From Haladaptatus cibarius D43 (GTDB lineage: Archaea; Halobacteriota; Halobacteria; Halobacteriales; Haladaptataceae), in assembly GCF_000710615.1 (NCBI RefSeq), contig NZ_JDTH01000002.1, positions 364,082-428,081 on the forward strand: a stretch of 64,000 nucleotides of DNA, given 5' to 3'. The position numbers and the translations under genes were made by a program. The notes beneath the pieces were generated by a model, which ran no database searches, was not told the origin of the DNA, and saw only the letters and a program-made list of their open reading frames with translations. Shown one piece after another: positions 1 through 64,000 of the stretch. How positions within the stretch are numbered: the stretch's first letter is position 1; each line of letters opens with the position of its first letter.

Positions 1-1
1 C

Positions 2-349
2 GAACACGTCGTGTTGGCCGCGAGCGCAACCGGTGTGGACGCCATCGACACAGTTTACACCGATTTCGGGGACAGCGAAGGCCTATCCGAGGAAACCGAG
101 TTCGCCATCCAACTCGGCTACGACGGGAAGATGGCGATTCATCCGGCGCAGGTGTCGCCTATCAACGATGCGTTCACGCCCGATTCGAAACAGGTCGAGT
201 GGGCGGAAACAGTGCTGTCGGCGAAGGCCGAGGCTGACGCCGAAGGACGCGGCGTCTTTCAGGTCGATGGGGAGATGATTGATGCGCCGCTCATCGCGCA
301 GGCCGAGCGCATTCTGGAATACGCGCACGCTGACGGATCTGCCGAGTAG
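2..349 (+). CDS. C-terminal part of an HpcH/HpaI aldolase / citrate lyase beta-type protein (5' truncated by window edge)
   Basis: The reading frame is open from the first full codon, so the gene begins before the window and only its last 115 residues are seen. The piece DGKMAIHPAQ is the conserved C-terminal signature of the CitE / malyl-CoA lyase family, whose TIM-barrel enzymes cleave or condense CoA esters such as malyl-CoA or beta-methylmalyl-CoA. The preceding stretch on sorting ages of a GLSEETEFA type loop and the amphipathic end helix also fit. Which CoA ester is used cannot be told without the N-terminal active-site half. The TAG at 347-349 is followed by an AT-rich promoter region for the next gene, so this is the end of its transcription unit. 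Confidence 0.8.
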   Translation, partial: EHVVLAASATGVDAIDTVYTDFGDSEGLSEETEFAIQLGYDGKMAIHPAQVSPINDAFTPDSKQVEWAETVLSAKAEADAEGRGVFQVDGEMIDAPLIAQAERILEYAHADGSAE

Positions 350-368
350 CATCTGCCTCGGTAACACC

Positions 369-398
369 TTAAATAATATTAAGAATAATAGTTTATCC
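369..398 (+). promoter_or_regulatory. AT-rich promoter region of glutamate dehydrogenase
   Basis: A run of TTAAATAAT (369-377) and TTTATCCC (392-398) in otherwise GC-rich DNA, 45-75 bases before the ATG at 443. The second box is placed well for an archaeal TATA element with a short leader. The exact start site is inferred. Confidence 0.5.
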
Positions 399-442
399 CA
401 ATTTCGCCACGCTTAACAGGGGGTGGGTGGGAGTCACAAACC

Positions 443-1699
443 ATGTCCGAACAAGCGAATCCATTCGAGAGTCTGCAGGAGCAAATCGATGATGCGGCCG
501 AATACATCGACGCGTCTCCCGACGTTCTCGAACGGCTCAAGCACCCCGAGCGCGTGCTCGAAACGAACCTCTCCGTCGAGATGGACGACGGTTCTATCGA
601 GGTGTTCAAAGCGTTCCGCTCGCAGTTTAACGGCGACCGCGGCCCGTACAAAGGTGGTATCCGCTACCACCCCAACGTCAGCCGCGACGAAGTGAAAGCG
701 CTCTCCGGGTGGATGGTGTACAAAACCGCCGTCGTAGACATCCCCTACGGTGGCGGCAAGGGTGGCATTGTCATCGACCCCGCCGAGTACAGCGAGGCGG
801 AACTGGAGCGAGTCACGCGGTCATTTGCGAAGGAACTCCGACCGATTATCGGCGAAGACCGGGACATCCCCGCACCGGACGTGAACACCGGCCAGCGCGA
901 GATGAACTGGATAAAGGACACGTACGAGACGCTCGAAAACACGACGGCACCGGGCGTCATCACCGGCAAGGCGCTCGACTCCGGCGGCAGTGAGGGTCGT
1001 GTCGAAGCGACCGGTCGCTCGACCATGCTCACCGCCCGCGAGGCCTTCGACTACCTCGGCAAGGAGATGGAAGGCACAACTGTGGCAGTGCAGGGCTACG
1101 GCAACGCTGGCTGGATTGCTGCGAAACTCCTCGAAAATCTCGGTGCGAAAATCGTCGCCGTTTCGGATTCGAGCGGCGCGGTCTACAACGACGACGGTCT
1201 CCACGCCATCGACGTGAAAGACCACAAGAACGAGACAGGCAGTGTTTCGGACTACGCTGGCGCGAGCGAAGAGATGAGCAACGAAGATCTGCTCACGTTG
1301 GACGTTGACCTGCTCGTTCCCGCCGCGCTGGAGAACGCAATCGACGGCGACCTCGCACAGGACGTGCAGGCAGATATCGTCGTAGAGGCCGCGAACGGCC
1401 CACTGACGCCGGACGCCGACGACGTGCTCACCGAGCGCGATGTCCACGTCTTCCCCGACATCCTCGCCAACGCGGGCGGCGTGACGGTGTCGTACTTCGA
1501 ATGGGTGCAGAACCGCCAGCGATTCTACTGGGACGAAGAACGCGTCAACGACGAACTGGAAAGCATCATCGTCTCCTCGTTCGACGACCTGACGGACGCC
1601 TACGAGGAACACGACCTGCCGAACTTCCGCACCGCGGCCTACGTCGTCTCCCTCCAGCGCGTCATCGACGCGTTCGAAGAAGGCGGAAACTGGCCCTAG
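443..1699 (+). CDS. gdhB: Glutamate dehydrogenase
   Basis: A 418-residue Glu/Leu/Phe/Val dehydrogenase, the normal length for the hexameric enzyme that interconverts glutamate and 2-oxoglutarate plus ammonium in the cytosol. The substrate-site motif KGGIRYHP lies at residues 70-77, the catalytic-lysine segment GGGKGGI has K106, and the Rossmann nucleotide loop GYGNAGW lies at 218-224, followed by the C-terminal helical end with YFEWVQN. The protein is acidic as expected for a salt-in haloarchaeon. It stands alone, with its own AT-rich promoter upstream and about 630 bp of non-coding DNA downstream. Cofactor preference (NAD or NADP) is not decided by what I can read. Confidence 0.95.
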
Positions 1700-2333
1700 A
1701 TACGAACTGGCGTAAAGTGGATTTTCTTTGCTTTTGGCTCGTGTAGTTTCGAGAAACCAGACGAGAGGCTATTTCGGGGATTCGAACTGCATCCAGCGTG
1801 CCGCTAGATAGACCCGACAACACATACCGCCACCGCCAGTGTCCCCACTCCTCCCCGCCAGCGCGGAAATGCGCTCGCGCCTCACTTCGTTCGTGCTCAC
1901 GGCTTCGCCGTTCGCAATCGAGGCGACTGTGTCGCCTCGTACCCCTCGCGCGAATCGCGCTGGCGCACCCTTGCAGTTAGTCAATCAAGCGATGTGGCGC
2001 GCGCTGGCGAGACGTCTCGGGCACGGTCGTCCGAGACGTCGAGGAAAAGCCGCGCGAGGGATGACTGAGCGAACGAAGTGAGCGAAGGAATCGGTTGGGG
2101 AGGCATGTGGCTGTCGCGGTGCGCTGGCGGTTTCATTGGAGTCGTGATTTGCAGTCTCCTCAAATCCAACCACGTCAGCAGCCACCTCTGAATCAATCAT
2201 TCCAGCAGACACTTTTGAACCAACTACGCCGACAGCTGATTCCACACAACCAATAAGAAACGCCTCTCCGTCCTATTCCCAGTATCGTAGAAACTTCGAG
2301 AGACATATACGGAGAGCGACCTGAGTCTGAACT
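1700..2333. repeat. Gene-free stretch holding a recurring haloarchaeal intergenic repeat with internal inverted segments
   Basis: No convincing gene lies here. From about 1830 to 2150 the DNA is built of short segments such as GCGAACGAAGTGAGCGAAGG and a block GGTTGGGGAGG ... GTGGC ... TTTCATTGGAGTC. A similar block in the same order lies near 51640-51700. The start of the stretch (1834-1860) reads as an imperfect reverse complement of the end (2090-2135), so the whole may form a large foldback. This resembles a small non-autonomous element (MITE-like) or a repeated terminator region; no transposase is present. A T-rich tract at about 1719-1738 just after gdhB could terminate its transcript. 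Confidence 0.45.
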
Positions 2334-2756
2334 ATGAACCGCCGAGCGTTTTTAGCCGGGGTCGTCGGGTCTGCATCGGCCACTCTGGCGGGCTGTACGG
2401 GCATCCTGAACACCGGGTCGAACACTCCAGATGGCGACATCGGGATGGGGTCTGTCTCGTTCAACCCGCAGGAACACGAAGTCGAGGTCGGGGAAACCGT
2501 CGTCTGGGTGAACACCGACATGCGCAACCACAGCGTGACGGCATACGAAGCCGGAATCCCGGAGGACGCGGAGTATTTCGCCTCCGGCGGCTTCGACACC
2601 GAAGAGGCGGCCCGCGATGCGTGGCGGAACGGAAACGGAACCATCAATCCGAACACGACGTTCGAACACACCTTCGAAGTGCCCGGCGAGTACGCCTACT
2701 TCTGCATTCCGCACGAAACGGGCGGGATGTCAGGCACGATCGTCGTCACGGAGTAA
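2334..2756 (+). CDS. Halocyanin-like blue copper lipoprotein
   Basis: A 140-residue cupredoxin that probably shuttles electrons on the outer face of the membrane. It starts with a twin-arginine (NRRAFL) signal and a lipobox LAGC with the lipid-carrying cysteine at residue 21, so it should be exported folded by Tat and anchored by lipid. The single plastocyanin-type domain has the expected type-1 copper ligands: His66 in RNHSV, then Cys124, His127 and Met132 in the YFCIPHETGGM loop. Length and layout match halocyanins. It is a single gene; the redox partner is not visible nearby. Confidence 0.9.
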   Translation: MNRRAFLAGVVGSASATLAGCTGILNTGSNTPDGDIGMGSVSFNPQEHEVEVGETVVWVNTDMRNHSVTAYEAGIPEDAEYFASGGFDTEEAARDAWRNGNGTINPNTTFEHTFEVPGEYAYFCIPHETGGMSGTIVVTE

Positions 2757-2861
2757 TCTTTTGGCGCAGTAGCGACTCATCGAAACACTGCATTGCTGCG
2801 TTCGCCCGCACAAAAAACGGAACTGATTGACCGAAAGCTGATTGATCGAAAGCTACGTCGA

Positions 2862-3497
2862 TTAGACTTCGACGTCTTCTTCGTCCACGTCCACGGAGGT
2901 TTCTTCTTCTTCGGCGACCTCGTCGGGGTGGGCTTCCAGCGTTGCCTTCTGGATTTCGACCCGGCGGAGTGGATAGATGGTTTTCGCCTCGCCGTAAATC
3001 GCACTGGAGATGCGACCCTCGACGATGCTGTCGATGACCTCTTTAAACGTGCGGTCGCTCGCGGCGTCCTGCACGAGGTCGATCATCGTTCGGCGGATAG
3101 CCTTCTCTTGGCTGTGGTCTGCCTTCTTCGTCGTGAAGGCGACGGGCTGAATCTGGATTCGGTAGTCGTCCGAGGTCAGCACCGTGATGTAGGCCTCGAT
3201 TTTCGAGGCACCGCGGCGGCCGAGACTACGGAGGTAGTCGCGGGTGAGTTCGTGTCGAACGAACTCGGTGTACGCCGAATCGCTGCCGACGTCGTTGATT
3301 TTGAAGGTCAGCTTCGTGTTGTTCTCGCTGGCGTTGTTCGTCAGTTCGCCCAGCGTGGTTTCGATGGTGCGACCGAGCACCTTGTCCGGTTCATCTGCGG
3401 GGGTCGTTCCAAGCTCCTCTCGGTCGAACTGCTCGGGAGCGAGGACGGTGTACCACCGCTTTTCCTGTGACTGCTTAGAGACTGATCGTTCACTCAT
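2862..3497 (-). CDS. rps3ae: 30S ribosomal protein S3Ae (S1e family)
   Basis: A 211-residue protein with the family's N-terminal KRWYTVLAP segment and the central PVRRTMIDLVQ-like stretch (here AIRRTMIDLVQ). It is a structural protein of the archaeal and eukaryotic small subunit. The C-terminus is the usual highly acidic haloarchaeal tail. It is the last gene of a leftward operon and its start overlaps the end of pcc1 by 8 bases, implying coupled translation. The order S15 - RecJ-like - Pcc1 - S3Ae is a familiar haloarchaeal arrangement. Confidence 0.95.
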   Translation of the reverse strand: MSERSVSKQSQEKRWYTVLAPEQFDREELGTTPADEPDKVLGRTIETTLGELTNNASENNTKLTFKINDVGSDSAYTEFVRHELTRDYLRSLGRRGASKIEAYITVLTSDDYRIQIQPVAFTTKKADHSQEKAIRRTMIDLVQDAASDRTFKEVIDSIVEGRISSAIYGEAKTIYPLRRVEIQKATLEAHPDEVAEEEETSVDVDEEDVEV

Positions 3498-3729
3498 GGT
3501 TCGTGTCGTTGTAATCGTTCGCTATCTGTACTGCCTGTACTGCCACCGAGAGGTTGACGACGTAATCGTCCACGGTCGATTGGAGTCCGCCGGTCGTCTT
3601 GCGTTCAATATGCGTTACAATCGTCCCGTCTTCCACGCTCGTCTTCATTTCGGGCGTGTTGTCTGGGTTGAGTGACGCAGAGACGACGTCGGCGTCGTCC
3701 AGTTCCGTGCGAATCGTCGCTCGTCTCAT
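3490..3729 (-). CDS. pcc1: KEOPS complex subunit Pcc1
   Basis: A 79-residue protein of the Pcc1 family, the small dimerising subunit of KEOPS, which makes the t6A modification at position 37 of ANN-decoding tRNAs. The sequence MRRATIRTELDDADVV, followed by SLNPDNTPEM and the hydrophobic VVNLSVAVQAV helix, fits the family. I chose the ATG at 3729 over longer in-frame starts because it gives the family length and overlaps the stop of the upstream gene in a four-base ATGA. It also overlaps the S3Ae start by 8 bases, so it is a translationally coupled operon member. Confidence 0.88.
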   Translation of the reverse strand: MRRATIRTELDDADVVSASLNPDNTPEMKTSVEDGTIVTHIERKTTGGLQSTVDDYVVNLSVAVQAVQIANDYNDTNHE

Positions 3730-4895
3730 AGTGCCTCCCGAAATGCCGAAAGGAACTCCTTTGCGTCCGCGTCGAACCGTGCATAGCCGCGTCTTGCGCT
3801 TCCCGTCCCGTCGCCACCGAGTTCGGTCGCGGCGGTTTCCATCGCCATATCCAACCCGGTTACTTCGGTGTCGGACACGGCGACTGCGGCGGCCTCGTCG
3901 TCCGTGACGACCAAGGCAATCGGCTCCGGCGAGCGGAAATTGCCGAGCAACCGAACCGCCGTTTCGACGGGTGCGTCGTCCGTGCGCGCAACGAACAGAC
4001 CGTCGTATCGGCCCGTCGTCGCCTCGTGGAGCACCGTGTGCGCTTTCTTCGCGTGCTCGCGCCACGCATCCAGCGCGGGCGCTCGGGCGTCGTATCCGAG
4101 CGCCAGCGCGATGCCCATTCCGGACTGCTCGCGTGCGACCGCGTCGAGCACGTCGGCGTACCCGCCGAGGGTCGCAAACGGCCCGTTTTCGAGTTCGTAA
4201 GGTCGAAGCGCGTTTTCCACGGTTTCGCCCGCTCGCGGCGTCGCACTCTCCGGCCCCGTGACCGAGAGCGCGACGAGCGAGGCGACTCGACGATGTGCGT
4301 CATCGTCGAGTTCGACGGGCAGACCGATTTCCGCGAGTTCGGCCTGCACCGCACCCGGATTGCCCGAGAAGCCCGCGTGAATCAGCGTCGAATGTGCCAA
4401 TCCGTCCGCGAGGTCTTCCGTGGGCGTCGAAGCGCCGGGTCTGCGCGTCAGTCGGTCGGAGGCGACCTCCAACAGTCGGGCACAGCCGGGCGCGTCCGAC
4501 ACGTCGGACGCGCCCGGCGTGGTGCCGCCAGCGACGACGCCAGCGAGAGCGAGAACGGGGTCTGGAGCACCGCCGAGTTCCTCACCGGCCTCGAAGGCCG
4601 AGAGACTCGCGGGGTGCTCCGGATGCTCCGGAAGTGCCACGTCGCCACCCGGCGCGCCAACCGTCATGACGACTTCGTCGTCATGGGATTCGGCGCGTTG
4701 GGCGGGGAATCGCGTCGCACTCACTTGGAACGGGATTCCCGTGGTTGCGCAACTGCGGGCGAGGATACCACTGGCCGCGAGTGCATCGCCGCTCGGATAC
4801 GCGACGATTCGAACGAAGTCGGCGTCGCGGAGCGTCGCTGCGATGTCGCTCGCGGTGGGGGCATCCTCGGAAGCGGTTCGACCGGACGTTGCCAT
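3726..4895 (-). CDS. RecJ-like DHH-superfamily exonuclease / phosphoesterase
   Basis: A 389-residue protein in the position usually held by the haloarchaeal RecJ-like gene between S15 and Pcc1. The N-terminal VRIVAYPSGDALAASGILA is the DHH-type first strand and helix, in which the classic DHD/DHH residues are replaced (SGDALA). The C-terminal half has a DHHA1-like region with the glycine-rich FGG-type end (LGGDGTGSARRGYARF). RecJ-like archaeal proteins work on single-stranded DNA ends or associate with GINS/CMG. Because the N-terminal metal-binding motif looks degenerate, this copy may be a structural or GINS-binding member rather than an active nuclease. It abuts S15 with no gap and overlaps pcc1 by four bases. 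Confidence 0.75.
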   Translation of the reverse strand: MATSGRTASEDAPTASDIAATLRDADFVRIVAYPSGDALAASGILARSCATTGIPFQVSATRFPAQRAESHDDEVVMTVGAPGGDVALPEHPEHPASLSAFEAGEELGGAPDPVLALAGVVAGGTTPGASDVSDAPGCARLLEVASDRLTRRPGASTPTEDLADGLAHSTLIHAGFSGNPGAVQAELAEIGLPVELDDDAHRRVASLVALSVTGPESATPRAGETVENALRPYELENGPFATLGGYADVLDAVAREQSGMGIALALGYDARAPALDAWREHAKKAHTVLHEATTGRYDGLFVARTDDAPVETAVRLLGNFRSPEPIALVVTDDEAAAVAVSDTEVTGLDMAMETAATELGGDGTGSARRGYARFDADAKEFLSAFREAL

Positions 4896-5357
4896 TTATA
4901 GGAGTTCTTTCGCCACGTCGTAGGAGTAGGTGAAGTCCTGGTCTACTTCGTCGCCGCGGTAGTAGTTCACGAGGCGACGAACTTTGGACTCGGTGTTCTG
5001 GAGTGCGCGCTTGTTGTGCTTGTCCTGTGGATTCTCGTCAACGTGTTCGCGCAGGCGCACGGCGCGCTCCATCAGGTTGTAGAGGTCTTCGGGCAGGTCG
5101 GGTTCTGCGTCGTTTTCCTCCAGAATTTCGGTCACTTTCTTGCCAGTGACGAGCTTGACGTTCGGGACAGGCGTGCCGGTCACGCCCTCGTCGCGGAGCT
5201 TCAGACCGATTTCGCTCGGGCTGTAGCCGTCTTCCGCGAGTTCCACGACGCGGTCTTCCACGTCGTCTGCTTCTACGTCGCTCCACTCCGGTGGTTCGTC
5301 TGCCACGGGTCGGTCCGAACCGGATGACCCACGGCGTCGGGTGTGCATTCGTGCCAT
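4896..5357 (-). CDS. rps15: 30S ribosomal protein S15 (S13e family)
   Basis: A 153-residue archaeal S15, the early-assembly protein that binds the central domain of 16S rRNA. The start MARMHTRRRG and the long central region with SPSEIGLKLRDEG, then NLMERAVRLREH and HNKRALQNTESKVRRLV, match the family. A second ATG three codons in (MHTRRRG) is an equally possible start. It heads the leftward operon with the RecJ-like protein, Pcc1 and S3Ae. The stop TAA runs directly into the ATG of the next gene. Confidence 0.95.
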   Translation of the reverse strand: MARMHTRRRGSSGSDRPVADEPPEWSDVEADDVEDRVVELAEDGYSPSEIGLKLRDEGVTGTPVPNVKLVTGKKVTEILEENDAEPDLPEDLYNLMERAVRLREHVDENPQDKHNKRALQNTESKVRRLVNYYRGDEVDQDFTYSYDVAKELL

Positions 5358-5668
5358 TGTTCGAGGATAGGAACTGCACGAGCCGCTAGAGTGTTGTCGG
5401 CGGAAATTCCGCCTGCGTGGCGATTGCCACGGTGCACGTCCGCAATCCCAAGTTGCGCAAAGAGGGCAAATGCCCCGAAAGAGAGCGGGCAGGTGCCCGC
5501 GAACACACGCAACGAGTCGGATTTGCGGCTGTGCCGTTCCCTAGTGAGTAGCAATTCGTGGACGCAGTTAAAAGATTGGTATTCAGGCCGCCGTGCTACA
5601 GTCCACCTCGCCCACGATACTTTCGAGAGATTTATCAATGGCCACCCGGAAGAAGTGAGTGCAGACGC
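5358..5668. other. Intergenic stretch between divergent S15 and tRNA-Ala
   Basis: About 310 bases without a supportable gene. It must hold the leftward promoter of the S15 operon and the rightward tRNA-Ala promoter. Apart from a TTTATCAAT box near 5631 I see no distinct structure. Confidence 0.5.
5631..5636 (+). promoter_or_regulatory. TATA-type box A of tRNA-Ala
   Basis: TTTATC, preceded by CGAGAGA, lies about 35 bases before the first base of the tRNA. This is where a box A for a short-leader archaeal tRNA transcript is expected. Confidence 0.5.
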
Positions 5669-5740
5669 GGGCTCGTAGATCAGTGGTAGATCACTCCCTT
5701 GGCATGGGAGAGGCCCCGGGTTCAAATCCCGGCGAGTCCA
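5669..5740 (+). tRNA. tRNA-Ala(GGC)
   Basis: A 72-base cloverleaf. The acceptor stem GGGCTCG (5669-5675) pairs with CGAGTCC (5733-5739) and A is the discriminator base. The anticodon arm is CTCCC-TTGGCAT-GGGAG, giving anticodon GGC. The T arm is CCGGG-TTCAAAT-CCCGG. No CCA is encoded. The last 28 bases serve as the left attachment site of the integrated element that begins directly after the gene, and the tRNA stays intact. Confidence 0.95.
5713..5740. repeat. attL: 3' end of tRNA-Ala (28-bp direct repeat, copy 1)
   Basis: The T arm and 3' acceptor strand of tRNA-Ala. The same 28 bases recur exactly at 11733-11760, just beyond an integrase gene. This is the usual signature of a tyrosine-recombinase element integrated in a tRNA 3' end. 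Confidence 0.9.
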
Positions 5741-6002
5741 TCCTCACTTCGTTCGGCTGGTATTCGGCATACAGCACCGCATTTTACCGTAATCCGCAAC
5801 CGTATAGCCGAGATTTCGAGCGAGGTTCCGGCAACCCCGTGACTCTTGATTTCGAGTGAGACCGTGACACCAGTGCGAGCCGTCCGGTGGTTCCTAATAT
5901 TGGATAGTGGTTCTACAGAGTTAATTGTACTGGTCGTCAATTATTGTATCTTAGATAGCACAAAGAATATAGTATTATGGATTGTAATGCATCGTGTAAT
6001 TC

Positions 6003-6416
6003 ATGTCTGCTAAGAACATTCCGTCTTCGGTTCCAGTGTGTAGTAGCATCGACGAGAAGAACGAAGAATACCAAGAGGCACAAAATGAACAAAGGCCGTT
6101 CCTTGCCGTCGTTGATGATGACGACCTTCCCGGATGGCAAGCAATCTATGTGATGGATACTACAGGCGAGGGGCGCGAGAATTGGTACTATCTTACTGAC
6201 GAAGGCGTTGAGATGGTTGAGAAGCATCGAAGTAGCTCTGAAAATCATTTAGAACATGATTCTTGGACTGCAAACTGCTCTGATATTCGGGGAGAACTCC
6301 ACGGTCTTGCAAAGGGTGACGCGGAGTATCTTGCCGACAAGTTTGCTGAAGTAGTTTGGGATGAAGACTACTGGAAGAAAGTTACTCTACGCGAGGTTTT
6401 CCAAGGTAATTACTGA
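6003..6416 (+). CDS. Hypothetical protein of the integrated element
   Basis: A 137-residue acidic soluble protein. I do not recognise a family. The middle reads RPFLAVVDDDDLPGWQAIYVMDTTGEGRENWYYLTDEGVE in outline: a strand-rich start followed by a predicted helical part that ends in a charged KFAEVVWDEDYWKKVTLREVF stretch. It has no signal peptide, membrane segment or cysteine cluster. It is the first gene after attL, transcribed rightward alone, with an AT-rich upstream region (about 5930-5990) that could hold its promoter. Confidence 0.6.
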   Translation: MSAKNIPSSVPVCSSIDEKNEEYQEAQNEQRPFLAVVDDDDLPGWQAIYVMDTTGEGRENWYYLTDEGVEMVEKHRSSSENHLEHDSWTANCSDIRGELHGLAKGDAEYLADKFAEVVWDEDYWKKVTLREVFQGNY

Positions 6417-6630
6417 ACCCGGGTGAATGTATTTTAAATTTGAAACTAATCCTTTCCGAGCTATCAGAAAGTAGGCAAAGATGAATCACCCGGCAATGTC
6501 CGAAACAAACCGTAACTCCCGACCATTGGACAAGTTCGTATTTCTTGTCAGACTCTGATTGTTCTAACAGAGATGCACAAGTAGAAAGAGTAAGACAGAA
6601 AGATGGCGGAAAGAGACTGATACAAATTAC

Positions 6631-7002
6631 CTACTCCCGCTCGATAGTCGGCTTTTCCTGAATCAGATAGCCCTCTCGGTCGCACTGACTCTCAAACTCC
6701 TTAATTGCCCCATCGACGCTATCAGTACGGATTCCGATAGACAGTCTGGTGTCTTCGCCTGTGTCGGTGTTCTTTGCGTCGGCACTTACTCGAATGACGG
6801 TGTCGCTACTCGGCTGTGCCTCTTCCGAGTAGGACATACTGTATGCTATCACTCCGAATATCCCGAATAATCCCACGGCAAAGAACCAGAGGACGGGGTC
6901 TTTGTCATTGTTGAGAGCGTCCCACGTAACACCGATTGTCGCCCCTATCCAGAACAAACCAACGATAAGAAAGACAAACCCAAGAACTCCCATCACCGAC
7001 AC
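6631..7002 (-). CDS. Small two-helix membrane protein of the integrated element
   Basis: A 123-residue protein. Residues about 4-25 (LGFVFLIVGLFWIGATIGVT) and 38-56 (VLWFFAVGLFGIFGVIAYSM) are membrane helices joined by a short polar loop (ALNNDKDP). The remaining 65 residues form a soluble tail with IRVSADAKNTDTGE and a helix around FESQCDREGYLI. I recognise no family. It is transcribed leftward as a single gene. A GGCGGAAAG motif that recurs in the element lies just beyond its stop and another just upstream of its start. Confidence 0.6.
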   Translation of the reverse strand: MSVMGVLGFVFLIVGLFWIGATIGVTWDALNNDKDPVLWFFAVGLFGIFGVIAYSMSYSEEAQPSSDTVIRVSADAKNTDTGEDTRLSIGIRTDSVDGAIKEFESQCDREGYLIQEKPTIERE

Positions 7003-7261
7003 CTCTGTTTCACTGGTACTGCCATCATCAAAGTAAAATTGATGTAGCTACTACATATCATTTTCTTACTCTCTGTGACAGTGACAAGTAGAAGGGAAAC
7101 CAGTAAGCTGGCGGAAAGCGACCTCGGGACTTTCAGAACCAGCAGACAAGCCTATGAGAACCAGACAAATACCCATCAAATGCAAACATTTATTTTATTC
7201 CACCCACTCTCTATAGCGAGGAGTTAACACCCATTAGTGGTAACGCTCCTCGCTGATTACT

Positions 7262-7798
7262 ATGCCGTTCGATGAAAACCACTCAGAGCCGATAGTATCG
7301 CCAGATACGAATAATTGGACGGATTTTCACTATCATGAACTTCCACGCCATGAATACCAGAAGCGCAAGAAATACAGGAGACTTGCACGGTACAATACCG
7401 GAATTGGTCATGGAGATTGGAGCAACCAAGAATTACTACGCCATATGGAGAATTTGCACCGGTTCGATGCAATTGCAGGCCAGCTAAAGATGGATAGGTC
7501 TCAGAAAAAACGTGCCCGCAAACATTATTCCTCACTCGATTTCCGAGGATTGGGACGACGAGTTGAACTGGTTGCCTTCTGTGTCTGCGTACACGTCTGC
7601 AACAATGATGACCGAATATTTAGCGACCCGTATCGTCGTCACGGTAACGGCTGGAAACGCTATCATCCCCAACAGAATGACGAGAACAATGACCCTCTCT
7701 TCGTAAATGTAGCGGAGAGTATCGGACTTGAAGAAGACGATATTCAGTCGATGATGTCCCGACTTCGACACGACCTTGACGACCGACTGTTTCAGTAA
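7262..7798 (+). CDS. Unknown helical protein, possibly related to haloarchaeal RNA polymerase epsilon-like / cyclin-like proteins
   Basis: A 178-residue protein. The central region (LLRHMENLHRFDAIAG, then KKRARKHYSSLDFRGLGRR, then VELVAFCVCVHVCNNDD) and the end (YHPQQNDENNDPLFVNVAES) read as a chain of helices like one cyclin-type repeat. From memory this pattern resembles haloarchaeal proteins labelled RNA polymerase subunit epsilon; I could not verify that. If correct, the element would carry a transcription-associated factor. It is monocistronic, with a short AT-rich upstream region. It has three closely spaced cysteines (CVCVHVC) but no standard zinc motif. Confidence 0.55.
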   Translation: MPFDENHSEPIVSPDTNNWTDFHYHELPRHEYQKRKKYRRLARYNTGIGHGDWSNQELLRHMENLHRFDAIAGQLKMDRSQKKRARKHYSSLDFRGLGRRVELVAFCVCVHVCNNDDRIFSDPYRRHGNGWKRYHPQQNDENNDPLFVNVAESIGLEEDDIQSMMSRLRHDLDDRLFQ

Positions 7799-8374
7799 CG
7801 GGGCGATACACCTATTTAAACCCCCCTCCCCCTATATAAACCGTTGTATACTACTATTAGTAGAGGGAGTCAGAAGGGAGGAAGCCAAATGAAGAGCCAG
7901 AAGGAAGGCGGAAAGTGGGTGGAGGAAAAAGAGTACCCCTTCCAGCGATTAACCAGGACACTACAAAACAGGAACCAGTTGTAGCACATGGGGAGGAAGT
8001 CACTTTCCGCCAGTACAGAGACACCACACTTTCCAAGGCAGGAAAACTCCGTGTAGCTGTCACTGTAATACTCCACCGAAGCCTCTTTTCGACTTCAAAG
8101 TAGCATATTCCAGATAGAGTGAACTTTGGATTTGGCTATTGTCCTGCTTTGCACCCTGCCCAATAACTATAGATATTATCCAGAACCAGAAGCCATGTTA
8201 CCCACTTACAGGAGCTGAGAACCCGGATAGCAGAGGTTAGAACATTGGCTACCCCCAGTGGGGGGGTCATAATAAGGTAAGTCGCCTCGCAACGATATAC
8301 TATTTTCGCTTCAATTAGGGAAATTTGCCGAGTGTCACTTTCCGCCGTTTTACTGGAAAGCCCTTTGTATTGCC
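7799..8374. other. Gene-free stretch of the element with repeated GGCGGAAAGTG motifs and hairpins
   Basis: No supportable gene. It holds CCTATATAAAC (a TATA-like box near 7832), a 6+1+6 inverted repeat CTACTATTAGTAG (7851-7863), the 11-mer GGCGGAAAGTG on the plus strand at 7907-7917, the same 11-mer on the minus strand at 8001-8011 and 8336-8346, and a G/C hairpin ACCCCC-AGTG-GGGGG at 8251-8265. Shorter 9-base copies of the motif lie at 6605-6613 and 7110-7118. Repeats of this kind in a gene-free part of a mobile element could mark a replication origin or a regulator's binding sites. Confidence 0.5.
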
Positions 8375-8515
8375 TTAGTATTCTTTCTCACCTCGAACAG
8401 AGATACCTTCAAGCGAGAGGTTGTGGTCATCAGCTACGTTCATGAGGTCTCCCAAGAACTCGCCTGTAATTTCGTCTTGCGGAATACCCTCGAAAAGGAG
8501 ATGTGTGCTTCGCAT
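8375..8515 (-). CDS. 46-residue unknown protein (paralogue at 13456-13686)
   Basis: Begins MRSTHLLFEGIPQDEI and ends SLEGISVRGEKEY. I do not recognise the family, but it is real: a 39-residue ungapped segment is about half identical (19 of 39) to the protein encoded on the minus strand at 13456-13686, with shared LFEG, P, EI, EF, ADxH and GISVR. Its ATG overlaps the TAA of the upstream zinc-type gene, so the two form an operon. The small size and position suggest a DNA- or protein-binding accessory factor of the element. Confidence 0.65.
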   Translation of the reverse strand: MRSTHLLFEGIPQDEITGEFLGDLMNVADDHNLSLEGISVRGEKEY

Positions 8516-8668
8516 TTAGGCGTCCTCCGTGTAGCAGTCGAAGCACGGGAGTTTGTCGGTGTCTGTACCGGGACACCACTTCTCTCCGTTCACACAACCT
8601 GAGGTGCTTACCGACAGCGTCAGTTGTCCAGCGATACGTTTTTCCGTCGTAGTGGTCTTGCTTGACAT
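8516..8668 (-). CDS. 50-residue four-cysteine protein, probable zinc-binding
   Basis: The protein runs MSSKTTTTEKRIAGQLTLSV and continues to a C-terminal half with Cys25, Cys32, Cys42 and Cys45 (the last two as CFDC). The paired cysteines suggest a small zinc knuckle. It is the first gene of a leftward pair; its TAA runs into the ATG of the 46-residue gene. It faces the winged-helix gene across a short region containing a perfect 14-base palindrome, which may be a shared operator. Confidence 0.6.
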   Translation of the reverse strand: MSSKTTTTEKRIAGQLTLSVSTSGCVNGEKWCPGTDTDKLPCFDCYTEDA

Positions 8669-8761
8669 GGCTTTCTGCTCCACAGAAGGCCCCGTCCGAG
8701 TGTTCCAGCACTCGGGCTTTTAAGTGAACAATGCCCCAAGGGACGACAACCTTCTTACCAG

Positions 8762-8775
8762 TAACTACGTAGTTA
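8762..8775. promoter_or_regulatory. Perfect 14-bp palindrome, candidate operator
   Basis: TAACTACGTAGTTA is its own reverse complement. It lies between the leftward small-gene pair (start 8668) and the rightward winged-helix gene (start 8846). A related half-site CTCGTAGTCA lies near 8801. The adjacent regulator is the natural candidate for the binding protein; this is inferred. Confidence 0.55.
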
Positions 8776-8845
8776 TTAGTGTTAAATCTTGTGCCACTAA
8801 CCTCGTAGTCACAGGAATTATACTGTCGTCTGTCTCAGTTATCCT

Positions 8846-9082
8846 ATGGAAAGAGAACGGGACGAAGGTGGGAAGTACACTGAGCAAGTGACGCTTGAGA
8901 GTGTGCTATCCGTCTTCGAGGACGCAGAGATTCCGGTTTTGACTGCTACGGAAATTGCCGAGGAGCTGGGTTGTTCCCGACCTTCGGCGTACAACAAGCT
9001 GGAAACGCTCGGAGAGCAAGGAGAATTGCATAAGAAAAAGGTGGGGGCACGAGCAGTGGTTTACATCTCTCCGAATTTGTAG
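8846..9082 (+). CDS. Winged-helix DNA-binding regulator of the element
   Basis: A 78-residue protein consisting of one winged helix-turn-helix. LTATEIAEELGCSRPSAYNKL (residues about 32-52) is a clear helix-turn-helix with a recognition helix, followed by a two-strand wing (GELHKKKVGARAVVYI). This size is typical of small haloarchaeal regulators on plasmids and viruses. It probably controls its own promoter and the divergent pair through the palindrome at 8762-8775. The downstream AT-rich operon starts about 100 bases later and has its own TATA-like box. Confidence 0.75.
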   Translation: MERERDEGGKYTEQVTLESVLSVFEDAEIPVLTATEIAEELGCSRPSAYNKLETLGEQGELHKKKVGARAVVYISPNL

Positions 9083-9150
9083 CTATGGTTTTGAAGAGGG
9101 GAGAAAGTCCATTGTCAATGTATGAGATAACGAGTCCCAATCCTTGGCTT

Positions 9151-9156
9151 TTTATA
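9151..9156 (+). promoter_or_regulatory. TATA-type box of the AT-rich two-gene operon
   Basis: TTTATA in the context GGCTTTTTATACCAG, 31 bases before the ATG at 9187. This spacing predicts a transcript that starts at or a few bases before the start codon (leaderless type). It is one reason for preferring the start at 9187 over an in-frame ATG at 9085. Confidence 0.5.
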
Positions 9157-9186
9157 CCAGATATCCTTACACAACGTAAGAGAATC

Positions 9187-10050
9187 ATGTCAGACACCAA
9201 GTTCTATTTTACGGAATATGAAGTAAACGGAATACTCACTACTTTGTTTGATTTTGACTCGCAAAAAACCCGTGAAGAGCGAGAAAGAGAAGTGTTGAAA
9301 GATTATATCCGGAAAGATGGGCCAATTATTGAGGGAGAATCGGGGACGTGGTATTTTGGTCGTATAGAAGATGACGGGGATTATGAACTTGGAAAGTTTG
9401 GGAAGGTCTACACAGAAGAGCCGACCACTTACGACGAAGAAGAAGGCGATTTTATTGATGATGTCCAACCTAACAAAGATGCTGACTATTCGATGTTTAT
9501 TATTGACTACTCAAACAATCTCCTGATTTACAATACAAAAAATCGAATTGGACATCAACAGTTCCGGAAATATTTCGCAGACGGTTTTGAGAAGGAAAAT
9601 AACGGGGTTGTTTCATTAGAGACAGAGTATGTGAGAAACAAAGAAGCGGTAGAGAATGTAGTGAATGAAAAACCTGTCTTGAAAGCAGATTTAGAACTCA
9701 AGCCGTCTAACCCATCCTCAGAGCCAGAATGGGAGAACTTAGATGAAAGCATTCAAAAAATGCTGGCAAAGGAGTTAGATATTATTGCAGAGAGTAAAGA
9801 AGGCAAGAGTCTGAATATGGACGAAGACCTTCTGGAGCAAGCGGTTGAGATGGCACAAACAGAATATGGCATCGATTATGAAATAGTCTATGTTGACAAC
9901 GGAAATGGCGACGAACAGATTAAAACAATCAACAAAGAGAGAGACCCTGTGAGTAGGACAGAAGAAGAACCAGATACTCTTGGTGGTCTTCGTACTTATG
10001 CCTCAGAATTTATTACTTACGCTACCTCATATCTGAACCAAGATGGCTAA
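9187..10050 (+). CDS. Unknown cytosolic protein, first gene of an AT-rich two-gene operon (candidate defence component)
   Basis: A 287-residue protein of unrecognised family. It starts MSDTKFYFTEYEVNG. The N-terminal half is strand-rich (GTWYFGRIEDDGDYELGKF; YSMFIIDYSNNLLIYNTK) and is followed by an acidic linker and a helical C-terminal part (MLAKELDIIAESKEGKSL; LLEQAVEMAQ). No nuclease, ATPase or HTH motif is visible. It overlaps the next gene by 8 bases, so soluble protein and membrane partner are made together. Codon use is much AT-richer than the host (many AAA, GAA, ATT and AAT codons), pointing to recent transfer. The arrangement recalls the two-gene Kiwa and Rex systems, but I see no sequence match. 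An in-frame ATG at 9085 would add 34 residues but lies upstream of the TATA-like box. Confidence 0.65.
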   Translation: MSDTKFYFTEYEVNGILTTLFDFDSQKTREEREREVLKDYIRKDGPIIEGESGTWYFGRIEDDGDYELGKFGKVYTEEPTTYDEEEGDFIDDVQPNKDADYSMFIIDYSNNLLIYNTKNRIGHQQFRKYFADGFEKENNGVVSLETEYVRNKEAVENVVNEKPVLKADLELKPSNPSSEPEWENLDESIQKMLAKELDIIAESKEGKSLNMDEDLLEQAVEMAQTEYGIDYEIVYVDNGNGDEQIKTINKERDPVSRTEEEPDTLGGLRTYASEFITYATSYLNQDG

Positions 10051-10630
10051 TGAAGGTTTTTTCCACCGACTTCGTGATGGTGGAACTTTTCGAGTGGTAA
10101 CTGGATATGATTTGTATGTATCCCTATTAATGACGGTGCTCCTCTTTTCTACTGTTGGAAGAAGTATAACCACTTATAAATTAGACATTTTTATTAAAAA
10201 TGCAACGTCTCTCTCAGGTTCGTTGACTGCGGTTATTATTACTGGGACTGCTATCTTAGTCTCCCTTACAGATTCTGATTTTTTAGTACTCCTAAAAAGA
10301 GAGGATATCTATAGCAATCTTATGTCTACTTTTGAGTACACAACTATACTTTCCATATTTGTATCTGTATTTGGAATTGTCCTACAAGCGTACGAATACT
10401 CGTATGCCGAGGTATATCTTTTCATATTTTCCTTTATATACCTAATATTTGCTGTTTCAAGCTTGGTATCCAAAATAGTTTCATTTGGGGAGAAAAAAGG
10501 AGACGTAGCACTTATAAACAAACTGAGGAAGGAAACAGAGAAACTCCAACAGTCCGACTTTGACAACCAAATAGACGAAACTCAAGTAAACAAAGAAAAG
10601 GAATCAGAGCCAGAAAATAATACTCAATAG
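10043..10630 (+). CDS. Four-helix membrane protein, second gene of the AT-rich operon (candidate effector)
   Basis: A 195-residue protein with four hydrophobic segments: about 25-42 (VSLLMTVLLFSTVG), 57-76 (LSGSLTAVIITGTAILVSL), 100-118 (TILSIFVSVFGIVLQAY) and 123-145 (VYLFIFSFIYLIFAVSSLV). A charged, probably coiled tail of about 50 residues follows (KLRKETEKLQQSDFDNQ). No transporter or enzyme motif is visible, so a pore, sensor or membrane anchor is the simplest reading. It starts inside the end of the upstream gene (8-base overlap) and shares its strong AT bias. The integrase lies tail-to-tail about 20 bases downstream. Confidence 0.65.
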   Translation: MANEGFFHRLRDGGTFRVVTGYDLYVSLLMTVLLFSTVGRSITTYKLDIFIKNATSLSGSLTAVIITGTAILVSLTDSDFLVLLKREDIYSNLMSTFEYTTILSIFVSVFGIVLQAYEYSYAEVYLFIFSFIYLIFAVSSLVSKIVSFGEKKGDVALINKLRKETEKLQQSDFDNQIDETQVNKEKESEPENNTQ

Positions 10631-10652
10631 CATTGTTTCTTATCAGGTCAAA

Positions 10653-11651
10653 TTATAATTTGTTCAAAAACTCTTTCCTCCGTTTCCGCTTTTGCCCCGG
10701 CGTTCCTTTATCGTAGTGCTTATCCAGCACCTCTTGACTCACGTTTGCCCGGTCACTGACTGCCTTGGCAGGCCACCCATTGTTCCGGTGGTGCGTGATT
10801 GACCCTTTTCGTATTGCGTGAGGACTGACCGAGGACGGGCATTTGCTGGCGTGCTTGCTTCTCGCCGCCTTGCAGTCGTCCTGAGTTCGGTTGTGAGGAC
10901 ATTCATTGGTGTAGTGACACGGTCGGGTAATCCTGTAGATGTTCTCTCTGATGGTCGTCTTGTGCGCTCTGCCCGCTGACGTTCCGATAAGCGGGATTCG
11001 TCCATGGTCGTCCTCTGCCTTCGGGTGGTGTTTATCAAGGTAGTCCTGCACGACTTGGACGACCTCCTCGGAGAGATTGATTTCCCGTTCGCCGCGTTCT
11101 TTGTTCTTCAGGGGAGTTTCCGCCTGAGGTCTGTGTACCGCTTTGATGTAGCCCTCTCTCGGATAGAAGTCGTCAACATCGAAGGCGAACAACGTGCTGG
11201 TACGGATTCCAGTATGCCACAAAAGCTGGAAAATGACGTGTCGAAGGGTAGCGTATTCGTAGGTCTGCAAGTAGCTCAGGATTGCCTCTGCTTCCTCTGA
11301 GCTGATTGTCGTGTCGTCAACGTCCTCGTCCATCCCAAGTTCGGGGAGTTCCAGCTTTTCGCTGGTTCCGTCCTCGACAGCGTCCATCTTCTCGCAGAAC
11401 CGAAGAAAGACTCTGACTGTCCCTAACTGGTTCTTCAGCGTTACGTTGTTCACGTCCTCGGCACGCCAAACCTTGTATCGGTGTAGGTGACGACCATTGA
11501 TTTCATTCAGATTGTCTATCCCGTTCTCGTCGCACCATTCTACGAAGCGACGGAGTCGGTAATCGTGATTCTCTTTCGAGGACTGCGTAAGGTCGGTTCG
11601 TCCATTGAGATAGTCCTGTACTGCTTGTCGGGGGGTGAGTGGTTCCAACAT
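10653..11651 (-). CDS. Tyrosine recombinase / integrase of the tRNA-Ala element
   Basis: A 332-residue phage-type integrase. Residues 1-100 form the SAM-like core-binding domain (QAVQDYLNGRT, then NHDYRLRRFVEWC). The catalytic domain follows with Arg150 (HTGIRTSTL), His278 and Arg281 (HAIRKGS) and the nucleophile Tyr313 (LDKHYDKG). Between about 245 and 271 it carries four cysteines (C-x5-C-x8-C-x10-C), a probable zinc-binding insertion just before the HxxR box. The start at 11651 (MLEPLTPRQ) fits the domain better than an in-frame ATG twelve codons upstream. It sits beside attR and should catalyse integration at the tRNA-Ala 3' end. Confidence 0.92.
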   Translation of the reverse strand: MLEPLTPRQAVQDYLNGRTDLTQSSKENHDYRLRRFVEWCDENGIDNLNEINGRHLHRYKVWRAEDVNNVTLKNQLGTVRVFLRFCEKMDAVEDGTSEKLELPELGMDEDVDDTTISSEEAEAILSYLQTYEYATLRHVIFQLLWHTGIRTSTLFAFDVDDFYPREGYIKAVHRPQAETPLKNKERGEREINLSEEVVQVVQDYLDKHHPKAEDDHGRIPLIGTSAGRAHKTTIRENIYRITRPCHYTNECPHNRTQDDCKAARSKHASKCPSSVSPHAIRKGSITHHRNNGWPAKAVSDRANVSQEVLDKHYDKGTPGQKRKRRKEFLNKL

Positions 11652-11732
11652 GGTTCCTTGACGCAGGAACCACCTGTGGTCGGGCACCTCTGGGCACGGG
11701 CCTAAAACCGCGTGAAGCGGAGCGAGCGCGGT

Positions 11733-11760
11733 GCCCCGGGTTCAAATCCCGGCGAGTCCA
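11733..11760. repeat. attR: 28-bp copy of the tRNA-Ala 3' end (copy 2)
   Basis: Exact copy of 5713-5740. It contains the T arm and acceptor 3' strand but no upstream tRNA half, so it is a remnant of the original target and not a second tRNA. Confidence 0.9.
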
Positions 11761-11832
11761 CTTCCTTCGCTCGTTTCACTCGCTCAGTCAGTGGACTCGC
11801 CGACCTTCGCAAACAGGCCGCCGTTTGCTCAG

Positions 11833-11846
11833 TCCCGGCGAGTCCA
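11833..11846. repeat. Third, partial copy of the att sequence
   Basis: TCCCGGCGAGTCCA matches the last 14 bases of the tRNA-Ala 3' end. It lies 72 bases beyond the full attR copy. It may be the scar of an earlier or tandem integration that brought in the methyltransferase patch to its right. Confidence 0.55.
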
Positions 11847-12024
11847 TGGCGAACGCAGTGAGGAATGGACGAGCGGGATTTTAATTAGACAAGACGCACG
11901 CCCGCGGAGCAAAGTTCTCGTGACTGACGTAGGAGAAACGAGAACAGAGAAGAACGTGTTTTTCCGGGGAAGCGGGAATTCCCGTCAGTTTTCTGTACAT
12001 TCTATATTATTAATTTATATTCTG

Positions 12025-12044
12025 TGTAGGCATTTCTGCCTACA
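12025..12044. promoter_or_regulatory. Inverted repeat in the methyltransferase promoter region
   Basis: TGTAGGCA-TTTC-TGCCTACA: a perfect 8-base stem with a 4-base loop. It lies between the TATA-like run TTTATATT (12014-12021) and the ATG at 12095. It could be an operator, possibly for autoregulation, or a leader hairpin. Confidence 0.5.
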
Positions 12045-12094
12045 GAATCGAACCGGATAATTACTAATCGAGAGAACTAATCGCCAGTAATCAG

Positions 12095-13465
12095 ATGAAA
12101 GGAATCGATTTGTTCTGTGGCGCTGGCGGTTTCGGAAGTGGATTCGAACAATTCGGAATGGATGTTCTCTATGGTATCGACGTCAACGAAATGGCGCTCG
12201 AAACGTTCGACCGGAATCATGAGGGGGAATCGATACAGCACGACATTAGCGAGGGAGTTCCGGAGAAACTCCGCGGGATAGATGTCAATGTCGTCTTCGG
12301 GAGTCCGCCGTGCCAAGGATTCAGTGACGCCCGAGGGAGCCGTCGACTCGACGACGAGCGCAATCAACTGGTGTTCTCGTTCATTCAGTGGGTCGGGGAA
12401 CTCCAGCCAGAATACGTGATGATGGAGAACGTCGCTGGAATGACGACCATTGGGGAAGAGTTTCTGGACGCCGTCGAGAGGGAATACCGCGATGTGGGGT
12501 ACGAAGTCGAATGGGCGAAATTGAACGCCGCAAACTTCGGCGTGCCACAGACGCGAGAACGGGTCATCTACTTTGGCGTCAGAGAAGATTCGCCGATTAC
12601 GCCGACACTGCCGAATGGAGACTACACCGAAAACGGAGACGGGCAACTTTCTCTCTCCGGAAGGGAAATGAACGGATGGAGAACCGTCGAACAGGCCTTC
12701 GAAGACCTACCGGAACCGACCGACGAGGGAACCATCGAACTGCCGCCCCTATCCGAGTATCCGGATAACGATTACCTCCGAGACATTAGAAACGGTGGTC
12801 GAAGAACGTACAACCATATCGCCGAAACACCTGCGGATAATGCAGATACTCGGGCAATCATCGAAAATCTTCGTCCCGGCGAAATGTACCGTTCGAGTCG
12901 GTTTGGCGACCGCTACCGGCAAGTCTGGGATTTGCTTTCGGATAGATTCACGGAAACCGAACAGGACTGTCTCCATTTCATCGCCCGACACCGTACCCGC
13001 TCTGCGTTCAAAATGGGTGATAAAGGCGTTGGGGCAGTTCCCGACTCCAAAATCGCGCATGGATTGGAACACGACGACGACACGGTGTACACTGCGCTTC
13101 AAGACCTGTTGGCCGATGGATGGGTGCGAACGGACGAAGATGGGGATACCCTCGGCTACGACCTCAATACGAAGTCCGGAATCCGACCGCGATACATGCG
13201 CTTGAACCCGGATGGCCAATCGAATACGATACTGACGACCGATTTCAAACCACGCGACAAACTGCATCCGACCGAAAACCGTGGACTATCACTGCGGGAG
13301 GGTGCCCGGATTCAAAGTTTTCCCGATGAGTTCGAGTTCGTCGGCTCGTTCGGCGATATTGCAAATCAAATCGGAAATGCGGTGCCGCCACTGATGGCGA
13401 AAGCACTGGCAGAGCATATACAAACAGTCGATGAAGAAATCAATCAACGCGCTGTTCAGAAGTGA
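12095..13465 (+). CDS. DNA (cytosine-5)-methyltransferase, orphan
   Basis: A 456-residue C5-cytosine methyltransferase that transfers a methyl group from S-adenosylmethionine to cytosine in DNA. Motif I is FCGAGGFGSGF (residues 6-16), motif IV is PPCQGFS (71-77) with catalytic Cys73, motif VI is ENV (from Glu111), motif VIII is QTRERV, and motif X is NQIGNAVPP near the end. The region of about 250-380 residues is the target-recognition domain and includes a segment resembling a small winged helix (DDTVYTALQDLLADGWVRTDEDG). No restriction endonuclease gene lies beside it. It follows the element's attR and probably arrived horizontally. Its target sequence cannot be read from the gene. Confidence 0.95.
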   Translation: MKGIDLFCGAGGFGSGFEQFGMDVLYGIDVNEMALETFDRNHEGESIQHDISEGVPEKLRGIDVNVVFGSPPCQGFSDARGSRRLDDERNQLVFSFIQWVGELQPEYVMMENVAGMTTIGEEFLDAVEREYRDVGYEVEWAKLNAANFGVPQTRERVIYFGVREDSPITPTLPNGDYTENGDGQLSLSGREMNGWRTVEQAFEDLPEPTDEGTIELPPLSEYPDNDYLRDIRNGGRRTYNHIAETPADNADTRAIIENLRPGEMYRSSRFGDRYRQVWDLLSDRFTETEQDCLHFIARHRTRSAFKMGDKGVGAVPDSKIAHGLEHDDDTVYTALQDLLADGWVRTDEDGDTLGYDLNTKSGIRPRYMRLNPDGQSNTILTTDFKPRDKLHPTENRGLSLREGARIQSFPDEFEFVGSFGDIANQIGNAVPPLMAKALAEHIQTVDEEINQRAVQK

Positions 13466-13686
13466 ATTGGAACACTGGAATACTGCCGACAAAAGAAAAA
13501 TCCCGAGCCGAAATCCGACGCCCTCCTCACCGAAATTCCCAATCTTTCAATCCCGTGTTCATCTGCAGACTCCGTCAACTCAAGAATGAACTCGTCGTGA
13601 ATCTCACTTCGAGGAGTTCCTTCGAAGAGGAAACGGGTGTTTTCACTAACGATACTCTTTTCTTGAGAGGAATTATTTGGCGACAT
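13456..13686 (-). CDS. 76-residue unknown protein, paralogue of the element's 46-residue protein
   Basis: The core NTRFLFEGTPRSEI to LGISVR is about half identical over 39 ungapped residues to the protein at 8375-8515 inside the tRNA-Ala element. It has an extra 15-residue N-terminus and a different C-terminal end (ending CRQYSSVPIHF). The end looks unlike a folded tail, and the stop overlaps the methyltransferase stop by 10 bases, so the C-terminus may be altered by a frameshift or fusion. It could be a remnant. Its presence suggests that the methyltransferase patch came from a related element. Confidence 0.5.
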   Translation of the reverse strand: MSPNNSSQEKSIVSENTRFLFEGTPRSEIHDEFILELTESADEHGIERLGISVRRASDFGSGFFFCRQYSSVPIHF

Positions 13687-14225
13687 GCTTCGGGAAAGCC
13701 CAAAGCAAACGAGGTAGGTGCTGGTTCCACCTGCCTTTTACAGCGAAATCCCGTTTACTTCGTCTGACAGATGCTTCGCTGGTGAGTTCATTCTGTTGGT
13801 TGATGAGAAAAAATCGAAATCGGAGAGCATTCGATACTCCCGCCAAACGAACCACAAACACCCGAGGTGAACTTTCGGAAACGAATTCCTCCACGCTGTT
13901 TCATCGATTTCGAATCACGATCACCAATGAAAGATTTATTACTCATCGGGATACAGCCAGAACTGCGGTGGCTTCGATTCGAAGCTATCGCCATAGAGCC
14001 AAATCAGTCATCACGGAATCCACGCGGGAAGACTCATTTCGAGAAACTACCGCGTCGGATTCCGGTTCTCCCCCCTCTCGAAAGAATGTTCAATAATCGG
14101 ATATATATCCGTTCTAGTGGGTAAAAACCACTGTACTGCAAACCGATAATTACAAATCTGACATTCAACACATGTATATTAATTTTAACAAGGGTTTTTA
14201 ATGGATTAGTGATTGGCGATATTCA
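13687..14225. other. Gene-free accessory stretch before the pilus locus
   Basis: About 540 bases in which I can support no gene; the open frames on both strands have composition unlike coding DNA here. The last 120 bases are AT-rich (GTATATTAATTTTAAC; GGTTTTTAATGG) and carry the pilB promoter. The GC content is lower than the host average, so this may be a decayed part of the accessory patch. Confidence 0.5.
14195..14202 (+). promoter_or_regulatory. TATA-type box of the pilus operon
   Basis: TTTTTAAT centred about 28 bases before the ATG at 14226, the spacing expected for a leaderless haloarchaeal transcript. It drives the operon that runs to 23020. Confidence 0.55.
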
Positions 14226-17200
14226 ATGGCTAGTGACGAGTCCGAAGCACTCGGGAATGGGGTACCCGATGCTGGCCCTGACGGAATCCGTCTTACTGAC
14301 GGTTCACCACCCCGCGCCGCCCTTGGTACGTACACGTGGGAGGATTTCAAAGAGGAGTTTTTCTACGAAGACGGCCGCCCTCCGACGAACTGGCGCGGAA
14401 AGGCGCGTCCGTTCCCCGCCGAGGAGTTTCTGGGCTTTGACCCCAAAGAAACCGAATCGCGCATCGAGAAGGGCGCGAAGCGAGCGAACGCGCTCGCTTC
14501 GCATTTCGAAGCGTACCTCGACCCCGAGGAAACAGAGGTGTCGCTCGGAAACTACCTCTGGGAGCATTTCCGCTACGAACACTACTACGACCCAGACCGC
14601 GAGAAACCGCACGAAAAACCGCGGGACGAAGATGGCAACGTAATCGAGTTCGACAAATCGGAATGGCTCGGCTTCGAGGAAGCCGAACTACCAGAACGAC
14701 TCTTTCGGGGCGCGTTCGCCGGAAACCGCGGAAGTGAGTGCTTCGAAGCGTTTCTCGACCCGGAAACGACGCCCGTTACGGTCGGCGAATATCTCTGGGA
14801 GCATTTTCGCTACGAATACTACTACGAACCCGACCGGGAGAAACCGCACGAAAAACCGTGCGACGAAGACGGTAACGTAATCGAGTTCGACAAATCGGAA
14901 TGGCTCGGCTTCGAGGAGGACGACCTCACGGATTTGCTCACCGAGGGCGCGGCCAAGGCGAACGAACTCCTCGACGTCGAGGACGAACGAACGCTGGACG
15001 TTCCCGAGGCGTTGGACGAGGATGCCTTCTTCTCGACCCGTGAGGGCTACACCACGGTGGTCAACCGGTACGATTTGGAGAAAGCGGTTCCGCTCCCCAA
15101 AAAGTCCCATTTCCGCGAGGTAGACCGCTACTGGGTGAACAAACCCAACTCCTTCGTCATCATCTTCCACTCCGAGAAGGAAAACGAGACGAAATACTAC
15201 CTCATCGAACCCTACCGAACCCGAATCGAAGACGACCTGCGGGAGTTCCTCACCGGCAAACTCCGCAGTTCCATCAAATACGCGAGCGACGACGTCGTCG
15301 TGGAGGCAGAAGAGAAAGACCGAGAGGCGGTTATCGAGCGCGAAACTCTCCGCCTGCTCTCGCGCTACGACCTGTACCAACTCGACGACGACGAAATCGC
15401 CGAACTGCTGACCGAACTGCTCACCCAGTACGACAGCGCCCGCGACACGTGGAATCGGTACAGTGCTGAAACGCGGGCACAGACCGGCGAGGCGATTCGC
15501 AGTCTCCGCGAGGAGGCGGAACCATATCTCGAACGATTCCGGAAACCGGAGGAAGAGGAAAAACAGGGAGAACAGGGAGAGCATACGGAACGAAAAGAGA
15601 AGACAGAACAGACGAAGGAAGCGACGGATTCCGACGAAAACGAAGCGTCCGAAACGGAAATCGAATCCGGTGAATCGGATTCGATTTCCGCGGAGTCTGA
15701 CGAACACAGCGTCGAGGAGAGTGAAGGGAAAGTATCGCAGACGGACGCGGAAACGACGCTCCCCGCGACCACCGAAACCGAACTTCCGGCGAAAACCGAC
15801 GAGGAATCGCTCGAAAACGCCGACTCCGCGGGGCGTCTCGGCGGACTCAAAGGCCGCTGGAACGACCTGCTCGCGGAACACGTCGGCGACGAAAACCTGC
15901 GCCGAGGAGTCAGAACTCGAATCGAGGAACTCATCGAGGAACACGAGGTGGACGACGAGGAGGGCGAACTCGGCGGCATCATGGCCCGGCCGGAACCGGC
16001 GCTGTTGGCCGAGGATGCCGATACGCTCACGGAATACCAAGTCGAAAAACTGCTCTACCTGCTGAAGCGGGATTTCATCGGCTACGAGCGAATCGACGGC
16101 GTCAAACACGACATCAACGTGGAAGACATCTCCTGTGACGGCTACAACTCCCCGGTGTTCGTCTACCACTCCGACTACGAACAGATAATCACCAACGTCC
16201 ATCACGGCGAGAGCGAGTTGGACGACTTCGTCGTCAAACTCGCACAGCGGTCGGGGAAGGGCATCAGCAAGCGTCAACCGCAGGTGGACGCCACGCTTCC
16301 GGATGGCTCTCGTGCGCAGTTGACCCTCGGGCGGGAAGTCTCCGACCACGGGACGAACTACACGATTCGCCAGTTCAAGGACGTGCCGTTCACGCCGCTC
16401 GACCTCATCAACTGGAACACGTTTTCGCTGGACGAGATGGCCTTCCTCTGGTTGGCCATCGAAAACCACCGGTCGCTCATCTTCGCCGGGGGTACCGCAT
16501 CCGGAAAGACGACCAGTCTGAACGCGGTGTCGCTGTTCATTCCGAGCAGCACGAAAATCGTCTCCATCGAGGACACCCGTGAAGTCGAACTGCCACAGCG
16601 AAACTGGATTGCAAGCGTCACCCGCCCCTCCTTCTCCGACGACGACAGGGGCGACGTGGACGAGTTCGACCTGCTGGAGGCCGCACTCCGCCAGCGACCC
16701 GACTACATCGTGATGGGCGAGATTCGGGGCGAGGAAGGGCGAACCCTCTTTCAGGTTATGTCCACGGGGCACACAACCTACACGACGTTCCACGCCGACA
16801 CCGTGGGTGAGGTGTTGAAGCGGTTCACCACGGAGCCAATCAACGTCTCGAAGACGCTGTTTACGGCGCTCGATTTGGTTTCGGTGCAGACTCAAACCCG
16901 GGTCAATGGAAGCAAAGTCAGGCGGACGAAATCGCTCACCGAAATCAACCACTACGACACCGAAAACGACGAAATCAACGTCAAGGACGTGTTCCAGTGG
17001 CGCGCCGAGACGGACGAACACGAACGCCTCACAGGTTCGAACACCTTGGAGGAAATAAAATTCGACCGCGGGTGGACGCAGGAGCGACTCGAATCCGAAC
17101 TGCACATGCGCCGAACCATCCTCGCCTACCTCCTCGACAACGGCCTGAACGGCTACACGCAAGTTGCAGCGACGATTCAGGCGTTTATCAACGACCCGGA

Positions 17201-17690
17201 CACCATCCTCGCGCTGGTGGCGAACGACGAACTGGAAGGCAGTCTCACCGACCTCCGCGAGATGGAGAGCGTTCTCATCGACATCGAGCCGAAAAAAGAG
17301 GAGATGGTGCCGCGACCCGACCCAACCGAGGAAGTCGCGCAACTGTCGAAAGACATCCTCGCGGAGGCGGAAGACGAACTGTTCGACCAGTATCGAGAGA
17401 TGCAGGTCGGAGACGACAGCCTTGCCGTCGCATTGGCCGACGCTGCGAAATCCGCGGACGAACCGATTCAGAACGAATCGGTTCGCGCTGATTCAAATAG
17501 TCTGTCCGGAGACGACGACCGCCTGCGCAGCGACGGTCGCCGCGACGACGACCTCCGCGACCACCGCGATGATAACTCCCACGACGACCATCCCTCGTCA
17601 GTGCTGAACGACAATCCGTTCGGTGAGTTCGAGGAAGCAACTGTCGCGGACGACGAAGAACCCGAGTCTACCGGGGAGGGCGAGGAATGA
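14226..17690 (+). CDS. pilB: PilB-type secretion / pilus-assembly ATPase with repeated N-terminal domain
   Basis: A 1154-residue type II/IV secretion-type ATPase that powers pilin extrusion at the inner face of the membrane. The C-terminal half has the GspE/FlaI core: Walker A GGTASGKTTS near residue 757, the Asp box with SIEDTREVELPQ, Walker B YIVMGEIRGEE near 828, and the His box STGHTTYTTFHAD. It is longer than most family members because of an N-terminal extension of about 260 residues made of degenerate YxWExF units. Two of these are nearly identical at DNA level, 237 bp (79 codons) apart (14557-14690 and 14794-14927). A Glu/Ser-rich linker spans about 440-530 and a charged Asp/Arg/His-rich stretch lies near the end. 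The stop overlaps the start of the PilC-like gene (ATGA). Confidence 0.9.
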   Translation: MASDESEALGNGVPDAGPDGIRLTDGSPPRAALGTYTWEDFKEEFFYEDGRPPTNWRGKARPFPAEEFLGFDPKETESRIEKGAKRANALASHFEAYLDPEETEVSLGNYLWEHFRYEHYYDPDREKPHEKPRDEDGNVIEFDKSEWLGFEEAELPERLFRGAFAGNRGSECFEAFLDPETTPVTVGEYLWEHFRYEYYYEPDREKPHEKPCDEDGNVIEFDKSEWLGFEEDDLTDLLTEGAAKANELLDVEDERTLDVPEALDEDAFFSTREGYTTVVNRYDLEKAVPLPKKSHFREVDRYWVNKPNSFVIIFHSEKENETKYYLIEPYRTRIEDDLREFLTGKLRSSIKYASDDVVVEAEEKDREAVIERETLRLLSRYDLYQLDDDEIAELLTELLTQYDSARDTWNRYSAETRAQTGEAIRSLREEAEPYLERFRKPEEEEKQGEQGEHTERKEKTEQTKEATDSDENEASETEIESGESDSISAESDEHSVEESEGKVSQTDAETTLPATTETELPAKTDEESLENADSAGRLGGLKGRWNDLLAEHVGDENLRRGVRTRIEELIEEHEVDDEEGELGGIMARPEPALLAEDADTLTEYQVEKLLYLLKRDFIGYERIDGVKHDINVEDISCDGYNSPVFVYHSDYEQIITNVHHGESELDDFVVKLAQRSGKGISKRQPQVDATLPDGSRAQLTLGREVSDHGTNYTIRQFKDVPFTPLDLINWNTFSLDEMAFLWLAIENHRSLIFAGGTASGKTTSLNAVSLFIPSSTKIVSIEDTREVELPQRNWIASVTRPSFSDDDRGDVDEFDLLEAALRQRPDYIVMGEIRGEEGRTLFQVMSTGHTTYTTFHADTVGEVLKRFTTEPINVSKTLFTALDLVSVQTQTRVNGSKVRRTKSLTEINHYDTENDEINVKDVFQWRAETDEHERLTGSNTLEEIKFDRGWTQERLESELHMRRTILAYLLDNGLNGYTQVAATIQAFINDPDTILALVANDELEGSLTDLREMESVLIDIEPKKEEMVPRPDPTEEVAQLSKDILAEAEDELFDQYREMQVGDDSLAVALADAAKSADEPIQNESVRADSNSLSGDDDRLRSDGRRDDDLRDHRDDNSHDDHPSSVLNDNPFGEFEEATVADDEEPESTGEGEE

Positions 17691-19717
17691 GTCACGGCTC
17701 TGCCACGTCTCGAAATGGAACGAGTGCCGACAGGCTTGCGGACACGTTCTATCCGGTGTACGACCGACTGTTCTCGGAGAACAACGATTTCGTCGGCAGT
17801 TTGGACGACAAGCTCGCGGAGGCTCGAATGTCGGAAACCGCGGAGCTGTATCTCTCCCGCGGTCTTGCAGTTGGCACTCTCGCGGGACTCGTGCTGTGGC
17901 TCGTCGGTCTTCTACTCGGCTATCTGCTGGTTTCGCTCGGACTCATCGGTGGTGGCGGCGTCTGGCTCGGCGTGCCCGTCACGGGTGCGACTGCGGACGT
18001 GCTGAATGCGCTGAAAATTCCCGCACTGATTCTCGGAACCGGCGTCGTTCTCGGAACGCTCGGATTCGCTGGCGGATTTGGAACCATCATCGCAATTCCA
18101 TACAGCAGAGCAAGCGCGCGAAAGCGTGAAATCAACATGCTCCTGCCGGATGCGATTTCGTTCATGTACGCCCTCTCGATTGGCGGACTGAACCAACTGG
18201 AGATTCTGGAGGCGATGGCGAAAGCCGACGACACCTACGGCGAAGTCTCCCGCGAGTTTCAGAGCATCGTGCAGGAGACGGATTATTTCGATACCGACTA
18301 CCGAACCGCCATCCGGAAACGGTCGCTCGAAACGCCCAGCGACGAGTTGGGCCAGTTCTTCACGGACATGCTCTCCATCGTCAACAGCGGCGGGGATATG
18401 ACCGGGTTTCTGGACGACAAGAAGGACAAACACATGCGAACCGCGAAGCAGGAACAGGAGTTGACCCTCGAAACGCTCGAACTGTTCGGCGAGATGTACA
18501 TGACCCTCTCGCTCTTTCCACTCCTGCTCATCATTATCCTCGTCATCATGGGCATCATGGGAGAGGCGAAAGAAGCCCTGCTCTACGCCACTGTGTACGG
18601 GTTGATTCCGCTCATCGGTGTCGGCTTTCTCGTTCTCGTTTCGACCGTGAAACAGGACGAACCCGGCAGTGGCTACCTCGACCCAGGCGACGACGACAGA
18701 TTGGAAACCGTCTCCGGGGCAGGTCTGCTCCATCTCGGTCTGGTCGAGGAGTTCACCGGTAATTTCTCCGTCTTCGACCGAATCAAAAGTCGGGAGGGAA
18801 CCCACACGACCGTCGAACTACTGAAGCGCCCGCATTATTTCTTCCGCGACAATCCGCTCTTCGTCCTCGGAATCACGCTTCCGGCCTCGTTGGTGCTCGT
18901 CGCCAGCGCGGTGTGGACGGGCGCGGTTCCGGCCTCTCCGGACGGATTCATTGCGAATCCCGTCTGGACGACGTTCGTCTTGGTCTACGTTCCGCTGTAC
19001 GTGAACGGGGTGCCGCTGGCGGTGTTCCGCGAGTGGAACATCCATTCGCGGCGGTCGATACTGCGGAAGCTTTCGGACGACCTGCGAAAACTGTCGAGCG
19101 CGAACGACACGGGACTCACTTTACTCGAATCCGTCAAAACCGTGGCCAACACCTCGACTGGCAAACTCGCGGACGAGTTCGACCAAATCCACGCGAAAGT
19201 GAACTACGGGATGAGCATGAAGACGGCGTTCATCGAGTTCAACAATCGCTATCACCTGCCCCGTCTCGCACGAACGGTCAAACTCATCAGCAAGGCACAG
19301 GAGGCGTCGAGCCAGATTACTGCGGTGCTGACCACTGCGGCCCAAACCAGCGAGAATCAGGACGACATCGCCAGAGAGCGACGTTCCCGCGCCCGAATGC
19401 AGGTCGTCATCATCATCATGACTTACCTCACGCTGCTCGCGGTGATGGCCATCCTGAAGACGCAGTTTTTGGACGTGATGGCAGGACTGTCGGAGCAAGC
19501 GAGCGGCGGTTCGGACGCTCCCTCGTCCGGGATGAATCTCGGAGAGGGCGTCGATACCGACGCCCTCTCGATGCTGTTTTTCCACGCCGTGACCATCCAA
19601 GCAATCCTCTCGGGGTTCATCAGCGGCTACATCCGGGACGCAGACCTCCTTTCCGGAGTCAAGTTCTCGGTAACGCTCGCAACCATCGCGCTGGCCGTCT
19701 GGATGTTGGTGGGCTAA
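17687..19717 (+). CDS. pilC: PilC/FlaJ-type membrane protein of the pilus machine
   Basis: A 676-residue polytopic membrane protein with two T2SSF-type cytoplasmic domains, the usual double-length archaeal form. Hydrophobic segments include residues about 60-100, 110-140, 280-330, 385-405, 420-445 and several after 570. The cytoplasmic domains hold LPDAISFMYALSIGGLNQLEILE and the matching LRKLSSANDTGLTLLESVKT. It forms the membrane platform on which PilB acts. It overlaps pilB by four bases and is followed one base later by the first of the small pilin-like genes. Confidence 0.88.
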   Translation: MSHGSATSRNGTSADRLADTFYPVYDRLFSENNDFVGSLDDKLAEARMSETAELYLSRGLAVGTLAGLVLWLVGLLLGYLLVSLGLIGGGGVWLGVPVTGATADVLNALKIPALILGTGVVLGTLGFAGGFGTIIAIPYSRASARKREINMLLPDAISFMYALSIGGLNQLEILEAMAKADDTYGEVSREFQSIVQETDYFDTDYRTAIRKRSLETPSDELGQFFTDMLSIVNSGGDMTGFLDDKKDKHMRTAKQEQELTLETLELFGEMYMTLSLFPLLLIIILVIMGIMGEAKEALLYATVYGLIPLIGVGFLVLVSTVKQDEPGSGYLDPGDDDRLETVSGAGLLHLGLVEEFTGNFSVFDRIKSREGTHTTVELLKRPHYFFRDNPLFVLGITLPASLVLVASAVWTGAVPASPDGFIANPVWTTFVLVYVPLYVNGVPLAVFREWNIHSRRSILRKLSDDLRKLSSANDTGLTLLESVKTVANTSTGKLADEFDQIHAKVNYGMSMKTAFIEFNNRYHLPRLARTVKLISKAQEASSQITAVLTTAAQTSENQDDIARERRSRARMQVVIIIMTYLTLLAVMAILKTQFLDVMAGLSEQASGGSDAPSSGMNLGEGVDTDALSMLFFHAVTIQAILSGFISGYIRDADLLSGVKFSVTLATIALAVWMLVG

Positions 19718-19718
19718 G

Positions 19719-20177
19719 ATGGACGACAGAGGCCAAACTCTGAACGATTACGTCGTCGGCATCAGCATCTTCCTGTTGACCGTGACGTTCGTCGTCGCGT
19801 TTCTGCCGACCGTTTTCGCGCCGTTCACCGCGCCCATCGACGACGCGACGACGGCCCGCGCCGACCGCGGTGCCGGACACCTCGTGGAAACGCTTTCGTC
19901 GCCGGAGACGCCGAACGTGCTGAACGAATCTCGAACGGCGGCGTTTTTCCAGAACAATCCGGAAAGCGACGACCTCCGTGTCAATCTCGGCTTCCCCGCC
20001 ACCGCACGAGCCAACGTTAGCATCGTAGACCCGGACACGAACCGCGTCGTTGCGGTCGGGTCGCCCGCGGTCGTCACGACCGCGGGCGACCCGCTCGACG
20101 GGCAACCGACTGCGGCATCGAGCCGAACCGTGGTCATCGGCGACGACGCCTACAGACTGACGGTGAGAGTATGGTAG
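19719..20177 (+). CDS. Pilin-like membrane-anchored protein of the pilus operon (1)
   Basis: A 152-residue protein. It starts MDDRGQTLNDYVVGISIFLL: a charged head, a Gly-Gln processing-like site, then one hydrophobic helix (to about residue 33) and a soluble strand-rich domain. This is the outline of a type IV pilin or minor pseudopilin, and its place directly after pilC supports that. The exact family is not recognised. It begins one base after the pilC stop and ends overlapping an alternative start of the next gene. Confidence 0.72.
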   Translation: MDDRGQTLNDYVVGISIFLLTVTFVVAFLPTVFAPFTAPIDDATTARADRGAGHLVETLSSPETPNVLNESRTAAFFQNNPESDDLRVNLGFPATARANVSIVDPDTNRVVAVGSPAVVTTAGDPLDGQPTAASSRTVVIGDDAYRLTVRVW

Positions 20178-20206
20178 GCGAAAAAACGAATCGAACTGGA
20201 CGGCAG

Positions 20207-20845
20207 ATGGACAACAGAGCACAGGCGTACACCCTCGAAGGATTCGTCGGCGCGCTCATCGTGTTGACTGCACTGCTGTTCGCGTTGCAGTCGGTCGTCC
20301 TGACGCCCACGACGGCGGGGACGGTTGACCAAGACGTGAAATCCCAACTGTGGATTCAGACGAACGACGCCCTGCGAATCGGTGCGGCGGACGGGGCGGT
20401 CGAAAACCTCACCCGCTACTGGAACACGAGCAATGGAAACGAAACCGGCGGCTTCGCCTACGCGAACACAACCGAAGTCGGTTACGGCAACGCACCGCCC
20501 TGTGCGCCAGCGAAATCGCCGGACACGACCTGCGATTCGCTCGGGGAAACGCTCGAATCAACGCTGACTCGACAGGGATACGTCTACAACCTCTACGTCA
20601 CCTACCGACTGCCGAGCGACCCGACCGAAACCGCCACCGAGCGCGTCGTCTACCGCGGCGTTCCCTCCTCGAACGCAGTCGTGGCGACCCACACCGTCGT
20701 CCTGTACGACGACATGACGCTCACCGCGCCCGAGAACGCGGACAATCGAACGCTCGCCGAACTCGGGCCGGAGGAGTTCTACGCGAACGACGCGAGCGAT
20801 GGCGTCGTCTACAACGTCGTGGAGGTGCGCATCGTCGCATGGTGA
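20207..20845 (+). CDS. Pilin-like membrane-anchored protein of the pilus operon (2)
   Basis: A 212-residue protein starting MDNRAQAYTLEGFVGALIVL, a pilin-type N-terminus with a single hydrophobic helix followed by an extracellular domain with a Cys pair (PPCAPAKSPDTTCDS) that may form a disulfide. I prefer the ATG at 20207 because it puts the charged head directly before the helix. An in-frame ATG at 20171, which overlaps the previous stop, would add 12 residues. It overlaps the next gene by 7 bases. Confidence 0.72.
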   Translation: MDNRAQAYTLEGFVGALIVLTALLFALQSVVLTPTTAGTVDQDVKSQLWIQTNDALRIGAADGAVENLTRYWNTSNGNETGGFAYANTTEVGYGNAPPCAPAKSPDTTCDSLGETLESTLTRQGYVYNLYVTYRLPSDPTETATERVVYRGVPSSNAVVATHTVVLYDDMTLTAPENADNRTLAELGPEEFYANDASDGVVYNVVEVRIVAW

Positions 20846-21780
20846 GCGGAAAAACGGAGTTCTTCGGACGATTCGCGCGCGACGACAGGGGGCAACTCCT
20901 GCTCGTCGGAGCGGTCGTCATCGCCATTTCGCTGGTCGCCGTCGTCGTGGTTCTCAACACCGTCCTCTACACCGAGAACGTCACCAACAGCGAACCGATT
21001 GCGACGACGGGCGACGCGCGAGATATCGCCCTCGTCGTGGGCGGTGACATCGAACCAGTGGTTCATCGCACGAACTACGCCGAGCGCCACGACTCCGTTG
21101 CAGAAAGCCGAACTGCCGTCGCAGAGAGCATCGCGGAGTACGAAACGCTTCTCGGCGTAACGGTAACGAGGCGAACCCCGGCCTCGCTCCACGTCGAAGT
21201 CAGCAACCGGACGGTCGGAACCGGCGTCGAACACGATTCCGGCACGTTCGTAGATGCAGAAAACGAGAGCAACTGGACGCTCGCCCGGAGCGCCGACGCG
21301 CGACGATACCTGCTTTCGGTGAATCGGTCGTCGCTGGCGACGACCGATTCGGACGCCTTTAGAATCGATATCGAGGACGGAACCGAAAACTGGAACCTCT
21401 CCGTGCTCCGGCAGGACGACGATGTCGTCCTGCGAACGGACGGTTCTACTGTCGCTGCTTCCTCGACGTGCACCGTGACGAGCGAGCGGGTTCGTATCGA
21501 CATCAAAAACGGCAGTGCGGCGGGATGTTCGTTCCCGTTCACAGACGGTGTTGGCGACGACTACGACATTACCTACGAGAACGGGGCTAACGCCAGCGGA
21601 ACCTACTCGATGCTGTTCAACGGAACCGACGCCGAGATTCCGCCTTCTTCCGTCAACTCCGGGTCGTCGGAGTCGCCGTATCTGACACACGCCGTCTACG
21701 AACTCGATGCCAGACTGACCTACACGACCCCAGAACTGACCTACCGAACGACGTTCAACGCCACGCTGTACCAGCCATGA
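20839..21780 (+). CDS. Pilin-like membrane-anchored protein of the pilus operon (3)
   Basis: A 313-residue protein. The head MVSGKTEFFGRFARDDRGQL is followed by the hydrophobic helix LLVGAVVIAISLVAVVVVLN and then a long extracellular domain rich in Asn-x-Ser/Thr sequons (for example NVTNS, NESNWT, NGSAAG, NASGT), so it may be N-glycosylated. The start at 20839 overlaps the previous stop by 7 bases; longer upstream frames are out of keeping with the operon spacing. The stop overlaps the next start in ATGA. Confidence 0.72.
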   Translation: MVSGKTEFFGRFARDDRGQLLLVGAVVIAISLVAVVVVLNTVLYTENVTNSEPIATTGDARDIALVVGGDIEPVVHRTNYAERHDSVAESRTAVAESIAEYETLLGVTVTRRTPASLHVEVSNRTVGTGVEHDSGTFVDAENESNWTLARSADARRYLLSVNRSSLATTDSDAFRIDIEDGTENWNLSVLRQDDDVVLRTDGSTVAASSTCTVTSERVRIDIKNGSAAGCSFPFTDGVGDDYDITYENGANASGTYSMLFNGTDAEIPPSSVNSGSSESPYLTHAVYELDARLTYTTPELTYRTTFNATLYQP

Positions 21781-22256
21781 GACGTTTTATCACTCACCTC
21801 ACGAGAGACGAGCGCGCGGTTTCGACCACGGTCACCTACGTTCTGACGATAGCCATCACCACGATTCTGCTGAGCGGCCTCATCACCGCCGCTGGTGGAC
21901 TCGTCGGCAGTCAGCAGGAGCAGGCGACTCGAAACGAACTCGGCGTCGTCGGCGAACGAATCGCCGGGGAACTCACGAGCGTTGACCATCTCGTGCAGGC
22001 CGGAACGGAACCGGACGTTCGCCTGCGGACGAGTCATCCTCGCAGAATCGTCGGCGCGCCGTACGCCGTCGAACTGAAAACCGGCGGGGCAGACCCGTGC
22101 TCTCATCCGCAGTGTCTCGTACTGAGCACGGCCGACGTGACCGTCACGGTTCCGTTCGACAACGCGACGGCCGTCAGCCCCGGCCGGGTCGTCGGCGGTG
22201 ATGTCGTCATCGAGTACGACCGAAGCAACGAAACGCTCGTTCTGGGGGAGCCATGA
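21777..22256 (+). CDS. Pilin-like protein of the pilus operon (4)
   Basis: A 159-residue protein starting MRRFITHLTRDERAVSTTVT. The RAVS motif before a hydrophobic helix (YVLTIAITTILLSGLITAAGG) is the classic haloarchaeal type III signal peptide cut by PibD before the pilin helix. The small soluble domain has a Cys pair in DPCSHPQCLVL. Among the small genes here it looks most like a structural pilin. It is coupled by ATGA overlaps on both sides. Confidence 0.75.
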   Translation: MRRFITHLTRDERAVSTTVTYVLTIAITTILLSGLITAAGGLVGSQQEQATRNELGVVGERIAGELTSVDHLVQAGTEPDVRLRTSHPRRIVGAPYAVELKTGGADPCSHPQCLVLSTADVTVTVPFDNATAVSPGRVVGGDVVIEYDRSNETLVLGEP

Positions 22257-23020
22257 CGAGGAAACTGTTCGACGACCGCGCCGCGACCGAACTGCTCGGC
22301 TTCGTCTTCATCTTCTCGATGATAGTGGCGTCCGTCGGCCTGCTGTACGTCAGCGGCGTCGGGTCGCTGGAAGACGCCCGTGATATGGAACAGTCGAAGA
22401 ACGCGGAGCGAGCGTTCACCGCGCTCGCAACGACGTTCGACGACCTCCAGCGAAATCGCGCACCGGCGCGCGCCGGAGAAGTCAGACTCGTCGGCGGGAC
22501 GATTGCGGTGAACGAAACGACACGACTCAGAGTCGGCGTCGAGCAGACGAGTCCAACGGCGGTCGAAATCAACCGAACGCTCGGACAAGGCGCGCTCGTT
22601 TACACCGTCAACGACCGAGTGGTTCGGTACGAATCCGGGGCCGTGTTCAGCGGCGGCGAGGCCGGAAGCTGGTTAGTTCGTCGTCCGGCCTTCGACTGCA
22701 CGCCCGACAGGGCCATCGTCTCGGCAGTGACGATAAACGAAACCGGGGACATTTCCTCCGTGAGCAAACAGGGGTCGGTGCTCGTCGTCGGGCGAACCAT
22801 GGACACTGAACTGCTGTTTCCGCTGGGGGGTAGTGTGGCACGACAGGACGACACTGCCGCGACGACGGTTCGGATACGAGCCGAATCGTCGCCGAACAGC
22901 GAGGCGTGGAATCGCTACTTCGAATCGAACGGCTGGCAAAAAGACGGCTCGTGGTACGAATGCCCGACGCGTCGGGCATTCGTCCGTGAGACTGTGGTCG
23001 GGTTCGACGTGCGAAACTAG
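22253..23020 (+). CDS. Pilin-like membrane-anchored protein of the pilus operon (5)
   Basis: A 255-residue protein, the last rightward gene of the operon. The head MTRKLFDDRAATELLGFVFI is followed by a hydrophobic helix (IFSMIVASVGLLYVSGVG) and a strand-rich extracellular domain with two cysteines (one in FDCTPDR, one in WYECPTR). It fits a minor pilin or tip adhesin. It ends in a 4-base overlap with the stop of the convergent gene on the other strand. Confidence 0.7.
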   Translation: MTRKLFDDRAATELLGFVFIFSMIVASVGLLYVSGVGSLEDARDMEQSKNAERAFTALATTFDDLQRNRAPARAGEVRLVGGTIAVNETTRLRVGVEQTSPTAVEINRTLGQGALVYTVNDRVVRYESGAVFSGGEAGSWLVRRPAFDCTPDRAIVSAVTINETGDISSVSKQGSVLVVGRTMDTELLFPLGGSVARQDDTAATTVRIRAESSPNSEAWNRYFESNGWQKDGSWYECPTRRAFVRETVVGFDVRN

Positions 23021-24597
23021 TCGCTTTTCTCGATTTCGACCTGATTCATCGTGACGTGGATTCTGAAGTCTTCGGGTGCGGCCACGCTTCCGTGCTCGTG
23101 GATGGAGATGAGGACGACGGCGTCGTTGTAGTCCGGGTCGCCGCTGCCGCATTTGTCGGGGTTGTCGATGTCGTCCGTGGTCGCGTCGGCACAGGAAAGT
23201 TCGTACACGAGGACGAACTCGTTCGGGTCGAGGTCGAGGAATCCGGTTTCGGTCATTCGACTGCCGAGGATTTGGGACATGCTTCTCTGTTCTTCGTTGG
23301 CCGAGCCGTAGTTCGGAACCGCCATCCCGTCCGCGAGGAGAACGACGTTTCCTTCGCTCTCGCCCCGTCCGTCGGTGTCCACGACGATATTCGCCATCAT
23401 CGAACCTTCCCGATTGGTGCGATAGGAATCCCAGACGTAGTCGTAGGTGTCGCCGTTGTACTCGAACTGGTTGAAACGCTTTTCGGCGGACGAGTAGCTA
23501 TCGACGGAGCCGATGTCGTATGCGGTTCCTTCCACACTGATGGCGTCGCCCGCGGTGACGTTTTCGGTGAATCGATAATATTCGCCGTTCGTCGGGTCGT
23601 TGATGTCGTGTCTGATGACCGAAGACGAACCGACGCCGTCGCCCCACGGTTCGTAGGTGTCGTCGCCGATGTTGATTCGCATGTTGATGGGCGCGTTGTA
23701 TTTACTGCCGTGTCGCTCCCGTTCCCCTGTCGTATAGTTTTGCTCCCACGACGTGCCGCTTCCGGACGAAATCTCCGTTCCGAGAACTTTCACGGTAACC
23801 GAGGCGTTCTGCCGAGCACTGAGACTGTTTTCGTCGCTCTCCGCCGTCGAACCGCTCAAGATGACGGTGAGCGAGGCCGTTTCGTTTCCGTCGTCGATGG
23901 TCACCACGCCGTCATCGACGTGGGTTTCGAAGAAATCGCCCCACGCCCGATAGTAGTCGCTGTGAACCGTGAGCGTCGCGTTGTCCGGCGGATTGCACCG
24001 CGCTTTGTTGAACGTCTCTCGGAACGATTGGCTGTCTGCCCGCGATGCAGTCGCGTTCTTGCTCGCGTGGAGTTGCGTGATCGACCCGCTGACCGAACCG
24101 GTGACGTTCACCATCTGGAAGCTGAACGTTCCGTTTCGGTACTGCATGTCCGGCGGCGAGAGCATCACGCTTCCCCCGTCGGTGCGCTTCCAGACGCCGC
24201 CCGCTTGATAGGCGACAACTTCGTCGTTCGCACCTTGGTACTCGATTGCGCCGAACTCGATTTCCTCCCGACACGGCTGGTTCGTCCCGTTGACGACGGT
24301 TATGGTCATGCGCCCGTCCCGGGTCACTTCCGTGTCGCCGTTCTGTCCGCTGAAATCGAGCGTGTGAGCGTCGTTCGCGCTGAACGCGACTTGGCTCAGG
24401 CGAGCATCCACCTCGCGCATCGTGTGTTCCGCGTTCTGTACCTCTACCGAACCGCGAATTTCCGAGACGGCCCCCGAACCGATGAGGAGGACGCCAGCCA
24501 GAGAGATGGCGACCAAACCCATCATTAGGACGACACCGATAAGTGGCGACTGCCCCCGTTGATTTTCCGAAATCGTATTTATTTCCCGACCAGTCAT
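23017..24597 (-). CDS. Large pilin-like surface protein, convergent to the pilus operon
   Basis: A 526-residue protein. The N-terminus has RGQSPLIGVVLMMGLVAISL, very close to the RAVSPVIGVILMVA signature of haloarchaeal type IV pilins, followed by a long extracellular domain full of Asn-x-Ser/Thr sequons. It is too big for a major pilin and may be a pilus-associated adhesin or minor subunit. The ATG at 24597 is preferred to a GTG three codons upstream. It is on the opposite strand and its stop overlaps that of the last operon gene by four bases, so the two units share their terminator region. Confidence 0.72.
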   Translation of the reverse strand: MTGREINTISENQRGQSPLIGVVLMMGLVAISLAGVLLIGSGAVSEIRGSVEVQNAEHTMREVDARLSQVAFSANDAHTLDFSGQNGDTEVTRDGRMTITVVNGTNQPCREEIEFGAIEYQGANDEVVAYQAGGVWKRTDGGSVMLSPPDMQYRNGTFSFQMVNVTGSVSGSITQLHASKNATASRADSQSFRETFNKARCNPPDNATLTVHSDYYRAWGDFFETHVDDGVVTIDDGNETASLTVILSGSTAESDENSLSARQNASVTVKVLGTEISSGSGTSWEQNYTTGERERHGSKYNAPINMRINIGDDTYEPWGDGVGSSSVIRHDINDPTNGEYYRFTENVTAGDAISVEGTAYDIGSVDSYSSAEKRFNQFEYNGDTYDYVWDSYRTNREGSMMANIVVDTDGRGESEGNVVLLADGMAVPNYGSANEEQRSMSQILGSRMTETGFLDLDPNEFVLVYELSCADATTDDIDNPDKCGSGDPDYNDAVVLISIHEHGSVAAPEDFRIHVTMNQVEIEKSD

Positions 24598-24715
24598 AGT
24601 ATGCACTCATAATCCAACCTGCATAAAGCTACGTTGAAAAGTCAACTGAAATGGTTTAAAAATGGATGCAAATACAGCCACAACAGGTAGTAGCCTGCAT
24701 CGACGAAATCACTGT

Positions 24716-24847
24716 ATGGCTCGAATCTCGACAATCGTAATGTTGGCTGGTGTCGTCATGTTCTTCATTCCGGAACCGATAACGTCCGGACTCGGTCTGC
24801 TCGTCCTCCTCATCGGAGCGGCGATGCGACTGCTGACTAGCGTGTAG
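24716..24847 (+). CDS. 43-residue membrane peptide
   Basis: MARISTIVMLAGVVMFFIPE then a second hydrophobic stretch (GLGLLVLLIGAAMRLLTSV): two short helices with a Pro-rich turn, in a protein too small to carry an active site. The frame extends upstream to 24662 but that part is polar and unlike coding sequence. The family is not recognised. It lies just before a small zinc-ribbon gene on the same strand. Confidence 0.55.
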   Translation: MARISTIVMLAGVVMFFIPEPITSGLGLLVLLIGAAMRLLTSV

Positions 24848-24886
24848 CCGACGAACGTTAAGTGACTGTGCGGAGAATATTCTCGA

Positions 24887-25039
24887 ATGGGGTTGTTCGA
24901 TTCGGTGCGACGGATTTTCACGATAGAGGGGGACGAATATCGGTGTCACTACTGCGGACGGACGTTTCGGTACGCCGTCGAACTCCCGGATTTAAACTGC
25001 CCATACTGCGATTCCACTGACATCAAGCGAATCGAGTGA
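24887..25039 (+). CDS. 50-residue zinc-ribbon protein
   Basis: The protein starts MGLFDSVRRIFTIEGDEYRC and has CHYC-type and CPYC pairs: Cys20 and Cys23, then Cys38 and Cys41, a typical treble of CxxC...CxxC rubredoxin-like zinc ribbon. Such small proteins are abundant in haloarchaea and some affect motility or biofilm formation, but no role is assigned here. Only 40 bases separate it from the membrane peptide before it. Confidence 0.75.
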   Translation: MGLFDSVRRIFTIEGDEYRCHYCGRTFRYAVELPDLNCPYCDSTDIKRIE

Positions 25040-25119
25040 GCAATCGAATAGGAATCGCGTCAAAACGGGAGAAATCGGCCGCTTCGACGGCGACCAGTTT
25101 CGAACCATCACAAACGTTG

Positions 25120-25518
25120 ATGGTTCCGCTTGCCAAACGTAAAATCGTGTTCGACTCTGACGAGGCGTTCGTGGCCGCCCTGCAATCCCACCTCGGCTCC
25201 GCACTGCAGACGGTGGCCAGCAGAGAAGACGGCGGGTACGAGATGCTGTACACCCGAGAAGACGTGACCGGGCGCTTCACGCCCGCCGATTTCAACCGGA
25301 TTCACGGAGAATCCCTGCTCGCGGACGAACCGCGGGAAGACGCCGAAAACGTGTTTCGCGCCGGGGCACTCAACTTCGCACTCTACACCTTCGATACGGC
25401 CGTCGTCTTGCAGTTCCCCGGCGAGTCCGGGGCACTGTTCGTCGCGTTCGACAACGACGACGTGCCGCTTCTCCCCATCGTCGAGGTGTGCACCGAATGG
25501 ATACAGACGCAGGCGTGA
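25120..25518 (+). CDS. Conserved-looking haloarchaeal protein of unknown function
   Basis: A 132-residue soluble acidic protein. The start MVPLAKRKIVFDSDEAFVAA gives a compact alpha/beta outline ending in a helix (VEVCTEWIQTQA). The frame is open further upstream to 25036, but that part overlaps the zinc-ribbon gene and is basic and low in structure. I do not recognise the family. The second half (FALYTFDTAVVLQFPGE) looks like paired strands. Confidence 0.6.
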   Translation: MVPLAKRKIVFDSDEAFVAALQSHLGSALQTVASREDGGYEMLYTREDVTGRFTPADFNRIHGESLLADEPREDAENVFRAGALNFALYTFDTAVVLQFPGESGALFVAFDNDDVPLLPIVEVCTEWIQTQA

Positions 25519-25617
25519 GGCCTGCGCCTGCATCGGGTTCGACTCGGCGAACCACGACTCGGTCACCAACTTCCGAAGTCGCGTAGATTTATTACAGCAT
25601 CCTCTAAACTCCCGCTA

Positions 25618-26427
25618 ATGTATCGGCGGACTCGTCGTCGGGTGAATCAACTCTTTCAGGTCGGAGCAGGTGGGCGAATCGGGCAGTACATCGACTCGTT
25701 CATTCTCGCTCTCATCGTTGCGAACGTCGCAAGCGTCATCCTCGAAACGGTCGAACCGCTCTACGCGGCGTATCAGACCGAGTTCTATCTGTTCGAACTG
25801 GCGAGCGTGGTCATCTTCTCCATCGAATACTTCGGGCGACTGTGGGCCGCGACGGAGCATCCCGAATACCAGCACCCAATCTGGGGACGACTGCGATATG
25901 CGACCTCGTCGTTCATGATAATCGACCTGCTAGCCATCCTGCCGTTCTTCCTCGGGGTTTTCTTCGACCTGCGGTTCCTGCGGATGTTCCGCCTGCTTCG
26001 ATTTCTTCGGTTGTTCAAACTCGCGCGATACTCCCGGTCGATGCGGCTGTTCGTCACCGTCATTACGGACAAAAAGGAGGATTTCCTCGTCGCTTCCTCG
26101 GTCGGTGGCATTCTTTTGCTGTTTTCCTCGTCGCTGATGTACTTCGTCGAACACGAAGCGCAACCGGAGGTGTTCAGTTCGATTCTCGCCGCGATGTGGT
26201 GGGGCGTGGTGACGCTGACGACTGTGGGCTACGGCGACGTGCATCCGGTGACGCCCCTCGGAAAGCTGCTGGGTGCAGTCGTCGCGGTCATTGGAATCGG
26301 ACTGTTCGCGCTTCCCGCATCGATTTTAGCCTCGGGATTCGTGGAGGAGTCACAGCACGAGACGAAATACGCCTGCCCGCACTGCGGAGAACACGTTTCG
26401 GAACACGACCTACACGAGTTGGAGTAA
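25618..26427 (+). CDS. Voltage-gated-type potassium channel with C-terminal zinc ribbon
   Basis: A 269-residue six-helix ion channel subunit. S1 to S3 occupy about residues 25-115. S4 is the arginine-rich RFLRMFRLLRFLRLFKLARY. The pore loop holds the K+ selectivity filter TVGYGD at 202-207, followed by S6 (LLGAVVAVIGIGLFALPASI). The C-terminus ends in a CPHCGEHVSEHD zinc-ribbon piece, which may be a regulatory or assembly module. It should form a tetramer that passes K+, fitting an organism that balances osmolarity with KCl. It is a single gene. Confidence 0.92.
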   Translation: MYRRTRRRVNQLFQVGAGGRIGQYIDSFILALIVANVASVILETVEPLYAAYQTEFYLFELASVVIFSIEYFGRLWAATEHPEYQHPIWGRLRYATSSFMIIDLLAILPFFLGVFFDLRFLRMFRLLRFLRLFKLARYSRSMRLFVTVITDKKEDFLVASSVGGILLLFSSSLMYFVEHEAQPEVFSSILAAMWWGVVTLTTVGYGDVHPVTPLGKLLGAVVAVIGIGLFALPASILASGFVEESQHETKYACPHCGEHVSEHDLHELE

Positions 26428-26510
26428 GCGCGTTTTCGGACGACAGGAGTAGGTTCGTTTTCGAATGCAGGCCCAACGCTTAGGCCGCTTCGAAGCCTGT
26501 ACTGAATACG

Positions 26511-26873
26511 ATGATTGGCCCATTCACGGTGGGGAAGAAGGCGGCAAAGTTCGGCTACAAACGATACGGGATTCCGGGTGCAGTGGTGGCGGGCGGTGCC
26601 GGAACGGTTGGCTATCTCGCGGTGAAGCGTGCCGTCAAATCGGTCGCAAAGAGCGAGGACGCCGGAACTGCCATCGACGTGAAGACGATTCGGTCTGCGG
26701 TCGAAGAGGACGGAATCGACGCAGTAACCGACAGAGATACGCTCGAATCCGCAATCGACGAAGAGCAGTTGGATTCGGAAATCGACATCGAGGACGTGCA
26801 GTCCGAAACCGAGAACGAGACGGACGAACTGCAAGACGACGATTCGAACTCGACGGACGAATCCGACGAGTAG
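26511..26873 (+). CDS. Small membrane-associated protein with acidic tail
   Basis: A 120-residue protein. The start MIGPFTVGKKAAKFGYKRYG is basic, then a Gly/Ala/Val-rich short hydrophobic helix (GAVVAGGAGTVGYLAVKRAV) follows, and the last 60 residues are very acidic (ending DDDSNSTDESDE). No family is recognised. It may sit at the membrane as a small adaptor. Confidence 0.6.
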   Translation: MIGPFTVGKKAAKFGYKRYGIPGAVVAGGAGTVGYLAVKRAVKSVAKSEDAGTAIDVKTIRSAVEEDGIDAVTDRDTLESAIDEEQLDSEIDIEDVQSETENETDELQDDDSNSTDESDE

Positions 26874-26940
26874 GTTTCCGTCAGTCGCCTGCGCGAAGGC
26901 CAGCAGTTATTAGCCAATTGCCCTCTTTTCCTGTCCACGC

Positions 26941-27279
26941 ATGCAATCCGTAATTCACCTGGTTTCCGGCGACGAAAGCGAACAGCAGACTGCACTCGCA
27001 ATCGCCAAAAATCTCCTTGACGACGAAAGTGGCACGATTGACGACGTTGCCATCGTTGCGCAGGCGGGCGGTATCGAAGCCGTCACTGCTGGGGGGAACG
27101 GGCAAGAACAGGTACGGTCGCTGATGGACGACGGCGTCCCGTTCAAGGCCTGTAGCAACACCCTCGACGTGATGGACTTAGACGAATCCGACCTCATCGA
27201 CGGCATCGAAACCGTTCCGGAAGGTGCCGTCGAAGTCACGCGACTGCAAAACGAGGGCTACGCGTACATGCGGCCGTAG
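26941..27279 (+). CDS. DsrE/DsrF-like family protein
   Basis: A 112-residue protein with the DsrE fold outline: first strand VIHLVSGD, a helix (QQTALAIAKNLLDD), strand DVAIVAQAGG, a loop with IEAV, then VPFKACSNTLDVMDL with the cysteine seen in sulfur-relay and peroxiredoxin-like members. Family members bind small sulfur compounds or act in sulfur transfer; the partner here is not visible. It is a single gene. Confidence 0.78.
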   Translation: MQSVIHLVSGDESEQQTALAIAKNLLDDESGTIDDVAIVAQAGGIEAVTAGGNGQEQVRSLMDDGVPFKACSNTLDVMDLDESDLIDGIETVPEGAVEVTRLQNEGYAYMRP

Positions 27280-27333
27280 TTCGAACCCTTACGCGCCGCT
27301 ACTTCTTGTTCGCGTTCGCTCACAACGAAGTAG

Positions 27334-27347
27334 CGGGCGTGGCGGGA
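27334..27347. repeat. Short copy of the tRNA-Arg 3' end
   Basis: CGGGCGTGGCGGGA occurs at 27334-27347 and again as the 3' end of the tRNA-Arg gene (27418-27431), 84 bases apart in direct orientation. It may be an old integration scar downstream of the tRNA or a product of the intergenic repeat nearby. Confidence 0.45.
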
Positions 27348-27417
27348 CTCCCGCGAGCGAACGAAGTGAAGCGAGTGGGGGTAAGCCACGCTCGTTGACT
27401 GAGCATAGCGAAGGAAA

Positions 27418-27490
27418 CGGGCGTGGCGGGATTCGAACCCGCGGTCGAGAGGTTAGGAACCTCTCGCCCTATCCGCTAGGCCACACGCCC
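27418..27490 (-). tRNA. tRNA-Arg(CCT)
   Basis: A 73-base cloverleaf on the minus strand. The acceptor stem GGGCGTG pairs with CACGCCC, with G as the discriminator. The anticodon arm is AGAGG-TTCCTAA-CCTCT, giving anticodon CCT. The T arm is GCGGG-TTCGAAT-CCCGC. No CCA is encoded. It stands between a DsrE-like gene and tatA. Confidence 0.95.
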
Positions 27491-27523
27491 TAGATAAACG
27501 CACAAACTGACGCAGAAAAACGC

Positions 27524-27832
27524 TTACTGTCCGGATTCGGTTTCGGTTTCGGTGTTGGTGCTGGTTTCAGTACTGGTGTCGGTGCGGCGTGGTTCGTCGT
27601 CAAATTCGCTCGCGTCGCCGGACGGCGAGCTGGACGAACCGGAATCCTGCATCTCGCGGAGTTCATCCTCGACTTCTTGACGGCCTTTCTTGAACTCGCC
27701 CATCGCCTCACCCGTCGAGCGCGCGAGTTTTGGAATCTTGTTTGCACCGAACAGAAGCACTGCGATGAGCAGAATCACCGCAAGCTCCATCCCACCGGGA
27801 ACCGGCCCGAATAGTGGTATCATTTCGTACAT
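27524..27832 (-). CDS. tatA: Sec-independent protein translocase TatA
   Basis: A 102-residue TatA. After a short extracellular start it has one membrane helix (MELAVILLIAVLLFGANKIP) with the conserved FG-x-x-x-x-P hinge, then the amphipathic helix KLARSTGEAMGEFKKGRQEV, then a Ser/Thr/Glu-rich acidic tail. TatA oligomers form the folded-protein pore used heavily by haloarchaea; the halocyanin and the Tat-type protein at 55724 in this window would be clients. It stands alone, next to tRNA-Arg. Confidence 0.92.
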   Translation of the reverse strand: MYEMIPLFGPVPGGMELAVILLIAVLLFGANKIPKLARSTGEAMGEFKKGRQEVEDELREMQDSGSSSSPSGDASEFDDEPRRTDTSTETSTNTETETESGQ

Positions 27833-27980
27833 CCTCTACCAGTTGCTTACCCATTGGCAATTATAGGCTTTTTGCTCTACTCAGGTTCACAGTAACCGCA
27901 GTTCGAGTCAGCCATCTAACTCGTTCTCCCCCGAGCAGTGCGCCCGAGAACTTTTTTGTGCCGGACGAAGAGATACGGCC

Positions 27981-28802
27981 ATGGACGACCCCGAAATGGA
28001 GCCGACCGAAAACGGACGACGCTCCTACGACCCCGACGCCGACCACGCCTTTCCGGACGAAAAGCTGAACGAGGTACTGGAGTTCATCGACAACGACGTC
28101 GAGATTCAGACGTATCTGGACGCCCAAAATATCAACGCCGTGGCGCGAAAAGGATACAACGACCACGGCTCGAAACACATCGAAATCGTCCTCAATCGTG
28201 CGCTCCTCCTCTACGATCTGCTGAAGCGCGGCGGCGTCGAGTTCAACGGTGCCGCGGACGAAGGACTGGACGAAGAAGACGAAAGCGTCATCGTCGCCTT
28301 TGCCGCGACGCTCCACGACATTGGCCACATCGTCCACCGCGACGACCACTCGTACTATTCGATTCCGCTGGCTGCGGGCGTTCTCGACCGCGTTCTCCCG
28401 AATTTCTACGACACGGCGGATACAGTTCGAATGAAAGGCGAGATTCTGCACGCGATTCTCTGCCACCACACGGAAGAAGACCCGCTCACGACCGAAGCAG
28501 GAGTCATTCGTGTTTCCGACGCACTCGACATGGAACACGGTCGGTCGCGCATTCCATACGAAAAAGGTGGACGCGGCATTAACACGGTCTCCAGTCAGGC
28601 CATCAAGAAAGTCAGTCTGAGAGAGGGCGACACCATCCCGGTTCTCGTGGAAATCGAGATGATGAACGCGGCGGGCGTCTATCAGGTTGACAACCTGCTC
28701 AAGGCGAAACTCCACAAATCTGGCTTGGAGGACGACATCCGAATCGTCGCCCTGAACGTCTGCGAAGGAAGCGACAACATCGTCGAACGAATGGAACTCT
28801 AA
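27981..28802 (+). CDS. HD-domain metal-dependent phosphohydrolase
   Basis: A 273-residue protein with a full HD set: His in SKHIEIVLNRALLL, HD in ATLHDIGH, a further pair in CHHTEEDP, and Asp in VIRVSDALDM. Such proteins hydrolyse phosphoester bonds in nucleotides or RNA with a divalent metal pair. The last 100 residues form an extra alpha/beta domain (VSSQAIKKVSLREGDTIPV). The natural substrate is not evident. It is convergent with the glycosyltransferase gene six bases downstream. Confidence 0.82.
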   Translation: MDDPEMEPTENGRRSYDPDADHAFPDEKLNEVLEFIDNDVEIQTYLDAQNINAVARKGYNDHGSKHIEIVLNRALLLYDLLKRGGVEFNGAADEGLDEEDESVIVAFAATLHDIGHIVHRDDHSYYSIPLAAGVLDRVLPNFYDTADTVRMKGEILHAILCHHTEEDPLTTEAGVIRVSDALDMEHGRSRIPYEKGGRGINTVSSQAIKKVSLREGDTIPVLVEIEMMNAAGVYQVDNLLKAKLHKSGLEDDIRIVALNVCEGSDNIVERMEL

Positions 28803-28808
28803 GCGACT

Positions 28809-29915
28809 CTAAAGCAGATTCTCGTACACTCGTTCGAGTTTGTCCACCGCCCGCTCGACGCTGATTTCCGAACGTCGGGCGAGACAGGATTCCCTGAGTC
28901 GGTCGTACTCCGATAGTGTGCGTCGAATCGCATCCTGAAATTCCTCGGTGTTGCCGCTTTCGAAGTGATAGCCCGTCTCTCCTTCGGTGATCGTATTTTC
29001 CAGTGCGCCCGCATTTGCGCCGACCACGGGCGTCCCGCAGGCGTTCGCTTCGAGGGCAACGAGCCCTTGGGTTTCGACCGGACTCGGGAAGGCGAACACG
29101 TCCAGCGCGGAGTAGAAGGCTGGCATCTCGTCCCGTTCTAAAAAGCCGAGGAATCGAACGTCGATGTCGGATTCGCTGGCCTGTTTTTCGAGCGATTTCC
29201 GTGCAGGGCCGTCGCCACCGAAAAGGACGGTGAAATCGGTTCCCTCGGCGGCGGCAATGAGTTCCGAGAGTCGCTTTTCGTAACCGTGCCTGCCGGTGTA
29301 GCCGACGAGCGGTCGATCACCGTCGAGGTCGTATTTGTCCACGAAGTCGGCGATTTCGACGGGATGGAATCGCCCGATGTCGATACCGTTCGGAACGACA
29401 TGAACCGGAGCGTCCACGCCCACCGTTTCTACGACGTGCTCGCGGGTCGCTTCGCTCGGCGTGAGAACCGCGTCGGAGCGACCGAAAAACCAGCGTTCGT
29501 AGGCGACCGACGCGCGTTCGACGTATTCGGCCGCGGACTCGTTGGAAACGAGGTAGTCCGCGTATTCGCCTGTCGGAGTGTGATACGAAGTGACGAACGG
29601 CGTGTCCTGTTTCCACGCGAGTCGAAGGCCGCCGAGTCCGATGGCAAAGGGGGTGTGTGCGTGGACGATTTCGGCGTCGGTGACGGCTTTCGGAATCCGG
29701 GGGGTTCCGAGTCGATAGCCGTCGTAGAACGGAAACGGAAGACTGCCGATGGGGTGTTCGCCTTTCTCGGGAACGTACTCGTTGGATCGTGGATACGCCA
29801 CGTCCATCCGGCCGCCGTTTCTCTCCCAGCAGTCGCGCCACGACCGAATCGTGTAGGTGACGCCGTTTATCGTCGGCAGATACGTATCCGTGAACGCGGC
29901 GACCCATCGGCTCAT
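28809..29915 (-). CDS. GT4-family glycosyltransferase (GT-B fold)
   Basis: A 368-residue enzyme with two Rossmann-like domains. The N-terminal part has the acceptor-side signature PTINGVTYTIRSW and the C-terminal part the donor-site SPVETQGLVALEANACGTPVVG that binds a nucleotide-sugar. This layout is that of lipid- or polysaccharide-linked sugar transferases such as glycosyl-diacylglycerol synthases. With the next leftward gene it forms a pair likely acting on membrane glycolipids or surface glycans; the sugars are unknown. Confidence 0.88.
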   Translation of the reverse strand: MSRWVAAFTDTYLPTINGVTYTIRSWRDCWERNGGRMDVAYPRSNEYVPEKGEHPIGSLPFPFYDGYRLGTPRIPKAVTDAEIVHAHTPFAIGLGGLRLAWKQDTPFVTSYHTPTGEYADYLVSNESAAEYVERASVAYERWFFGRSDAVLTPSEATREHVVETVGVDAPVHVVPNGIDIGRFHPVEIADFVDKYDLDGDRPLVGYTGRHGYEKRLSELIAAAEGTDFTVLFGGDGPARKSLEKQASESDIDVRFLGFLERDEMPAFYSALDVFAFPSPVETQGLVALEANACGTPVVGANAGALENTITEGETGYHFESGNTEEFQDAIRRTLSEYDRLRESCLARRSEISVERAVDKLERVYENLL

Positions 29916-29956
29916 TGACTCGCCATTCGTAGACAGGGTCTTAAGGACTTGTGACT

Positions 29957-31030
29957 TTACGCGAGTTCGCGGTACGTTCGTGTAAGTCTGTCACCGAGTC
30001 GTTCCAAACTATGTTCCCGTGCAGTTTTTCGCGCGTTTTCGCCCAGTCGCTCGCGCAGTTCCGGGTTTCGGTCGAGGAGTTCCAGCGCGCGCTGGAACTC
30101 CGCTTCCGTCTCGCACATGAGACAGTCCTCGCCGTGGGTGTAAAATTCGTTGAACACCGGGATGTCACGGAGGACGACAGCTTTACCGCAGGCCATCGCT
30201 TCGAGGACGGCGATGCCTTGGTTTTCGTCTTTCGCCGGGAAACAGAGTACGTCGCCCGCCGCGAACGCGCCGCGTTTGTCGTCGATCCACCCCGAAAACG
30301 TCACGTTCTCCGGCGGATTCTGCACCCACTTTTTCACCGTCGAACTGGCCTGCGGGCCGGTGTCGTACGGGCCGAACCACGCGAAGTCGAAGTTGGTTTT
30401 CTGTGCGAGTTGGCAGAACGTCGTCAGACCTTTTCGCTCGAAGACGTTGCCCATGGTGAACGCGACCATCCCGGACAGGTCGTATCTGTCGCGGTACTCA
30501 TCACGCAGGGATTCGAATCCCGAAAGCGACTCCGCGTCCACGCCGTTCGAAATCGGACGAATCGGGGCGTCGATTGGATACGCTTCGAGGACGGACTTCG
30601 TGTACTGACTTGGACAGAGCACCATATCGGCCTGCGAGTAAAACCATTTCAGATAGCGTCGGAGTGGCCGTGCGGCGAGCGTCGAACCGCGAAAACTCTC
30701 TGCGAAGTCCTCGCTGGTGACGTGCGCGTGAAGCACGAGGGGAATCCCTTCGCGCTTTGCGTGGCGCGCGACTGCGACCGAACCCGGCCCGATAACGTTG
30801 CAGTGGGCCACGTCGAAATCCGCGAAGAAATCGCGTCCTACCGCCCGGGAAGCGAGACCATGAACCGGCGTTCCGCCTCGCCACGGCGAGATGACGACAT
30901 CCACGTCAGTCCCCGTGAGCGCCTTTCGCTGATGCTTCGTGGCGGTTCCGATACCGCTCCGGTCGAGTTGGGATTCCAGTTCGAGGTAGTTGAGTGCGCG
31001 CACTGGCGAAGTGATGGAATAGCCGGCCAT
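29957..31030 (-). CDS. GT4-family glycosyltransferase (second of a pair)
   Basis: A 357-residue GT-B enzyme. The N-terminal domain (MAGYSITSPVRALNYLELES) and the donor-site region ENQGIAVLEAMACGKAVVLRD match retaining GT4 transferases. The start at 31030 fits the family; the frame is open for a further 25 codons upstream, but that stretch resembles promoter DNA. It lies 41 bases before the neighbouring GT4 gene on the same strand and the two are probably co-transcribed. Confidence 0.86.
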   Translation of the reverse strand: MAGYSITSPVRALNYLELESQLDRSGIGTATKHQRKALTGTDVDVVISPWRGGTPVHGLASRAVGRDFFADFDVAHCNVIGPGSVAVARHAKREGIPLVLHAHVTSEDFAESFRGSTLAARPLRRYLKWFYSQADMVLCPSQYTKSVLEAYPIDAPIRPISNGVDAESLSGFESLRDEYRDRYDLSGMVAFTMGNVFERKGLTTFCQLAQKTNFDFAWFGPYDTGPQASSTVKKWVQNPPENVTFSGWIDDKRGAFAAGDVLCFPAKDENQGIAVLEAMACGKAVVLRDIPVFNEFYTHGEDCLMCETEAEFQRALELLDRNPELRERLGENARKTAREHSLERLGDRLTRTYRELA

Positions 31031-31166
31031 TACCGCTTTCGGAAAGGGGTCGTTAAGCGACCACAAAGTATTTCTTGTTATGGGAACATGAGCCCAATGG
31101 GGCAATACAGGAACCTTCTATCCTTGTCCTGTCTCGCCCCGGAAACCCCCCCACCCCCCATTCCGA

Positions 31167-31442
31167 ATGACTGTAGCTCAAGAGAGAATAGAGCGACTCG
31201 CAGGGCTTGCGAGCGACGCCGCCGCCGACTGTAACGACGAGCGCGCACGGGAGTACGTCCGGCTTGCTAAACGAATCGCCGAGCGAAATCGTCTTTTGCT
31301 CCCCCACCAGTTCAAGCGATTTACCTGCGACTCCTGTGACTCTTACCTCCGCCCCGGAAAAAACGCACGCGTCAGATTACAGGACGACCACGTCGTCATT
31401 ACCTGCGACTGCGGCACGCAGGCGCGGTATCCCTACGAATAA
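31167..31442 (+). CDS. rnp4: Ribonuclease P protein component 4 (Rpp21/Rpr2 family)
   Basis: A 91-residue zinc protein that binds RNase P RNA and helps mature tRNA 5' ends. Two N-terminal helices (EYVRLAKRIAERNRLLLP) are followed by the zinc ribbon with Cys54 and Cys57 (CDSC) and Cys80 and Cys82 (CDCG). Length and order of parts match the archaeal family. It is transcribed divergently from the glycosyltransferase pair. Confidence 0.92.
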   Translation: MTVAQERIERLAGLASDAAADCNDERAREYVRLAKRIAERNRLLLPHQFKRFTCDSCDSYLRPGKNARVRLQDDHVVITCDCGTQARYPYE

Positions 31443-31841
31443 TGTCAGAAACTACTGGCGTGGTCGTTTGATTCCGGCAATACGTTCCTCAGAAACCAGC
31501 GATTACGACCGGGTGTTACCACCGTAGGCACTGCCTACCAGCACGTCCATGGGGCTGTATCGTCGGCTCTGACGGCCTTTGACATTTCTGGGGAAAACAG
31601 CTAGACGAGTTTGGATTGGCCGGGTGCGCTGGGCGCGCCCGGTCTCTGCCGTCCTGGCGGGAACGGGCGAAGCGAGGAGTGAGCGACTGGAAGGTGCGAG
31701 TGACCGAGCGAGGGCGTCCATTGTAGACGCGATTTGTAGTCAGAGCAGTCGAACCTCCGACTTCAGCACCATTGCCACGGAACTCACAAACCCGCCATCG
31801 CAGACGAAAACGACAAGTCTCACGCCCCATCACTTTCTGCC
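31443..31841. repeat. Gene-free stretch with a member of the recurring intergenic repeat family
   Basis: About 400 bases without a gene. From 31630 to 31755 it has the phrase type GCGAAGCGAGGAGTGAGCGA and ends in GCGATTTGTAGTCAGAGCAG, similar to the blocks at 1830-2150 and 51500-51720. The rest shows nothing distinct. Confidence 0.4.
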
Positions 31842-32291
31842 ATGGCCAGACAACAGTGGACGGATATGATTGTGGGGGACAGAATGGCCGTGGATAGGGA
31901 CTTTTCCCAACGAGTCACGGACTCGCGTTTCTCCCGGCAGGAGTGGGGGCTGATTATGACCGCCGTCGAGTTCGACATCGAAAATCCGGAGGACGACGAC
32001 CGGGCCAAACTCGTCGCCGACACGAGCAAGGTTCGACAGGTGATGCCCGAGATGGAGAACATCCAATCGCAGATGAGCGCGATGGGTGGCAAACCGCAGA
32101 AAAAAGAGAGCAAGGGAATTTTTAGTTCGGTCAAAGACGCCCTCGGAATGGGTGGCGGCGGTGGCAACGGAATCGACGAAGAACGCCTCGCCGCCGCGGA
32201 AGAGTTGGCACAGGAGTACGCCGACGAACTCCAAGACCACCTCGAATCGAACGACAAGTGGAACCGCGTCAGAACGGCGGTACAGGAGTGA
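31842..32291 (+). CDS. Haloarchaeal conserved protein, function unknown
   Basis: A 149-residue soluble acidic protein. It begins MARQQWTDMIVGDRMAVDRD and has a strand-rich first half, a Met-rich helix (QVMPEMENIQSQMSAMGG), a Gly-rich loop and a C-terminal helix (AAAEELAQEYADELQDHL). From memory it resembles a haloarchaeal DUF (DUF5799-like) but this is unverified. Its stop overlaps the start of the decarboxylase gene by one base, suggesting an operon. Confidence 0.7.
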   Translation: MARQQWTDMIVGDRMAVDRDFSQRVTDSRFSRQEWGLIMTAVEFDIENPEDDDRAKLVADTSKVRQVMPEMENIQSQMSAMGGKPQKKESKGIFSSVKDALGMGGGGGNGIDEERLAAAEELAQEYADELQDHLESNDKWNRVRTAVQE

Positions 32292-32905
32292 TGCAGCTCG
32301 CACCCGGCGCGTGGCGGTACGCGCTCCCGGCGTTTTTGCTCGCCGGGCCGGTCGGATTACTGTCACCGATTGCCACTCTGCTGGCACTCGGTTTCGGCGG
32401 CGCAACGCTCCTGTTCTTCCGCGACCCGGCGCGCGAATCGCCGAAGTACGGCGTCCTCTCGCCAGCGGATGGCCGCGTCTCCGTGATTCGAGAGGAAGGA
32501 AACCGCGTCCGCGTCGGCGTGTTCATGAACGTCACCGACGTTCACATCAATCGCGCGCCGCTGTCCGGGCAGGTCGAGTCGGTCGAACACGAACCCGGAA
32601 AACATCGCCCCGCGTTCAGCAAGGAGTCAGACAACAACGAGAAGGTTCACATCCGGTTTTCGGAGTACGATTTGACGCTCATCGCGGGTGCCTTCGCGCG
32701 CCGGATTCATCCCTACGTCGAGGGTGGCGAGACGCTGGAACGAGGACAACGACTCGGCCACATCGCGTTCGGCAGTCGCGCGGACGTGCTCCTTCCCGAA
32801 TCGTTCGACGTGAAGGACGTTGGCGTAGCCGAGGGAGAACGCGTCCGCGCGGGAGAAACCGTTTTAGCCGCATCTGCCGCCCACAGTGCTGAAACCTCCG
32901 AGTAG
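32291..32905 (+). CDS. Archaetidylserine (phosphatidylserine-type) decarboxylase
   Basis: A 204-residue short-form decarboxylase that turns archaetidylserine into archaetidylethanolamine at the membrane. Two N-terminal hydrophobic segments (residues about 8-40) are followed by SPADGRV, the conserved INRAPLSG region and GKHRPAFS. The C-terminal FGSRADV provides the Gly-Ser site at which the chain cleaves itself to form the pyruvoyl cofactor. The start at 32291 immediately follows the upstream gene and gives the family length. Confidence 0.9.
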   Translation: MQLAPGAWRYALPAFLLAGPVGLLSPIATLLALGFGGATLLFFRDPARESPKYGVLSPADGRVSVIREEGNRVRVGVFMNVTDVHINRAPLSGQVESVEHEPGKHRPAFSKESDNNEKVHIRFSEYDLTLIAGAFARRIHPYVEGGETLERGQRLGHIAFGSRADVLLPESFDVKDVGVAEGERVRAGETVLAASAAHSAETSE

Positions 32906-32929
32906 CCGGATTTTAGATCGCTTTGTCAT

Positions 32930-33085
32930 TCAGTCGCTCGAATAGTCGCCGCCGTGGAACAGCGTCAACTCTTCGGCTTCGTAGATGTTGATGAGTTCGG
33001 TGACGAGTTCGTCGTAGGATTCGTCTTCAACGCGAAGGTTGTCGAGGCGCGAGACGGTTTCCTCGTCGAGTTCTATTTTGGGCAT
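32930..33085 (-). CDS. 51-residue antitoxin-like / ribbon-helix-helix-like small protein
   Basis: The protein starts MPKIELDEETVSRLDNLRVE and ends with an acidic LTLFHGGDYSSD tail. A strand, then LDEETVSRLDNL and YDELVTELINIYEAEE helices, is the outline of VapB-like antitoxins or of small haloarchaeal DUFs related to them. No toxin gene lies beside it, so it may act alone as a regulator. Confidence 0.65.
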   Translation of the reverse strand: MPKIELDEETVSRLDNLRVEDESYDELVTELINIYEAEELTLFHGGDYSSD

Positions 33086-33308
33086 CGGTTATCACGACGC
33101 CCGCGAAGGCATTAAAGGGTTGGCCGGAACGAGATTCAGTTTCGTTTCGATTCCCGACTATCCATGGATTTCGAGCATTCGGTCGAGTAACCGCTCGTTA
33201 CTACTTTCGAAGAGCTGTCGTTCCGGACGGAAGGGGTTGCTTTCGCCCCGGCAGTGACCGGATAACAAAGTACCCGCACTCGTGTTACACGTATCGCTGA
33301 GGTTCACT

Positions 33309-33542
33309 ATGACAACGACAGACAGCAGGCTTACCAGTCGAAATGACACCGTCACCGAAAATCGGTGCCGAAGTTGTGGTTCGTTCGTGACCCGAGATTT
33401 CGCACGCGTGTTCGGGAACAACGAGAACGACGTGTTCGGATGCCTCGAATGCATGACTGCCACGGAGGTGAAAAAAGGTGGGGCACGGGCGGAACACGTG
33501 GACACGACCAAGCTTATCGGTGGCCGAGAACCGCTCCGCTAA
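33309..33542 (+). CDS. Small zinc-finger protein (haloarchaeal)
   Basis: A 77-residue protein with CRSCGSFVTRDFARVFG and CLECM: two CxxC pairs separated by about 23 residues, a zinc ribbon like those of numerous haloarchaeal small proteins. The N-terminal 24 residues and the C-terminal end are polar and probably flexible. The start at 33309 is chosen because upstream in-frame sequence reads as promoter-like DNA. Function is unknown. Confidence 0.72.
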   Translation: MTTTDSRLTSRNDTVTENRCRSCGSFVTRDFARVFGNNENDVFGCLECMTATEVKKGGARAEHVDTTKLIGGREPLR

Positions 33543-33611
33543 CTCCGGAGGGTGTGGGGACGGGTGAAAAAACAAAAACGCAGTGGACTCCTTTTCCTGT
33601 TTCGACGCTCG

Positions 33612-33749
33612 CTAGCGTCGGCCTTCGTTGCCTCGCTCGAACACGCGATTCGCGCCGGGCGCTTCGTGCGGCGGCGTATGGTCAACGTCCGCCATCGTCT
33701 GCTGGTCGTCGTCTCGGTTGTCGTTCGTGGTTCGTCGGTTCTCTGTCAT
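33612..33749 (-). CDS. 45-residue haloarchaeal small protein
   Basis: The protein reads MTENRRTTNDNRDDDQQTMA then DVDHTPPHEAPGANRVFERG and NEGRR. The second half looks like a peptide motif (VDHTPP...ANRVFERG) that I have the impression recurs in haloarchaeal small proteins. It is very polar, with no cysteines or membrane segment, and probably unfolded alone. Its stop lies in the inverted repeat CGACGCTCGCTAGCGTCG. Confidence 0.5.
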   Translation of the reverse strand: MTENRRTTNDNRDDDQQTMADVDHTPPHEAPGANRVFERGNEGRR

Positions 33750-34077
33750 AGATGTTCTATCGTCGGTGATGTCGGTTTGAGTGGTACGCTATCGACTGTC
33801 GGTTGATGTGTGTTTCAGCAAGTCGGGGATGTGAGTGGGTAGGGGTGTCAGACCCCTACAATAAGACGTGCGCCGACAGCACCACCGCTCGCTGGGGCCG
33901 TATGCGAGTCAGTGTCTAACTGTCTCATCGTACTGTGTTACTCTGTGACTCGGCCGTTATAATGCTTACGAGGAACGCAACGTTTGCCGCACGAAATGGT
34001 ATGGCAACCTGCATCGATCGACCGCCGCACGAGTTCGCCACAACGGTAAGGTAGTTCGGCATCGTACTGCAGAAAGC
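33750..34077. other. Gene-free stretch before the ferritin-like gene
   Basis: About 330 bases with no gene I can support. It must carry the promoters for the small leftward gene and the ferritin-like gene. I see no repeats. Confidence 0.5.
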
Positions 34078-34530
34078 ATGACAAGCGACGACGTTACCGA
34101 ACTTCTGCGGAAAGCGTACAGCGACGAAATCGAAACCGTGATGAACTATCTGACCAACTCGGTCGTTCTCGAGGGAGTCAGCGCGGAAGAGGTCAGAGAG
34201 AGCCTCGAAGAAGACATTCAGGAGGAACTCGGCCACGCAGAGATGATTGGCCAGCGACTCAAACAGTTGGACGAACGGCCACCCGCATCTTACGACTTCG
34301 AGGCGCGTCAGGAGAGCCTGCAACCGCCCGAAGACAGCACGGACGTACTGTCGGTTATCGAAGGTGTACTGGAGGCCGAAGAGGACGCTATCGACACGTA
34401 TCGGTCCATCATATCAGCTGCAGAGGATGAAGATGACCCAGTGACCGAAGACCTCGGTGTGACCATTCTCGCCGACGAGGAAGCCCACAGGACGGAGTTC
34501 CGTGGATTCAAACGCGAGTACGACAAATAA
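34078..34530 (+). CDS. Ferritin-like domain protein (Dps/bacterioferritin-type)
   Basis: A 150-residue four-helix bundle. The iron-site pattern is present: Glu in SDEIETVMNYL, EExxH in EELGHAEM, Glu in LEAEEDAIDTY and DEEAH near the end. Proteins of this kind oxidise and store iron and protect DNA from oxidative damage. It starts 36 bases upstream of nothing else in the same direction and is followed 38 bases later by a short conserved gene that may share the transcript. Confidence 0.85.
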   Translation: MTSDDVTELLRKAYSDEIETVMNYLTNSVVLEGVSAEEVRESLEEDIQEELGHAEMIGQRLKQLDERPPASYDFEARQESLQPPEDSTDVLSVIEGVLEAEEDAIDTYRSIISAAEDEDDPVTEDLGVTILADEEAHRTEFRGFKREYDK

Positions 34531-34568
34531 GGCAAGGATTTTTCTCGGGGGGGTGAGAGGTGGCTTGC

Positions 34569-34859
34569 ATGAGCAATTCGGGTTTCGACCTCGACCTGAG
34601 AACGGCCGAGAAGGAGATCGATTTCGCCGAGGGGGAACGGGTTATGCTGGGCGTCCTCGACGGAACCACTCCCGTTGCGGAGCGAATAGCGGCCATCGAA
34701 CACGGGAACGTGCTGGTTCTCGCAATTGACGGCGACTTGAACGAACTCGCCGCAGATCTCGCACCGGCAGTGAAACAATGCAACGGGAATTTGATGCACT
34801 TCAGAAAGTTCCTCATTATTTCGCCATCGGACGTCGAGATAGATACGAGCGAACTCTGA
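34569..34859 (+). CDS. Haloarchaeal conserved small protein, function unknown
   Basis: A 96-residue soluble acidic protein starting MSNSGFDLDLRTAEKEIDFA. It shows a clear alternating strand and helix order (VMLGVLDG, NVLVLAIDGDL, LIISPSDVEI). From memory it resembles a haloarchaeal DUF (DUF5779-like), unverified. It is only 38 bases after the ferritin-like gene. Confidence 0.7.
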   Translation: MSNSGFDLDLRTAEKEIDFAEGERVMLGVLDGTTPVAERIAAIEHGNVLVLAIDGDLNELAADLAPAVKQCNGNLMHFRKFLIISPSDVEIDTSEL

Positions 34860-35124
34860 AAAACGCGTTGAGTGGGTACGGACGCGTTGGAGGGCGGGTA
34901 CAGCATCCAAAATACCACGGTGAGTCAACTGCACCCGAACGGCGTCAGCGGGGTCACGGAGTGACCCAACTATTGTGAGCGGCATCGTCGTATATAAAAA
35001 TTCCATTTTACTGTCTAGAAAGTTATGTAGGTCGGGGAACTGTCCGATTAGTTTGGAATGTGATTAAAAACTGGCGAGGAACGATACTGAAAAGAATCAG
35101 ACGATACAATCGATCCGTGCAGGT

Positions 35125-35922
35125 ATGGAAAAACCACAGCCCTTCATCGAGTATGTGCTTCGTTCAGGAGCGCGTACCGACGTACTGCTGGCCATCGCCG
35201 ACGGCAGTGATTCGACGCAATCACTGTTGAATCGAAATCTGGCCAGCGAGTCAGCAGTGTACAATGCCCTGACCGAGTTGGAAAATCGCGGTTTGATTTA
35301 CGTTCCGAAACGAAAACGCTGGTCGGTGACCGGCACCGGGTCGGTCGTCGCCGACCTCATCGACCAACAACGGGAAACCGAGCGCATTCTCCATGCCGAT
35401 GTCGAATACTGGCGGAACCACGATGTCTCAGTCCTCCCTCGCCCGTTTCGCTCCTGTCTCGCCGACCTCGCTGACGGTGAAATCGTCCGTGCGACCGACA
35501 CACAGCCCTCGCGGGCGATACGGGAAGTCGAAAAACGACTCGAATCGGCGACTGACGCGTCGGTTATCGCCCCAATTTTCAACGAACGATACTCGACGGC
35601 GTTTCTCAACGACTGTGACAACCCTCGACTCGTGTTGGGGAAGGACGTTCTCGCAGATCTGCTCTCGGATACAAACGTTGACGAAAACGACGAAGAGAAT
35701 CTCCAAACCCGCGTTGCAGACACAGCGTTCGCGCTAACTGTGACGGACGACTGTCTCCTGTTTTCTCTGCCACTGCTGGACGGGGCGTATGACGCGCGAA
35801 CGGAATTTATCGCGGAATCGGAGCGTGCGCGTCGCTGGGGGACGGAACTGTTCGAGTACGTGTGGGAGGACGCCGAATCGGCCGACGCCTACGCGGAATC
35901 GCTGGAGACGAACGTCAGGTAG
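35125..35922 (+). CDS. HTH transcriptional regulator with FilR1-type sensor domain
   Basis: A 265-residue regulator. Residues 15-75 form an ArsR-like winged helix (RTDVLLAIADGSDSTQSLLN; SESAVYNALTELENRGLIY). The remainder resembles the FilR1 middle domain found in haloarchaeal and methanogen regulators, a presumed small-molecule or redox sensor (VIAPIFNERY; LVLGKDVLADLLSD). Its C-terminal end overlaps the end of the convergent VOC-domain gene by 34 bases, an unusually long overlap, so the two transcripts are antisense to each other there. Confidence 0.85.
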   Translation: MEKPQPFIEYVLRSGARTDVLLAIADGSDSTQSLLNRNLASESAVYNALTELENRGLIYVPKRKRWSVTGTGSVVADLIDQQRETERILHADVEYWRNHDVSVLPRPFRSCLADLADGEIVRATDTQPSRAIREVEKRLESATDASVIAPIFNERYSTAFLNDCDNPRLVLGKDVLADLLSDTNVDENDEENLQTRVADTAFALTVTDDCLLFSLPLLDGAYDARTEFIAESERARRWGTELFEYVWEDAESADAYAESLETNVR

Positions 35923-36581
35923 TGGCCGTCGGGGTCACGGAGTCGAACGCCGGATTCGACCGTTTCGACCCCGCAGGAACGGTCTTCGACTTCGGTCGTT
36001 ACCGCCACCGGGTCGTCAACCTCGAATCCAATATCGACGTGGACGCCGCCCCTCGCGTCCGCGATACCGAGATGCGGTTCCCACAGTTCGAGGTCGAAGG
36101 GGCCGCCCATCCGAACCCGTTTTCGGTCGGTGCCGCGATTGTACGTTTCGAATCCGAGGTCGGTGTAGAACTGCTCTGCCGCCGGGAGATCTTCGACTTC
36201 GAGAACGATTTCGAAGATGCCGGTTATCGGGTCGCCATCCTCGTCCGTGCTCCCGATTTCGACGCAGTTCCCGTCCGGGTCGTAAAAGTAAAGCGAGCGT
36301 GCCGACCCGAAATCGTGTTCCACGAGGTCGAAATCCCGGGAGAGTCGGTCGTACCAGTCGTCGTATCGAGGTTTCGGCGTCGAGAACGCGTAGTGGGTGT
36401 GCACGCCGCCCCGAGGAACGCCGTCCGGTCTGCGGAGGACGAGCGCGTGTTCTCCGGCGTCGAAGACGACTTCACGTTCGTTCGCCGCCCGAACCGAGAG
36501 GTCGAGCGACGTTTCGTAGAACTCCCGCGCACGGTCGAGATGTTTTACTTCCAGCGCAAGCCAGCGAAGACCCGAGAGCAT
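35889..36581 (-). CDS. VOC-superfamily protein (glyoxalase/dioxygenase type), two repeats
   Basis: A 230-residue protein with two vicinal-oxygen-chelate modules, one starting LRWLALEVKHLDRAREFYE and one starting GIFEIVLEVEDLPAAEQFYT. The metal-binding end of the first module is RSLYFYDPDGNCVEI and of the second RLRDPDGHYLTFV. Catechol dioxygenases and glyoxalases have this layout, but the substrate is not evident. The ATG at 36581 suits the first strand. It overlaps the convergent regulator by 34 bases. Confidence 0.85.
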   Translation of the reverse strand: MLSGLRWLALEVKHLDRAREFYETSLDLSVRAANEREVVFDAGEHALVLRRPDGVPRGGVHTHYAFSTPKPRYDDWYDRLSRDFDLVEHDFGSARSLYFYDPDGNCVEIGSTDEDGDPITGIFEIVLEVEDLPAAEQFYTDLGFETYNRGTDRKRVRMGGPFDLELWEPHLGIADARGGVHVDIGFEVDDPVAVTTEVEDRSCGVETVESGVRLRDPDGHYLTFVSSDSA

Positions 36582-36688
36582 ACACCGGAATACACAGCGA
36601 CGGCGCTTAAAACGTCGCACCGACTCGATTTCCCCACCCAAACCTACCGCCCCGTCGATTTATGCTGCACGCAGGACTATTTCGGTGT

Positions 36689-37363
36689 ATGCCGCTCAAA
36701 GAAACCCAGTCCTCGAACGGATTTCGAGAAATCGACAGATGGGACGGTGGCGTCGGGTGGATTGCACATCCCGACGAGGAAATGCAGCGAGCGAGTCACG
36801 CCATCTCGGTCGATGGCGACGTGTGGGTCATCGACCCGGTCGATGCGCCCGAACTCGACGACCTGCTCGCCGAATATGGCGAGGTTGCGGGCGTTGTCGT
36901 GCTTCTCGACAGACACATGCGCGATGCGGAAGAAATCGCCCGCCGACACGACGTACCGCTCTATCTCCCGACGTGGATTCGGCGGAGCGTCACCGGGATT
37001 CCGGTTCGGCGATTCGAAACGTCGTTGGCCGATACGGGATTCCGCGTCCTGAAACTGTTCGCCAATCCCGCGTGGCAGGAGGCGGCACTGTACGACGAAA
37101 CCACTGGCACCCTCGTCGTCCCGGAGACGGTCGGCACTGTCGATTACTTCCGAACCGACCGCGAGCGTCTCGGCGTTCATCCGATGATTCGGCTGTTTCC
37201 GCCGGACGAACTGCGGGGACTAACTCCCGAACGAATCCTCGTCGGCCACGGCGAAGGTGTGTTCGACAGCACTGCGGTAACGCTCGCGGACGCCCTCGAC
37301 GGCTCCCGTCGTCGTTATCCATCGCTATTGGCTTCGACCGTTCGCCGATTTGCGCCAATATAG
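36689..37363 (+). CDS. Metallo-beta-lactamase-like protein with degenerate metal site
   Basis: A 224-residue protein. The order of strands (HAISVDGDVWVIDPVD, then VAGVVVLLDRHMRDAEEIARRH, then GTLVVPETVGTVDYF, then ERILVGHGEGV) follows the MBL fold. The usual HxHxDH is replaced by DRHMRDAEE with only part of the ligands, so catalysis is doubtful. Many haloarchaea carry a protein of this type. The start MPLKETQSSN at 36689 is preferred to an upstream ATG. It lies 70 bases before the CHAT-like gene on the same strand. Confidence 0.7.
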   Translation: MPLKETQSSNGFREIDRWDGGVGWIAHPDEEMQRASHAISVDGDVWVIDPVDAPELDDLLAEYGEVAGVVVLLDRHMRDAEEIARRHDVPLYLPTWIRRSVTGIPVRRFETSLADTGFRVLKLFANPAWQEAALYDETTGTLVVPETVGTVDYFRTDRERLGVHPMIRLFPPDELRGLTPERILVGHGEGVFDSTAVTLADALDGSRRRYPSLLASTVRRFAPI

Positions 37364-37433
37364 CTGCCTGAGTATTCCGAATTGCCGATAGCTTTTTACT
37401 ATTTGCTTGATATTCCCCACATATGTTTGCTGA

Positions 37434-39530
37434 ATGCCGGAGTCTGACCTCTCGAAATACGGAGGTGACCCGGTGACTATCTCGTTCGATTCTTGTGAGG
37501 ACGACACGGGAATCGTGATACGCGACCCGATAGAGCGTCGGACGTGTACGCTTCGGACGCCCGATGTCGTCCGACCGGTTTCTACCGACACTCGTTCGTG
37601 CTGTTTTCCGGTCGATGACGCGGTCGTCGTCTCGACCACTCGTCTAACGCTTCCGACACCCGCAGCGGTGTACGTTCGCGACGAAAACGGGGAAATGCTG
37701 TCCAGTGTGGAGGGAATCGACTACGAGGAACTGCCGGAGGGGGCGTACAGCATCGAACTTTGTGCCTCCATTAAGCTGTACGTCATCGCCGAGGCGGAAC
37801 TGAGCGTTACCGCATCGTTCGACCACGTCGTCTTGGAGTTCGGGTCGGAAACCGAGGTGTTCGTCGGCGGCCGGTCGCCCCATCGCAACCCGGCGGGAAC
37901 CGTGACGACGACGACCGACCCGGTCGATATGATGGCTGCGATTTCGGCGTTCGGTTCGGCGCTGAAAACGACGAGTCCGGAGCGCTCGTTTCCAACCCTG
38001 CGAGGACACCCTCCCACGGTCGAACTCGGCGACGAACTCCACGTGCCGGACGATTTGCGCCCGGCAAGAACCGGCATTCAAATCGAAGTACCGCCCGAGT
38101 ACGAGTACATCTTCCCGGTTGCGCCACTGGTCTATTATTTCGGTGCAGAGTTGGTTCCGGGGAACGTTCCGCGAATCATCGCAGACGGGTTCGAACAGCC
38201 GCTTCAGACGACGCGCGGATTCGAAGAAGAAGTAGAGCGCGTCCTGAAACAGACGTTTTTCCTCGACTGCGTGACTCGCACGGAAGGGCTGTATCCTATC
38301 GAGTTACACGAGCGCCAACAGGTCGAATCGGTGGTGAGTTTCGACTTCGAACGCCTCTACAACGCTTCGCTGGCGGAGCAGTTGAAAGCGTATCTTTCGA
38401 TACCATACGAATGTATCGAAGAACACCTTCCGGATTGGCAGTTGACCACCCACGTCGCGCCAACCGCCGAAAACATCGAGATGGTGCCCTTCCTCGTGGA
38501 CGACCTTGCAGTGATTCGAACGCCGGAGGCGAGAGAGGTGTCCGCATCCGCGATACAAGTTCCAGCAGTCGAGGAGTTCGTCCGAAGCACGGATTCCACG
38601 CGAAGCACGGCTGAGTTGCCGTCGAGCCCCCGGTCGCTGGTCGAACCGGAAACGACGGATTCGCTGGAGCAGGTGTGGGTCGGAGAGGACGCCCCGGTCG
38701 GTGCAAGCAAAGCGACGACGACAGCGTTTCGCAACCGTTTGGAACGGAGGCCGACAGGGGAAATCGACATCACGGTCGTCTGTAACGACGAGCAGATGCA
38801 CGAAGAGCGAAATCTCGCGGATTCGGTGTACGGTTCACGCGAGGATATGCCGTTCGACGTGACGGTTCATCACGAACTCACCGTTTCGGAACTCCGGGGC
38901 GTCATCGAATCCGAGACGCAGTTTCTCCATTACATCGGTCACATCGACGAGAAAGGGTTCGAATGCGCAGACGAGATGCTAGACGCTAGAACGCTCGATA
39001 CGGTCGGCGTAGAAGCCTTCTTGCTCAACGCCTGCCAGTCATACGAACAGGGAATGGCGCTCATTGACGGGGGGGCAATCGGTGGCGTCGTCACGTTGAG
39101 CGACGTGGTAAATAGCGGTGCAGTCCGAGTCGGAAAAGCGATGGTACGACTGCTGAACCGCGGATTTCCACTCTGGGCGGCACTGGACATCGCCCGCAAC
39201 CGAAGCATCATCGGCGGGCAGTACATCGTCGTCGGCGACGGGAGCGTGGATATGGTTCAGACGGAAAGCGCAGTTGCACTCCTATTCGAAATAAAGAAAA
39301 AAAGAGAGCTGTTCGAACTAGAACGAAAAACGTATATCGGCGGTGCGGACGGACTCGGTGGGATAGTCAAACCACAAACCTCGGATAGCATGTTTCTCAC
39401 GTCCGGGTCGCTCCCGACGGTAACACTCTCGGCAGACGAACTTGAGAAACATCTCACTTTGGAAAACGTTCCCGTCAGCGTCGATGGTCAACTGCTGTGG
39501 AGTGAGGAAATTACTGTTTCTGAACTGTGA
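37434..39530 (+). CDS. CHAT/caspase-like domain protein
   Basis: A 698-residue protein. The first 460 residues read as a large, strand-rich, acidic region of unknown fold. Residues about 465-610 have the CHAT-type caspase-like pattern: a strand ITVVCND, then LHYIGHIDEKGF with His499 and His503, and AFLLNACQSYEQG with Cys534, followed by GGVVTLSDVVNSGAVRVG and the helix MVRLLNRGFPLWAALDIAR. His503 and Cys534 are the likely catalytic pair of a cysteine protease; relatives act in cell death and CRISPR-guided protease systems. No TPR or CRISPR gene lies beside it. It is tail-to-tail with a tiny membrane-peptide gene three bases away. Confidence 0.7.
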   Translation: MPESDLSKYGGDPVTISFDSCEDDTGIVIRDPIERRTCTLRTPDVVRPVSTDTRSCCFPVDDAVVVSTTRLTLPTPAAVYVRDENGEMLSSVEGIDYEELPEGAYSIELCASIKLYVIAEAELSVTASFDHVVLEFGSETEVFVGGRSPHRNPAGTVTTTTDPVDMMAAISAFGSALKTTSPERSFPTLRGHPPTVELGDELHVPDDLRPARTGIQIEVPPEYEYIFPVAPLVYYFGAELVPGNVPRIIADGFEQPLQTTRGFEEEVERVLKQTFFLDCVTRTEGLYPIELHERQQVESVVSFDFERLYNASLAEQLKAYLSIPYECIEEHLPDWQLTTHVAPTAENIEMVPFLVDDLAVIRTPEAREVSASAIQVPAVEEFVRSTDSTRSTAELPSSPRSLVEPETTDSLEQVWVGEDAPVGASKATTTAFRNRLERRPTGEIDITVVCNDEQMHEERNLADSVYGSREDMPFDVTVHHELTVSELRGVIESETQFLHYIGHIDEKGFECADEMLDARTLDTVGVEAFLLNACQSYEQGMALIDGGAIGGVVTLSDVVNSGAVRVGKAMVRLLNRGFPLWAALDIARNRSIIGGQYIVVGDGSVDMVQTESAVALLFEIKKKRELFELERKTYIGGADGLGGIVKPQTSDSMFLTSGSLPTVTLSADELEKHLTLENVPVSVDGQLLWSEEITVSEL

Positions 39531-39533
39531 AAT

Positions 39534-39668
39534 TTACGGGCCGCTGGTTCCGACTGCGTAAGCGCCCGCCACGCTTCCGGCCTGCGAGAGCAAGACCATG
39601 ATGGTGAACAGCACGCCAATCATTTGGGGATTCTCTTCGAGGTACGAGGTGATGTCGTGTTCTGCCAT
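39534..39668 (-). CDS. 44-residue single-helix membrane peptide
   Basis: The protein reads MAEHDITSYLEENPQMIGVL then FTIMVLLSQAGSVAGAYAVG and TSGP: a charged amphipathic head and one membrane helix. I believe it belongs to a small haloarchaeal family found with this type of CHAT-like protein, but I cannot verify that here. It is convergent with the CHAT gene with three bases between their stops, and its promoter is in the very AT-rich 39670-39800 stretch. Confidence 0.7.
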   Translation of the reverse strand: MAEHDITSYLEENPQMIGVLFTIMVLLSQAGSVAGAYAVGTSGP

Positions 39669-39840
39669 ACAAAACCATTTCATCTGCAAATATATTAAAT
39701 TTTCTATTTCAAATTGAGAAATATATGTCGCATTTGTTGGTATTGTTTTATTATCTCTTTTTTAGAAATCATGACATATAGTTCATTTGTGAGATAGTAT
39801 CTAGCGATGGCGTTATTTCATCCCGACACAAAAGGCGAAC

Positions 39841-40251
39841 GTGGTGTTCGTTACCCGCGGATTGAGAGACGCACTCCTCGAACTGGCAGCGAAGGCCGAA
39901 CCGGAGACGGTAACAGTCCCGTTATCGGTAACGTCCGCGAACGAACTGCTCGGTGGAGACGACCTTCGGCCGAAGACACCCGTTTTTACGCATTTTTATC
40001 CTCCCGACACGGGCGGGTCGGTGACGGCCGTCTTCGGAATGAACCTCTCTATTCCCGCCAGACAGACACAAGGCCGGTTTACTTCACACCCACAGGGTCG
40101 CCTCGAAGTTGCTCGGACGGACGACTTACACGAAATCATGCTGGTCGCGGTGCCGCCGTGGACGACTGACACGATAGCCGCGTTCGACAGGGCCGGTCGA
40201 AAACAGGAGTTAGTCGTCGTCGATGCCGAACCACCCGCAGAACTGCTGTAA
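39841..40251 (+). CDS. Unknown protein, conserved-looking
   Basis: A 136-residue protein with a GTG start; no ATG is available in frame after the upstream stop at 39802. The outline VFVTRGLRDALLELAAKAEP, then TPVFTHFYPP, VTAVFGMNLS, HEIMLVAVPPW and KQELVVVDAE is an alternating helix and strand fold, possibly related to the JAB/MPN fold, but the metal motif HxH...D is not evident. I do not assign a function. The promoter lies in an AT-rich region shared with the divergent small-membrane-peptide gene. Confidence 0.6.
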   Translation: MVFVTRGLRDALLELAAKAEPETVTVPLSVTSANELLGGDDLRPKTPVFTHFYPPDTGGSVTAVFGMNLSIPARQTQGRFTSHPQGRLEVARTDDLHEIMLVAVPPWTTDTIAAFDRAGRKQELVVVDAEPPAELL

Positions 40252-40252
40252 T

Positions 40253-40462
40253 TTATTCTAAGTAGCCCAATTCGCGCAGTTGGTCGGTGATTTCCGTAAA
40301 CTCCGACTCCGTTAGCTTCCCCTGTTGTTGGTGCTGAATGACGATGCTACGCAAGAGGAATCGAACGAGATCGCTCGTGCTGGAAAAACTCGTTCCTTCG
40401 ATGGTCACCTCGATTCGGTCGGCGAGGTCTTTCGGAATGGAAACCGTCGTGTAATCCGTCAT
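40253..40462 (-). CDS. Ribbon-helix-helix (CopG-like) regulator
   Basis: A 69-residue protein starting MTDYTTVSIPKDLADRIEVT. A ribbon strand (TTVSIPKDLADRI) and two helices (SSTSDLVRFLLRSIVIQHQQ; ESEFTEITDQLRELGYLE) give a dimeric DNA-binding fold. The start at 40462 is preferred to an upstream ATG at 40519. It is convergent with the 39841 gene, with one base between the two stop codons. Confidence 0.8.
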   Translation of the reverse strand: MTDYTTVSIPKDLADRIEVTIEGTSFSSTSDLVRFLLRSIVIQHQQQGKLTESEFTEITDQLRELGYLE

Positions 40463-40689
40463 ACCCGGTAGTTTGTCGTCCGCCGGGTTATCATTTGTGA
40501 CCCCTGCAACAGAGGACATGAGAGATGTGGGGAATGTCCCGATCTTTTGTAACAGTTTTTTGACTTGTTATTGTGTACAGATCGGAAACGAGCACGTCTG
40601 CGAACAAAATAACGACCTACAAATCTCTCGGGGAACGCGGGCATCCTGAATCCGACTTCAACCCGGTGTATCTGTGCGAACCAACGCGA

Positions 40690-41142
40690 CTATTCGATGA
40701 GGTCTTCGAACTCCGGCAGGACATCGTCCTCATCGGTCTCGTCGTCGCTTTTGCCCTCCTCGTCCGAATCGGTGGTTTCGGCCTCCGCTTCGTCCTCGTC
40801 GTCTTCGTCTTCCAGAACTTTGACGTCGAGGACGGTCAGCGGAATGTTCTCCAGTCGTTGACCGATCTCCTTGCGCGCGATGCGCGAGGCGTGTTCTTCG
40901 CGTTCGACGTTGAAGACCGTCATCTCGAGTTCCAACGCGACGAGCGCCTCGTCCGCGGCGATGAAGGCTGGTGGGAGTTCCTCCCCGGATGGCGAGGTTC
41001 GCTCACCCATGTTTATTTCGACGTAGTTCAAATCCGGATTCAACAGCTCGCCAGTTTTCGAGATGGCGATTCGCACCGCCTCGTCCGGCGTCGAAACGTC
41101 GTACACCGGGATCGCGGCTTCGACGACAACTCTGCAATTCAT
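40690..41142 (-). CDS. DUF555 / UPF0212 family protein
   Basis: A 150-residue archaeal protein of unknown function. The conserved core is MNCRVVVEAAIPVYDVSTPD, then KTGELLNPDLNYVEI, AFIAADEALVALEL and NVEREEHASRIARKEIG. The last 40 residues form a haloarchaeal acidic tail. It is a single gene facing the dipeptidase. Confidence 0.85.
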   Translation of the reverse strand: MNCRVVVEAAIPVYDVSTPDEAVRIAISKTGELLNPDLNYVEINMGERTSPSGEELPPAFIAADEALVALELEMTVFNVEREEHASRIARKEIGQRLENIPLTVLDVKVLEDEDDEDEAEAETTDSDEEGKSDDETDEDDVLPEFEDLIE

Positions 41143-41220
41143 GATCCCAAAGACAGTTACACAGCCAGTAGTATGAATTTTCGCCCTATTGAGAAAGATT
41201 GATATAACACACTACCACTT

Positions 41221-42282
41221 ATGTCGCGTTCGGACACAGTTTCGGCAATGACCGTGCCGATTATCGACGGCCACAACGACACGCTTCTCCGACTGCTCGA
41301 AACTGATACCCCCATATCGACGTTCGAGAGCGGAATCGAGGACACGCACATCGACCTGCCGTCCGCCATCGAAGCGGGACTCGGCGCGGGATTTTTCGCC
41401 GTCTTCGTCCTGAGCAACGAAGAACACGATTCGATTTCCACGGAAGAGGGCTACGAACATCCCCTTCCGGACGCCGTTTCCCACGACGATGCACGAGGAG
41501 TCACGTACCGAACCCTCGAACTGCTCTCACGACTCGCCCACGACGTGGACGATTTTCGCCTGGTTCGCACGCTCTCCGACCTCGAAACCTGTCTCGAATC
41601 GGGAACCCTCGGCGCGATTCCGCACCTCGAAGGAGCTGCGGGAGTCGCGCGCGACCTCGCCAATCTGGACTTTCTCTACGAAGCGGGCGTTCGCTCAATC
41701 GGCCCGGTGTGGAGTCGTCCGAACGCGTTCGGCGAAGGCGTTCAGTCTCGCTATCCCGGCAGTCCGGACACCGGTTCCGGACTCACGGACGCGGGGCGCG
41801 ACCTCGTCCGCGCCTGCGAAGACCGCGGAATCGCAGTCGATTGCGCGCACATGACTGAACAGGGATTCTGGGACGTTGCGGAACTAACCGACGCGCCGCT
41901 GGTCGTTTCCCACTCGGGCGTTCACGAACTCAGTTCGCACTCGCGCAACCTCACCGACGAGCAACTCACAGCAATCGCCGACTCCGGCGGCGTCGTCGGA
42001 ATCTCGCTTCACGAACCCGGTTTGGCGGACAGTCCCGACCCGGACGCCGAAATTCCGTTGGAAACCGTCATCGATCACATCGAATACGTCGCGGAGTTCA
42101 TCGGCGCAGAACACGTCGTCTTTGGGTCGGATTTCGACGGTGCGCGGATTCCGGACGAAGTGGGCGACGTAACCGGTCTTCCAAAGATTTTGGCCCGACT
42201 TCGGGAACGTGGCTTCAGCGACGAGGAGGTCGAAAACGTGGCGCGCGAGAACTGGCGGCGCGTCCTCGCCGAAACGTGGTGA
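41221..42282 (+). CDS. Membrane-dipeptidase family (M19) dipeptidase
   Basis: A 353-residue amidohydrolase of family M19 that would cleave dipeptides with a binuclear zinc site. The metal ligands are visible: HxD in IDGHNDTL near residue 18, Glu in IPHLEGAAG, His in CAHMTEQG, His in VSHSGVHEL and Asp in FGSDFDG. No signal peptide or lipid anchor is present, so it is cytosolic. An alternative start at 41248 (MTVPIIDGHN) would remove 9 residues. Confidence 0.9.
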   Translation: MSRSDTVSAMTVPIIDGHNDTLLRLLETDTPISTFESGIEDTHIDLPSAIEAGLGAGFFAVFVLSNEEHDSISTEEGYEHPLPDAVSHDDARGVTYRTLELLSRLAHDVDDFRLVRTLSDLETCLESGTLGAIPHLEGAAGVARDLANLDFLYEAGVRSIGPVWSRPNAFGEGVQSRYPGSPDTGSGLTDAGRDLVRACEDRGIAVDCAHMTEQGFWDVAELTDAPLVVSHSGVHELSSHSRNLTDEQLTAIADSGGVVGISLHEPGLADSPDPDAEIPLETVIDHIEYVAEFIGAEHVVFGSDFDGARIPDEVGDVTGLPKILARLRERGFSDEEVENVARENWRRVLAETW

Positions 42283-42357
42283 GGCGACAGAATCGAACCC
42301 CGAAACCGACCGCCGCGAATCGAAAGACTTGCTCCTTCTCGCTCCAATCTCCCGCCA

Positions 42358-43239
42358 ATGGAAACCGGTTCGATACCCGTCGCAGACCTGCCGGGTGGGT
42401 TCGACCTGCAATCGACCGTCGAAAGCGGCCAGAGCTACCTCTGGCGGCGCGAAGACGGGAACATGTACGAGACGACGCACGCCTACGGCGGGTCTGCGTG
42501 GTACTACACCGTCGTCGGGGGTGAAGTCGTCCGTGCCCGCCAGCAGGACGGGACAATCGAGTGGGAGGCGACGACCGACGCCGAACCACTGCTGTTCGAC
42601 CTGCTCCGACTCAACGACGATTTGGACGCCATCGTGGATGCGACCCCGGACGACTCGCTTCTCGAATCGGCGTACGAGAAGTATCGCGGAATGCGAATCG
42701 TCCGCGACCCATTTTTCCCCTGTCTCATCTCGTTTATCTGCTCGGCGCAGATGCGGGTCAGTCGAATTTACGGGATGCAGACCGCGCTCGCCCGCGATTT
42801 CGGTGACGAAATCCGATTCGACGGGAAAACCTATCATCAGTTCCCGACGCCGGAACAGTTGGCGAGGGCGACGGAGGACGATCTGCGAGAGTTGAATCTC
42901 GGCTATCGCGCACCCTACGTCCGAAAAACCGCGGAACTCGTCGCATCCGGAGAGGCTTCTGCTGACGACGTTCGGGGCAAGGAGTACGAGGACGCCCGCG
43001 ATGCAGTACAGGTGTTCGTCGGCGTCGGCGACAAGGTAGCGGATTGCGTCTTGCTCTTTTCGCTGGACTATTTGGAGGCGGTTCCGCTCGATACGTGGAT
43101 TCAGCGCGCCATCGAAGAGCAGTATCCCCACTGCGAGCGAGGCACCTACGCGAAAACCTCGCGGGCGATTCGGGAGCAGTTCGGCGGCGAGTACGCGGGG
43201 TATGCACAGACCTACGTGTTTCACTATCTGCGAAACTAA
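42358..43239 (+). CDS. ogg: 8-oxoguanine DNA glycosylase (OGG1-like)
   Basis: A 293-residue bifunctional glycosylase/AP lyase that removes oxidised guanine. It has the helix-hairpin-helix with GVGDKVADCVLLFSLDYLEA, in which Lys226 is the catalytic residue, and Asp245 in AVPLDTW; the 19-residue spacing equals that of Lys249 and Asp268 in human OGG1. The N-terminal beta-sheet domain and PCLISFICSAQMRVSRI helix also fit. It follows the dipeptidase by about 75 bases. Confidence 0.9.
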   Translation: METGSIPVADLPGGFDLQSTVESGQSYLWRREDGNMYETTHAYGGSAWYYTVVGGEVVRARQQDGTIEWEATTDAEPLLFDLLRLNDDLDAIVDATPDDSLLESAYEKYRGMRIVRDPFFPCLISFICSAQMRVSRIYGMQTALARDFGDEIRFDGKTYHQFPTPEQLARATEDDLRELNLGYRAPYVRKTAELVASGEASADDVRGKEYEDARDAVQVFVGVGDKVADCVLLFSLDYLEAVPLDTWIQRAIEEQYPHCERGTYAKTSRAIREQFGGEYAGYAQTYVFHYLRN

Positions 43240-43334
43240 GTTCAGCGTATGAGGATCTAATTTATACTTCCCCCAAAACTACCTCCTCCTGCGAGTCATG
43301 TTCCCATCGAAATGTACTTCTCACTGATGTTTGG

Positions 43335-43517
43335 ATGAAGCGTATGGCAATGGGATTTTTCGCGCTTGGTTTGGGATTCCTCGTCCTCATCCTCGGATCC
43401 AGTATTGGCACGACCTTGGCGCTTCGAACCTTCGTCTACCGAGAGCTCGACCTGTCGAAAAACGAGGTTCGAACCGCGGTCAAGCATCTGACCTACGAAC
43501 GCAGTGATGGGGACTGA
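43335..43517 (+). CDS. 60-residue membrane protein
   Basis: MKRMAMGFFALGLGFLVLIL begins a single membrane helix (to about residue 28, with GSSIGTTLALR), then a charged 30-residue tail (RELDLSKNEVRTAVKHLTYE). The family is unknown. It lies between the glycosylase and acylphosphatase genes on the same strand. Confidence 0.55.
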   Translation: MKRMAMGFFALGLGFLVLILGSSIGTTLALRTFVYRELDLSKNEVRTAVKHLTYERSDGD

Positions 43518-43581
43518 CTGATTTTCCGAAAACCGGCCCAACCGATTTTTGTCGCGCGAGGAAGAACCCCAAAACATCCTC

Positions 43582-43860
43582 ATGACCGACCGAACTCGCG
43601 CACACGTTTTCGTTTCAGGCAAAGTACAGGGCGTCTACTATCGGGCGAACACCCGCGACACGGCACAGGAAAAGGACATCGATGGCTGGGTGCAGAATCT
43701 CTCGGACGGGCGCGTCGAGGCCGTCTTCGAAGGGCCGGAATCGGCGGTTGAGGAGATGGTTGAATGGTGTCATACGGGAAGCCCTGCGGCGGACGTGGAC
43801 GACGTGGAAGTCGAGTACGGTGACCCGGAGGGTGAAGACAGCTTCCGAATCCGTCGATAG
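43582..43860 (+). CDS. acyP: Acylphosphatase
   Basis: A 92-residue enzyme that hydrolyses acyl phosphates such as acetyl phosphate. The active-site motif GKVQGVYYRANT gives catalytic Arg21, and Asn39 sits in GWVQNLSDGRVE. The length and alpha/beta order match the family. It starts at 43582; the frame is open a little further upstream but without a family match. Confidence 0.94.
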   Translation: MTDRTRAHVFVSGKVQGVYYRANTRDTAQEKDIDGWVQNLSDGRVEAVFEGPESAVEEMVEWCHTGSPAADVDDVEVEYGDPEGEDSFRIRR

Positions 43861-43943
43861 GCTGGACTGCGCCCCCGGCAGAGATTCACGTTCGGCGAGC
43901 GCGAACGAATGCTTTTAAGACCCGCTGTCGGCAACAGTTCGGC

Positions 43944-44120
43944 ATGGCAATCAAACCCGACTACGTCAAGAAGACGGGCACCATCCTGTTGGAGCGATAC
44001 CCGACCGCATTCACGAAGGATTTCGACCAGAACAAAGACAGCGTCGAAAAACTGACCAACATCGACTCGAAAGGCGTCCGGAACCGAATCGCTGGCTACG
44101 TCACCCGAAAGAAAGAATAA
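43944..44120 (+). CDS. rps17e: 30S ribosomal protein S17e
   Basis: A 58-residue protein. MAIKPDYVKKTGTILLERYP, then FTKDFDQNKDSVEKL and SKGVRNRIAGYVTRKK, is the archaeal S17e. It is a structural protein of the small ribosomal subunit. It lies 67 bases before the aspartate-semialdehyde dehydrogenase gene, a common haloarchaeal neighbourhood. Confidence 0.93.
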   Translation: MAIKPDYVKKTGTILLERYPTAFTKDFDQNKDSVEKLTNIDSKGVRNRIAGYVTRKKE

Positions 44121-44187
44121 TCCGTTCCGCGGCAAGCACCGACGCCGTCGAAAGCTACTTGCGAATCCTCTTGTAACCCACTCCATA

Positions 44188-45222
44188 ATGAGTGTCAACG
44201 TTGGAATCCTCGGCGGCACCGGAGCGGTCGGACAGCGATTCATTCAACTCTTGGACGGTCATCCCGATTTCGAACTGGTAGCGGTTACGGCGAGCGACGA
44301 GAGCGCGGGGAAATCCTACCGCGAGGCCGCGAAGTGGCGCGTCGATTCCCCGATTCCGGACTGGGTCGGCGACATCGAAGTGCGCGAAACCGACCCGCAA
44401 GCGGTGCCGGACGACGTGGATTTGTTGTTTTCCTCGCTCCCCTCGGGCGTCGCGGAGGTCGTCGAACCGCAGTTCACCGAGGCTGGCTACGTCATCTCCT
44501 CTAACTCCTCTAACTCCCGAATGGCGGACGACGTTCCGCTCGTCATTCCGGAGGTCAACGGCGAGCATTTAGACCTCCTCGAAGTCCAGCAGGACGAGCG
44601 AGGCTGGGACGGCGCGCTCGTAAAGAACCCGAACTGTTCGACCATCACGATGGTGCCAACCCTCGCGGCGCTCGACCGATTCGGACTGGAGACGGTTCAC
44701 GTTTCGACTTTGCAGGCCGTCTCCGGCGCGGGCTACGACGGCGTCACCTCGATGGAAATCATCGACAACGTCATTCCGCACATCGGCGGCGAGGAGTCGA
44801 AGATGGAAACCGAGTCGCAGAAACTTCTCGGGTCGTTCGACGGTGCCGAAATCGACCAGCACGACGTGGACGTTTCGGCCTCTTGCAACCGTGTCCCGAC
44901 GCTCGACGGCCACTTGGAGAACGTCTGGGCCGAAACGGCGGAGGACATCGACACGGACGACGCACGCGATGCGTTCGCGGACGCACCGACGCTCGACCTT
45001 CCGAGCGCGCCCGACCCGCTCATCGAACTGTTCGAGAACCCCGACCGGCCGCAACCGCGACTCGACCGAACGCTCGGCGGCGGCATGCAAATCGCAGTTG
45101 GCGGACTTCAGGAAACGTCGGGTGGGCTTCAGTACAACTGCCTCGCGCACAATACGATTCGCGGGGCCGCCGGAGCGAGCCTCCTGAACGGCGAACTGCT
45201 GGTACGTGAAGGATGGGTCTGA
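44188..45222 (+). CDS. asd: Aspartate-semialdehyde dehydrogenase
   Basis: A 344-residue enzyme that reduces aspartyl phosphate to aspartate semialdehyde, the branch point to lysine, threonine and methionine. GILGGTGAVGQRF is the NADP loop, the catalytic Cys150 lies in NPNCSTI, and SNSSNSRM and the C-terminal LGGGMQIAVGGLQ also match the archaeal type. It follows S17e closely. Confidence 0.95.
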   Translation: MSVNVGILGGTGAVGQRFIQLLDGHPDFELVAVTASDESAGKSYREAAKWRVDSPIPDWVGDIEVRETDPQAVPDDVDLLFSSLPSGVAEVVEPQFTEAGYVISSNSSNSRMADDVPLVIPEVNGEHLDLLEVQQDERGWDGALVKNPNCSTITMVPTLAALDRFGLETVHVSTLQAVSGAGYDGVTSMEIIDNVIPHIGGEESKMETESQKLLGSFDGAEIDQHDVDVSASCNRVPTLDGHLENVWAETAEDIDTDDARDAFADAPTLDLPSAPDPLIELFENPDRPQPRLDRTLGGGMQIAVGGLQETSGGLQYNCLAHNTIRGAAGASLLNGELLVREGWV

Positions 45223-45304
45223 AGACGCGATAGTGACAACACAGTAGAAGATTTATATATTACCAGCGAATAGGGTTTCGTACCGGGATTCACCGGATAA
45301 ACCC

Positions 45305-45403
45305 ATGAAACGAATACTTACAGTTCTCGTCCTCGCTTCGGTATTGGCAATCGCATATCGCGTTCGCGGCGGCAACAAAACGCCGGTCGATACCGACTAC
45401 TGA
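45305..45403 (+). CDS. 32-residue hydrophobic peptide
   Basis: MKRILTVLVLASVLAIAYRV then RGGNKTPVDTDY. A Lys/Arg head and a short hydrophobic stretch. It has an AT-rich upstream region (about 45240-45260, TAGAAGATTTATATATTACC) typical of a haloarchaeal promoter, which argues that it is expressed. Function is unknown. Confidence 0.5.
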   Translation: MKRILTVLVLASVLAIAYRVRGGNKTPVDTDY

Positions 45404-45502
45404 ACAGTATTTCAACTCGGCATCGACCGACGACGAAAACGACCGACTTCCGCCACGATACCGGATTTCTGTATTCGTGGTTGGAAGTCGCCTCCCGCGA
45501 TT

Positions 45503-46150
45503 TCACCTTTTTTCGCGCGACGACACCGAGTAGCGGAGCAAAACCCCATCGTCGATTCGCTCGACGGATTGCAGTTCGAGGTTCGGGAATCGCTCGCGGA
45601 TGGCGAATCCATCGCCATCCGCGAGCGTGGGGGCCTCGCGTCCGCCGAGTATTAGCGACCCGACGTACAGTCGCAGTTCGTCAACCAGTTCGTCGGCGAA
45701 CAGGGAGAAGATAAGTTCGCCACCACCTTCGACCATCACCTGTTGGGTTCCGCGGGTTTCGAGTTCCGAAAAGGCATCTGGGAGCGAAACGCGGCCGTCA
45801 CCTGCGACGACCACGTCTGCGCCCGCAGTCCGGAGATTGTGAATCTTCCCGTTCGGTGCCTGTTCGGAAACGAAGATGAGGGTGTCCGCGCGGTCGTCCA
45901 GCACTCGGGCATCGGTCGGCGTCCGGGCGCGCGAATCCGCGACGACGCGGAGCGGATTCGCGCCGCCGTCGGCAGTAAGTGATGGGTCGTCCGCGAGGAC
46001 GGTTCCGACGCCGACGACGATTGCGTCGCTTTCGACCCGCAGGTCGTCCATCCGGTCGAAGTCGTCCGGGCCGCTGATTGTGACCTGTTCGCGTCGCCGC
46101 GAGGAGAGTTTTCCGTCGGCGCTCATCGCGGCGTTGACGACCACGTGCAT
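45503..46150 (-). CDS. arfC: 2,5-diamino-6-ribosylamino-4(3H)-pyrimidinone 5'-phosphate reductase
   Basis: A 215-residue RibD-C-type reductase of archaeal riboflavin and F420 synthesis that reduces the ribosyl side chain to ribityl with NAD(P)H. VVNAAMSADGKLSSRRREQV, ESDAIVVGVGTVLADDPSLT and VMVEGGGELIFSLFADELV are family blocks. It is a single gene, divergent from the arylsulfotransferase-like gene. Confidence 0.92.
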   Translation of the reverse strand: MHVVVNAAMSADGKLSSRRREQVTISGPDDFDRMDDLRVESDAIVVGVGTVLADDPSLTADGGANPLRVVADSRARTPTDARVLDDRADTLIFVSEQAPNGKIHNLRTAGADVVVAGDGRVSLPDAFSELETRGTQQVMVEGGGELIFSLFADELVDELRLYVGSLILGGREAPTLADGDGFAIRERFPNLELQSVERIDDGVLLRYSVSSREKR

Positions 46151-46232
46151 GCTCCCGAATTGGCGTTCGGCGCGAAAACGACTTTCGATGCTATCAGGAA
46201 CTTTATGCGCTTCCCCCCGAACGAATCGGACG

Positions 46233-47621
46233 ATGGCTTCCCCGAAAATGTATCGAGCGTTTTTCGTCGCGCTTATTCTCCTCTCTTCGGCGACGGTGGG
46301 CTACGCCTACGCCACCTCCCCGGTTCGAGATTCGGTCGGCGAGTATCACGACCAATCGAACGTCCCGTTAGACCAACGCGAACAGGTCGCACCGCTAACC
46401 TCGGATTCGCCGCAAACGTCGGGCATCACTGTGGTCGCAGGACACGGCATGGACGGCGATGAATCCGCCCTCGTCGCCTTTGCGCGGAACGGAAGCGTGT
46501 TGTACCACGACGATAGCTACACCGGATACTTCGACGTTGACCCGGTTCCGAACGAGTCGATGACCGTGGAGTACACCGCGGAAAAGCCGCTGTCCGGCCC
46601 GCAGGCGACGGCCTGCGATGCGAAATGTACCGTCTCGTTCGTGGAACGAGTCAATCTCACGACGGGCGAGAGAACGCACGTTTTCTCGCGGGTCATCCCG
46701 CAGGACAGGGGCGCAAACTGGCACGACGTGGATAGAATCGACGATGAGAACGTCCTCATCGGCGATATCCACCAAGACCAGGTGTACGTCGTGAACACGA
46801 CCACGAACATCACGTCGTGGCGCTGGGACGCGCAGGACGACTTCCCGATTACTGAGGGCGGGCCGTATCCGGTCGATTGGGCGCACCTGAACGACGTAGA
46901 ACGACTTCCGGACGGGCGCTACATGGCCAGCCTCCGGAACCAAGACCAAGTCGTCTTCCTGAACGAGAGCGGCCTGATGGCGTCGTGGACGCTCGGTGAG
47001 GAGAACAATTACGACATCCTCAACGAACAGCACAATCCGGATTACATCCCCGAATCGCGCGGCGGCCCGGCAGTAATCGTCGCCGACTCGGTGAACGACC
47101 GCGTGGTGGAGTTCCAGCGCGAAGACGGCGAATGGGTACAGTCGTGGGAGTGGAACGATTCGGACACCGTCTGGACGCGCGACGCAGACCGACTGCCGAA
47201 CGGCCACACGCTCGTCGCGGACACCAACGCGAACCGCGTGGTGGAAGTGAACCGGCAGGGCCAGATTATCTGGGAACTGCCGTTCTACTCGCCCTACGAC
47301 GTTGAACGACTGGGAACCGGGGACGAGAGCGCGGGCGGGCCGAGTGCGACGCAGGCCGAACTTCGCACGGCAACCGACCCCGTCTCCGACCGCGGCATCT
47401 ACGAGCGACTGGCCCACACACTCTTCTCGAAAAAGACCGTGAGCGGCATGTGGTTCGTCCTGCCGATGTGGGCCGGACTGGGAGAACTGGTCGCAGTGGC
47501 TATTGCAGCACTCGCACTACTCGTCTGGGGTGTCTTCGAACTCCGACAACTGAACCTAAAAATCGAAACGAAAATCCCGATTCGGGTGTCGCGGGAAACG
47601 AACGACGACGAACACTTTTAA
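46233..47621 (+). CDS. Arylsulfotransferase-like (ASST) membrane-anchored beta-propeller protein
   Basis: A 462-residue protein. An N-terminal helix (MYRAFFVALILLSSATVGYA) may serve as signal or anchor, and a C-terminal helix (LGELVAVAIAALALLVWGVF) is followed by a basic cytosolic end. The region between is a six-bladed propeller with recurring HDVDRIDDENVLIGD-type and RLPNGHTLVADTNANR units. Family members include arylsulfate sulfotransferases; the sulfuryl chemistry is not certain here. Two cysteines (CDAKC) could form a disulfide. Confidence 0.8.
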   Translation: MASPKMYRAFFVALILLSSATVGYAYATSPVRDSVGEYHDQSNVPLDQREQVAPLTSDSPQTSGITVVAGHGMDGDESALVAFARNGSVLYHDDSYTGYFDVDPVPNESMTVEYTAEKPLSGPQATACDAKCTVSFVERVNLTTGERTHVFSRVIPQDRGANWHDVDRIDDENVLIGDIHQDQVYVVNTTTNITSWRWDAQDDFPITEGGPYPVDWAHLNDVERLPDGRYMASLRNQDQVVFLNESGLMASWTLGEENNYDILNEQHNPDYIPESRGGPAVIVADSVNDRVVEFQREDGEWVQSWEWNDSDTVWTRDADRLPNGHTLVADTNANRVVEVNRQGQIIWELPFYSPYDVERLGTGDESAGGPSATQAELRTATDPVSDRGIYERLAHTLFSKKTVSGMWFVLPMWAGLGELVAVAIAALALLVWGVFELRQLNLKIETKIPIRVSRETNDDEHF

Positions 47622-47645
47622 TCCATCCCGACCGAACTTCGGGTG

Positions 47646-48917
47646 ATGAACGTGGACGAACATGCCGAGGCGCTTGCCTCCGACCTCGGCGTCGATAAAG
47701 AGGAGGTCAAAGCAGACCTGCAGAACCTCATCGAGTACAGCGTGCCGGTAGACGAAGCGAAGCAGAGCCTTCGCCGGAAGTACGGCGACGGGAGTTCGGG
47801 AAGTTCCGAACCGTCCTCTGCGGACATCGCGGAGGTGACGACCGACATGGGCAGTGTTACAGTGACCGCGAAGGTGCTCACCGTCGGTAAACGCTCGATT
47901 CGGTACCAAGGCAACGAACAGGCCATTTTCGAGGGCGAACTCGCCGACGAGAGCGGGAAAATCTCCTACACCGCGTGGACGGATTTCGACCTCTCGCCCG
48001 GCGAGGTCATCACCGCAGGCAACGCTGGCGTGCGCGAATGGGAAGGAAATCCCGAACTCAACCTTGGCGAAAGCACGAACGTCGCGCGCGAGGAAACAGA
48101 CATCGACGTTTCCTACGACGTCGGCGGCGACTCGTCGCTCGCCGACGTGCGCCCCGGCGACCGCGGCGTCTCGCTCGGACTGACGGTGCTCGAAGTTGAG
48201 GACAAAGTCATCGACGGACGCGACGGCGAAACCGAAATCAAAAGTGGCGTCGTGGCGGACGAGACGGCCCGCCTCCCCTTCACCGACTGGGAGGCGCGCG
48301 CGGAACTCACGGAGGGTGCAACGGTTCGCGCCGACAACATCTACGTCCGCGAGTTCCGGGGCGTTCCGTCCATCAACTTCTCGGAGTTCACGACGGTCGA
48401 ACCGCTCGCCCGCGACGTGGACGTAAACGACTCCGCGACGAAACTGCCCGTCCGCGAGGCGGTCGAAACCGGCGGCGCGTTCGACGTGGAAGTCATCGGC
48501 AACATCGTGGCGGTTCGTGACGGGTCGGGACTCATCCAACGCTGTCCGGAATGCGGCCGCGTCGTGCAGAAGGGCCAATGCCGAAGCCACGGCCAAGTTG
48601 ATGGCGAGGACGACCTGCGCGTGAAAGCAATCGTGGACGACGGAACCGGAACCGTCACCGCGATTTTGGATGACGAACTCACCGCCGAGGTGTACGGCGG
48701 CGGCCTCGAACAGGCCCGCGAACAGGCCCGTGACGCGATGGACCAAGAGGTCGTCGCGGACACCATCCGCGAGAAAATCGTCGGCCACGAGTACCGCGTT
48801 CGGGGCAACCTCTCGGTAGACGATTACGGTGCGAACCTCGAAGCCAGCGAGTTCGCCGAAACCGACGACGACCCGGCAGTCCGTGCAAAAACCCTCCTCT
48901 CGGAGGTGGACGCATGA
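47646..48917 (+). CDS. rpa1: Single-stranded DNA-binding protein RPA1 type
   Basis: A 423-residue RPA with three OB folds (about 65-160, 170-265, 280-400) and, in the third, a zinc motif CPECGRVVQKGQCRSHG. This is the haloarchaeal Rpa1 layout. It binds and protects single-stranded DNA in replication and repair. It heads the operon rpa1 - rpap1 - rpe: its stop overlaps the rpap1 start in ATGA. I use the ATG at 47646 rather than a GTG just upstream. Confidence 0.92.
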   Translation: MNVDEHAEALASDLGVDKEEVKADLQNLIEYSVPVDEAKQSLRRKYGDGSSGSSEPSSADIAEVTTDMGSVTVTAKVLTVGKRSIRYQGNEQAIFEGELADESGKISYTAWTDFDLSPGEVITAGNAGVREWEGNPELNLGESTNVAREETDIDVSYDVGGDSSLADVRPGDRGVSLGLTVLEVEDKVIDGRDGETEIKSGVVADETARLPFTDWEARAELTEGATVRADNIYVREFRGVPSINFSEFTTVEPLARDVDVNDSATKLPVREAVETGGAFDVEVIGNIVAVRDGSGLIQRCPECGRVVQKGQCRSHGQVDGEDDLRVKAIVDDGTGTVTAILDDELTAEVYGGGLEQAREQARDAMDQEVVADTIREKIVGHEYRVRGNLSVDDYGANLEASEFAETDDDPAVRAKTLLSEVDA

Positions 48918-50734
48918 GTTCCCAAGGCGGTGCGGGCCGACGGGAAGTCGCGTGGCGCGTTTTCGCGGCGGAGTACAACGATTCGTCGCTCGAACACTCC
49001 GACAGCGACGAAGAGCGCGCGCCGAACTACGTCGTCACGCCGACCGGCGCGCGAATCAACCGACTGTTCGTCGTCGGCGTGCTGACCGAAATCGAGCAAG
49101 TCGGCGACGAAGTCCTTCGCGCCCGAATCGTTGACCCGACCGGCGGATTCGTCGTCTACGCCGGACAGTACCAACCGGACGCGCTGGCGTTCCTCGAACG
49201 CGCGTCCCCGCCCATGTTCGTCGCCGTGACGGGCAAGGCGCGGACGTTCCAACCGGACGACTCCGATTTGGTGTACACCTCCATCCGACCGGAGAGCATC
49301 AACACGGTTGACGCGGAAACCCGCGACCGCTGGTCGGTACAGACCGCGGAGCAGACCCTCGCTCGTGTTCGAACCTTCGCGCAAGCGTTGGACTCGGGCG
49401 AGCGAGGAGATGCCCTCCAGCAGGCACTCGAAGCGAACGGCGTGGATGACGGACTCGCAACAGGTGTTCCGCTGGCGCTCGACCACTACCACACGACGAC
49501 GCCGTACCTCGCGGGATTGCAGGACGTGGCGCTCGACGCGGCTAGAGTCGTCGCGGACGAGAAAGACGAGGTGCGCGCGCTCGACGCGGAACCGGACGAA
49601 CCGGGCGAGGCCGTCATCGACCTCGGCGCATCGCTCGACGTATCTGGATTGGAACCCGAAACGAGCGCAGAAGCGCCCGTTTCGGATTCGGAGTCGGACT
49701 CAGAGATTGACTCCGGAACGAAATCAACGGACACCGAACCGAGCGTTACGGTCACGTCCGACTCGGGAACCGTCAGCGACTCCGAGACGCAGGATGCTTC
49801 GACAGCCGACTCAGAAACAGAAGCAGGGCCGGACTCCGGCCCGGAAACGACCACGCCCCCGGCGGAGGCCCGCGAACCGGAACTGGGTGGCGAACCGACC
49901 GATTCCGAGCCGACCAGTTTCGAACCGTCCAGTTCCGAGACGGCGGAATCAGAACCAGAACCGGAACCGGATGCGCTCGAAAGCGAACCGGAACCCGAAT
50001 CGTTCGATACGGACGGCGAAATCGATACGGACGAGTCGGAATCCGAATCGGATGACGGACTCGGGGATTTCGATTCGGGCGCGTCCGAATCGGCAGACAG
50101 TTCGGACAGCCCCGACGAATCGAGTGACTCCGACGAACTCGACGATTTCGACGAGCAACCCATGGGTGAGGACGTGAGCGGCGAGATGTACGAGTTCGAG
50201 GAGGGCGAACGCGAACGAATCGAGGAAGAGTTCGGTACCGACTTCTCTACTGGGTCAGAAATCGATTCGCCGGGAGAGGCGGACATCGAGACGCCAACGC
50301 CGGACGCTGAATCGGAGTCCGAATCGGACACCGAAATCGACACCGCCGCCGAACCCGCGGAGGCAACCGGGCCGGACGCTGGCGCAGGGCAACCGGCACA
50401 GACCGAAGCGACGGAACCCGAAGCAGGGCCGGACGAAATCGAAGAATCCGAACCCGAGGGTGCGTCCGAGGCAGACTCGGAGGCCGAATCCGACGCGTCG
50501 GATTCGGCGGGAGAGACTGATTCCAGCAAGGAAGTGCCCGGAAATCTCGAAAACACAGTCATGGAGCAGATGAAGGAGTTAAACGAAGGTGACGGCGTCG
50601 AACGCGAACACCTGCTCGCCGCGGTCGTAAACGCCTACGACGTAACGCCCGCAGAAGTCGAAGATGCGCTGAAGGACGCGCTGATGGCCGGGCGATGTTA
50701 CGAATCCGGCGACGACACCCTGAAGCCAATCTGA
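48914..50734 (+). CDS. rpap1: RPA-associated protein with long acidic disordered linker
   Basis: A 606-residue protein. Residues 1-190 contain an OB-fold-type domain of the COG3390 family (REVAWRVFAAEYNDSSLEHS, later FVVYAGQYQPDALAFL). About residues 240-540 are almost purely Glu/Ser/Asp/Pro/Thr in dipeptide-like runs, an intrinsically disordered acidic arm. The last 60 residues form a winged-helix-like domain (EQMKELNEGDGVEREHLLAA; VEDALKDALMAGRCYESGDD). It works with Rpa1; the operon overlaps are 4 bases upstream and 1 base downstream. The linker is longer than I expect for this family. Confidence 0.88.
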   Translation: MSSQGGAGRREVAWRVFAAEYNDSSLEHSDSDEERAPNYVVTPTGARINRLFVVGVLTEIEQVGDEVLRARIVDPTGGFVVYAGQYQPDALAFLERASPPMFVAVTGKARTFQPDDSDLVYTSIRPESINTVDAETRDRWSVQTAEQTLARVRTFAQALDSGERGDALQQALEANGVDDGLATGVPLALDHYHTTTPYLAGLQDVALDAARVVADEKDEVRALDAEPDEPGEAVIDLGASLDVSGLEPETSAEAPVSDSESDSEIDSGTKSTDTEPSVTVTSDSGTVSDSETQDASTADSETEAGPDSGPETTTPPAEAREPELGGEPTDSEPTSFEPSSSETAESEPEPEPDALESEPEPESFDTDGEIDTDESESESDDGLGDFDSGASESADSSDSPDESSDSDELDDFDEQPMGEDVSGEMYEFEEGERERIEEEFGTDFSTGSEIDSPGEADIETPTPDAESESESDTEIDTAAEPAEATGPDAGAGQPAQTEATEPEAGPDEIEESEPEGASEADSEAESDASDSAGETDSSKEVPGNLENTVMEQMKELNEGDGVEREHLLAAVVNAYDVTPAEVEDALKDALMAGRCYESGDDTLKPI

Positions 50735-51468
50735 TGGCGCTGGTCGAACCGATTCCGGACGACCCCGCCGCGATTGCCGACCTCGGCGACGAGACGGCGC
50801 TCGTCGTGGCGGACTTCCACGCCGGAATCGAAGACCATCTGCGGCACGAGCAGGGTATCAACCTCGACAGTCGGGCGGGAAAGCGACGCGAGCAGATGTA
50901 TGCCCTCATCGACCGCACCGACCCAGATAGAGTCGTCTTTCTCGGCGATTTGATGCAGTCCATTGCCGGGCCGGGGGGTGCCGAACGCGGCGAAATAGAG
51001 GTTCTGCTCGAATCCATCGACGTGCCGGTGACGCTCGTGAAGGGCAACCACGACGGAGATATCGAATCGTGGATAGATTGTGAGGTGACGCCGGGCGATG
51101 GTGTGCGGTTGGGGAACGTCGGATTCGCCCATGGGCACACGTGGCCATCGCGGGACGTGCTTTCGGCGGATGTGGTTTGCGTGGGGCACGAACATCCCTG
51201 CGTTCGATTAGAGGATTCGGTGGGAGGAAGTCGAGTAGAGCGCATTTGGTTGCGAGGGGGATTAGATTCGGAAGCGTTCGAAGAGAAAGTCGGTGGGGAG
51301 TTCGATGGCGAGCTAATCGTCTTCCCTGCGTTCAACGACCTGACCGGCGGAACGTGGGTGAACATCGAGGGACAGGGATTTCTCGCGCCGTTTCTTCCGG
51401 AGGGGTTGGCAAATGGTGAGGCCTATCTGCTGGATGGCGCGCGATTAGGGCGGTACGACACGATTTGA
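50734..51468 (+). CDS. rpe: Calcineurin-like phosphoesterase of the RPA operon
   Basis: A 244-residue metallophosphoesterase. The di-metal motifs are DFHAG, GDLMQ, GNHDG, GHTW and GHEHP in the usual order. It is the third gene of the rpa1 operon (haloarchaeal Rpe). A role in DNA-end processing is inferred from context. Its ATG overlaps the rpap1 TGA by one base. Confidence 0.9.
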   Translation: MALVEPIPDDPAAIADLGDETALVVADFHAGIEDHLRHEQGINLDSRAGKRREQMYALIDRTDPDRVVFLGDLMQSIAGPGGAERGEIEVLLESIDVPVTLVKGNHDGDIESWIDCEVTPGDGVRLGNVGFAHGHTWPSRDVLSADVVCVGHEHPCVRLEDSVGGSRVERIWLRGGLDSEAFEEKVGGEFDGELIVFPAFNDLTGGTWVNIEGQGFLAPFLPEGLANGEAYLLDGARLGRYDTI

Positions 51469-51841
51469 GGAGACAGAGATAGTCGGTTGAAATCTGCACC
51501 TCGGAAAGCCCCATGATGCTGTGACGCGCGAAGGCGAACCTCCACCGGAGGTTCGCCCGTGCGAGGTCTTCGTGAGCGACGAAGGAGCGAGCGAACGGCT
51601 CGTCAGAGCTTGCTCTGACGGTGGACGACTGAGGGAGCGATAGCGAGTGAGGGAGTCGGGTGGGGAGGTTGTGGGCGGTTGCGATTTCATTGGAGTCAGA
51701 AGTAGCTAGCAACATAGTCACGAAATCATGTCATATGCATCCTCCAAATCCCATCTTCTACCAGCCAACTCACAAAAACTCGCAACCACACGAAACGGGC
51801 AACGTGCTTAATTCGTCTGAGTCCCTACCCCGTAATCACGA
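51469..51841. repeat. Gene-free stretch with a member of the recurring intergenic repeat family
   Basis: From about 51500 to 51720 it has the phrases TTCGTGAGCGACGAAGGAGCG, GGGAGTCGGGTGGGGAGG, TTGTGGGCGG and TTTCATTGGAGTCAGAAGTAG, matching in order the block at 2085-2150 (TCGGTTGGGGAGG, ATGTGGC, TTTCATTGGAGTC). A short inverted repeat GTCAGAGCTTGCTCTGAC occurs at 51602-51619. No gene can be supported. Confidence 0.45.
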
Positions 51842-54679
51842 ATGAGCGACCAGCAGGCCGTGGGTTCTGCGGCCTTCGCGCGACTCGGGGACGAGGTTCG
51901 GTCGGCGCTCTCGGAACGCGGTTTTTCGACGCCGACCGAACCACAAAAACGCGCGATTCCGCCCCTCGCCGATGGAAATCACGGATTGGTTATCGCACCC
52001 ACCGGGACTGGGAAGACCGAGACGGCGATGTTGCCCGTGCTGGATTCCATCGCACAGGCGAAGCCCCGATTCGGCATCTCGGCGCTCTACATCACGCCGC
52101 TTCGGGCGCTGAACCGCGACATGCGCGAGCGACTGGAATGGTGGGGCCAGACGCTCGACATCGACATCGACGTGCGCCACGGCGACACCACGGATTATCA
52201 ACGTCAGAAACAGGCAAACAACCCGCCGGACGTGCTGGTGACGACGCCGGAAACCCTACAGGCGATGTTGACCGGGTCGAAACTGCGAGTCGCGCTCGAA
52301 GACGTTCACCACGTCGTCGTGGACGAGGTTCACGAACTCGCCAGCGCGAAACGGGGGGCGCAGTTGACCACCGGGTTGGAGCGCCTGCACGAACTGGCGG
52401 GGGATTTCCAGCGAATCGGCCTCTCTGCGACAGTCGGCGACCCGGCGGAAGTAGGCAAATTCCTCACCGGAAATCGAGGGTGTGAGATAATCGAAGTGGA
52501 CGTTGGGAGCAAAGTCGAATTTCGGGTTCACGAACCCGAAATTCGGGAGGCGGACGAAGAGTTGGCTGGCGAGTTGATGACCAACCCGGACATCGCCAGC
52601 CACGTCCGGGCGATTCGGAACATCGTGGAAAACCACGATTCGACGCTGGTGTTCGTCAACACGCGCCAGACGGCAGAAGCGTTGGGGTCGCGGTTCAAGG
52701 AACTCGGCGCGAACATCGAAGTCCACCACGGAAGTCTTTCGAAGGAAGCCAGAATCGACGTGGAAGACCGTTTCAAAGCGGGCGAGATTGATGCATTGCT
52801 CTGTACGTCCTCGATGGAACTCGGCATCGACGTAGGGCGAATCGACCACGTCGTGCAGTACCAGAGTCCGCGGGAGGTCGCCCGCCTGCTTCAGCGCGTC
52901 GGACGGGCAGGACACCGAATGGACGAGGTGTCGGAAGGAACCATCATCACGTCACACCCCGACGACGCGCTGGAGTCGATGGCAATCGCTCGGCGAGCAA
53001 TCGAAGGCGATGTGGAACCGGCGCACATCCATCATGCGAGTCTCGACACGGTTGCGAACCAAATCGTCGGATTGGTGATGGACTTCGGCGAAATCGACGC
53101 CCGCCGAGCCTACGAAATCGTCACCCGGGCGTATCCGTTCCGCAATCTGTCTGAAAACGAGTTCAAGGACGTGGTTCGGGAACTGAAGGGGAATCGGTTG
53201 GTGTGGCTGGACGAAGAGAAAGACCAAATCGAGAAGTCCGGCAAAACGTGGCAGTACTTCTACGCCAACCTCTCGATGATTCCCGACGAGGAAACCTTCG
53301 AAGTGTACGACATGGCCAGCGGGTCGCAGGTCGGCACTTTGGACGAGCGATTCGTCCTCAACTTCGCGGAACCGGGGGAGGTGTTCATCCAGCGCGGCGA
53401 GATGTGGCGCATCGCGGAAATCGACGAGGAAGAGAGTCGCGTCAACGTCTCGCCAATCGAAGACCCCGGCGGGGAAGTGCCGTCGTGGGTCGGCGAGGAA
53501 ATTCCGGTTCCCTTCGACGTAGCCCAAGAAGTTGGCGAAATGCGAGCGGTGGCGGGGCCACAGTTCGAGCGCGGAGCGCCCCGAGAAGGGGTAGCGGCGG
53601 AGTTCACGAACCGCTATCCGACCGACCAACACACTGCGGAATCCGCACTGGACGGAATCGACCGACAGGCAGAAGCCGAGACACCGATTCCGACGGGCGA
53701 CCGACTCGTCGTGGAGTACGCCGCCGGAAAAATCGTCGTCAATGCCTGCTTCGGCCACAAAGTGAACGAAACGCTCGGGCGCGTCCTCTCGTCCCTCGTC
53801 GGCCAGCGAACCGGGTCGTCGGTCGGGATGGAAATTGACCCCTACCGAATCGAGTTAGACGTTCCGGCGAACGTGGACGGTCGAGAGGTTATTTCGGTGT
53901 TCGAAGAAACAGACCCGGAACACGTCGGCCCGCTCATCGAACTTTCGCTCAAGCGGTCGGACACCCTCAAATTCACCCTTGCGCAGGTCGCCGCGAAATT
54001 CGGCTCCCTGAATCGCTGGGAGGGACAGGGACAGTTCTCGATGGGTCGTCTGCTCGGCGCGCTGGAAGCTACCCCCATGTACGACGAAGCAGTGAGAGAG
54101 GTGTTCCACGACGACCTCGAAGTCGGGAAAGCAGAGGAGATTCTGGAGCGGATTCGGTCGGGCGACATCGAAGTCGTCACCGTCGGCGGCAGAACCCCTG
54201 TCGGAAGCGGCGGACGCTCCTCCGGGCGGGAACTCCTCGCACCGGAAAACGCCGACGCCAGCGTCATCGAAACCGTTCGGGAGCGAATCCGCAACGACGA
54301 GATGCTCCTCTTTTGCTTGCACTGTCAGGACTGGCGGCGGAAGACGACGGTGAAGAAAATCGACGACCAACCTAAATGCATCCACTGCGGTTCGACGCGA
54401 ATCGCCGCGCTCAATCCGTGGGCCGACGAGGTGCTCAAAGCGGTTCGGGCCGAGGAGAAAGACGACGAACAGGAGAAGATGACCAAACGTGCCTACAAAT
54501 CCGCCAACCTCGTCCAGAGCCACGGAAAGCAGGCGATTATCGCGCTCGCGGCCCGCGGCGTCGGCCCGCAGAACGCCGCGCGAATCATCGCCAAACTGCG
54601 CGAAAACGAGGACGACTTCTATCGAGATATTCTCTCGAAGGAGCGCCAGTACGCCCGGACGCAGGCGTTTTGGGACTGA
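51842..54679 (+). CDS. Lhr-type DEAD/DEAH superfamily 2 helicase
   Basis: A 945-residue ATP-dependent helicase. Walker A is APTGTGKT (residues 52-59), motif II is DEVH (161-164), motif III is GLSATVGD and motif VI is LLQRVGRAGHRMDEV. After the two RecA domains come the winged helix and the Lhr-specific C-terminal part (QFSMGRLLGALEATPMYDEA) and a C-terminal zinc-type segment with CLHCQDW and CIHCGSTR. Lhr enzymes act in DNA and RNA repair. It is a single gene with a promoter in the AT-rich end of the preceding stretch. Confidence 0.92.
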   Translation: MSDQQAVGSAAFARLGDEVRSALSERGFSTPTEPQKRAIPPLADGNHGLVIAPTGTGKTETAMLPVLDSIAQAKPRFGISALYITPLRALNRDMRERLEWWGQTLDIDIDVRHGDTTDYQRQKQANNPPDVLVTTPETLQAMLTGSKLRVALEDVHHVVVDEVHELASAKRGAQLTTGLERLHELAGDFQRIGLSATVGDPAEVGKFLTGNRGCEIIEVDVGSKVEFRVHEPEIREADEELAGELMTNPDIASHVRAIRNIVENHDSTLVFVNTRQTAEALGSRFKELGANIEVHHGSLSKEARIDVEDRFKAGEIDALLCTSSMELGIDVGRIDHVVQYQSPREVARLLQRVGRAGHRMDEVSEGTIITSHPDDALESMAIARRAIEGDVEPAHIHHASLDTVANQIVGLVMDFGEIDARRAYEIVTRAYPFRNLSENEFKDVVRELKGNRLVWLDEEKDQIEKSGKTWQYFYANLSMIPDEETFEVYDMASGSQVGTLDERFVLNFAEPGEVFIQRGEMWRIAEIDEEESRVNVSPIEDPGGEVPSWVGEEIPVPFDVAQEVGEMRAVAGPQFERGAPREGVAAEFTNRYPTDQHTAESALDGIDRQAEAETPIPTGDRLVVEYAAGKIVVNACFGHKVNETLGRVLSSLVGQRTGSSVGMEIDPYRIELDVPANVDGREVISVFEETDPEHVGPLIELSLKRSDTLKFTLAQVAAKFGSLNRWEGQGQFSMGRLLGALEATPMYDEAVREVFHDDLEVGKAEEILERIRSGDIEVVTVGGRTPVGSGGRSSGRELLAPENADASVIETVRERIRNDEMLLFCLHCQDWRRKTTVKKIDDQPKCIHCGSTRIAALNPWADEVLKAVRAEEKDDEQEKMTKRAYKSANLVQSHGKQAIIALAARGVGPQNAARIIAKLRENEDDFYRDILSKERQYARTQAFWD

Positions 54680-54736
54680 TTTTCCCGATTCGCCGGAAGC
54701 CAACCAACTAAGCCCACTTCCCGAAAAATCTCTTCC

Positions 54737-55378
54737 ATGACACACCTCCTAACCGGCTACGAACCGTTCGGCGACCACGACGAAAACCCGAGCGCGATGG
54801 TCGCCCGAGAACTCGACGGCGAGCAAGTTGCGGGGCACGAAATTTCGAGTCACGTCCTCCCCGTCGAGTTCGACAGAACCGCAGGCGAGATGCAGAGCCT
54901 CATCAAAACTCACGACCCGACTGCAATCGTCGCAACCGGCCTCGCGGCAGGACGTGCGGGAATCAGCGTCGAACGCATCGGTATCAACGTCAACGACTGC
55001 GGAAGCACGCCCGACAACGCCGACGCGGAACCGCGAAATGAACGCATTCGACCGGACAATCAGGCGGGCTACTTCGCCACGCTTCCCATCGTTTCGGTTG
55101 TCGAGGAATTGCTCGAGCGCGGGATTCCAGCACACGTCTCGAACACCGCCGGAACCCACCTCTGCAACAATATTCTCTACTCGACGCGGGCGTATCTGGA
55201 AGCCAAAAAATTGAATATTCCGATGGGATTCGTCCACCTCCCCTGCACGCCCGGCATGGCCGCACAGCAAGTCCACGACGGGAACGGAACCAGTGGTGCT
55301 TCCGTACAACCGAGTTTGTCGCTTTCGATGCAAGCCGAGGCGATTCGACGGACGTTCAAAGTAACTGTGAATGGCTGA
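54737..55378 (+). CDS. pcp: Pyroglutamyl-peptidase I
   Basis: A 213-residue cysteine peptidase that removes N-terminal pyroglutamate. The triad is Glu79 (VERIG), Cys143 (NTAGTHLCNN) and His167 (GFVHLPCTP). The start LLTGYEPFGDHDENPS is the family signature. It abuts the stop of the convergent Lrp-type gene with no bases between. Confidence 0.94.
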   Translation: MTHLLTGYEPFGDHDENPSAMVARELDGEQVAGHEISSHVLPVEFDRTAGEMQSLIKTHDPTAIVATGLAAGRAGISVERIGINVNDCGSTPDNADAEPRNERIRPDNQAGYFATLPIVSVVEELLERGIPAHVSNTAGTHLCNNILYSTRAYLEAKKLNIPMGFVHLPCTPGMAAQQVHDGNGTSGASVQPSLSLSMQAEAIRRTFKVTVNG

Positions 55379-55615
55379 CTACTCTGCTTCGTAGGCCACG
55401 CTCGTCACCGTTCCTTCGACTGGCGGTGCGTTCTGAATCTTCTCGGCGACGACGTGGGGTAGGTCGTCAAGGTCGTTGAGTTCGATTTGCGCGATAACGT
55501 CGTATTCGCCCGTGACGACGTGCGCCGAGGTCACCTCCTCGATTTCGGCGACTTCGCGCGCGGCGTGCAGGACGGATGTCGATTCGGCGCTGATGTGAAC
55601 GAATGCATCAGTCAT
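55379..55615 (-). CDS. Lrp/AsnC-type ligand-binding (RAM) domain protein, no HTH
   Basis: A 78-residue protein made of just the Lrp/AsnC effector domain: DAFVHISAESTSVLHAAREV, then SAHVVTGEYDVIAQIELN and the end TVTSVAYEAE. It has no DNA-binding part, as in the stand-alone RAM proteins of archaea that bind amino acids and modulate other Lrp proteins. The ATG at 55615 gives the family length. It is convergent with pcp. Confidence 0.9.
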   Translation of the reverse strand: MTDAFVHISAESTSVLHAAREVAEIEEVTSAHVVTGEYDVIAQIELNDLDDLPHVVAEKIQNAPPVEGTVTSVAYEAE

Positions 55616-55723
55616 GCTAACATGCGACATACAATGGCGAGAGTGGTAGTTTTTGCGGCAGAATGTTTCTCCGCAGTTAATCAGAGATAGAAGACTTATT
55701 CCGGTTCGTCCCGACGCAGGGGT

Positions 55724-56752
55724 ATGGACTGGGCGAGTACGCTCTCTGCAATTTCCGAGAAAGACCTGTCCCGACGACAGGTACTTTCCGCGTTCGGTGG
55801 GGGTGGCGTCGTACTCGGCGGGGCGAAAGCGGCGGACAACGTGTTGATTGGCTACGGCGTTCTCGTCGGCACGAATCTGCACGACCAAGACCTTTCTGCG
55901 GTTGCAGGCGAGCGACTCGAACCGTCTCCATTCGAAACGACCGTATCAGGTCACGAAATTCAGCTCAAAGAGAATAAAATCAGGGTACAAGACGGAGATA
56001 GTTGGCAGGAAATTCCGCTGTCGGCATCCGCCGCGGCGGATGCCGACCAGTTGGACATCGAATTTGAACTCGCCGGGCAACCACTCCGGCAGTTGGTCAG
56101 CGACCTCTCGGCAATCGAAGCCGACGAGTATCGGTTCGAATTTCTCGGTTACGAGGATTTCTTCCGACGAGTTCGCGGTACGGAGACTCGACCGTTCACC
56201 GTCGAAGCACTCCGTGGCGACCGATACCAGCACGTCGAGCCGTCGGTAATCGTATCGTTCTCCGGGGCGTCGCCGGAACAGCCAAAAGCGGTCTTGGAGG
56301 GACTCGTCGACGGATTCCGAGACGAGACGTACTACGACATTCCGCGCTATCTCGCGGGGTCAGTCGAAGATAACATCCTCTTCGGGTCGGTTGACCTGCG
56401 GAAACATTTCCGAACCCCGACGGAGTACGACGCGATGAAGGCCGGAGAAACCGCAGGGATGTTCTGCTACGAATTTACGTGGCGGTCAGTCGAAGCACTC
56501 CACTCGGTTCCCGCACACCAACAGGACGTTCCAATTGCGGGCACGAAAGTGTTCGACGAACGCCACAAACACGTCTACACGGGCGTCGCCAGTGCATTCG
56601 AAGAGGCTGGAGAGTTGGTCATCCCGATGACGTTCGTGGACTACACGCACAGCACGCTGTACGACGATTTACGACTCAGATGGTTGCTCGGCGAAGGAAT
56701 GGAAGGATACGACAAACGGCATCGCGCGACCGACATCTACTGGCAACCTTAA
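55724..56752 (+). CDS. Tat-exported protein of unknown function
   Basis: A 342-residue protein. A twin-arginine signal, SRRQVLSAFGGGGVVLGGAK, lies at residues 16-35. The mature part is a mix of strands and acidic helices (EYRFEFLGYEDFFRRVRGTE; DIPRYLAGSVEDNILFGSVD; YTGVASAFEEAGELVIPMTF). No family is recognised, and there is no lipobox. It lies 74 bases before the HTTM gene and both may be co-expressed. Confidence 0.68.
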   Translation: MDWASTLSAISEKDLSRRQVLSAFGGGGVVLGGAKAADNVLIGYGVLVGTNLHDQDLSAVAGERLEPSPFETTVSGHEIQLKENKIRVQDGDSWQEIPLSASAAADADQLDIEFELAGQPLRQLVSDLSAIEADEYRFEFLGYEDFFRRVRGTETRPFTVEALRGDRYQHVEPSVIVSFSGASPEQPKAVLEGLVDGFRDETYYDIPRYLAGSVEDNILFGSVDLRKHFRTPTEYDAMKAGETAGMFCYEFTWRSVEALHSVPAHQQDVPIAGTKVFDERHKHVYTGVASAFEEAGELVIPMTFVDYTHSTLYDDLRLRWLLGEGMEGYDKRHRATDIYWQP

Positions 56753-56826
56753 CCGTTGTACCGGCGTTTCGGCCCGAAATAATACTAAAATAGAAGACTT
56801 ATATTAGCCGGAACAAATTCGCGTCC

Positions 56827-58314
56827 ATGGACACAGCTGCGACCGTGGCGAGCCTCCGCGCTCGGGGTCGCACCGCGCTCGCGCGTCGAATCGGAATCGA
56901 CGCGCGGGCGCTCGCCGCCTTTCGAATCAGTCTCGGGCTCCTCTTACTCATCGACTTGCTGCTCCGGTCGCGTAATCTCGTCGCGTTCTACACCAACGCC
57001 GGGGTGTATCCTCGGTCGGTTCTCGGAGTGCAGTACCCCAGTATGTCACAGCTTTCGATTCACACTTTCTCGGGAGCAACGTGGTTTCAGGTTCTCCTGT
57101 TCGTCGCTGCTGGCATGTTCGCGGTGTCACTGCTCTTCGGCTACTGGACGCGGCTTTCGACGGTCGTTTCGTTCGTCCTTCTCGTGTCGCTCCAGTTCCG
57201 AAATCCGACCCTCCTGAACTCGGGCGACTCTCTCCTTTGGCGACTGCTCTTGTGGAGTATCTTCTTACCGCTGGGCGAACGCTGGTCGCTCGATTCCCGC
57301 CACGACGACGGGCACGAGCGGCGCGTCGTGAGCTTCGCGTCCGCCGGGTTGCTGGTGCAAGTGGTGATCGTCTACACTGCAAACGCCCTGTTCAAACTCC
57401 GCGGCGACATGTGGACGGATGGCGTCGCGGTGCAGTACGTGTTGAGCCTTCACAGTTACACCACTTCGTTCGGGGATTTCCTCGCTCAGTTCCCTGCCCT
57501 CCTCCGGCTATTCGATGCGCTTTGGCTCGCACTGATCATCTCGTCGGTGCTGTTGCTCCTCCTGACCGGGTGGGCGCGGGCCGCGTTCGTATCACTGTTC
57601 GTGGCGATGCATTTCGGGATGTTGCTGACCCTCCACCTCAGCATCTTCCCGTTGGTTTCCATCGTCGCCCTGATTCCGTTCTTCCCGAGCGTCGTCTGGG
57701 ACGCCGCGGAGCGGGTAACCGACCCGTTCGCGGAAGCGCTCGACGGCAATCGCTGGCGAGCGAAATTCGAGCGGGCAGTGTCGCCCGCTCGAATTTCGCC
57801 GACGATTCCAGCAACCGTTTCCCGAGGGGCGAGGCGAATCGCCACGCTCGTTGCGGCGTGTCTCCTCGTGACTGTTCTCGTCTGGAACGCCGCGACGCTC
57901 GGCTACGTCCAAACGCCGGAGCAGGTGAACGACGTTGCCGACCCGGCGGAACACCGATGGAGCATGTTCGCTCCCGAACCGTGGGGCGTCGATAGCTGGT
58001 ACGTCGTCCCCGGGACGCTCGAATCGGGGCGACAGGTCGATGCGTTTCACGACTCCGACGTTCGCTGGAGTCGGCCCACGGATGCGAGTTTGGGCTATCC
58101 GACCCACCGATGGTACAAATATCTCCTCGACGTTCAAAGCCCACAGAACGAACGGCTTCGACCGCACTTTACCGACTACGTCTGTAACCGCTGGAACAGC
58201 AACCACGAGGACGATCTCACCAACGTCTCCGTCTACTACGTGCGCCAACCGACGACCCTCGATGGGCCGGAACCGACGGAGCGAGTAAAACTGACGACCG
58301 GGCCGTGTCCGTAA
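56827..58314 (+). CDS. HTTM-domain membrane protein (vitamin K gamma-carboxylase-like)
   Basis: A 495-residue polytopic protein. The first 330 residues have about seven to eight membrane helices and the HTTM signature parts (LAAFRISLGLLLLIDLLLRS; FVLLVSLQFRNPTLLNSGDS; LLLWSIFLPLGERWSLDSRH), as in the vitamin K-dependent gamma-glutamyl carboxylase family. A final helix near residue 350 precedes an extracellular C-terminal domain of about 130 residues with two cysteines. The reaction is unknown in archaea. Confidence 0.85.
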   Translation: MDTAATVASLRARGRTALARRIGIDARALAAFRISLGLLLLIDLLLRSRNLVAFYTNAGVYPRSVLGVQYPSMSQLSIHTFSGATWFQVLLFVAAGMFAVSLLFGYWTRLSTVVSFVLLVSLQFRNPTLLNSGDSLLWRLLLWSIFLPLGERWSLDSRHDDGHERRVVSFASAGLLVQVVIVYTANALFKLRGDMWTDGVAVQYVLSLHSYTTSFGDFLAQFPALLRLFDALWLALIISSVLLLLLTGWARAAFVSLFVAMHFGMLLTLHLSIFPLVSIVALIPFFPSVVWDAAERVTDPFAEALDGNRWRAKFERAVSPARISPTIPATVSRGARRIATLVAACLLVTVLVWNAATLGYVQTPEQVNDVADPAEHRWSMFAPEPWGVDSWYVVPGTLESGRQVDAFHDSDVRWSRPTDASLGYPTHRWYKYLLDVQSPQNERLRPHFTDYVCNRWNSNHEDDLTNVSVYYVRQPTTLDGPEPTERVKLTTGPCP

Positions 58315-58324
58315 TTCTCACGAC

Positions 58325-60481
58325 TTACGTCATCGTCGGTTGCACGAACTCACGTGCCACGTCGAAGTGACGTGCTTCGATGACGATTTCGTCCGCGCGC
58401 TCGTTCGCTTCTTCCGGACTCCACTCGTCGGCGGCCTCCCGAATCGCCCGCATTGAAGCGTTTCTGACGAGAGCCTCCAAATCCGCACCCGTGTAGCCCT
58501 GCAGTTCTTCCGCAAGGGCATCCAAATCCACGTCGTCGGAAAGCGGTTTGTCGCCAGCGTGAACCGAGAGAATCTTGCGCCGTCCTTTCTCGTCCGGCGC
58601 TGGTACCTCGATGTGGGATTCGATTCGACCGGGACGCAGCAGGGCCGGGTCGATGGCGTCCCGGCGGTTGGTCGCCGCGAGGACGACGAGATTCGGGTTT
58701 TCGGTCAGACCGTCGATTTCGGTCAGCAGTTGGGAGACGACGCGCTCCGTGACTTCGTGTGATTCGCCGCGTTGGCTTGCGAGCGCGTCGATTTCGTCGA
58801 AGAACACGATTGCCGGGGAGGCCTGTCTAGCTCTGTCGAACACCTCCCGGACGGATTTCTCACTCTCGCCGACGTACCTGTCGAGGAGTTCCGGCCCGGC
58901 AACCTGCACGAAGTTCACGTCGCTTTCGCCCGCCAAAGCTCGCGCGAGGAGCGTTTTCCCGGTTCCGGGCGGGCCGTAGAGGAGAACGCCACTCGGTGGT
59001 TCCGTCTTTGTCGCTTCGAACAGATTGGCGTACGAGAGCGGCCACTCCACCGCTTCGATGAGCGTCTGCTTTGCTTCGTCAAGGCCGCCAACGTCCTCGA
59101 ACGAGATTTCCGGGGCTTCCGCGACGAACTCCCGCATGGCGGACGGTTCGACGCTGGCCATCGCGGTGTTGAAATCCTCGCGGGTGACTTCGACCGAAAG
59201 AAGTTCTTCGTCGTCCGAACCCTCGTCTCTCGCTCGGCGGAGCGCGGCCATCGCCGCCTCCGTGACGAGCGCGTGGAGGTCGGCCCCGACGAAACCGTGA
59301 GTAGTGGCCGCGAGTCGTTCGACGGATACGTCGCCCGTGAGCGGCATGCCGCGAGTGTGGACTTCGAGGATTTCGCGGCGGCCCGCTTCGTCCGGGGCAC
59401 CGATTTCGATTTCGCGGTCGAATCGACCACCGCGACGGAGCGCGGGGTCGATTGCGTCAACGCGGTTCGTCGCGCCGATGACGACGATTTCGCCGCGCGA
59501 TTCGAGGCCGTCCATCAGCGAGAGCATCTGTGCGACCAACCGATTCTCCATGTCGCTTTCGTCGTCGCGCTTCCCGCCGAGGCTGTCCACTTCGTCGAAG
59601 AAGATGATGGCTGGGGCGTTTTCGCTCGCCTCGTTGAAGATTTCGCGGAGGCGTTCTTCGCTCTCGCCCTTGTACTTGCTCATCACTTCCGGGCCGGAGA
59701 CGGAGACGAAATGCGCGTTGACCTCGTTCGCCACCGCCTTTGCAATGAGGGTTTTCCCGGTTCCGGGCGGGCCGTAGAGCAGGACGCCTTTCGGCGGGTC
59801 GATACCCAGTCGGCGGAACAGCGCTGGGTTCGACAGCGGCAGCTCGACCATCTCCCGAACGCGGCGGAGTTCCTCGTCCATGCCGCCGATGTCCTCGTAG
59901 GTCGCCCCTGTGACCTCCGTCGTGTCAGTCACTTCGCTCGATTCGTCGGAGGTGGTCGGAATCACGGAGTCCGCGAGTTTCGACAGGGAGACGTTTACCT
60001 CGGTGTCGGTCGTCACGCGGACGGTTCCGCCGGGGTCGGTTTTCGAGACGACGAACAGGCCCGCATCGCCCAATCGTTCGATTCGTGCGCGTTCCCCGGC
60101 GCTGACCGGTCTATCCAGTAGTTCGCGTTTCGTCGCGGATTCTAAGGTGTCCACGTCGTCGAGCGAGAAGTTCGCCTTCGGAACGACGGTTATCGACTCG
60201 GCGTCGGAGATGGTGATGGGCCGAACTGATACCTTGTCGCCAATTTTGACGCCCGCATTGGCGCGGGTTTCGGCGTCGATCTGCACCGTGTTTTTGGGAA
60301 CCGTACTCGCGGCGGGCCACACCTTGACAACTGTCGTTTGACCGCCTTCGAGGGCGATAGTGTCGCCGCTCAGGACGCCGAGTTGTTTTCGTGCGCCATC
60401 CGTAATTCGGGCGATACCCCGCCCGCCGTCTCGCTTTTCCGCGCCCCTGACGGTGAGAGAAACCGTCGGTTTTTCAGTCAT
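58325..60481 (-). CDS. cdcH: CDC48/p97-type AAA+ ATPase (CdcH)
   Basis: A 718-residue protein. The N-terminal domain (MTEKPTVSLTVRGAEKRDGG) is followed by two AAA modules, each with GPPGTGKT (residues 237-244 and about 500-507) and Walker B (FFDEVDSLGG; FFDEIDALASQ) and SRH arginines. It unfolds proteins for the proteasome and disassembles complexes. The start at 60481 matches the family; the upstream in-frame part is not conserved-looking. It ends a few bases after the convergent HTTM gene. Confidence 0.95.
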   Translation of the reverse strand: MTEKPTVSLTVRGAEKRDGGRGIARITDGARKQLGVLSGDTIALEGGQTTVVKVWPAASTVPKNTVQIDAETRANAGVKIGDKVSVRPITISDAESITVVPKANFSLDDVDTLESATKRELLDRPVSAGERARIERLGDAGLFVVSKTDPGGTVRVTTDTEVNVSLSKLADSVIPTTSDESSEVTDTTEVTGATYEDIGGMDEELRRVREMVELPLSNPALFRRLGIDPPKGVLLYGPPGTGKTLIAKAVANEVNAHFVSVSGPEVMSKYKGESEERLREIFNEASENAPAIIFFDEVDSLGGKRDDESDMENRLVAQMLSLMDGLESRGEIVVIGATNRVDAIDPALRRGGRFDREIEIGAPDEAGRREILEVHTRGMPLTGDVSVERLAATTHGFVGADLHALVTEAAMAALRRARDEGSDDEELLSVEVTREDFNTAMASVEPSAMREFVAEAPEISFEDVGGLDEAKQTLIEAVEWPLSYANLFEATKTEPPSGVLLYGPPGTGKTLLARALAGESDVNFVQVAGPELLDRYVGESEKSVREVFDRARQASPAIVFFDEIDALASQRGESHEVTERVVSQLLTEIDGLTENPNLVVLAATNRRDAIDPALLRPGRIESHIEVPAPDEKGRRKILSVHAGDKPLSDDVDLDALAEELQGYTGADLEALVRNASMRAIREAADEWSPEEANERADEIVIEARHFDVAREFVQPTMT

Positions 60482-60558
60482 ATCGCTTACTCGTCGCCCG
60501 ACCATCTTCAGGGTTTCCCGCAGAAACGCATTTGTCCGATGGTGACCTGGCTTCAATT

Positions 60559-60693
60559 ATGGTGTCCCAAACCCAGCGCGACGACCTGACATGGTACCGA
60601 TGTGAGGAGTGCGGGTTGTTGTTCGACGACCGAGGAGATGCCAAACAGCACGAAACGAACTGCGACGCGGAAGACCCATCCTACATTCAGTAG
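60559..60693 (+). CDS. 44-residue C2H2-type zinc-finger protein
   Basis: The protein starts MVSQTQRDDLTWYRCEECGL, with Cys15 and Cys18, then His31 and Cys35 (QHETNC), giving a C-x2-C...H-x3-C zinc finger. It is of the kind common in haloarchaea and is divergent from cdcH. Function is unknown. Confidence 0.7.
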   Translation: MVSQTQRDDLTWYRCEECGLLFDDRGDAKQHETNCDAEDPSYIQ

Positions 60694-60766
60694 GTGGTTC
60701 GACTAACCGATTATTTTCGATTCGCGCAGGCAGAGTATTGAAAGGGGTTGCCGTCGTTTACGTTCT

Positions 60767-60913
60767 ATGGGATACGACACGACTATCGGCTGGTCGCTGT
60801 TCACGTCAGGCGTCGTCACGCTCCTCCTGAAATGGCTCCCCTACGATTCGCTCTACTGGGGTATCGGCCTCCTCCTGGTGGGATTCCTGATAATGACACG
60901 GCGACTCTTCTAA
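60767..60913 (+). CDS. 48-residue two-helix membrane protein
   Basis: MGYDTTIGWSLFTSGVVTLL begins one helix, and LYWGIGLLLVGFLIMTRRLF is a second. The basic end (RRLF) would lie inside. The size and organisation are typical of unassigned haloarchaeal small membrane proteins. Confidence 0.55.
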   Translation: MGYDTTIGWSLFTSGVVTLLLKWLPYDSLYWGIGLLLVGFLIMTRRLF

Positions 60914-61052
60914 CGAAGAGAATTGAGCAACTGATGAACACTCGTTTCACGCCGTTTCACCGGTACAAATCGTATTTTTAGATTCACTCTAAATCTAATT
61001 TTGTTAAATCTAATGAACATATTCATACTCCTGCTCGGAAAGTAAAACACGA

Positions 61053-61967
61053 ATGGCCGACCACCGCACCCAATTTCTCAAGGCGTCGTGGGTCAACGTC
61101 ATCACGAACGTCCTCAAAATCGTGGTAGAGGGCGGACTCGGACTGGCGTTCGGAAGCCTCGCGCTCGTGGCCGACGCCGCCCATTCCGTCGCCGACCTGC
61201 TGGCCAGTGCGGTGGTGCTGATTTGGGGCCGCCTCTCGTTCGAAGGCCCGGACGAAAATCACCCACACGGACACGAGCGCGTCGAACCTCTCACCGCCCT
61301 GTTCGTCGGCGGAATGCTCGTGCTCCTCGGTCTGCAACTGCTCGCTGACGCGTGGCAAACGATTCAATCTTCGCCCGAATCACACTACAGCATCTACCTC
61401 GTGGCGGCGCTCGCGTTCGCTTTCGCCGACCGCTACTTCTGTTACTGGTACACGAAGCACGTCAATCGGGAAGTTCAGTCGCCCGGCCTGTCGGCACTGG
61501 TCGCCGACAGCAGAAACGACCTCTACACGACCGGCGCGGCGGTCGTGGGCGTGGCGGGAATGGCGGGTGGGTTTCCCATCCTCGACCCGATTGCGGGCGG
61601 ATTGGTTAGCCTGCTTGTCATCCACCAAGGTATCGAAGTCGCGCGCGAGAACGTCGATTACCTCATCGACTCAGCCGCCCCGGAACACGTCCGCGAGGAA
61701 CTACGGGACGAGATTCGAACTCACGACGACGTTCACGGGGTGCACGATTTTACGGTGTACCACGCCGGAACCGTCTACGAAGTCGAGTTTCACGCCGAAG
61801 TGTCCGCAGACCACAGTTTCGTCGAAGCGCACGACATCGAGACGGATTTGAGAAACACGCTCCTGTCACGGGACGACGTCGGCGACGTTCACATCCACTT
61901 AGACCCGGCAGGAATGGGTGAGTGGAAGGATGCCGAGGAAAAGAGAGTGTCGTCGTCCGCGAACTGA
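61053..61967 (+). CDS. Cation diffusion facilitator (CDF) family transporter
   Basis: A 304-residue exporter of divalent cations. It has six membrane helices in the first 200 residues. The metal-site helices contain ALVADAAHSVADLL and ALVADSRNDLYTTG (the D-x3-D type motifs), and a His-rich loop ENHPHGHERVEPL follows helix 3. The C-terminal cytoplasmic ferredoxin-like domain has HDDVHGVHDFTVYHAG and VHIHLDPAG. The ion (Zn, Mn, Fe or Cd) is not assigned. Confidence 0.92.
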   Translation: MADHRTQFLKASWVNVITNVLKIVVEGGLGLAFGSLALVADAAHSVADLLASAVVLIWGRLSFEGPDENHPHGHERVEPLTALFVGGMLVLLGLQLLADAWQTIQSSPESHYSIYLVAALAFAFADRYFCYWYTKHVNREVQSPGLSALVADSRNDLYTTGAAVVGVAGMAGGFPILDPIAGGLVSLLVIHQGIEVARENVDYLIDSAAPEHVREELRDEIRTHDDVHGVHDFTVYHAGTVYEVEFHAEVSADHSFVEAHDIETDLRNTLLSRDDVGDVHIHLDPAGMGEWKDAEEKRVSSSAN

Positions 61968-61990
61968 CTTTTAACGGGGCAACGGGGATT

Positions 61991-62332
61991 TTACGCGATT
62001 ACGAGCAGGGTAGACATCCCGAACAGCAGGAGTCCAATCCCGTAGAACACCGACCACGCGCCGGCGTGGTCGCGGTTCGGCGGGTCGAACACGTCGTTTG
62101 ACCCCGCCGAACCGAGGGCGGTTGCCGCCCCGGCAGGAGTACCACTGCGTATGACGCCTGCACCGTCTCCTCCACTCGCCGCGCGACCGAGGAGGAGCAT
62201 ACCCGTGGCGACGGCAGCTAAAAGCACGTAGCCGCGGATGGAGGGCGGAAGCACGTACCCGACTGCGACAGTCCCGCCACCGAGCAGAATCGTGTATCGT
62301 CCGACGTTTCGAGCGAGGAAATTCCAATCCAT
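61991..62332 (-). CDS. Small membrane protein, function unknown
   Basis: A 113-residue protein with three hydrophobic segments: about residues 11-28 (YTILLGGGTVAVGYVLPP), 34-50 and 94-111 (FYGIGLLLFGMSTLLVIA). A Gly/Ala/Ser loop separates the last two. The family is unrecognised. It is convergent with the CDF gene. Confidence 0.65.
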   Translation of the reverse strand: MDWNFLARNVGRYTILLGGGTVAVGYVLPPSIRGYVLLAAVATGMLLLGRAASGGDGAGVIRSGTPAGAATALGSAGSNDVFDPPNRDHAGAWSVFYGIGLLLFGMSTLLVIA

Positions 62333-62412
62333 ACATTCTATTGCGCATCAATCGTTAAATGTTTTCTCCAAAACTGAAAATAAGTACATTCACCTATTTT
62401 TCACAGGGGGAA

Positions 62413-62643
62413 TTATTGTGCGACCGTTCGGTAGGCAACACGGCCGATAACCGCGATTCCGAGAAGAACGGAGACGACGCCGGAGAGGAACAGCAAGACG
62501 AGGAGTAAAAAGCCCCAATTCAGGTAGTTCAATGGCGTCGTGAAAATGTAGCGAAGCACGCTCAAATTCGCCGACGTGATACCCAACAAACCGAGCAGTA
62601 TCGCTCCGTTTCCGAGTGCTAATTGAGTCAGAGTGTTCTTCAT
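62413..62643 (-). CDS. Small membrane protein, function unknown
   Basis: A 76-residue protein with two or three hydrophobic segments (ALGNGAILLGLLGITSANLS; GFLLLVLLFLSGVVSVLLGI). No motif or family is recognised. It is leftward, in a cluster of small membrane genes. Confidence 0.6.
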   Translation of the reverse strand: MKNTLTQLALGNGAILLGLLGITSANLSVLRYIFTTPLNYLNWGFLLLVLLFLSGVVSVLLGIAVIGRVAYRTVAQ

Positions 62644-62737
62644 TCGGAACAGTTTCGATAAATACCAAAAATAGATTCCGTATCGTTACTGGTTCAGTTC
62701 GACAAATTTAGGCGGCGGTGGCACAATTTTCCCACGA

Positions 62738-62914
62738 ATGCCGCCAATCGAAACCTATCTGACTGCAATCGTCGTCCTCCTCACGCTCATCGCCGCGCTG
62801 TTAGTCGGTGTCGTCGTCAGCCTCGGTGCAGGCGCGATGGTGAGTTCCTCTTTAGTGCTGGTTCTGCTTGGAATCATCTTCATGACGATTCACGCAGAAC
62901 GAAATTCAGCCTAA
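62738..62914 (+). CDS. 58-residue two-helix membrane protein
   Basis: The protein starts MPPIETYLTAIVVLLTLIAA and continues with a second hydrophobic segment (SSLVLVLLGIIFMTIHAERN). It is a typical small haloarchaeal membrane protein without a known role. It overlaps the end of the convergent gene by 9 bases. Confidence 0.6.
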   Translation: MPPIETYLTAIVVLLTLIAALLVGVVVSLGAGAMVSSSLVLVLLGIIFMTIHAERNSA

Positions 62915-63154
62915 CTCCGCCCGCTCGCGGTGTTCGTCCGCCAACCGCTCCGCGTGTTCGCGCGACTGGCAGGCTTCCCAGCGAACCTGTTCGGCCCTGC
63001 TGTAGGTCAACTCGGTTTTCAGTTCGTCGCGGAGGACGCCGCTGCCGATTGTTTTTATCTCGCCGCCGGAACCGAGTTCGTACATCCCCCAGCGCTCCGG
63101 GGCTTGTCCAACCGTCGCCCTGTCGAGGGACTGCCAGCGCTTTTTCAGGGGCAT
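62906..63154 (-). CDS. Haloarchaeal conserved small protein, function unknown
   Basis: An 82-residue protein. MPLKKRWQSLDRATVGQAPE, then RWGMYELGSGGEIKTIGSG and a helix (YSRAEQVRWEACQSREHAER) give a strand-hairpin and helix outline, like a GIY-YIG-reduced fold used in some small haloarchaeal proteins. No catalytic residues can be named. It lies directly behind the 63156 gene, one base apart, in an operon. Confidence 0.7.
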   Translation of the reverse strand: MPLKKRWQSLDRATVGQAPERWGMYELGSGGEIKTIGSGVLRDELKTELTYSRAEQVRWEACQSREHAERLADEHRERAELG

Positions 63155-63155
63155 T

Positions 63156-63584
63156 TCACTCCTCGTTCACGAACTCGAACGAGCGTTCTCCCAGTTCGTC
63201 CTCTTCGAAGACGAAGACGCGCCCACGAGCGATTTCCGGGTCTGCCTCGATTTCGACGGCGTGGCCGTCCGAGCGAACCGTCACGCCGGGGAACAGTTCC
63301 TCTTCCTCGCCGGGTTCGATGATGATTCGGCCGACGCCGGTCGATTCGAGGATTTCGTCGTGCGTATCCCGGTCGTTGACGTAGGTCATGACGCCTTCCG
63401 TCTCGGTCGGGTCGGTGACGAGCACTTGGATGAGTTTGCCGGGTTGGGTTCTAAGGGTGTCCTGCACCTTCTTCGGAACGCCGTTGTAGAACGCTTCTCG
63501 GCCGTCAGTGTATTCGACGACGATACCGTCCTTCGTGAGTTCGACGCCGAGTGTGTCGGGGGAAATGTCGCTCCGGACGCTCAT
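63156..63584 (-). CDS. Haloarchaeal conserved protein (DUF5796-like), function unknown
   Basis: A 142-residue soluble acidic protein starting MSVRSDISPDTLGVELTKDG. It is strand-rich (IVVEYTDGREAFYNGVPK; LIQVLVTDPTETEGVMTY; IIIEPGEEEELFPGVTVRSD). From memory it resembles haloarchaeal DUF5796, unverified. An in-frame ATG three codons upstream is an alternative start. It is co-transcribed with the 62906 gene. Confidence 0.7.
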   Translation of the reverse strand: MSVRSDISPDTLGVELTKDGIVVEYTDGREAFYNGVPKKVQDTLRTQPGKLIQVLVTDPTETEGVMTYVNDRDTHDEILESTGVGRIIIEPGEEEELFPGVTVRSDGHAVEIEADPEIARGRVFVFEEDELGERSFEFVNEE

Positions 63585-63718
63585 ACTCCGCATTTGGGTA
63601 GGGACGGGGAAAAGACCCGCGTTCCGCGATACATCTCGTCACCGATACGCCTCGACACCATCATCCAGTTCGAAACCGGCCACGGGAATCAAATAATTGG
63701 AACGGGTACTGCCGACTA

Positions 63719-64000
63719 ATGGAAACTGCCGTAATAGCCATGCGACTGGTCGCCGGACTGTTGTTGATTCTGGCGAACGGATTTTTCGTCGCCATCGAGT
63801 TTGCCCTTACCCGTGTTCGCCAGTATCCGGAATCGGAGTTCGACACTCCCGGACTGCGGCGAGCGTGGGAGATGACAGACAACCTCGAACTGTATCTCAC
63901 CAGTTGTCAGGTCGGAATCACCGCGTCCAGTATCGCGGTCGGTATCGTCGCCGAACCGGCACTGGCAGCCATATTCGAACCACTATTCGGAAATACGGCT
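63719..64000 (+). CDS. CNNM/HlyC-type membrane protein, N-terminal part (3' truncated by window edge)
   Basis: The first 94 residues of a transporter of the DUF21/CNNM (hemolysin-C-like) family, which usually continues with CBS domains and a CorC_HlyC domain. METAVIAMRLVAGLLLILAN and GFFVAIEFALTRVRQ are the first membrane helix and the conserved FF(V/T)A(S/I)E(F) motif, and LELYLTSCQVGITASSIAVG is the typical second region. Related proteins take part in Mg2+ or Co2+ homeostasis. The rest lies outside the window. Confidence 0.88.
   Translation, partial: METAVIAMRLVAGLLLILANGFFVAIEFALTRVRQYPESEFDTPGLRRAWEMTDNLELYLTSCQVGITASSIAVGIVAEPALAAIFEPLFGNTA

What the first reader, a model, noticed from the sequence alone, without database searches (positions are those of the whole stretch)
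9187..10630. AT-rich two-gene operon (soluble protein plus four-helix membrane protein): candidate undescribed defence or membrane-effector system
The two genes overlap by 8 bases, share a strong AT bias unlike the host, sit beside the integrase, and encode an unrecognised 287-residue cytosolic protein and a 195-residue four-helix membrane protein with a coiled tail. The layout parallels Kiwa (KwaA/KwaB) and Rex (RexA/RexB), where a sensor acts with a membrane partner. I find no sequence similarity to either.
Basis: inference. Interest (0 to 1): 0.75.

Follow-up and report, generated by a model that had tools for sequence, protein, structure and literature searches.

The report
Haloarchaeal RexAB-type phage-exclusion gene pair
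Two overlapping genes on a small integrated element in a salt-loving archaeon look like distant relatives of RexA/RexB, the pair with which phage lambda makes an infected bacterium shut down and so stops a rival virus; no report of such a pair in archaea turned up in the papers searched.

Summary
In detail: gene A (9187-10050, 287 aa, soluble) and gene B (10043-10630, 195 aa, four hydrophobic segments) overlap by 8 bases and are strikingly AT-rich. They ride on a 6,020-bp element in a tRNA-Ala gene (28-bp repeats, convergent integrase) that is missing at the same site in 3 of 3 congeners examined. A occurs in 8 of 391 Halobacteria genomes, each of another genus; in 7 of these B is the next gene. 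The AlphaFold2 model of A has lambda RexA (8TWQ) as best PDB match (Foldseek E 3.3e-6; VIA-align Z 9.5), then RdgC and CENP-N, a fold group already published for RexA. Sequence links are faint: DUF4747 (an orthologue passes Pfam's cut-off; the window protein does not) and the CarolAnn/Sbash RexA-like proteins (0 of 400 shuffles as good); none to lambda RexA itself. B's links to RexB-type proteins are weak. Best reading: a haloarchaeal RexAB-type abortive-infection pair, A as DNA-binding sensor, B as membrane effector. Function is inferred, not shown.

The parts
5713..5740 (+). attL: 28-bp direct repeat at the 3' end of the tRNA-Ala(GGC) gene (tRNA 5669-5740)
   Evidence: empty sites in congeners
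6003..6416 (+). 137-aa ORF of the element, function unknown
   Evidence: only weak hits
6631..7002 (-). 123-aa ORF with two hydrophobic segments, function unknown
7262..7798 (+). 178-aa protein of phrog_12649, with relatives in haloarchaeal virus records; probably virus-derived cargo
8846..9082 (+). 78-aa helix-turn-helix regulator (HTH_11 / phrog_18890), upstream of A
9150..9156 (+). TATA-like element (TTTTATA) 31-37 bases before the start codon of A; consensus resemblance only
9187..10050 (+). Gene A: 287-aa soluble, acidic protein with predicted RexA/RdgC-type fold, proposed sensor
   Evidence: model; lambda RexA top PDB match; DUF4747; CarolAnn-family similarity
10043..10630 (+). Gene B: 195-aa protein with four hydrophobic segments and a charged C-terminal tail, proposed RexB-type membrane effector
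10653..11687 (-). 344-aa tyrosine integrase of the element, convergent with A/B
11733..11760 (+). attR: second copy of the 28-bp repeat

Best explanation
A and B are a RexAB-type (CarolAnn/Sbash-like) exclusion pair carried as cargo by a small integrative element of haloarchaea. Shown here: a conserved, co-inherited, tightly linked gene pair; a soluble A predicted to have the RexA/RdgC fold; a B with four hydrophobic segments; mobile-element carriage. Inferred from the studied bacterial relatives: A is a dimer that clamps DNA non-specifically and is switched on by an infecting virus (replication or recombination intermediates, or a viral protein); activated A acts on B in the membrane; B then permeabilises or depolarises the membrane, growth and ATP fall, and the virus cannot finish its cycle, so element and kin population survive.
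For: AlphaFold2 model of A, pLDDT 83.3, pTM 0.75, from 8 sequences: in a library of 350,542 PDB chains the top two are lambda RexA 8TWQ (E 3.3e-6 and 3.2e-5, prob 1.00), then RdgC; VIA-align Z 9.5, 146 residues, rmsd 4.5 to RexA, then CENP-N 8.3, RdgC 8.2; PMC11077077 groups RexA with RdgC, IML3 and CHL4 (passages). By my reading of the secondary structure, 7 strands, an inserted strand-helix domain and a long C-terminal helix follow RexA's split layout. DUF4747: E 3.1e-5 (window, 24 bits, cut-off 27) and 1.4e-6 (G158, 28.4 bits, over cut-off). Profile similarity of A to CarolAnn gp44/Sbash gp30/Sejanus gp46: 0 of 60, 0 of 60 and 0 of 400 shuffles as good. B: best viral structure match is from phage ctylc9, which also gives A's second-best viral match; a 165-aa Sbash protein is rank 4, prob 0.97; phrog_17119 is hit by window B (1.2e-4), G158 B (1.2e-6) and, weakly, lambda RexB (0.034). 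Segment spacing is close to that of RexB. A and B distances correlate, r 0.918, 2 of 5,000 permutations as high; pN below pS in every comparison. Neighbours in relatives: integrases, ApeA HEPN, type IIG restriction-modification, Schlafen AlbA_2.
Against: No function was tested. A versus lambda RexA by sequence profile is at chance (32 of 60 and 40 of 60 shuffles as good); window proteins match neither Pfam RexA/RexB nor PADLOC RexA/RexB. The A-CarolAnn match has an hhalign probability of only 2.2% and E 0.021, and is the best of six profile pairs tried. Z to RexA is only 1.2 above CENP-N; an unrelated triphosphate tunnel enzyme ties with Iml3 at Z 7.0; whole-chain superposition is poor (TM 0.39, rmsd 15.6). 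So the fold group is safer than RexA itself. The DUF4747-Rex link is weak: lambda RexA, CarolAnn gp44 and Sbash gp30 gave no DUF4747 match here, and the Butters paper gives E 140 for its own HHpred hit. B's link is weak: 10 of 300 shuffles as good against RexB, 19 of 300 against CarolAnn-type partners; no BFVD match to B reaches E 0.001; CarolAnn gp43 and Sbash gp31 do not hit phrog_17119. One genome has A without B. No relative was found in viral contigs, phages or plasmids.
Confidence: 0.72

Rival explanations
1. Butters-like reversed logic: A itself is the antiviral DNA-binding effector, and B is a membrane anchor that holds A back until infection.
For: In mycobacteriophage Butters gp30 alone protects and gp31 attenuates it (PMC7542560, passages; PMC12894663 Discussion). 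A exists without B in G141. A is more conserved than B (64% v 47% identity to G158).
Against: 7 of 8 A genes keep B next to them. Three other systems are reported to need both genes, besides lambda.
Confidence: 0.15
2. Element housekeeping: A is an RdgC/RexA-like DNA-binding protein that steers integration, excision or replication of the element, with B as accessory; antiviral effects would be secondary.
For: RdgC is the next fold match after RexA in Foldseek; [quoted passage not shown] the pair lies beside the integrase and an HTH gene.
Against: G158's integrase lacks the N-terminal SAM-like match that the window's has, and G175 carries the pair with no integrase recognised by eye among the ORFs printed, so the pair seems not tied to one integration module.
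Confidence: 0.08
3. Membrane toxin (B) and antitoxin (A) that keep the element in the population.
For: Two small overlapping genes, a membrane protein second, mobile element.
Against: The fold match of A is the DNA-binding RexA group; in CarolAnn neither gene alone is toxic (passages); A and B matched no toxin-antitoxin family.
Confidence: 0.04
4. Kiwa-type or SLATT-type system.
For: Layout only: a soluble protein and a four-helix membrane protein.
Against: No DUF4868, Kiwa or SLATT model listed at E up to 1; the fold match is RexA.
Confidence: 0.01

Closest known systems
CarolAnn gp44/gp43 and Sbash gp30/gp31 (Gordonia and Mycobacterium prophages; 'DUF4747/CarolAnn')
   Same: Soluble gene first, overlapping four-TM gene second (26- and 41-base overlaps in the records); profile similarity of the soluble proteins; structural match of B to a 165-aa Sbash protein, the length of gp31
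   Different: A is about 85 residues shorter, very acidic, archaeal; no tblastn match of A or B in phages; B has no phrog_38328 match
Phage lambda RexA/RexB
   Same: Gene order, size of A (287 v 279 aa), predicted fold, four hydrophobic segments with near-equal spacing
   Different: No significant sequence-profile match for A; other Pfam/PADLOC families; a small HTH gene rather than a CI-type repressor lies upstream; genes overlap instead of a 15-base gap
Pseudomonas putida RexABpp (PP_5643/PP_5644)
   Same: Its modelled soluble protein also has RexA 8TWQ as closest structure (paper: DALI Z 8.8 for a dimer-DNA model; here VIA-align Z 9.5 for a monomer); four-TM partner; mobile carriage
   Different: Sequences were not compared here
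RdgC and CENP-N/Iml3/Chl4 fold relatives
   Same: Same group in the structure search
   Different: No Pfam RdgC match; no four-TM partner known to me (recalled)
Kiwa (KwaA/KwaB)
   Same: Layout only (recalled)
   Different: No model match; other fold hit

Membership tests
RexAB-type two-gene exclusion systems (lambda, CarolAnn, Sbash, P. putida) | Soluble gene directly followed by a four-TM gene | tested here: met
   7 of 7 pairs adjacent; four hydropathy segments in 6 of 7 B genes, the seventh (G086) ends after three
RexAB-type two-gene exclusion systems (lambda, CarolAnn, Sbash, P. putida) | Soluble protein has the two-domain RexA/RdgC fold | tested here: met
   Foldseek rank 1 in the PDB, E 3.3e-6; VIA-align Z 9.5, on a predicted model; RdgC and CENP-N are close behind
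RexAB-type two-gene exclusion systems (lambda, CarolAnn, Sbash, P. putida) | Carried by a prophage or other mobile element | tested here: met
   att repeats, integrase, empty sites in 3 of 3 congeners examined
RexAB-type two-gene exclusion systems (lambda, CarolAnn, Sbash, P. putida) | Membrane protein homologous to RexB / gp31 | tested here: inconclusive
   Weak links only
RexAB-type two-gene exclusion systems (lambda, CarolAnn, Sbash, P. putida) | RexA dimer binds DNA non-specifically; both genes needed for exclusion; membrane damage on activation | not testable with these tools
   Needs bench work
Pfam RexA (PF15969) / RexB (PF15968) and PADLOC RexA / RexB models | HMM match | tested here: not met
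   Lambda proteins match, window proteins do not. CarolAnn gp44/gp43 miss all four models too; Sbash gp30/gp31 miss the Pfam pair and were not scanned against PADLOC. So this excludes the lambda subfamily, not the RexAB type
DUF4747 (PF15931) | HMM match over the cut-off | tested here: inconclusive
   Window A 24.0 bits (cut-off 27), not over it; G158 orthologue 28.4, over it; 3 of 8 family members match at E up to 1
Kiwa / SLATT | HMM match to their Pfam or PADLOC models | tested here: not met
   None listed at E up to 1; that the libraries hold these models is recalled
RdgC | RdgC HMM match | tested here: not met
   No Pfam RdgC match listed at E up to 1; as a fold RdgC comes next after RexA

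The most novel reading that the evidence does not exclude
The first archaeal RexAB-type abortive-infection system: a divergent branch spread by small integrative elements among haloarchaeal genera, in which a highly acidic DNA-clamping sensor triggers a four-helix protein to breach an ether-lipid membrane in high salt. Rex exclusion would then span two domains of life and need no lambda-like immunity region.
Probability: 0.6. Interest if true: 0.68.

Novelty: new variant of a known kind. Interest (0 to 1): 0.56.

Why it matters
Rex exclusion was the first abortive-infection system associated with anti-phage defence, yet how it is triggered is unsettled; a 2026 paper counts five described RexAB-like systems, all from bacteria or their prophages (PMC12894663), and a 2024 paper lists more RexA homologues in actinobacteriophages (PMC11077077). 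DefenseFinder reported RexAB only in Proteobacteria, in a set that included 374 archaeal genomes (PMC9090908). A further lineage, in archaea and not caught by the RexA/RexB models, would give an independent sequence set for finding what is essential, and a host where depolarisation can be tested in a different membrane chemistry. It would also give a likely role to such soluble/four-TM pairs now called hypothetical.

Tried and rejected
Kiwa, SLATT and other defence models: no match. Weak Pfam/NCBIfam hits of B (Tetraspanin E 0.041, 14 bits against a cut-off of 32.1; DUF7299, ASTER, RsxE) and of A (NCBIfam, E 0.055 and worse) were set aside. Homologues of A or B in IMG/VR, INPHARED phages and plasmids: none; these scans reach close relatives only. 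DUF4747 in 148 genomes of the phylum: only the window's own genome, below cut-off, and 0 of 14 control genomes. PDB by sequence: none for A; two chance-level hits for B. A versus lambda RexA by profile: at chance; single-sequence CarolAnn comparisons likewise; of six profile pairs only A against the three-member CarolAnn family stood out. In the same test lambda RexA against the CarolAnn family (19 and 23 of 60) and RexB against its CarolAnn counterpart (34 and 54 of 60) were at chance too, so the method is blind to kinship that the literature accepts. The VIA-align list for B is helical bundles (NINJ1 among them, Z 10.0) and was given no weight. Dropped hits: A in G137 (E 6e-4), in a 405-aa ORF that looks coiled-coil and unrelated by eye; B in G136, G246, G304 (E 1.6e-4 to 6.4e-4), partial matches of 77-82 positions in open frames of 616, 640 and 260 residues, judged without reading those loci. 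dS was saturated in all but one comparison, so no dN/dS is claimed. Toxin-antitoxin reading: considered, no family support. Library searches on Kiwa structure and RexA + RdgC + abortive (112, 0 papers) added nothing.

Full report
What is there. Two genes on the + strand, A (9187-10050) and B (10043-10630), overlap by 8 bases. Their joint GC is 0.382, against a mean of 0.585 for other stretches of that length in the window; 0 of 1,194 are as low. A has no hydrophobic segment and a net charge of -37; B has four segments.

The element. A tRNA-Ala(GGC) gene at 5669-5740 ends in a 28-bp sequence repeated exactly at 11733-11760, 6,020 bp away. Between them lie a 178-aa gene of phrog_12649, with relatives in 53 records of the phage collection (Halorubrum 39, Haloarcula 11, Halophage 2, Hardygib1 1; the 20 listed are mostly named as tailed haloviruses), a helix-turn-helix gene, A, B, a convergent tyrosine integrase, and two ORFs of unknown function. 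I examined three congeners. In G515 the tRNA end runs straight into window 11733-11846; in G517 and G518 too the window's flank up to 5740 continues into sequence from beyond 11733, and nothing of 5742-11732 aligns. So A and B are mobile cargo at this site. Whether these three carry the pair elsewhere was not tested.

The family. A protein search of 391 Halobacteria genomes gave A in 9, one of them a chance hit in my judgement; the profile search gave 8, each from a different genus. B gave 7 by protein and 10 by profile, of which three were partial matches that I set aside; the other 7 are next to A. So 7 of 8 A genes have B next, and 7 of the 7 B genes kept follow A. A draw of 221 genomes from the phylum gave 2 hits, both already known. 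The gap between A and B runs from an 8-base overlap to +6. Protein distances of A and B correlate (r 0.918; 2 of 5,000 permutations as high), and differences per synonymous site exceed those per non-synonymous site in every comparison, with dS mostly saturated. G141 has A without B. In G086 the B frame ends early, after three segments.

Neighbours. I called ORFs in 20-kb stretches around 7 relatives with a rough filter, printing the middle part, and tested ten chosen neighbours with Pfam. Tyrosine integrase genes lie within about 2.3 kb of the pair in G086, G350, G158, G300 and G031, so with the window in 6 of 7 pair loci; none was recognised by eye near G175, or near the orphan A of G141. G158 repeats the window's order: A, B, convergent integrase, then a tRNA (tRNA-Leu); its att repeats were not sought. 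G086 has an ApeA-type HEPN gene downstream; G300 has a type IIG restriction-modification gene and a Schlafen AlbA_2 gene. That is a mobile, partly defence-rich setting.

The fold of A. An AlphaFold2 model from eight haloarchaeal sequences has mean pLDDT 83.3 (the five models range from 83.3 to 68.2). In a library of 350,542 PDB chains Foldseek ranks the two chains of lambda RexA first (E 3.3e-6 and 3.2e-5) and RdgC next (3.6e-4 to 6.7e-4); nothing else is below 0.05. VIA-align, a second look at Foldseek's own matches, gives RexA Z 9.5 (146 residues, rmsd 4.5), human CENP-N 8.3, RdgC 8.2, chain N of the yeast inner kinetochore 7.8, yeast Iml3 7.0, but also a triphosphate tunnel enzyme 7.0; its note warns that Z under 8 may be a common arrangement. 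PMC11077077 (abstract, passages and section 18 read) describes this group, RexA, RdgC, IML3 and CHL4, and a split globular domain of seven strands with an inserted dimerisation domain and a C-terminal helix. By my reading the model has the same order of elements. The whole-chain superposition is poor (TM 0.39, rmsd 15.6), as a hinge between two domains could cause, but it limits what can be said.

Sequence links of A. DUF4747 matches window A at E 3.1e-5 (24 bits, under the 27-bit cut-off) and the G158 orthologue at 1.4e-6 (28.4 bits, over it); 3 of 8 members match at E up to 1. The Butters, CarolAnn and Sbash papers (passages read) name DUF4747 as a domain shared by their cytoplasmic proteins and RexA; the CarolAnn paper calls its match weak and the Butters paper gives E 140. 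An EMBO J paper of 2026 lists 'DUF4747/CarolAnn' among immune operons (passages). My own hmmscan finds lambda RexA only in its own family PF15969, and CarolAnn gp44 and Sbash gp30 in none, so that link is the papers', not mine. Directly, the A profile against CarolAnn gp44, Sbash gp30 and Sejanus gp46 scores 24.15 over 79 columns; hhalign itself gives that a probability of 2.2% and E 0.021, but 0 of 400 block shuffles reach it. It was the best of six pairs tried. Against lambda RexA A is at chance; so is lambda RexA against the CarolAnn family.

Links of B. Segment spacing is close to RexB's. phrog_17119 (no function given) is hit by window B (1.2e-4), G158 B (1.2e-6) and weakly by lambda RexB (0.034), but not by CarolAnn gp43 or Sbash gp31. 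The B model (pLDDT 71.7) has as best viral match a protein of phage ctylc9, the phage that also holds A's second-best viral match, and at rank 4 a 165-aa Sbash protein; gp31 is 165 aa, so I take it to be gp31. E-values are poor (0.0077 and 0.16). Profile shuffles against RexB (10 of 300) and the CarolAnn-type partner (19 of 300) are only suggestive.

How it probably works. From the studied relatives: RexA-like proteins dimerise and bind DNA without sequence preference (PMC11077077); in P. putida the RexB-like protein, stimulated by its RexA, damages the membrane and stops growth (PMC12894663, abstract and Discussion read); CarolAnn and Sbash need both genes, and in CarolAnn a viral protein is toxic only in their presence (passages). 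I therefore propose A as sensor and B as membrane effector. Every step after 'two co-inherited proteins of these shapes on a mobile element' is inference. The Butters case, where the soluble protein is the effector and the membrane one restrains it, is the main rival.

What is new. The library searches showed me no archaeal report: DUF4747 (5 papers), RexAB + archaea + defense, haloarchaea + RexA (3), RexA + archaeal + abortive infection, RexAB + haloarchaeal (0). For these I saw listings; I read passages of the five DUF4747 papers and of DefenseFinder (PMC9090908), which states RexAB only in Proteobacteria; most other papers in those lists were not opened. Subscription papers and preprints are not covered. 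The pair also escapes the RexA/RexB models of Pfam and PADLOC. I call it a new variant of a known kind, because a model test of the lambda family failed while anatomy and predicted fold agree.

Noticed in passing
window 12095-13465 (region 11915-13870): A 456-aa DNA methyltransferase gene (PADLOC type II methyltransferase, E 7e-232) just beyond attR; no alignment to window 11915-13870 was found in the stretches of G517 and G518, so it looks like a separate accessory insertion at the same hotspot, near a partial third att-like copy at 11835.
   Followed up: partly
L025:9738-12356 (G141): Orphan A gene without B, convergent with a SocA/Panacea-like gene (E 1.8e-4, under its cut-off) and a 340-aa protein with three hydrophobic segments and no Pfam match: perhaps a Panacea toxin-antitoxin pair with a membrane toxin.
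   Followed up: partly
L027:5740-14416 (G300): A/B sits between a 1,299-aa type IIG restriction-modification gene and a Schlafen AlbA_2 gene plus integrase: a small defence island.
   Followed up: partly
L022:11587-13038 (G086): ApeA-type HEPN defence gene downstream of A/B; the B gene there ends early after three hydrophobic segments.
   Followed up: partly
L034:3618-4064 (Mycobacterium phage Sejanus gene 45): Annotated hypothetical, but matches phrog_38328, the PHROG of CarolAnn gp43/Sbash gp31 (E 1.2e-5): likely the RexB-type partner of gene 46.
   Followed up: no
phrog_17119: PHROG without a function, touched by the archaeal B proteins and weakly by lambda RexB: a candidate RexB-type family.
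   Followed up: no
window 7262-7798: 178-aa gene with relatives (up to about 35% identity) in 53 halovirus records, function unknown; suggests the element derives in part from a virus.
   Followed up: partly

Follow-up and report, generated by a model that had tools for sequence, protein, structure and literature searches.

The window, a 64,000-nucleotide stretch of the genome of Haladaptatus cibarius D43, contains two convergent genes, one encoding a CHAT-type cysteine peptidase and the other a microprotein (Table 1). The stop codons of the two genes are separated by 3 nt (39531-39533), in agreement with an earlier note that had described a 44-residue, one-helix peptide gene lying tail-to-tail with a CHAT/caspase-like gene. 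The AT-rich promoter region that the same note placed beyond the peptide gene contains a BRE/TATA-like element, located about 20 to 36 nt 5' of the peptide's ATG.

Table 1. Features of the CHAT-microprotein locus, in positions of the window
Feature	Position	Strand	Remarks
CHAT-type (clan CD) cysteine peptidase gene	37434-39530	+	698 aa; intact; from translation
Catalytic His503 codon (HYIGH)	38940-38942	+	Invariant in 37/37 homologues
Catalytic Cys534 codon (NACQS)	39033-39035	+	Invariant in 37/37 homologues
Partner microprotein gene, DUF7503	39534-39668	-	44 aa; sequence MAEHDITSYLEENPQMIGVLFTIMVLLSQAGSVAGAYAVGTSGP
Last nine residues of microprotein, AYAVGTSGP	39537-39563	-	x-Gly-Pro tail after A/V-x-A/G signal-peptidase-like motif
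BRE/TATA-like promoter of peptide gene (GAAAA TTTAATATATTT)	~39688-39704	-	In AT-rich stretch

The peptidase and its partner

The CHAT protein comprises an N-terminal beta-rich and alpha/beta part (residues ~1-365), a linker, the CHAT peptidase domain (~410-610), and a C-terminal beta region. The earlier note had assigned His503 and Cys534 to CHAT-type motifs, an assignment borne out by their invariance, and had proposed structure prediction as a check. The resulting AF2 model (mean pLDDT, 81.8; pTM, 0.83) resembles known clan CD peptidases: in Foldseek comparisons against the PDB it matched separase (5fby, E 3.5e-7; 5fc2, about 4e-7), with further matches to SAVED-CHAT (8tl0), the TPR-CHAT of Craspase (8d9g), gingipain, and caspases, including caspase-11. 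The N-terminal domain had no confident match in the PDB, the best being a weak one to a GH31 beta-sandwich (TM-score, 0.16).

In a Pfam search, the window protein fell below the cut-off of the CHAT model PF12770. Weak matches to this model occur in 14 of 30 relatives in the family (best E 6e-5), and the best score within the organism's own genome is 19.3 bits, compared with a cut-off of 24. Because the window protein misses the Pfam model, its assignment is based on the catalytic motifs and the predicted fold, which mark it as a divergent clan CD peptidase outside PF12770, with an intact dyad and predicted activity. This predicted His/Cys peptidase is presumably located in the cytoplasm.

The microprotein consists of a short N-terminal segment, one hydrophobic helix, and a 17-residue tail that starts Q-A-G and ends in Gly-Pro. 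It belongs to DUF7503, matching the family model at 7.6e-20 (score, 70.7 bits; cut-off, 27). Among Haladaptatus orthologues its pN/pS is 0.16, and values for partner microproteins range from 0.16 to 0.34, indicating purifying selection at the protein level. Across 136 aligned upstream regions, an A-rich and then T/A-rich block is conserved in position at about -38 to -28; the placement of the BRE/TATA-like element is consistent with leaderless transcription of the microprotein gene.

Pairing across haloarchaea

The H. cibarius genome encodes eight CHAT homologues. It also has five DUF7503 genes, each of them convergent with a CHAT gene. The same arrangement, whose co-occurrence the earlier note had proposed to follow across haloarchaea, extends to other genomes. 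In a control survey of 22 further genomes, DUF7503 genes occurred in 16, where all 22 were convergent with a CHAT homologue, 21 of them within 300 bp, and none was present in the four genomes of this survey that lack CHAT homologues. Haloferax volcanii was positive for DUF7503 in this search. A convergent partner was found at all 79 evaluable loci among 80 named CHAT loci (79 with downstream sequence), which are a nonrandom sample because they were picked as the best matches to the first CHAT clade. When every retrieved homologue whose dyad is intact is counted, 136 of 151 have a recognizable partner and 15 do not.

CHAT homologues are present in 366 of the 392 haloarchaeal genomes sampled, and the CHAT-microprotein pair is near-universal in haloarchaea and old within the class. 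Among named species, H. litoreus and H. pallidirubidus are the nearest to H. cibarius, and the window locus is syntenic with theirs; some CHAT copies are situated on large plasmids. These co-occurrence counts, together with the comparison to control genes described below, exclude a chance neighbor. The earlier note had named variable catalytic residues and rare adjacency as grounds against its proposal; the homologues show conserved residues and near-constant adjacency instead, which supports a functional pairing of protease and peptide.

A few loci depart from the common arrangement. In one genome (L124, G276:C1:1638500-1645500), the CHAT gene and its convergent DUF7503 gene lie 868 bp apart, suggesting an insertion between the partners. 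In H. cibarius itself, two intact CHAT paralogues (L039, G000:C1:644069-646162; L042, G000:C2:977873-979963) have no recognizable partner peptide. Beyond Halobacteria, the sample includes four CHAT relatives, all without a GP-tailed microprotein; two distant relatives from another class of the same phylum (L204 and L205) are convergent with an ordinary gene of 148 to 170 aa.

Neither the CHAT protein nor the microprotein matched any PADLOC defense model, and a known anti-phage system was rejected on this basis, as was viral carriage after a scan of viral contigs returned no relative. A toxin-antitoxin system would be expected to be sporadic and mobile, and the breadth of CHAT occurrence and the synteny of the window locus speak against this assignment. 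In the openly accessible literature we found no description of DUF7503, of haloarchaeal CHAT proteins, or of their pair.

The orientation of the two genes raises the possibility that they are linked at the level of RNA, their convergent 3' ends yielding mutually antisense transcripts and the peptide being secondary. The genes are always convergent, and at 56 of 148 loci their stop codons either share 4 nt or lie end to end with no gap. However, a good number of loci have a gap of 60 to 130 nt, and the selection acting on the encoded proteins is strong, both in the pN/pS of the partners and in the tandem arrays described below, making this explanation extremely unlikely.

Loss of the dyad is suggested to accompany loss of the partner. 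None of 30 CHAT homologues lacking the dyad has a true partner (one apparent match being an unrelated frame), compared with the great majority of those with the dyad; because the dyad-less proteins form only two lineages on the tree, representing two events and not thirty, the association is graded as suggestive. These proteins (L140-L143 and L175-L202) form a large dyad-less clade and a second, small dead clade within the clade carrying the FLNACGS motif, with no GP-tailed partner.

A third gene recurs beside the pair. It encodes DUF7504 (PF24336; motif LLVVGSVP), which, like DUF7503 (PF24335), is a Pfam entry of unknown function. DUF7504 lies directly upstream of CHAT at 45 of 175 loci (L077 and 44 others) and at five of the eight CHAT genes of H. 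cibarius, with additional copies elsewhere in this genome (e.g., G000:C2:674391-675080). It was rejected as an obligate third partner and is considered optional because it is upstream at just these 45 loci and is missing at the window.

Conservation of the tail

The feature that recurs among the partners is the C-terminal end. A convergent open reading frame ending in GP is found at 68 of 77 CHAT loci, compared with 4 of 432 other genes on that DNA taken as controls (P about 4e-69); nine partners in the first clade have other ends (GT, TIS, TVG). An alignment of 58 tails from DUF7503-like partners, restricted to the most frequent tail length, has Gln at -16 in all 58, Gly at -2 likewise in all 58, and Pro at -1 in 55. 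The GP end was rejected as a by-product of CHAT coding, in that the Gly and Pro codons lie past the CHAT stop in nearly all loci.

Outside the tail, the partners vary. In a second CHAT clade (Natrialbales-type, with the FLNACGS motif), which is about 32% identical to the first, the partners have no helix and a body unrelated to DUF7503, match no Pfam family, and end in AKRVS(S/T)YGGP. The helix is likewise missing from two Halococcus partners, whose C terminus reads ACTYSGP. These helix-less partners, and those of Haloplanus, occupy the same position beside intact CHAT genes, and the helix-less and array-type partners fall outside DUF7503 in Pfam searches. Membrane insertion was consequently rejected as a universal function, since partners without a helix exist.

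In Haloplanus, the tail itself has been multiplied. Two lineages (L012 and L026) retain the helix between an N-terminal MSExDSGTV and a tail of the GNSGAISGP kind. In sister lineages, the promoter and N terminus are unchanged, the helix has been lost, and the tail has become a series of tandem head-to-tail units such as YTADGNGGGISGP, numbering 2, 4, 5, 7, 10, or 13. The helix-bearing forms suggest one or two conversions from helix to array within the genus. Arrays of this type, with 13-aa units and invariant cores, occur at eight loci (L013, L014, L015, L022, L023, L029, L063, and L076), and in a genome of the Haloplanus type (G172), which has just one CHAT gene, with an intact dyad, an HMM search detected no DUF7503 helix peptide.

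Within each array, the 11-residue core exists in one amino acid version (pooled pS, 0.43; pN, 0.000), and its codons differ freely, including both AGC and TCC codons for serine. Because the cores are identical in amino acids and varied in codons, each unit is held by selection as protein. Haloplanus has amplified and preserved the tail alone and in doing so shows which nine to twelve residues matter. Across all partners compared, the x-Gly-Pro tail is the sole part of the microprotein that is nearly always kept, and for this reason the tail, rather than the membrane helix, looks like the target of the protease.

These patterns bear directly on the interpretation offered in the earlier note, which likened the pair to caspase-gasdermin systems in which a protease releases a membrane killer. 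In bacteria, genes for caspase-like proteases adjoin gasdermin genes, and clan CD peptidases act on such membrane effectors. By analogy, the CHAT protein would cut the membrane peptide and the membrane would be permeabilized, and the hydrophobic helix of the window partner is in keeping with such a role; as in those systems, a protease gene adjoins a gene with membrane potential. However, the haloarchaeal partner at the window has only 44 aa and is no gasdermin, and partners in Haloplanus, Halococcus, and the second clade have dropped the helix and kept the tail, so that a conserved membrane-active partner is not found in this family. A near-universal distribution would also be unusual for a suicide module. 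The killing function is therefore very improbable: the note's functional pairing is supported well beyond its own claim, and its membrane-killer analogy is not supported as a general function because the helix is not the conserved part.

The tail could alternatively be a signal in its own right, the microprotein being the precursor of a short secreted nonapeptide (e.g., AYAVGTSGP or GNTGVIYGP) freed by signal peptidase or by CHAT. The CHAT protein would then act as a processing enzyme or receptor, and the Haloplanus arrays would be multicopy precursors like that of yeast alpha-factor. In DUF7503-like partners, an A/V-x-A/G pattern does precede the tail at the position expected for cleavage, with a uniform 17-residue spacing, and amino acid invariance within arrays despite synonymous drift is typical of multicopy peptide precursors. 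Nevertheless, a helix resembling a signal peptide is missing from the partners of Haloplanus and of the Natrialbales type, and the genes that recur nearby, which are partly annotated, include no evident exporter or receptor. We regard a secreted peptide as quite improbable.

Proposed recognition of the tail by the peptidase

The reading that we tentatively put first is that of a dedicated peptidase-microprotein pair, in which the CHAT protein recognizes, and most likely cleaves, the tail. The function of the microprotein would reside in its C-terminal x-Gly-Pro tail, and the remainder would merely present it, by way of a membrane helix, a soluble segment, or tandem copies. The CHAT peptidase would recognize the Gly-Pro tail and most likely cut the microprotein, the tail being either the piece released or the place of docking, in the way that Csx29 has Csx30 as its dedicated substrate. 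The convergent pairing, the intact dyad, the predicted fold, the tail counts, the second-clade partners, and the Haloplanus arrays favor this reading, as does, suggestively, the missing partner of dyad-less CHAT proteins. Binding of the tail, its cleavage, and any downstream effect are steps that we infer. The A-x-A pattern before the tail counts against this reading, in that the tail could be extracellular and thus apart from a cytoplasmic CHAT protein, as do the 15 intact CHAT proteins with no recognizable partner and the nine first-clade partners with other ends.

The closest precedent is provided by Csx29, the CHAT peptidase of the type III-E CRISPR Craspase, which cleaves a dedicated partner encoded nearby, Csx30 (PMC10028731). 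Both systems combine a CHAT peptidase bearing a His/Cys dyad with a dedicated neighboring partner, and the match of the window model to 8d9g extends this likeness to the predicted fold. They differ in that Csx29 is RNA-guided through Cas7-11 and has a larger partner, whereas the haloarchaeal partner has about 45 aa, a Gly-Pro end, and a convergent gene.

Tails of paralogues within a genome are 24% identical, compared with 70% between orthologues across species. Paralogue-distinct tails that are kept among orthologues are consistent with cognate specificity, and simple co-inheritance would give the same pattern.

The same one-to-one pairing, with a distinct tail for each paralogue, would also fit a tail that occupies the active site of CHAT, or its vicinity, and serves there as a docking peptide or pseudosubstrate. 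The helix or the array would then cluster the CHAT proteins and hold them off or activate them by proximity, and membrane anchoring and tandem repetition are alike in concentrating one short motif. Separase is among the nearest folds, and its partner securin behaves in this way, lying in or near the separase active site. Separase and securin resemble the haloarchaeal pair in joining a clan CD peptidase to a dedicated partner; the enzyme is, however, eukaryotic and far larger, securin is a large disordered protein, and the likeness to CHAT is by predicted fold alone. Most known partners of CHAT peptidases are substrates, and only for this reason is a tethering or inhibitory tail, which we consider somewhat unlikely, ranked second. 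We favor a substrate over a pseudosubstrate or tether, and either of these over a secreted peptide or a killer.

A broader extension, which is doubtful and which we think clearly unlikely, is that the pairs constitute class-wide archaeal proteolytic signaling, with each CHAT protein reading a paralogue-specific GP tail displayed at the membrane, by a soluble carrier, or in an array resembling a multicopy precursor of a peptide hormone. If true, haloarchaea would possess peptide-coded signaling or a caspase-type switch, a possible basis of archaeal caspase-like activity. Over a decade ago, a study of Haloferax volcanii reported stress-linked caspase-like activity in this haloarchaeon, with no gene homologue (PMC3615174). 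The CHAT proteins are a candidate source of that activity. Nearly every haloarchaeon has intact genes for peptidases of the caspase fold, mostly beside a candidate substrate or ligand, and, because candidate genes and partners are now identified, the question of caspase-like activity can be put to a direct test in an archaeon amenable to genetics.
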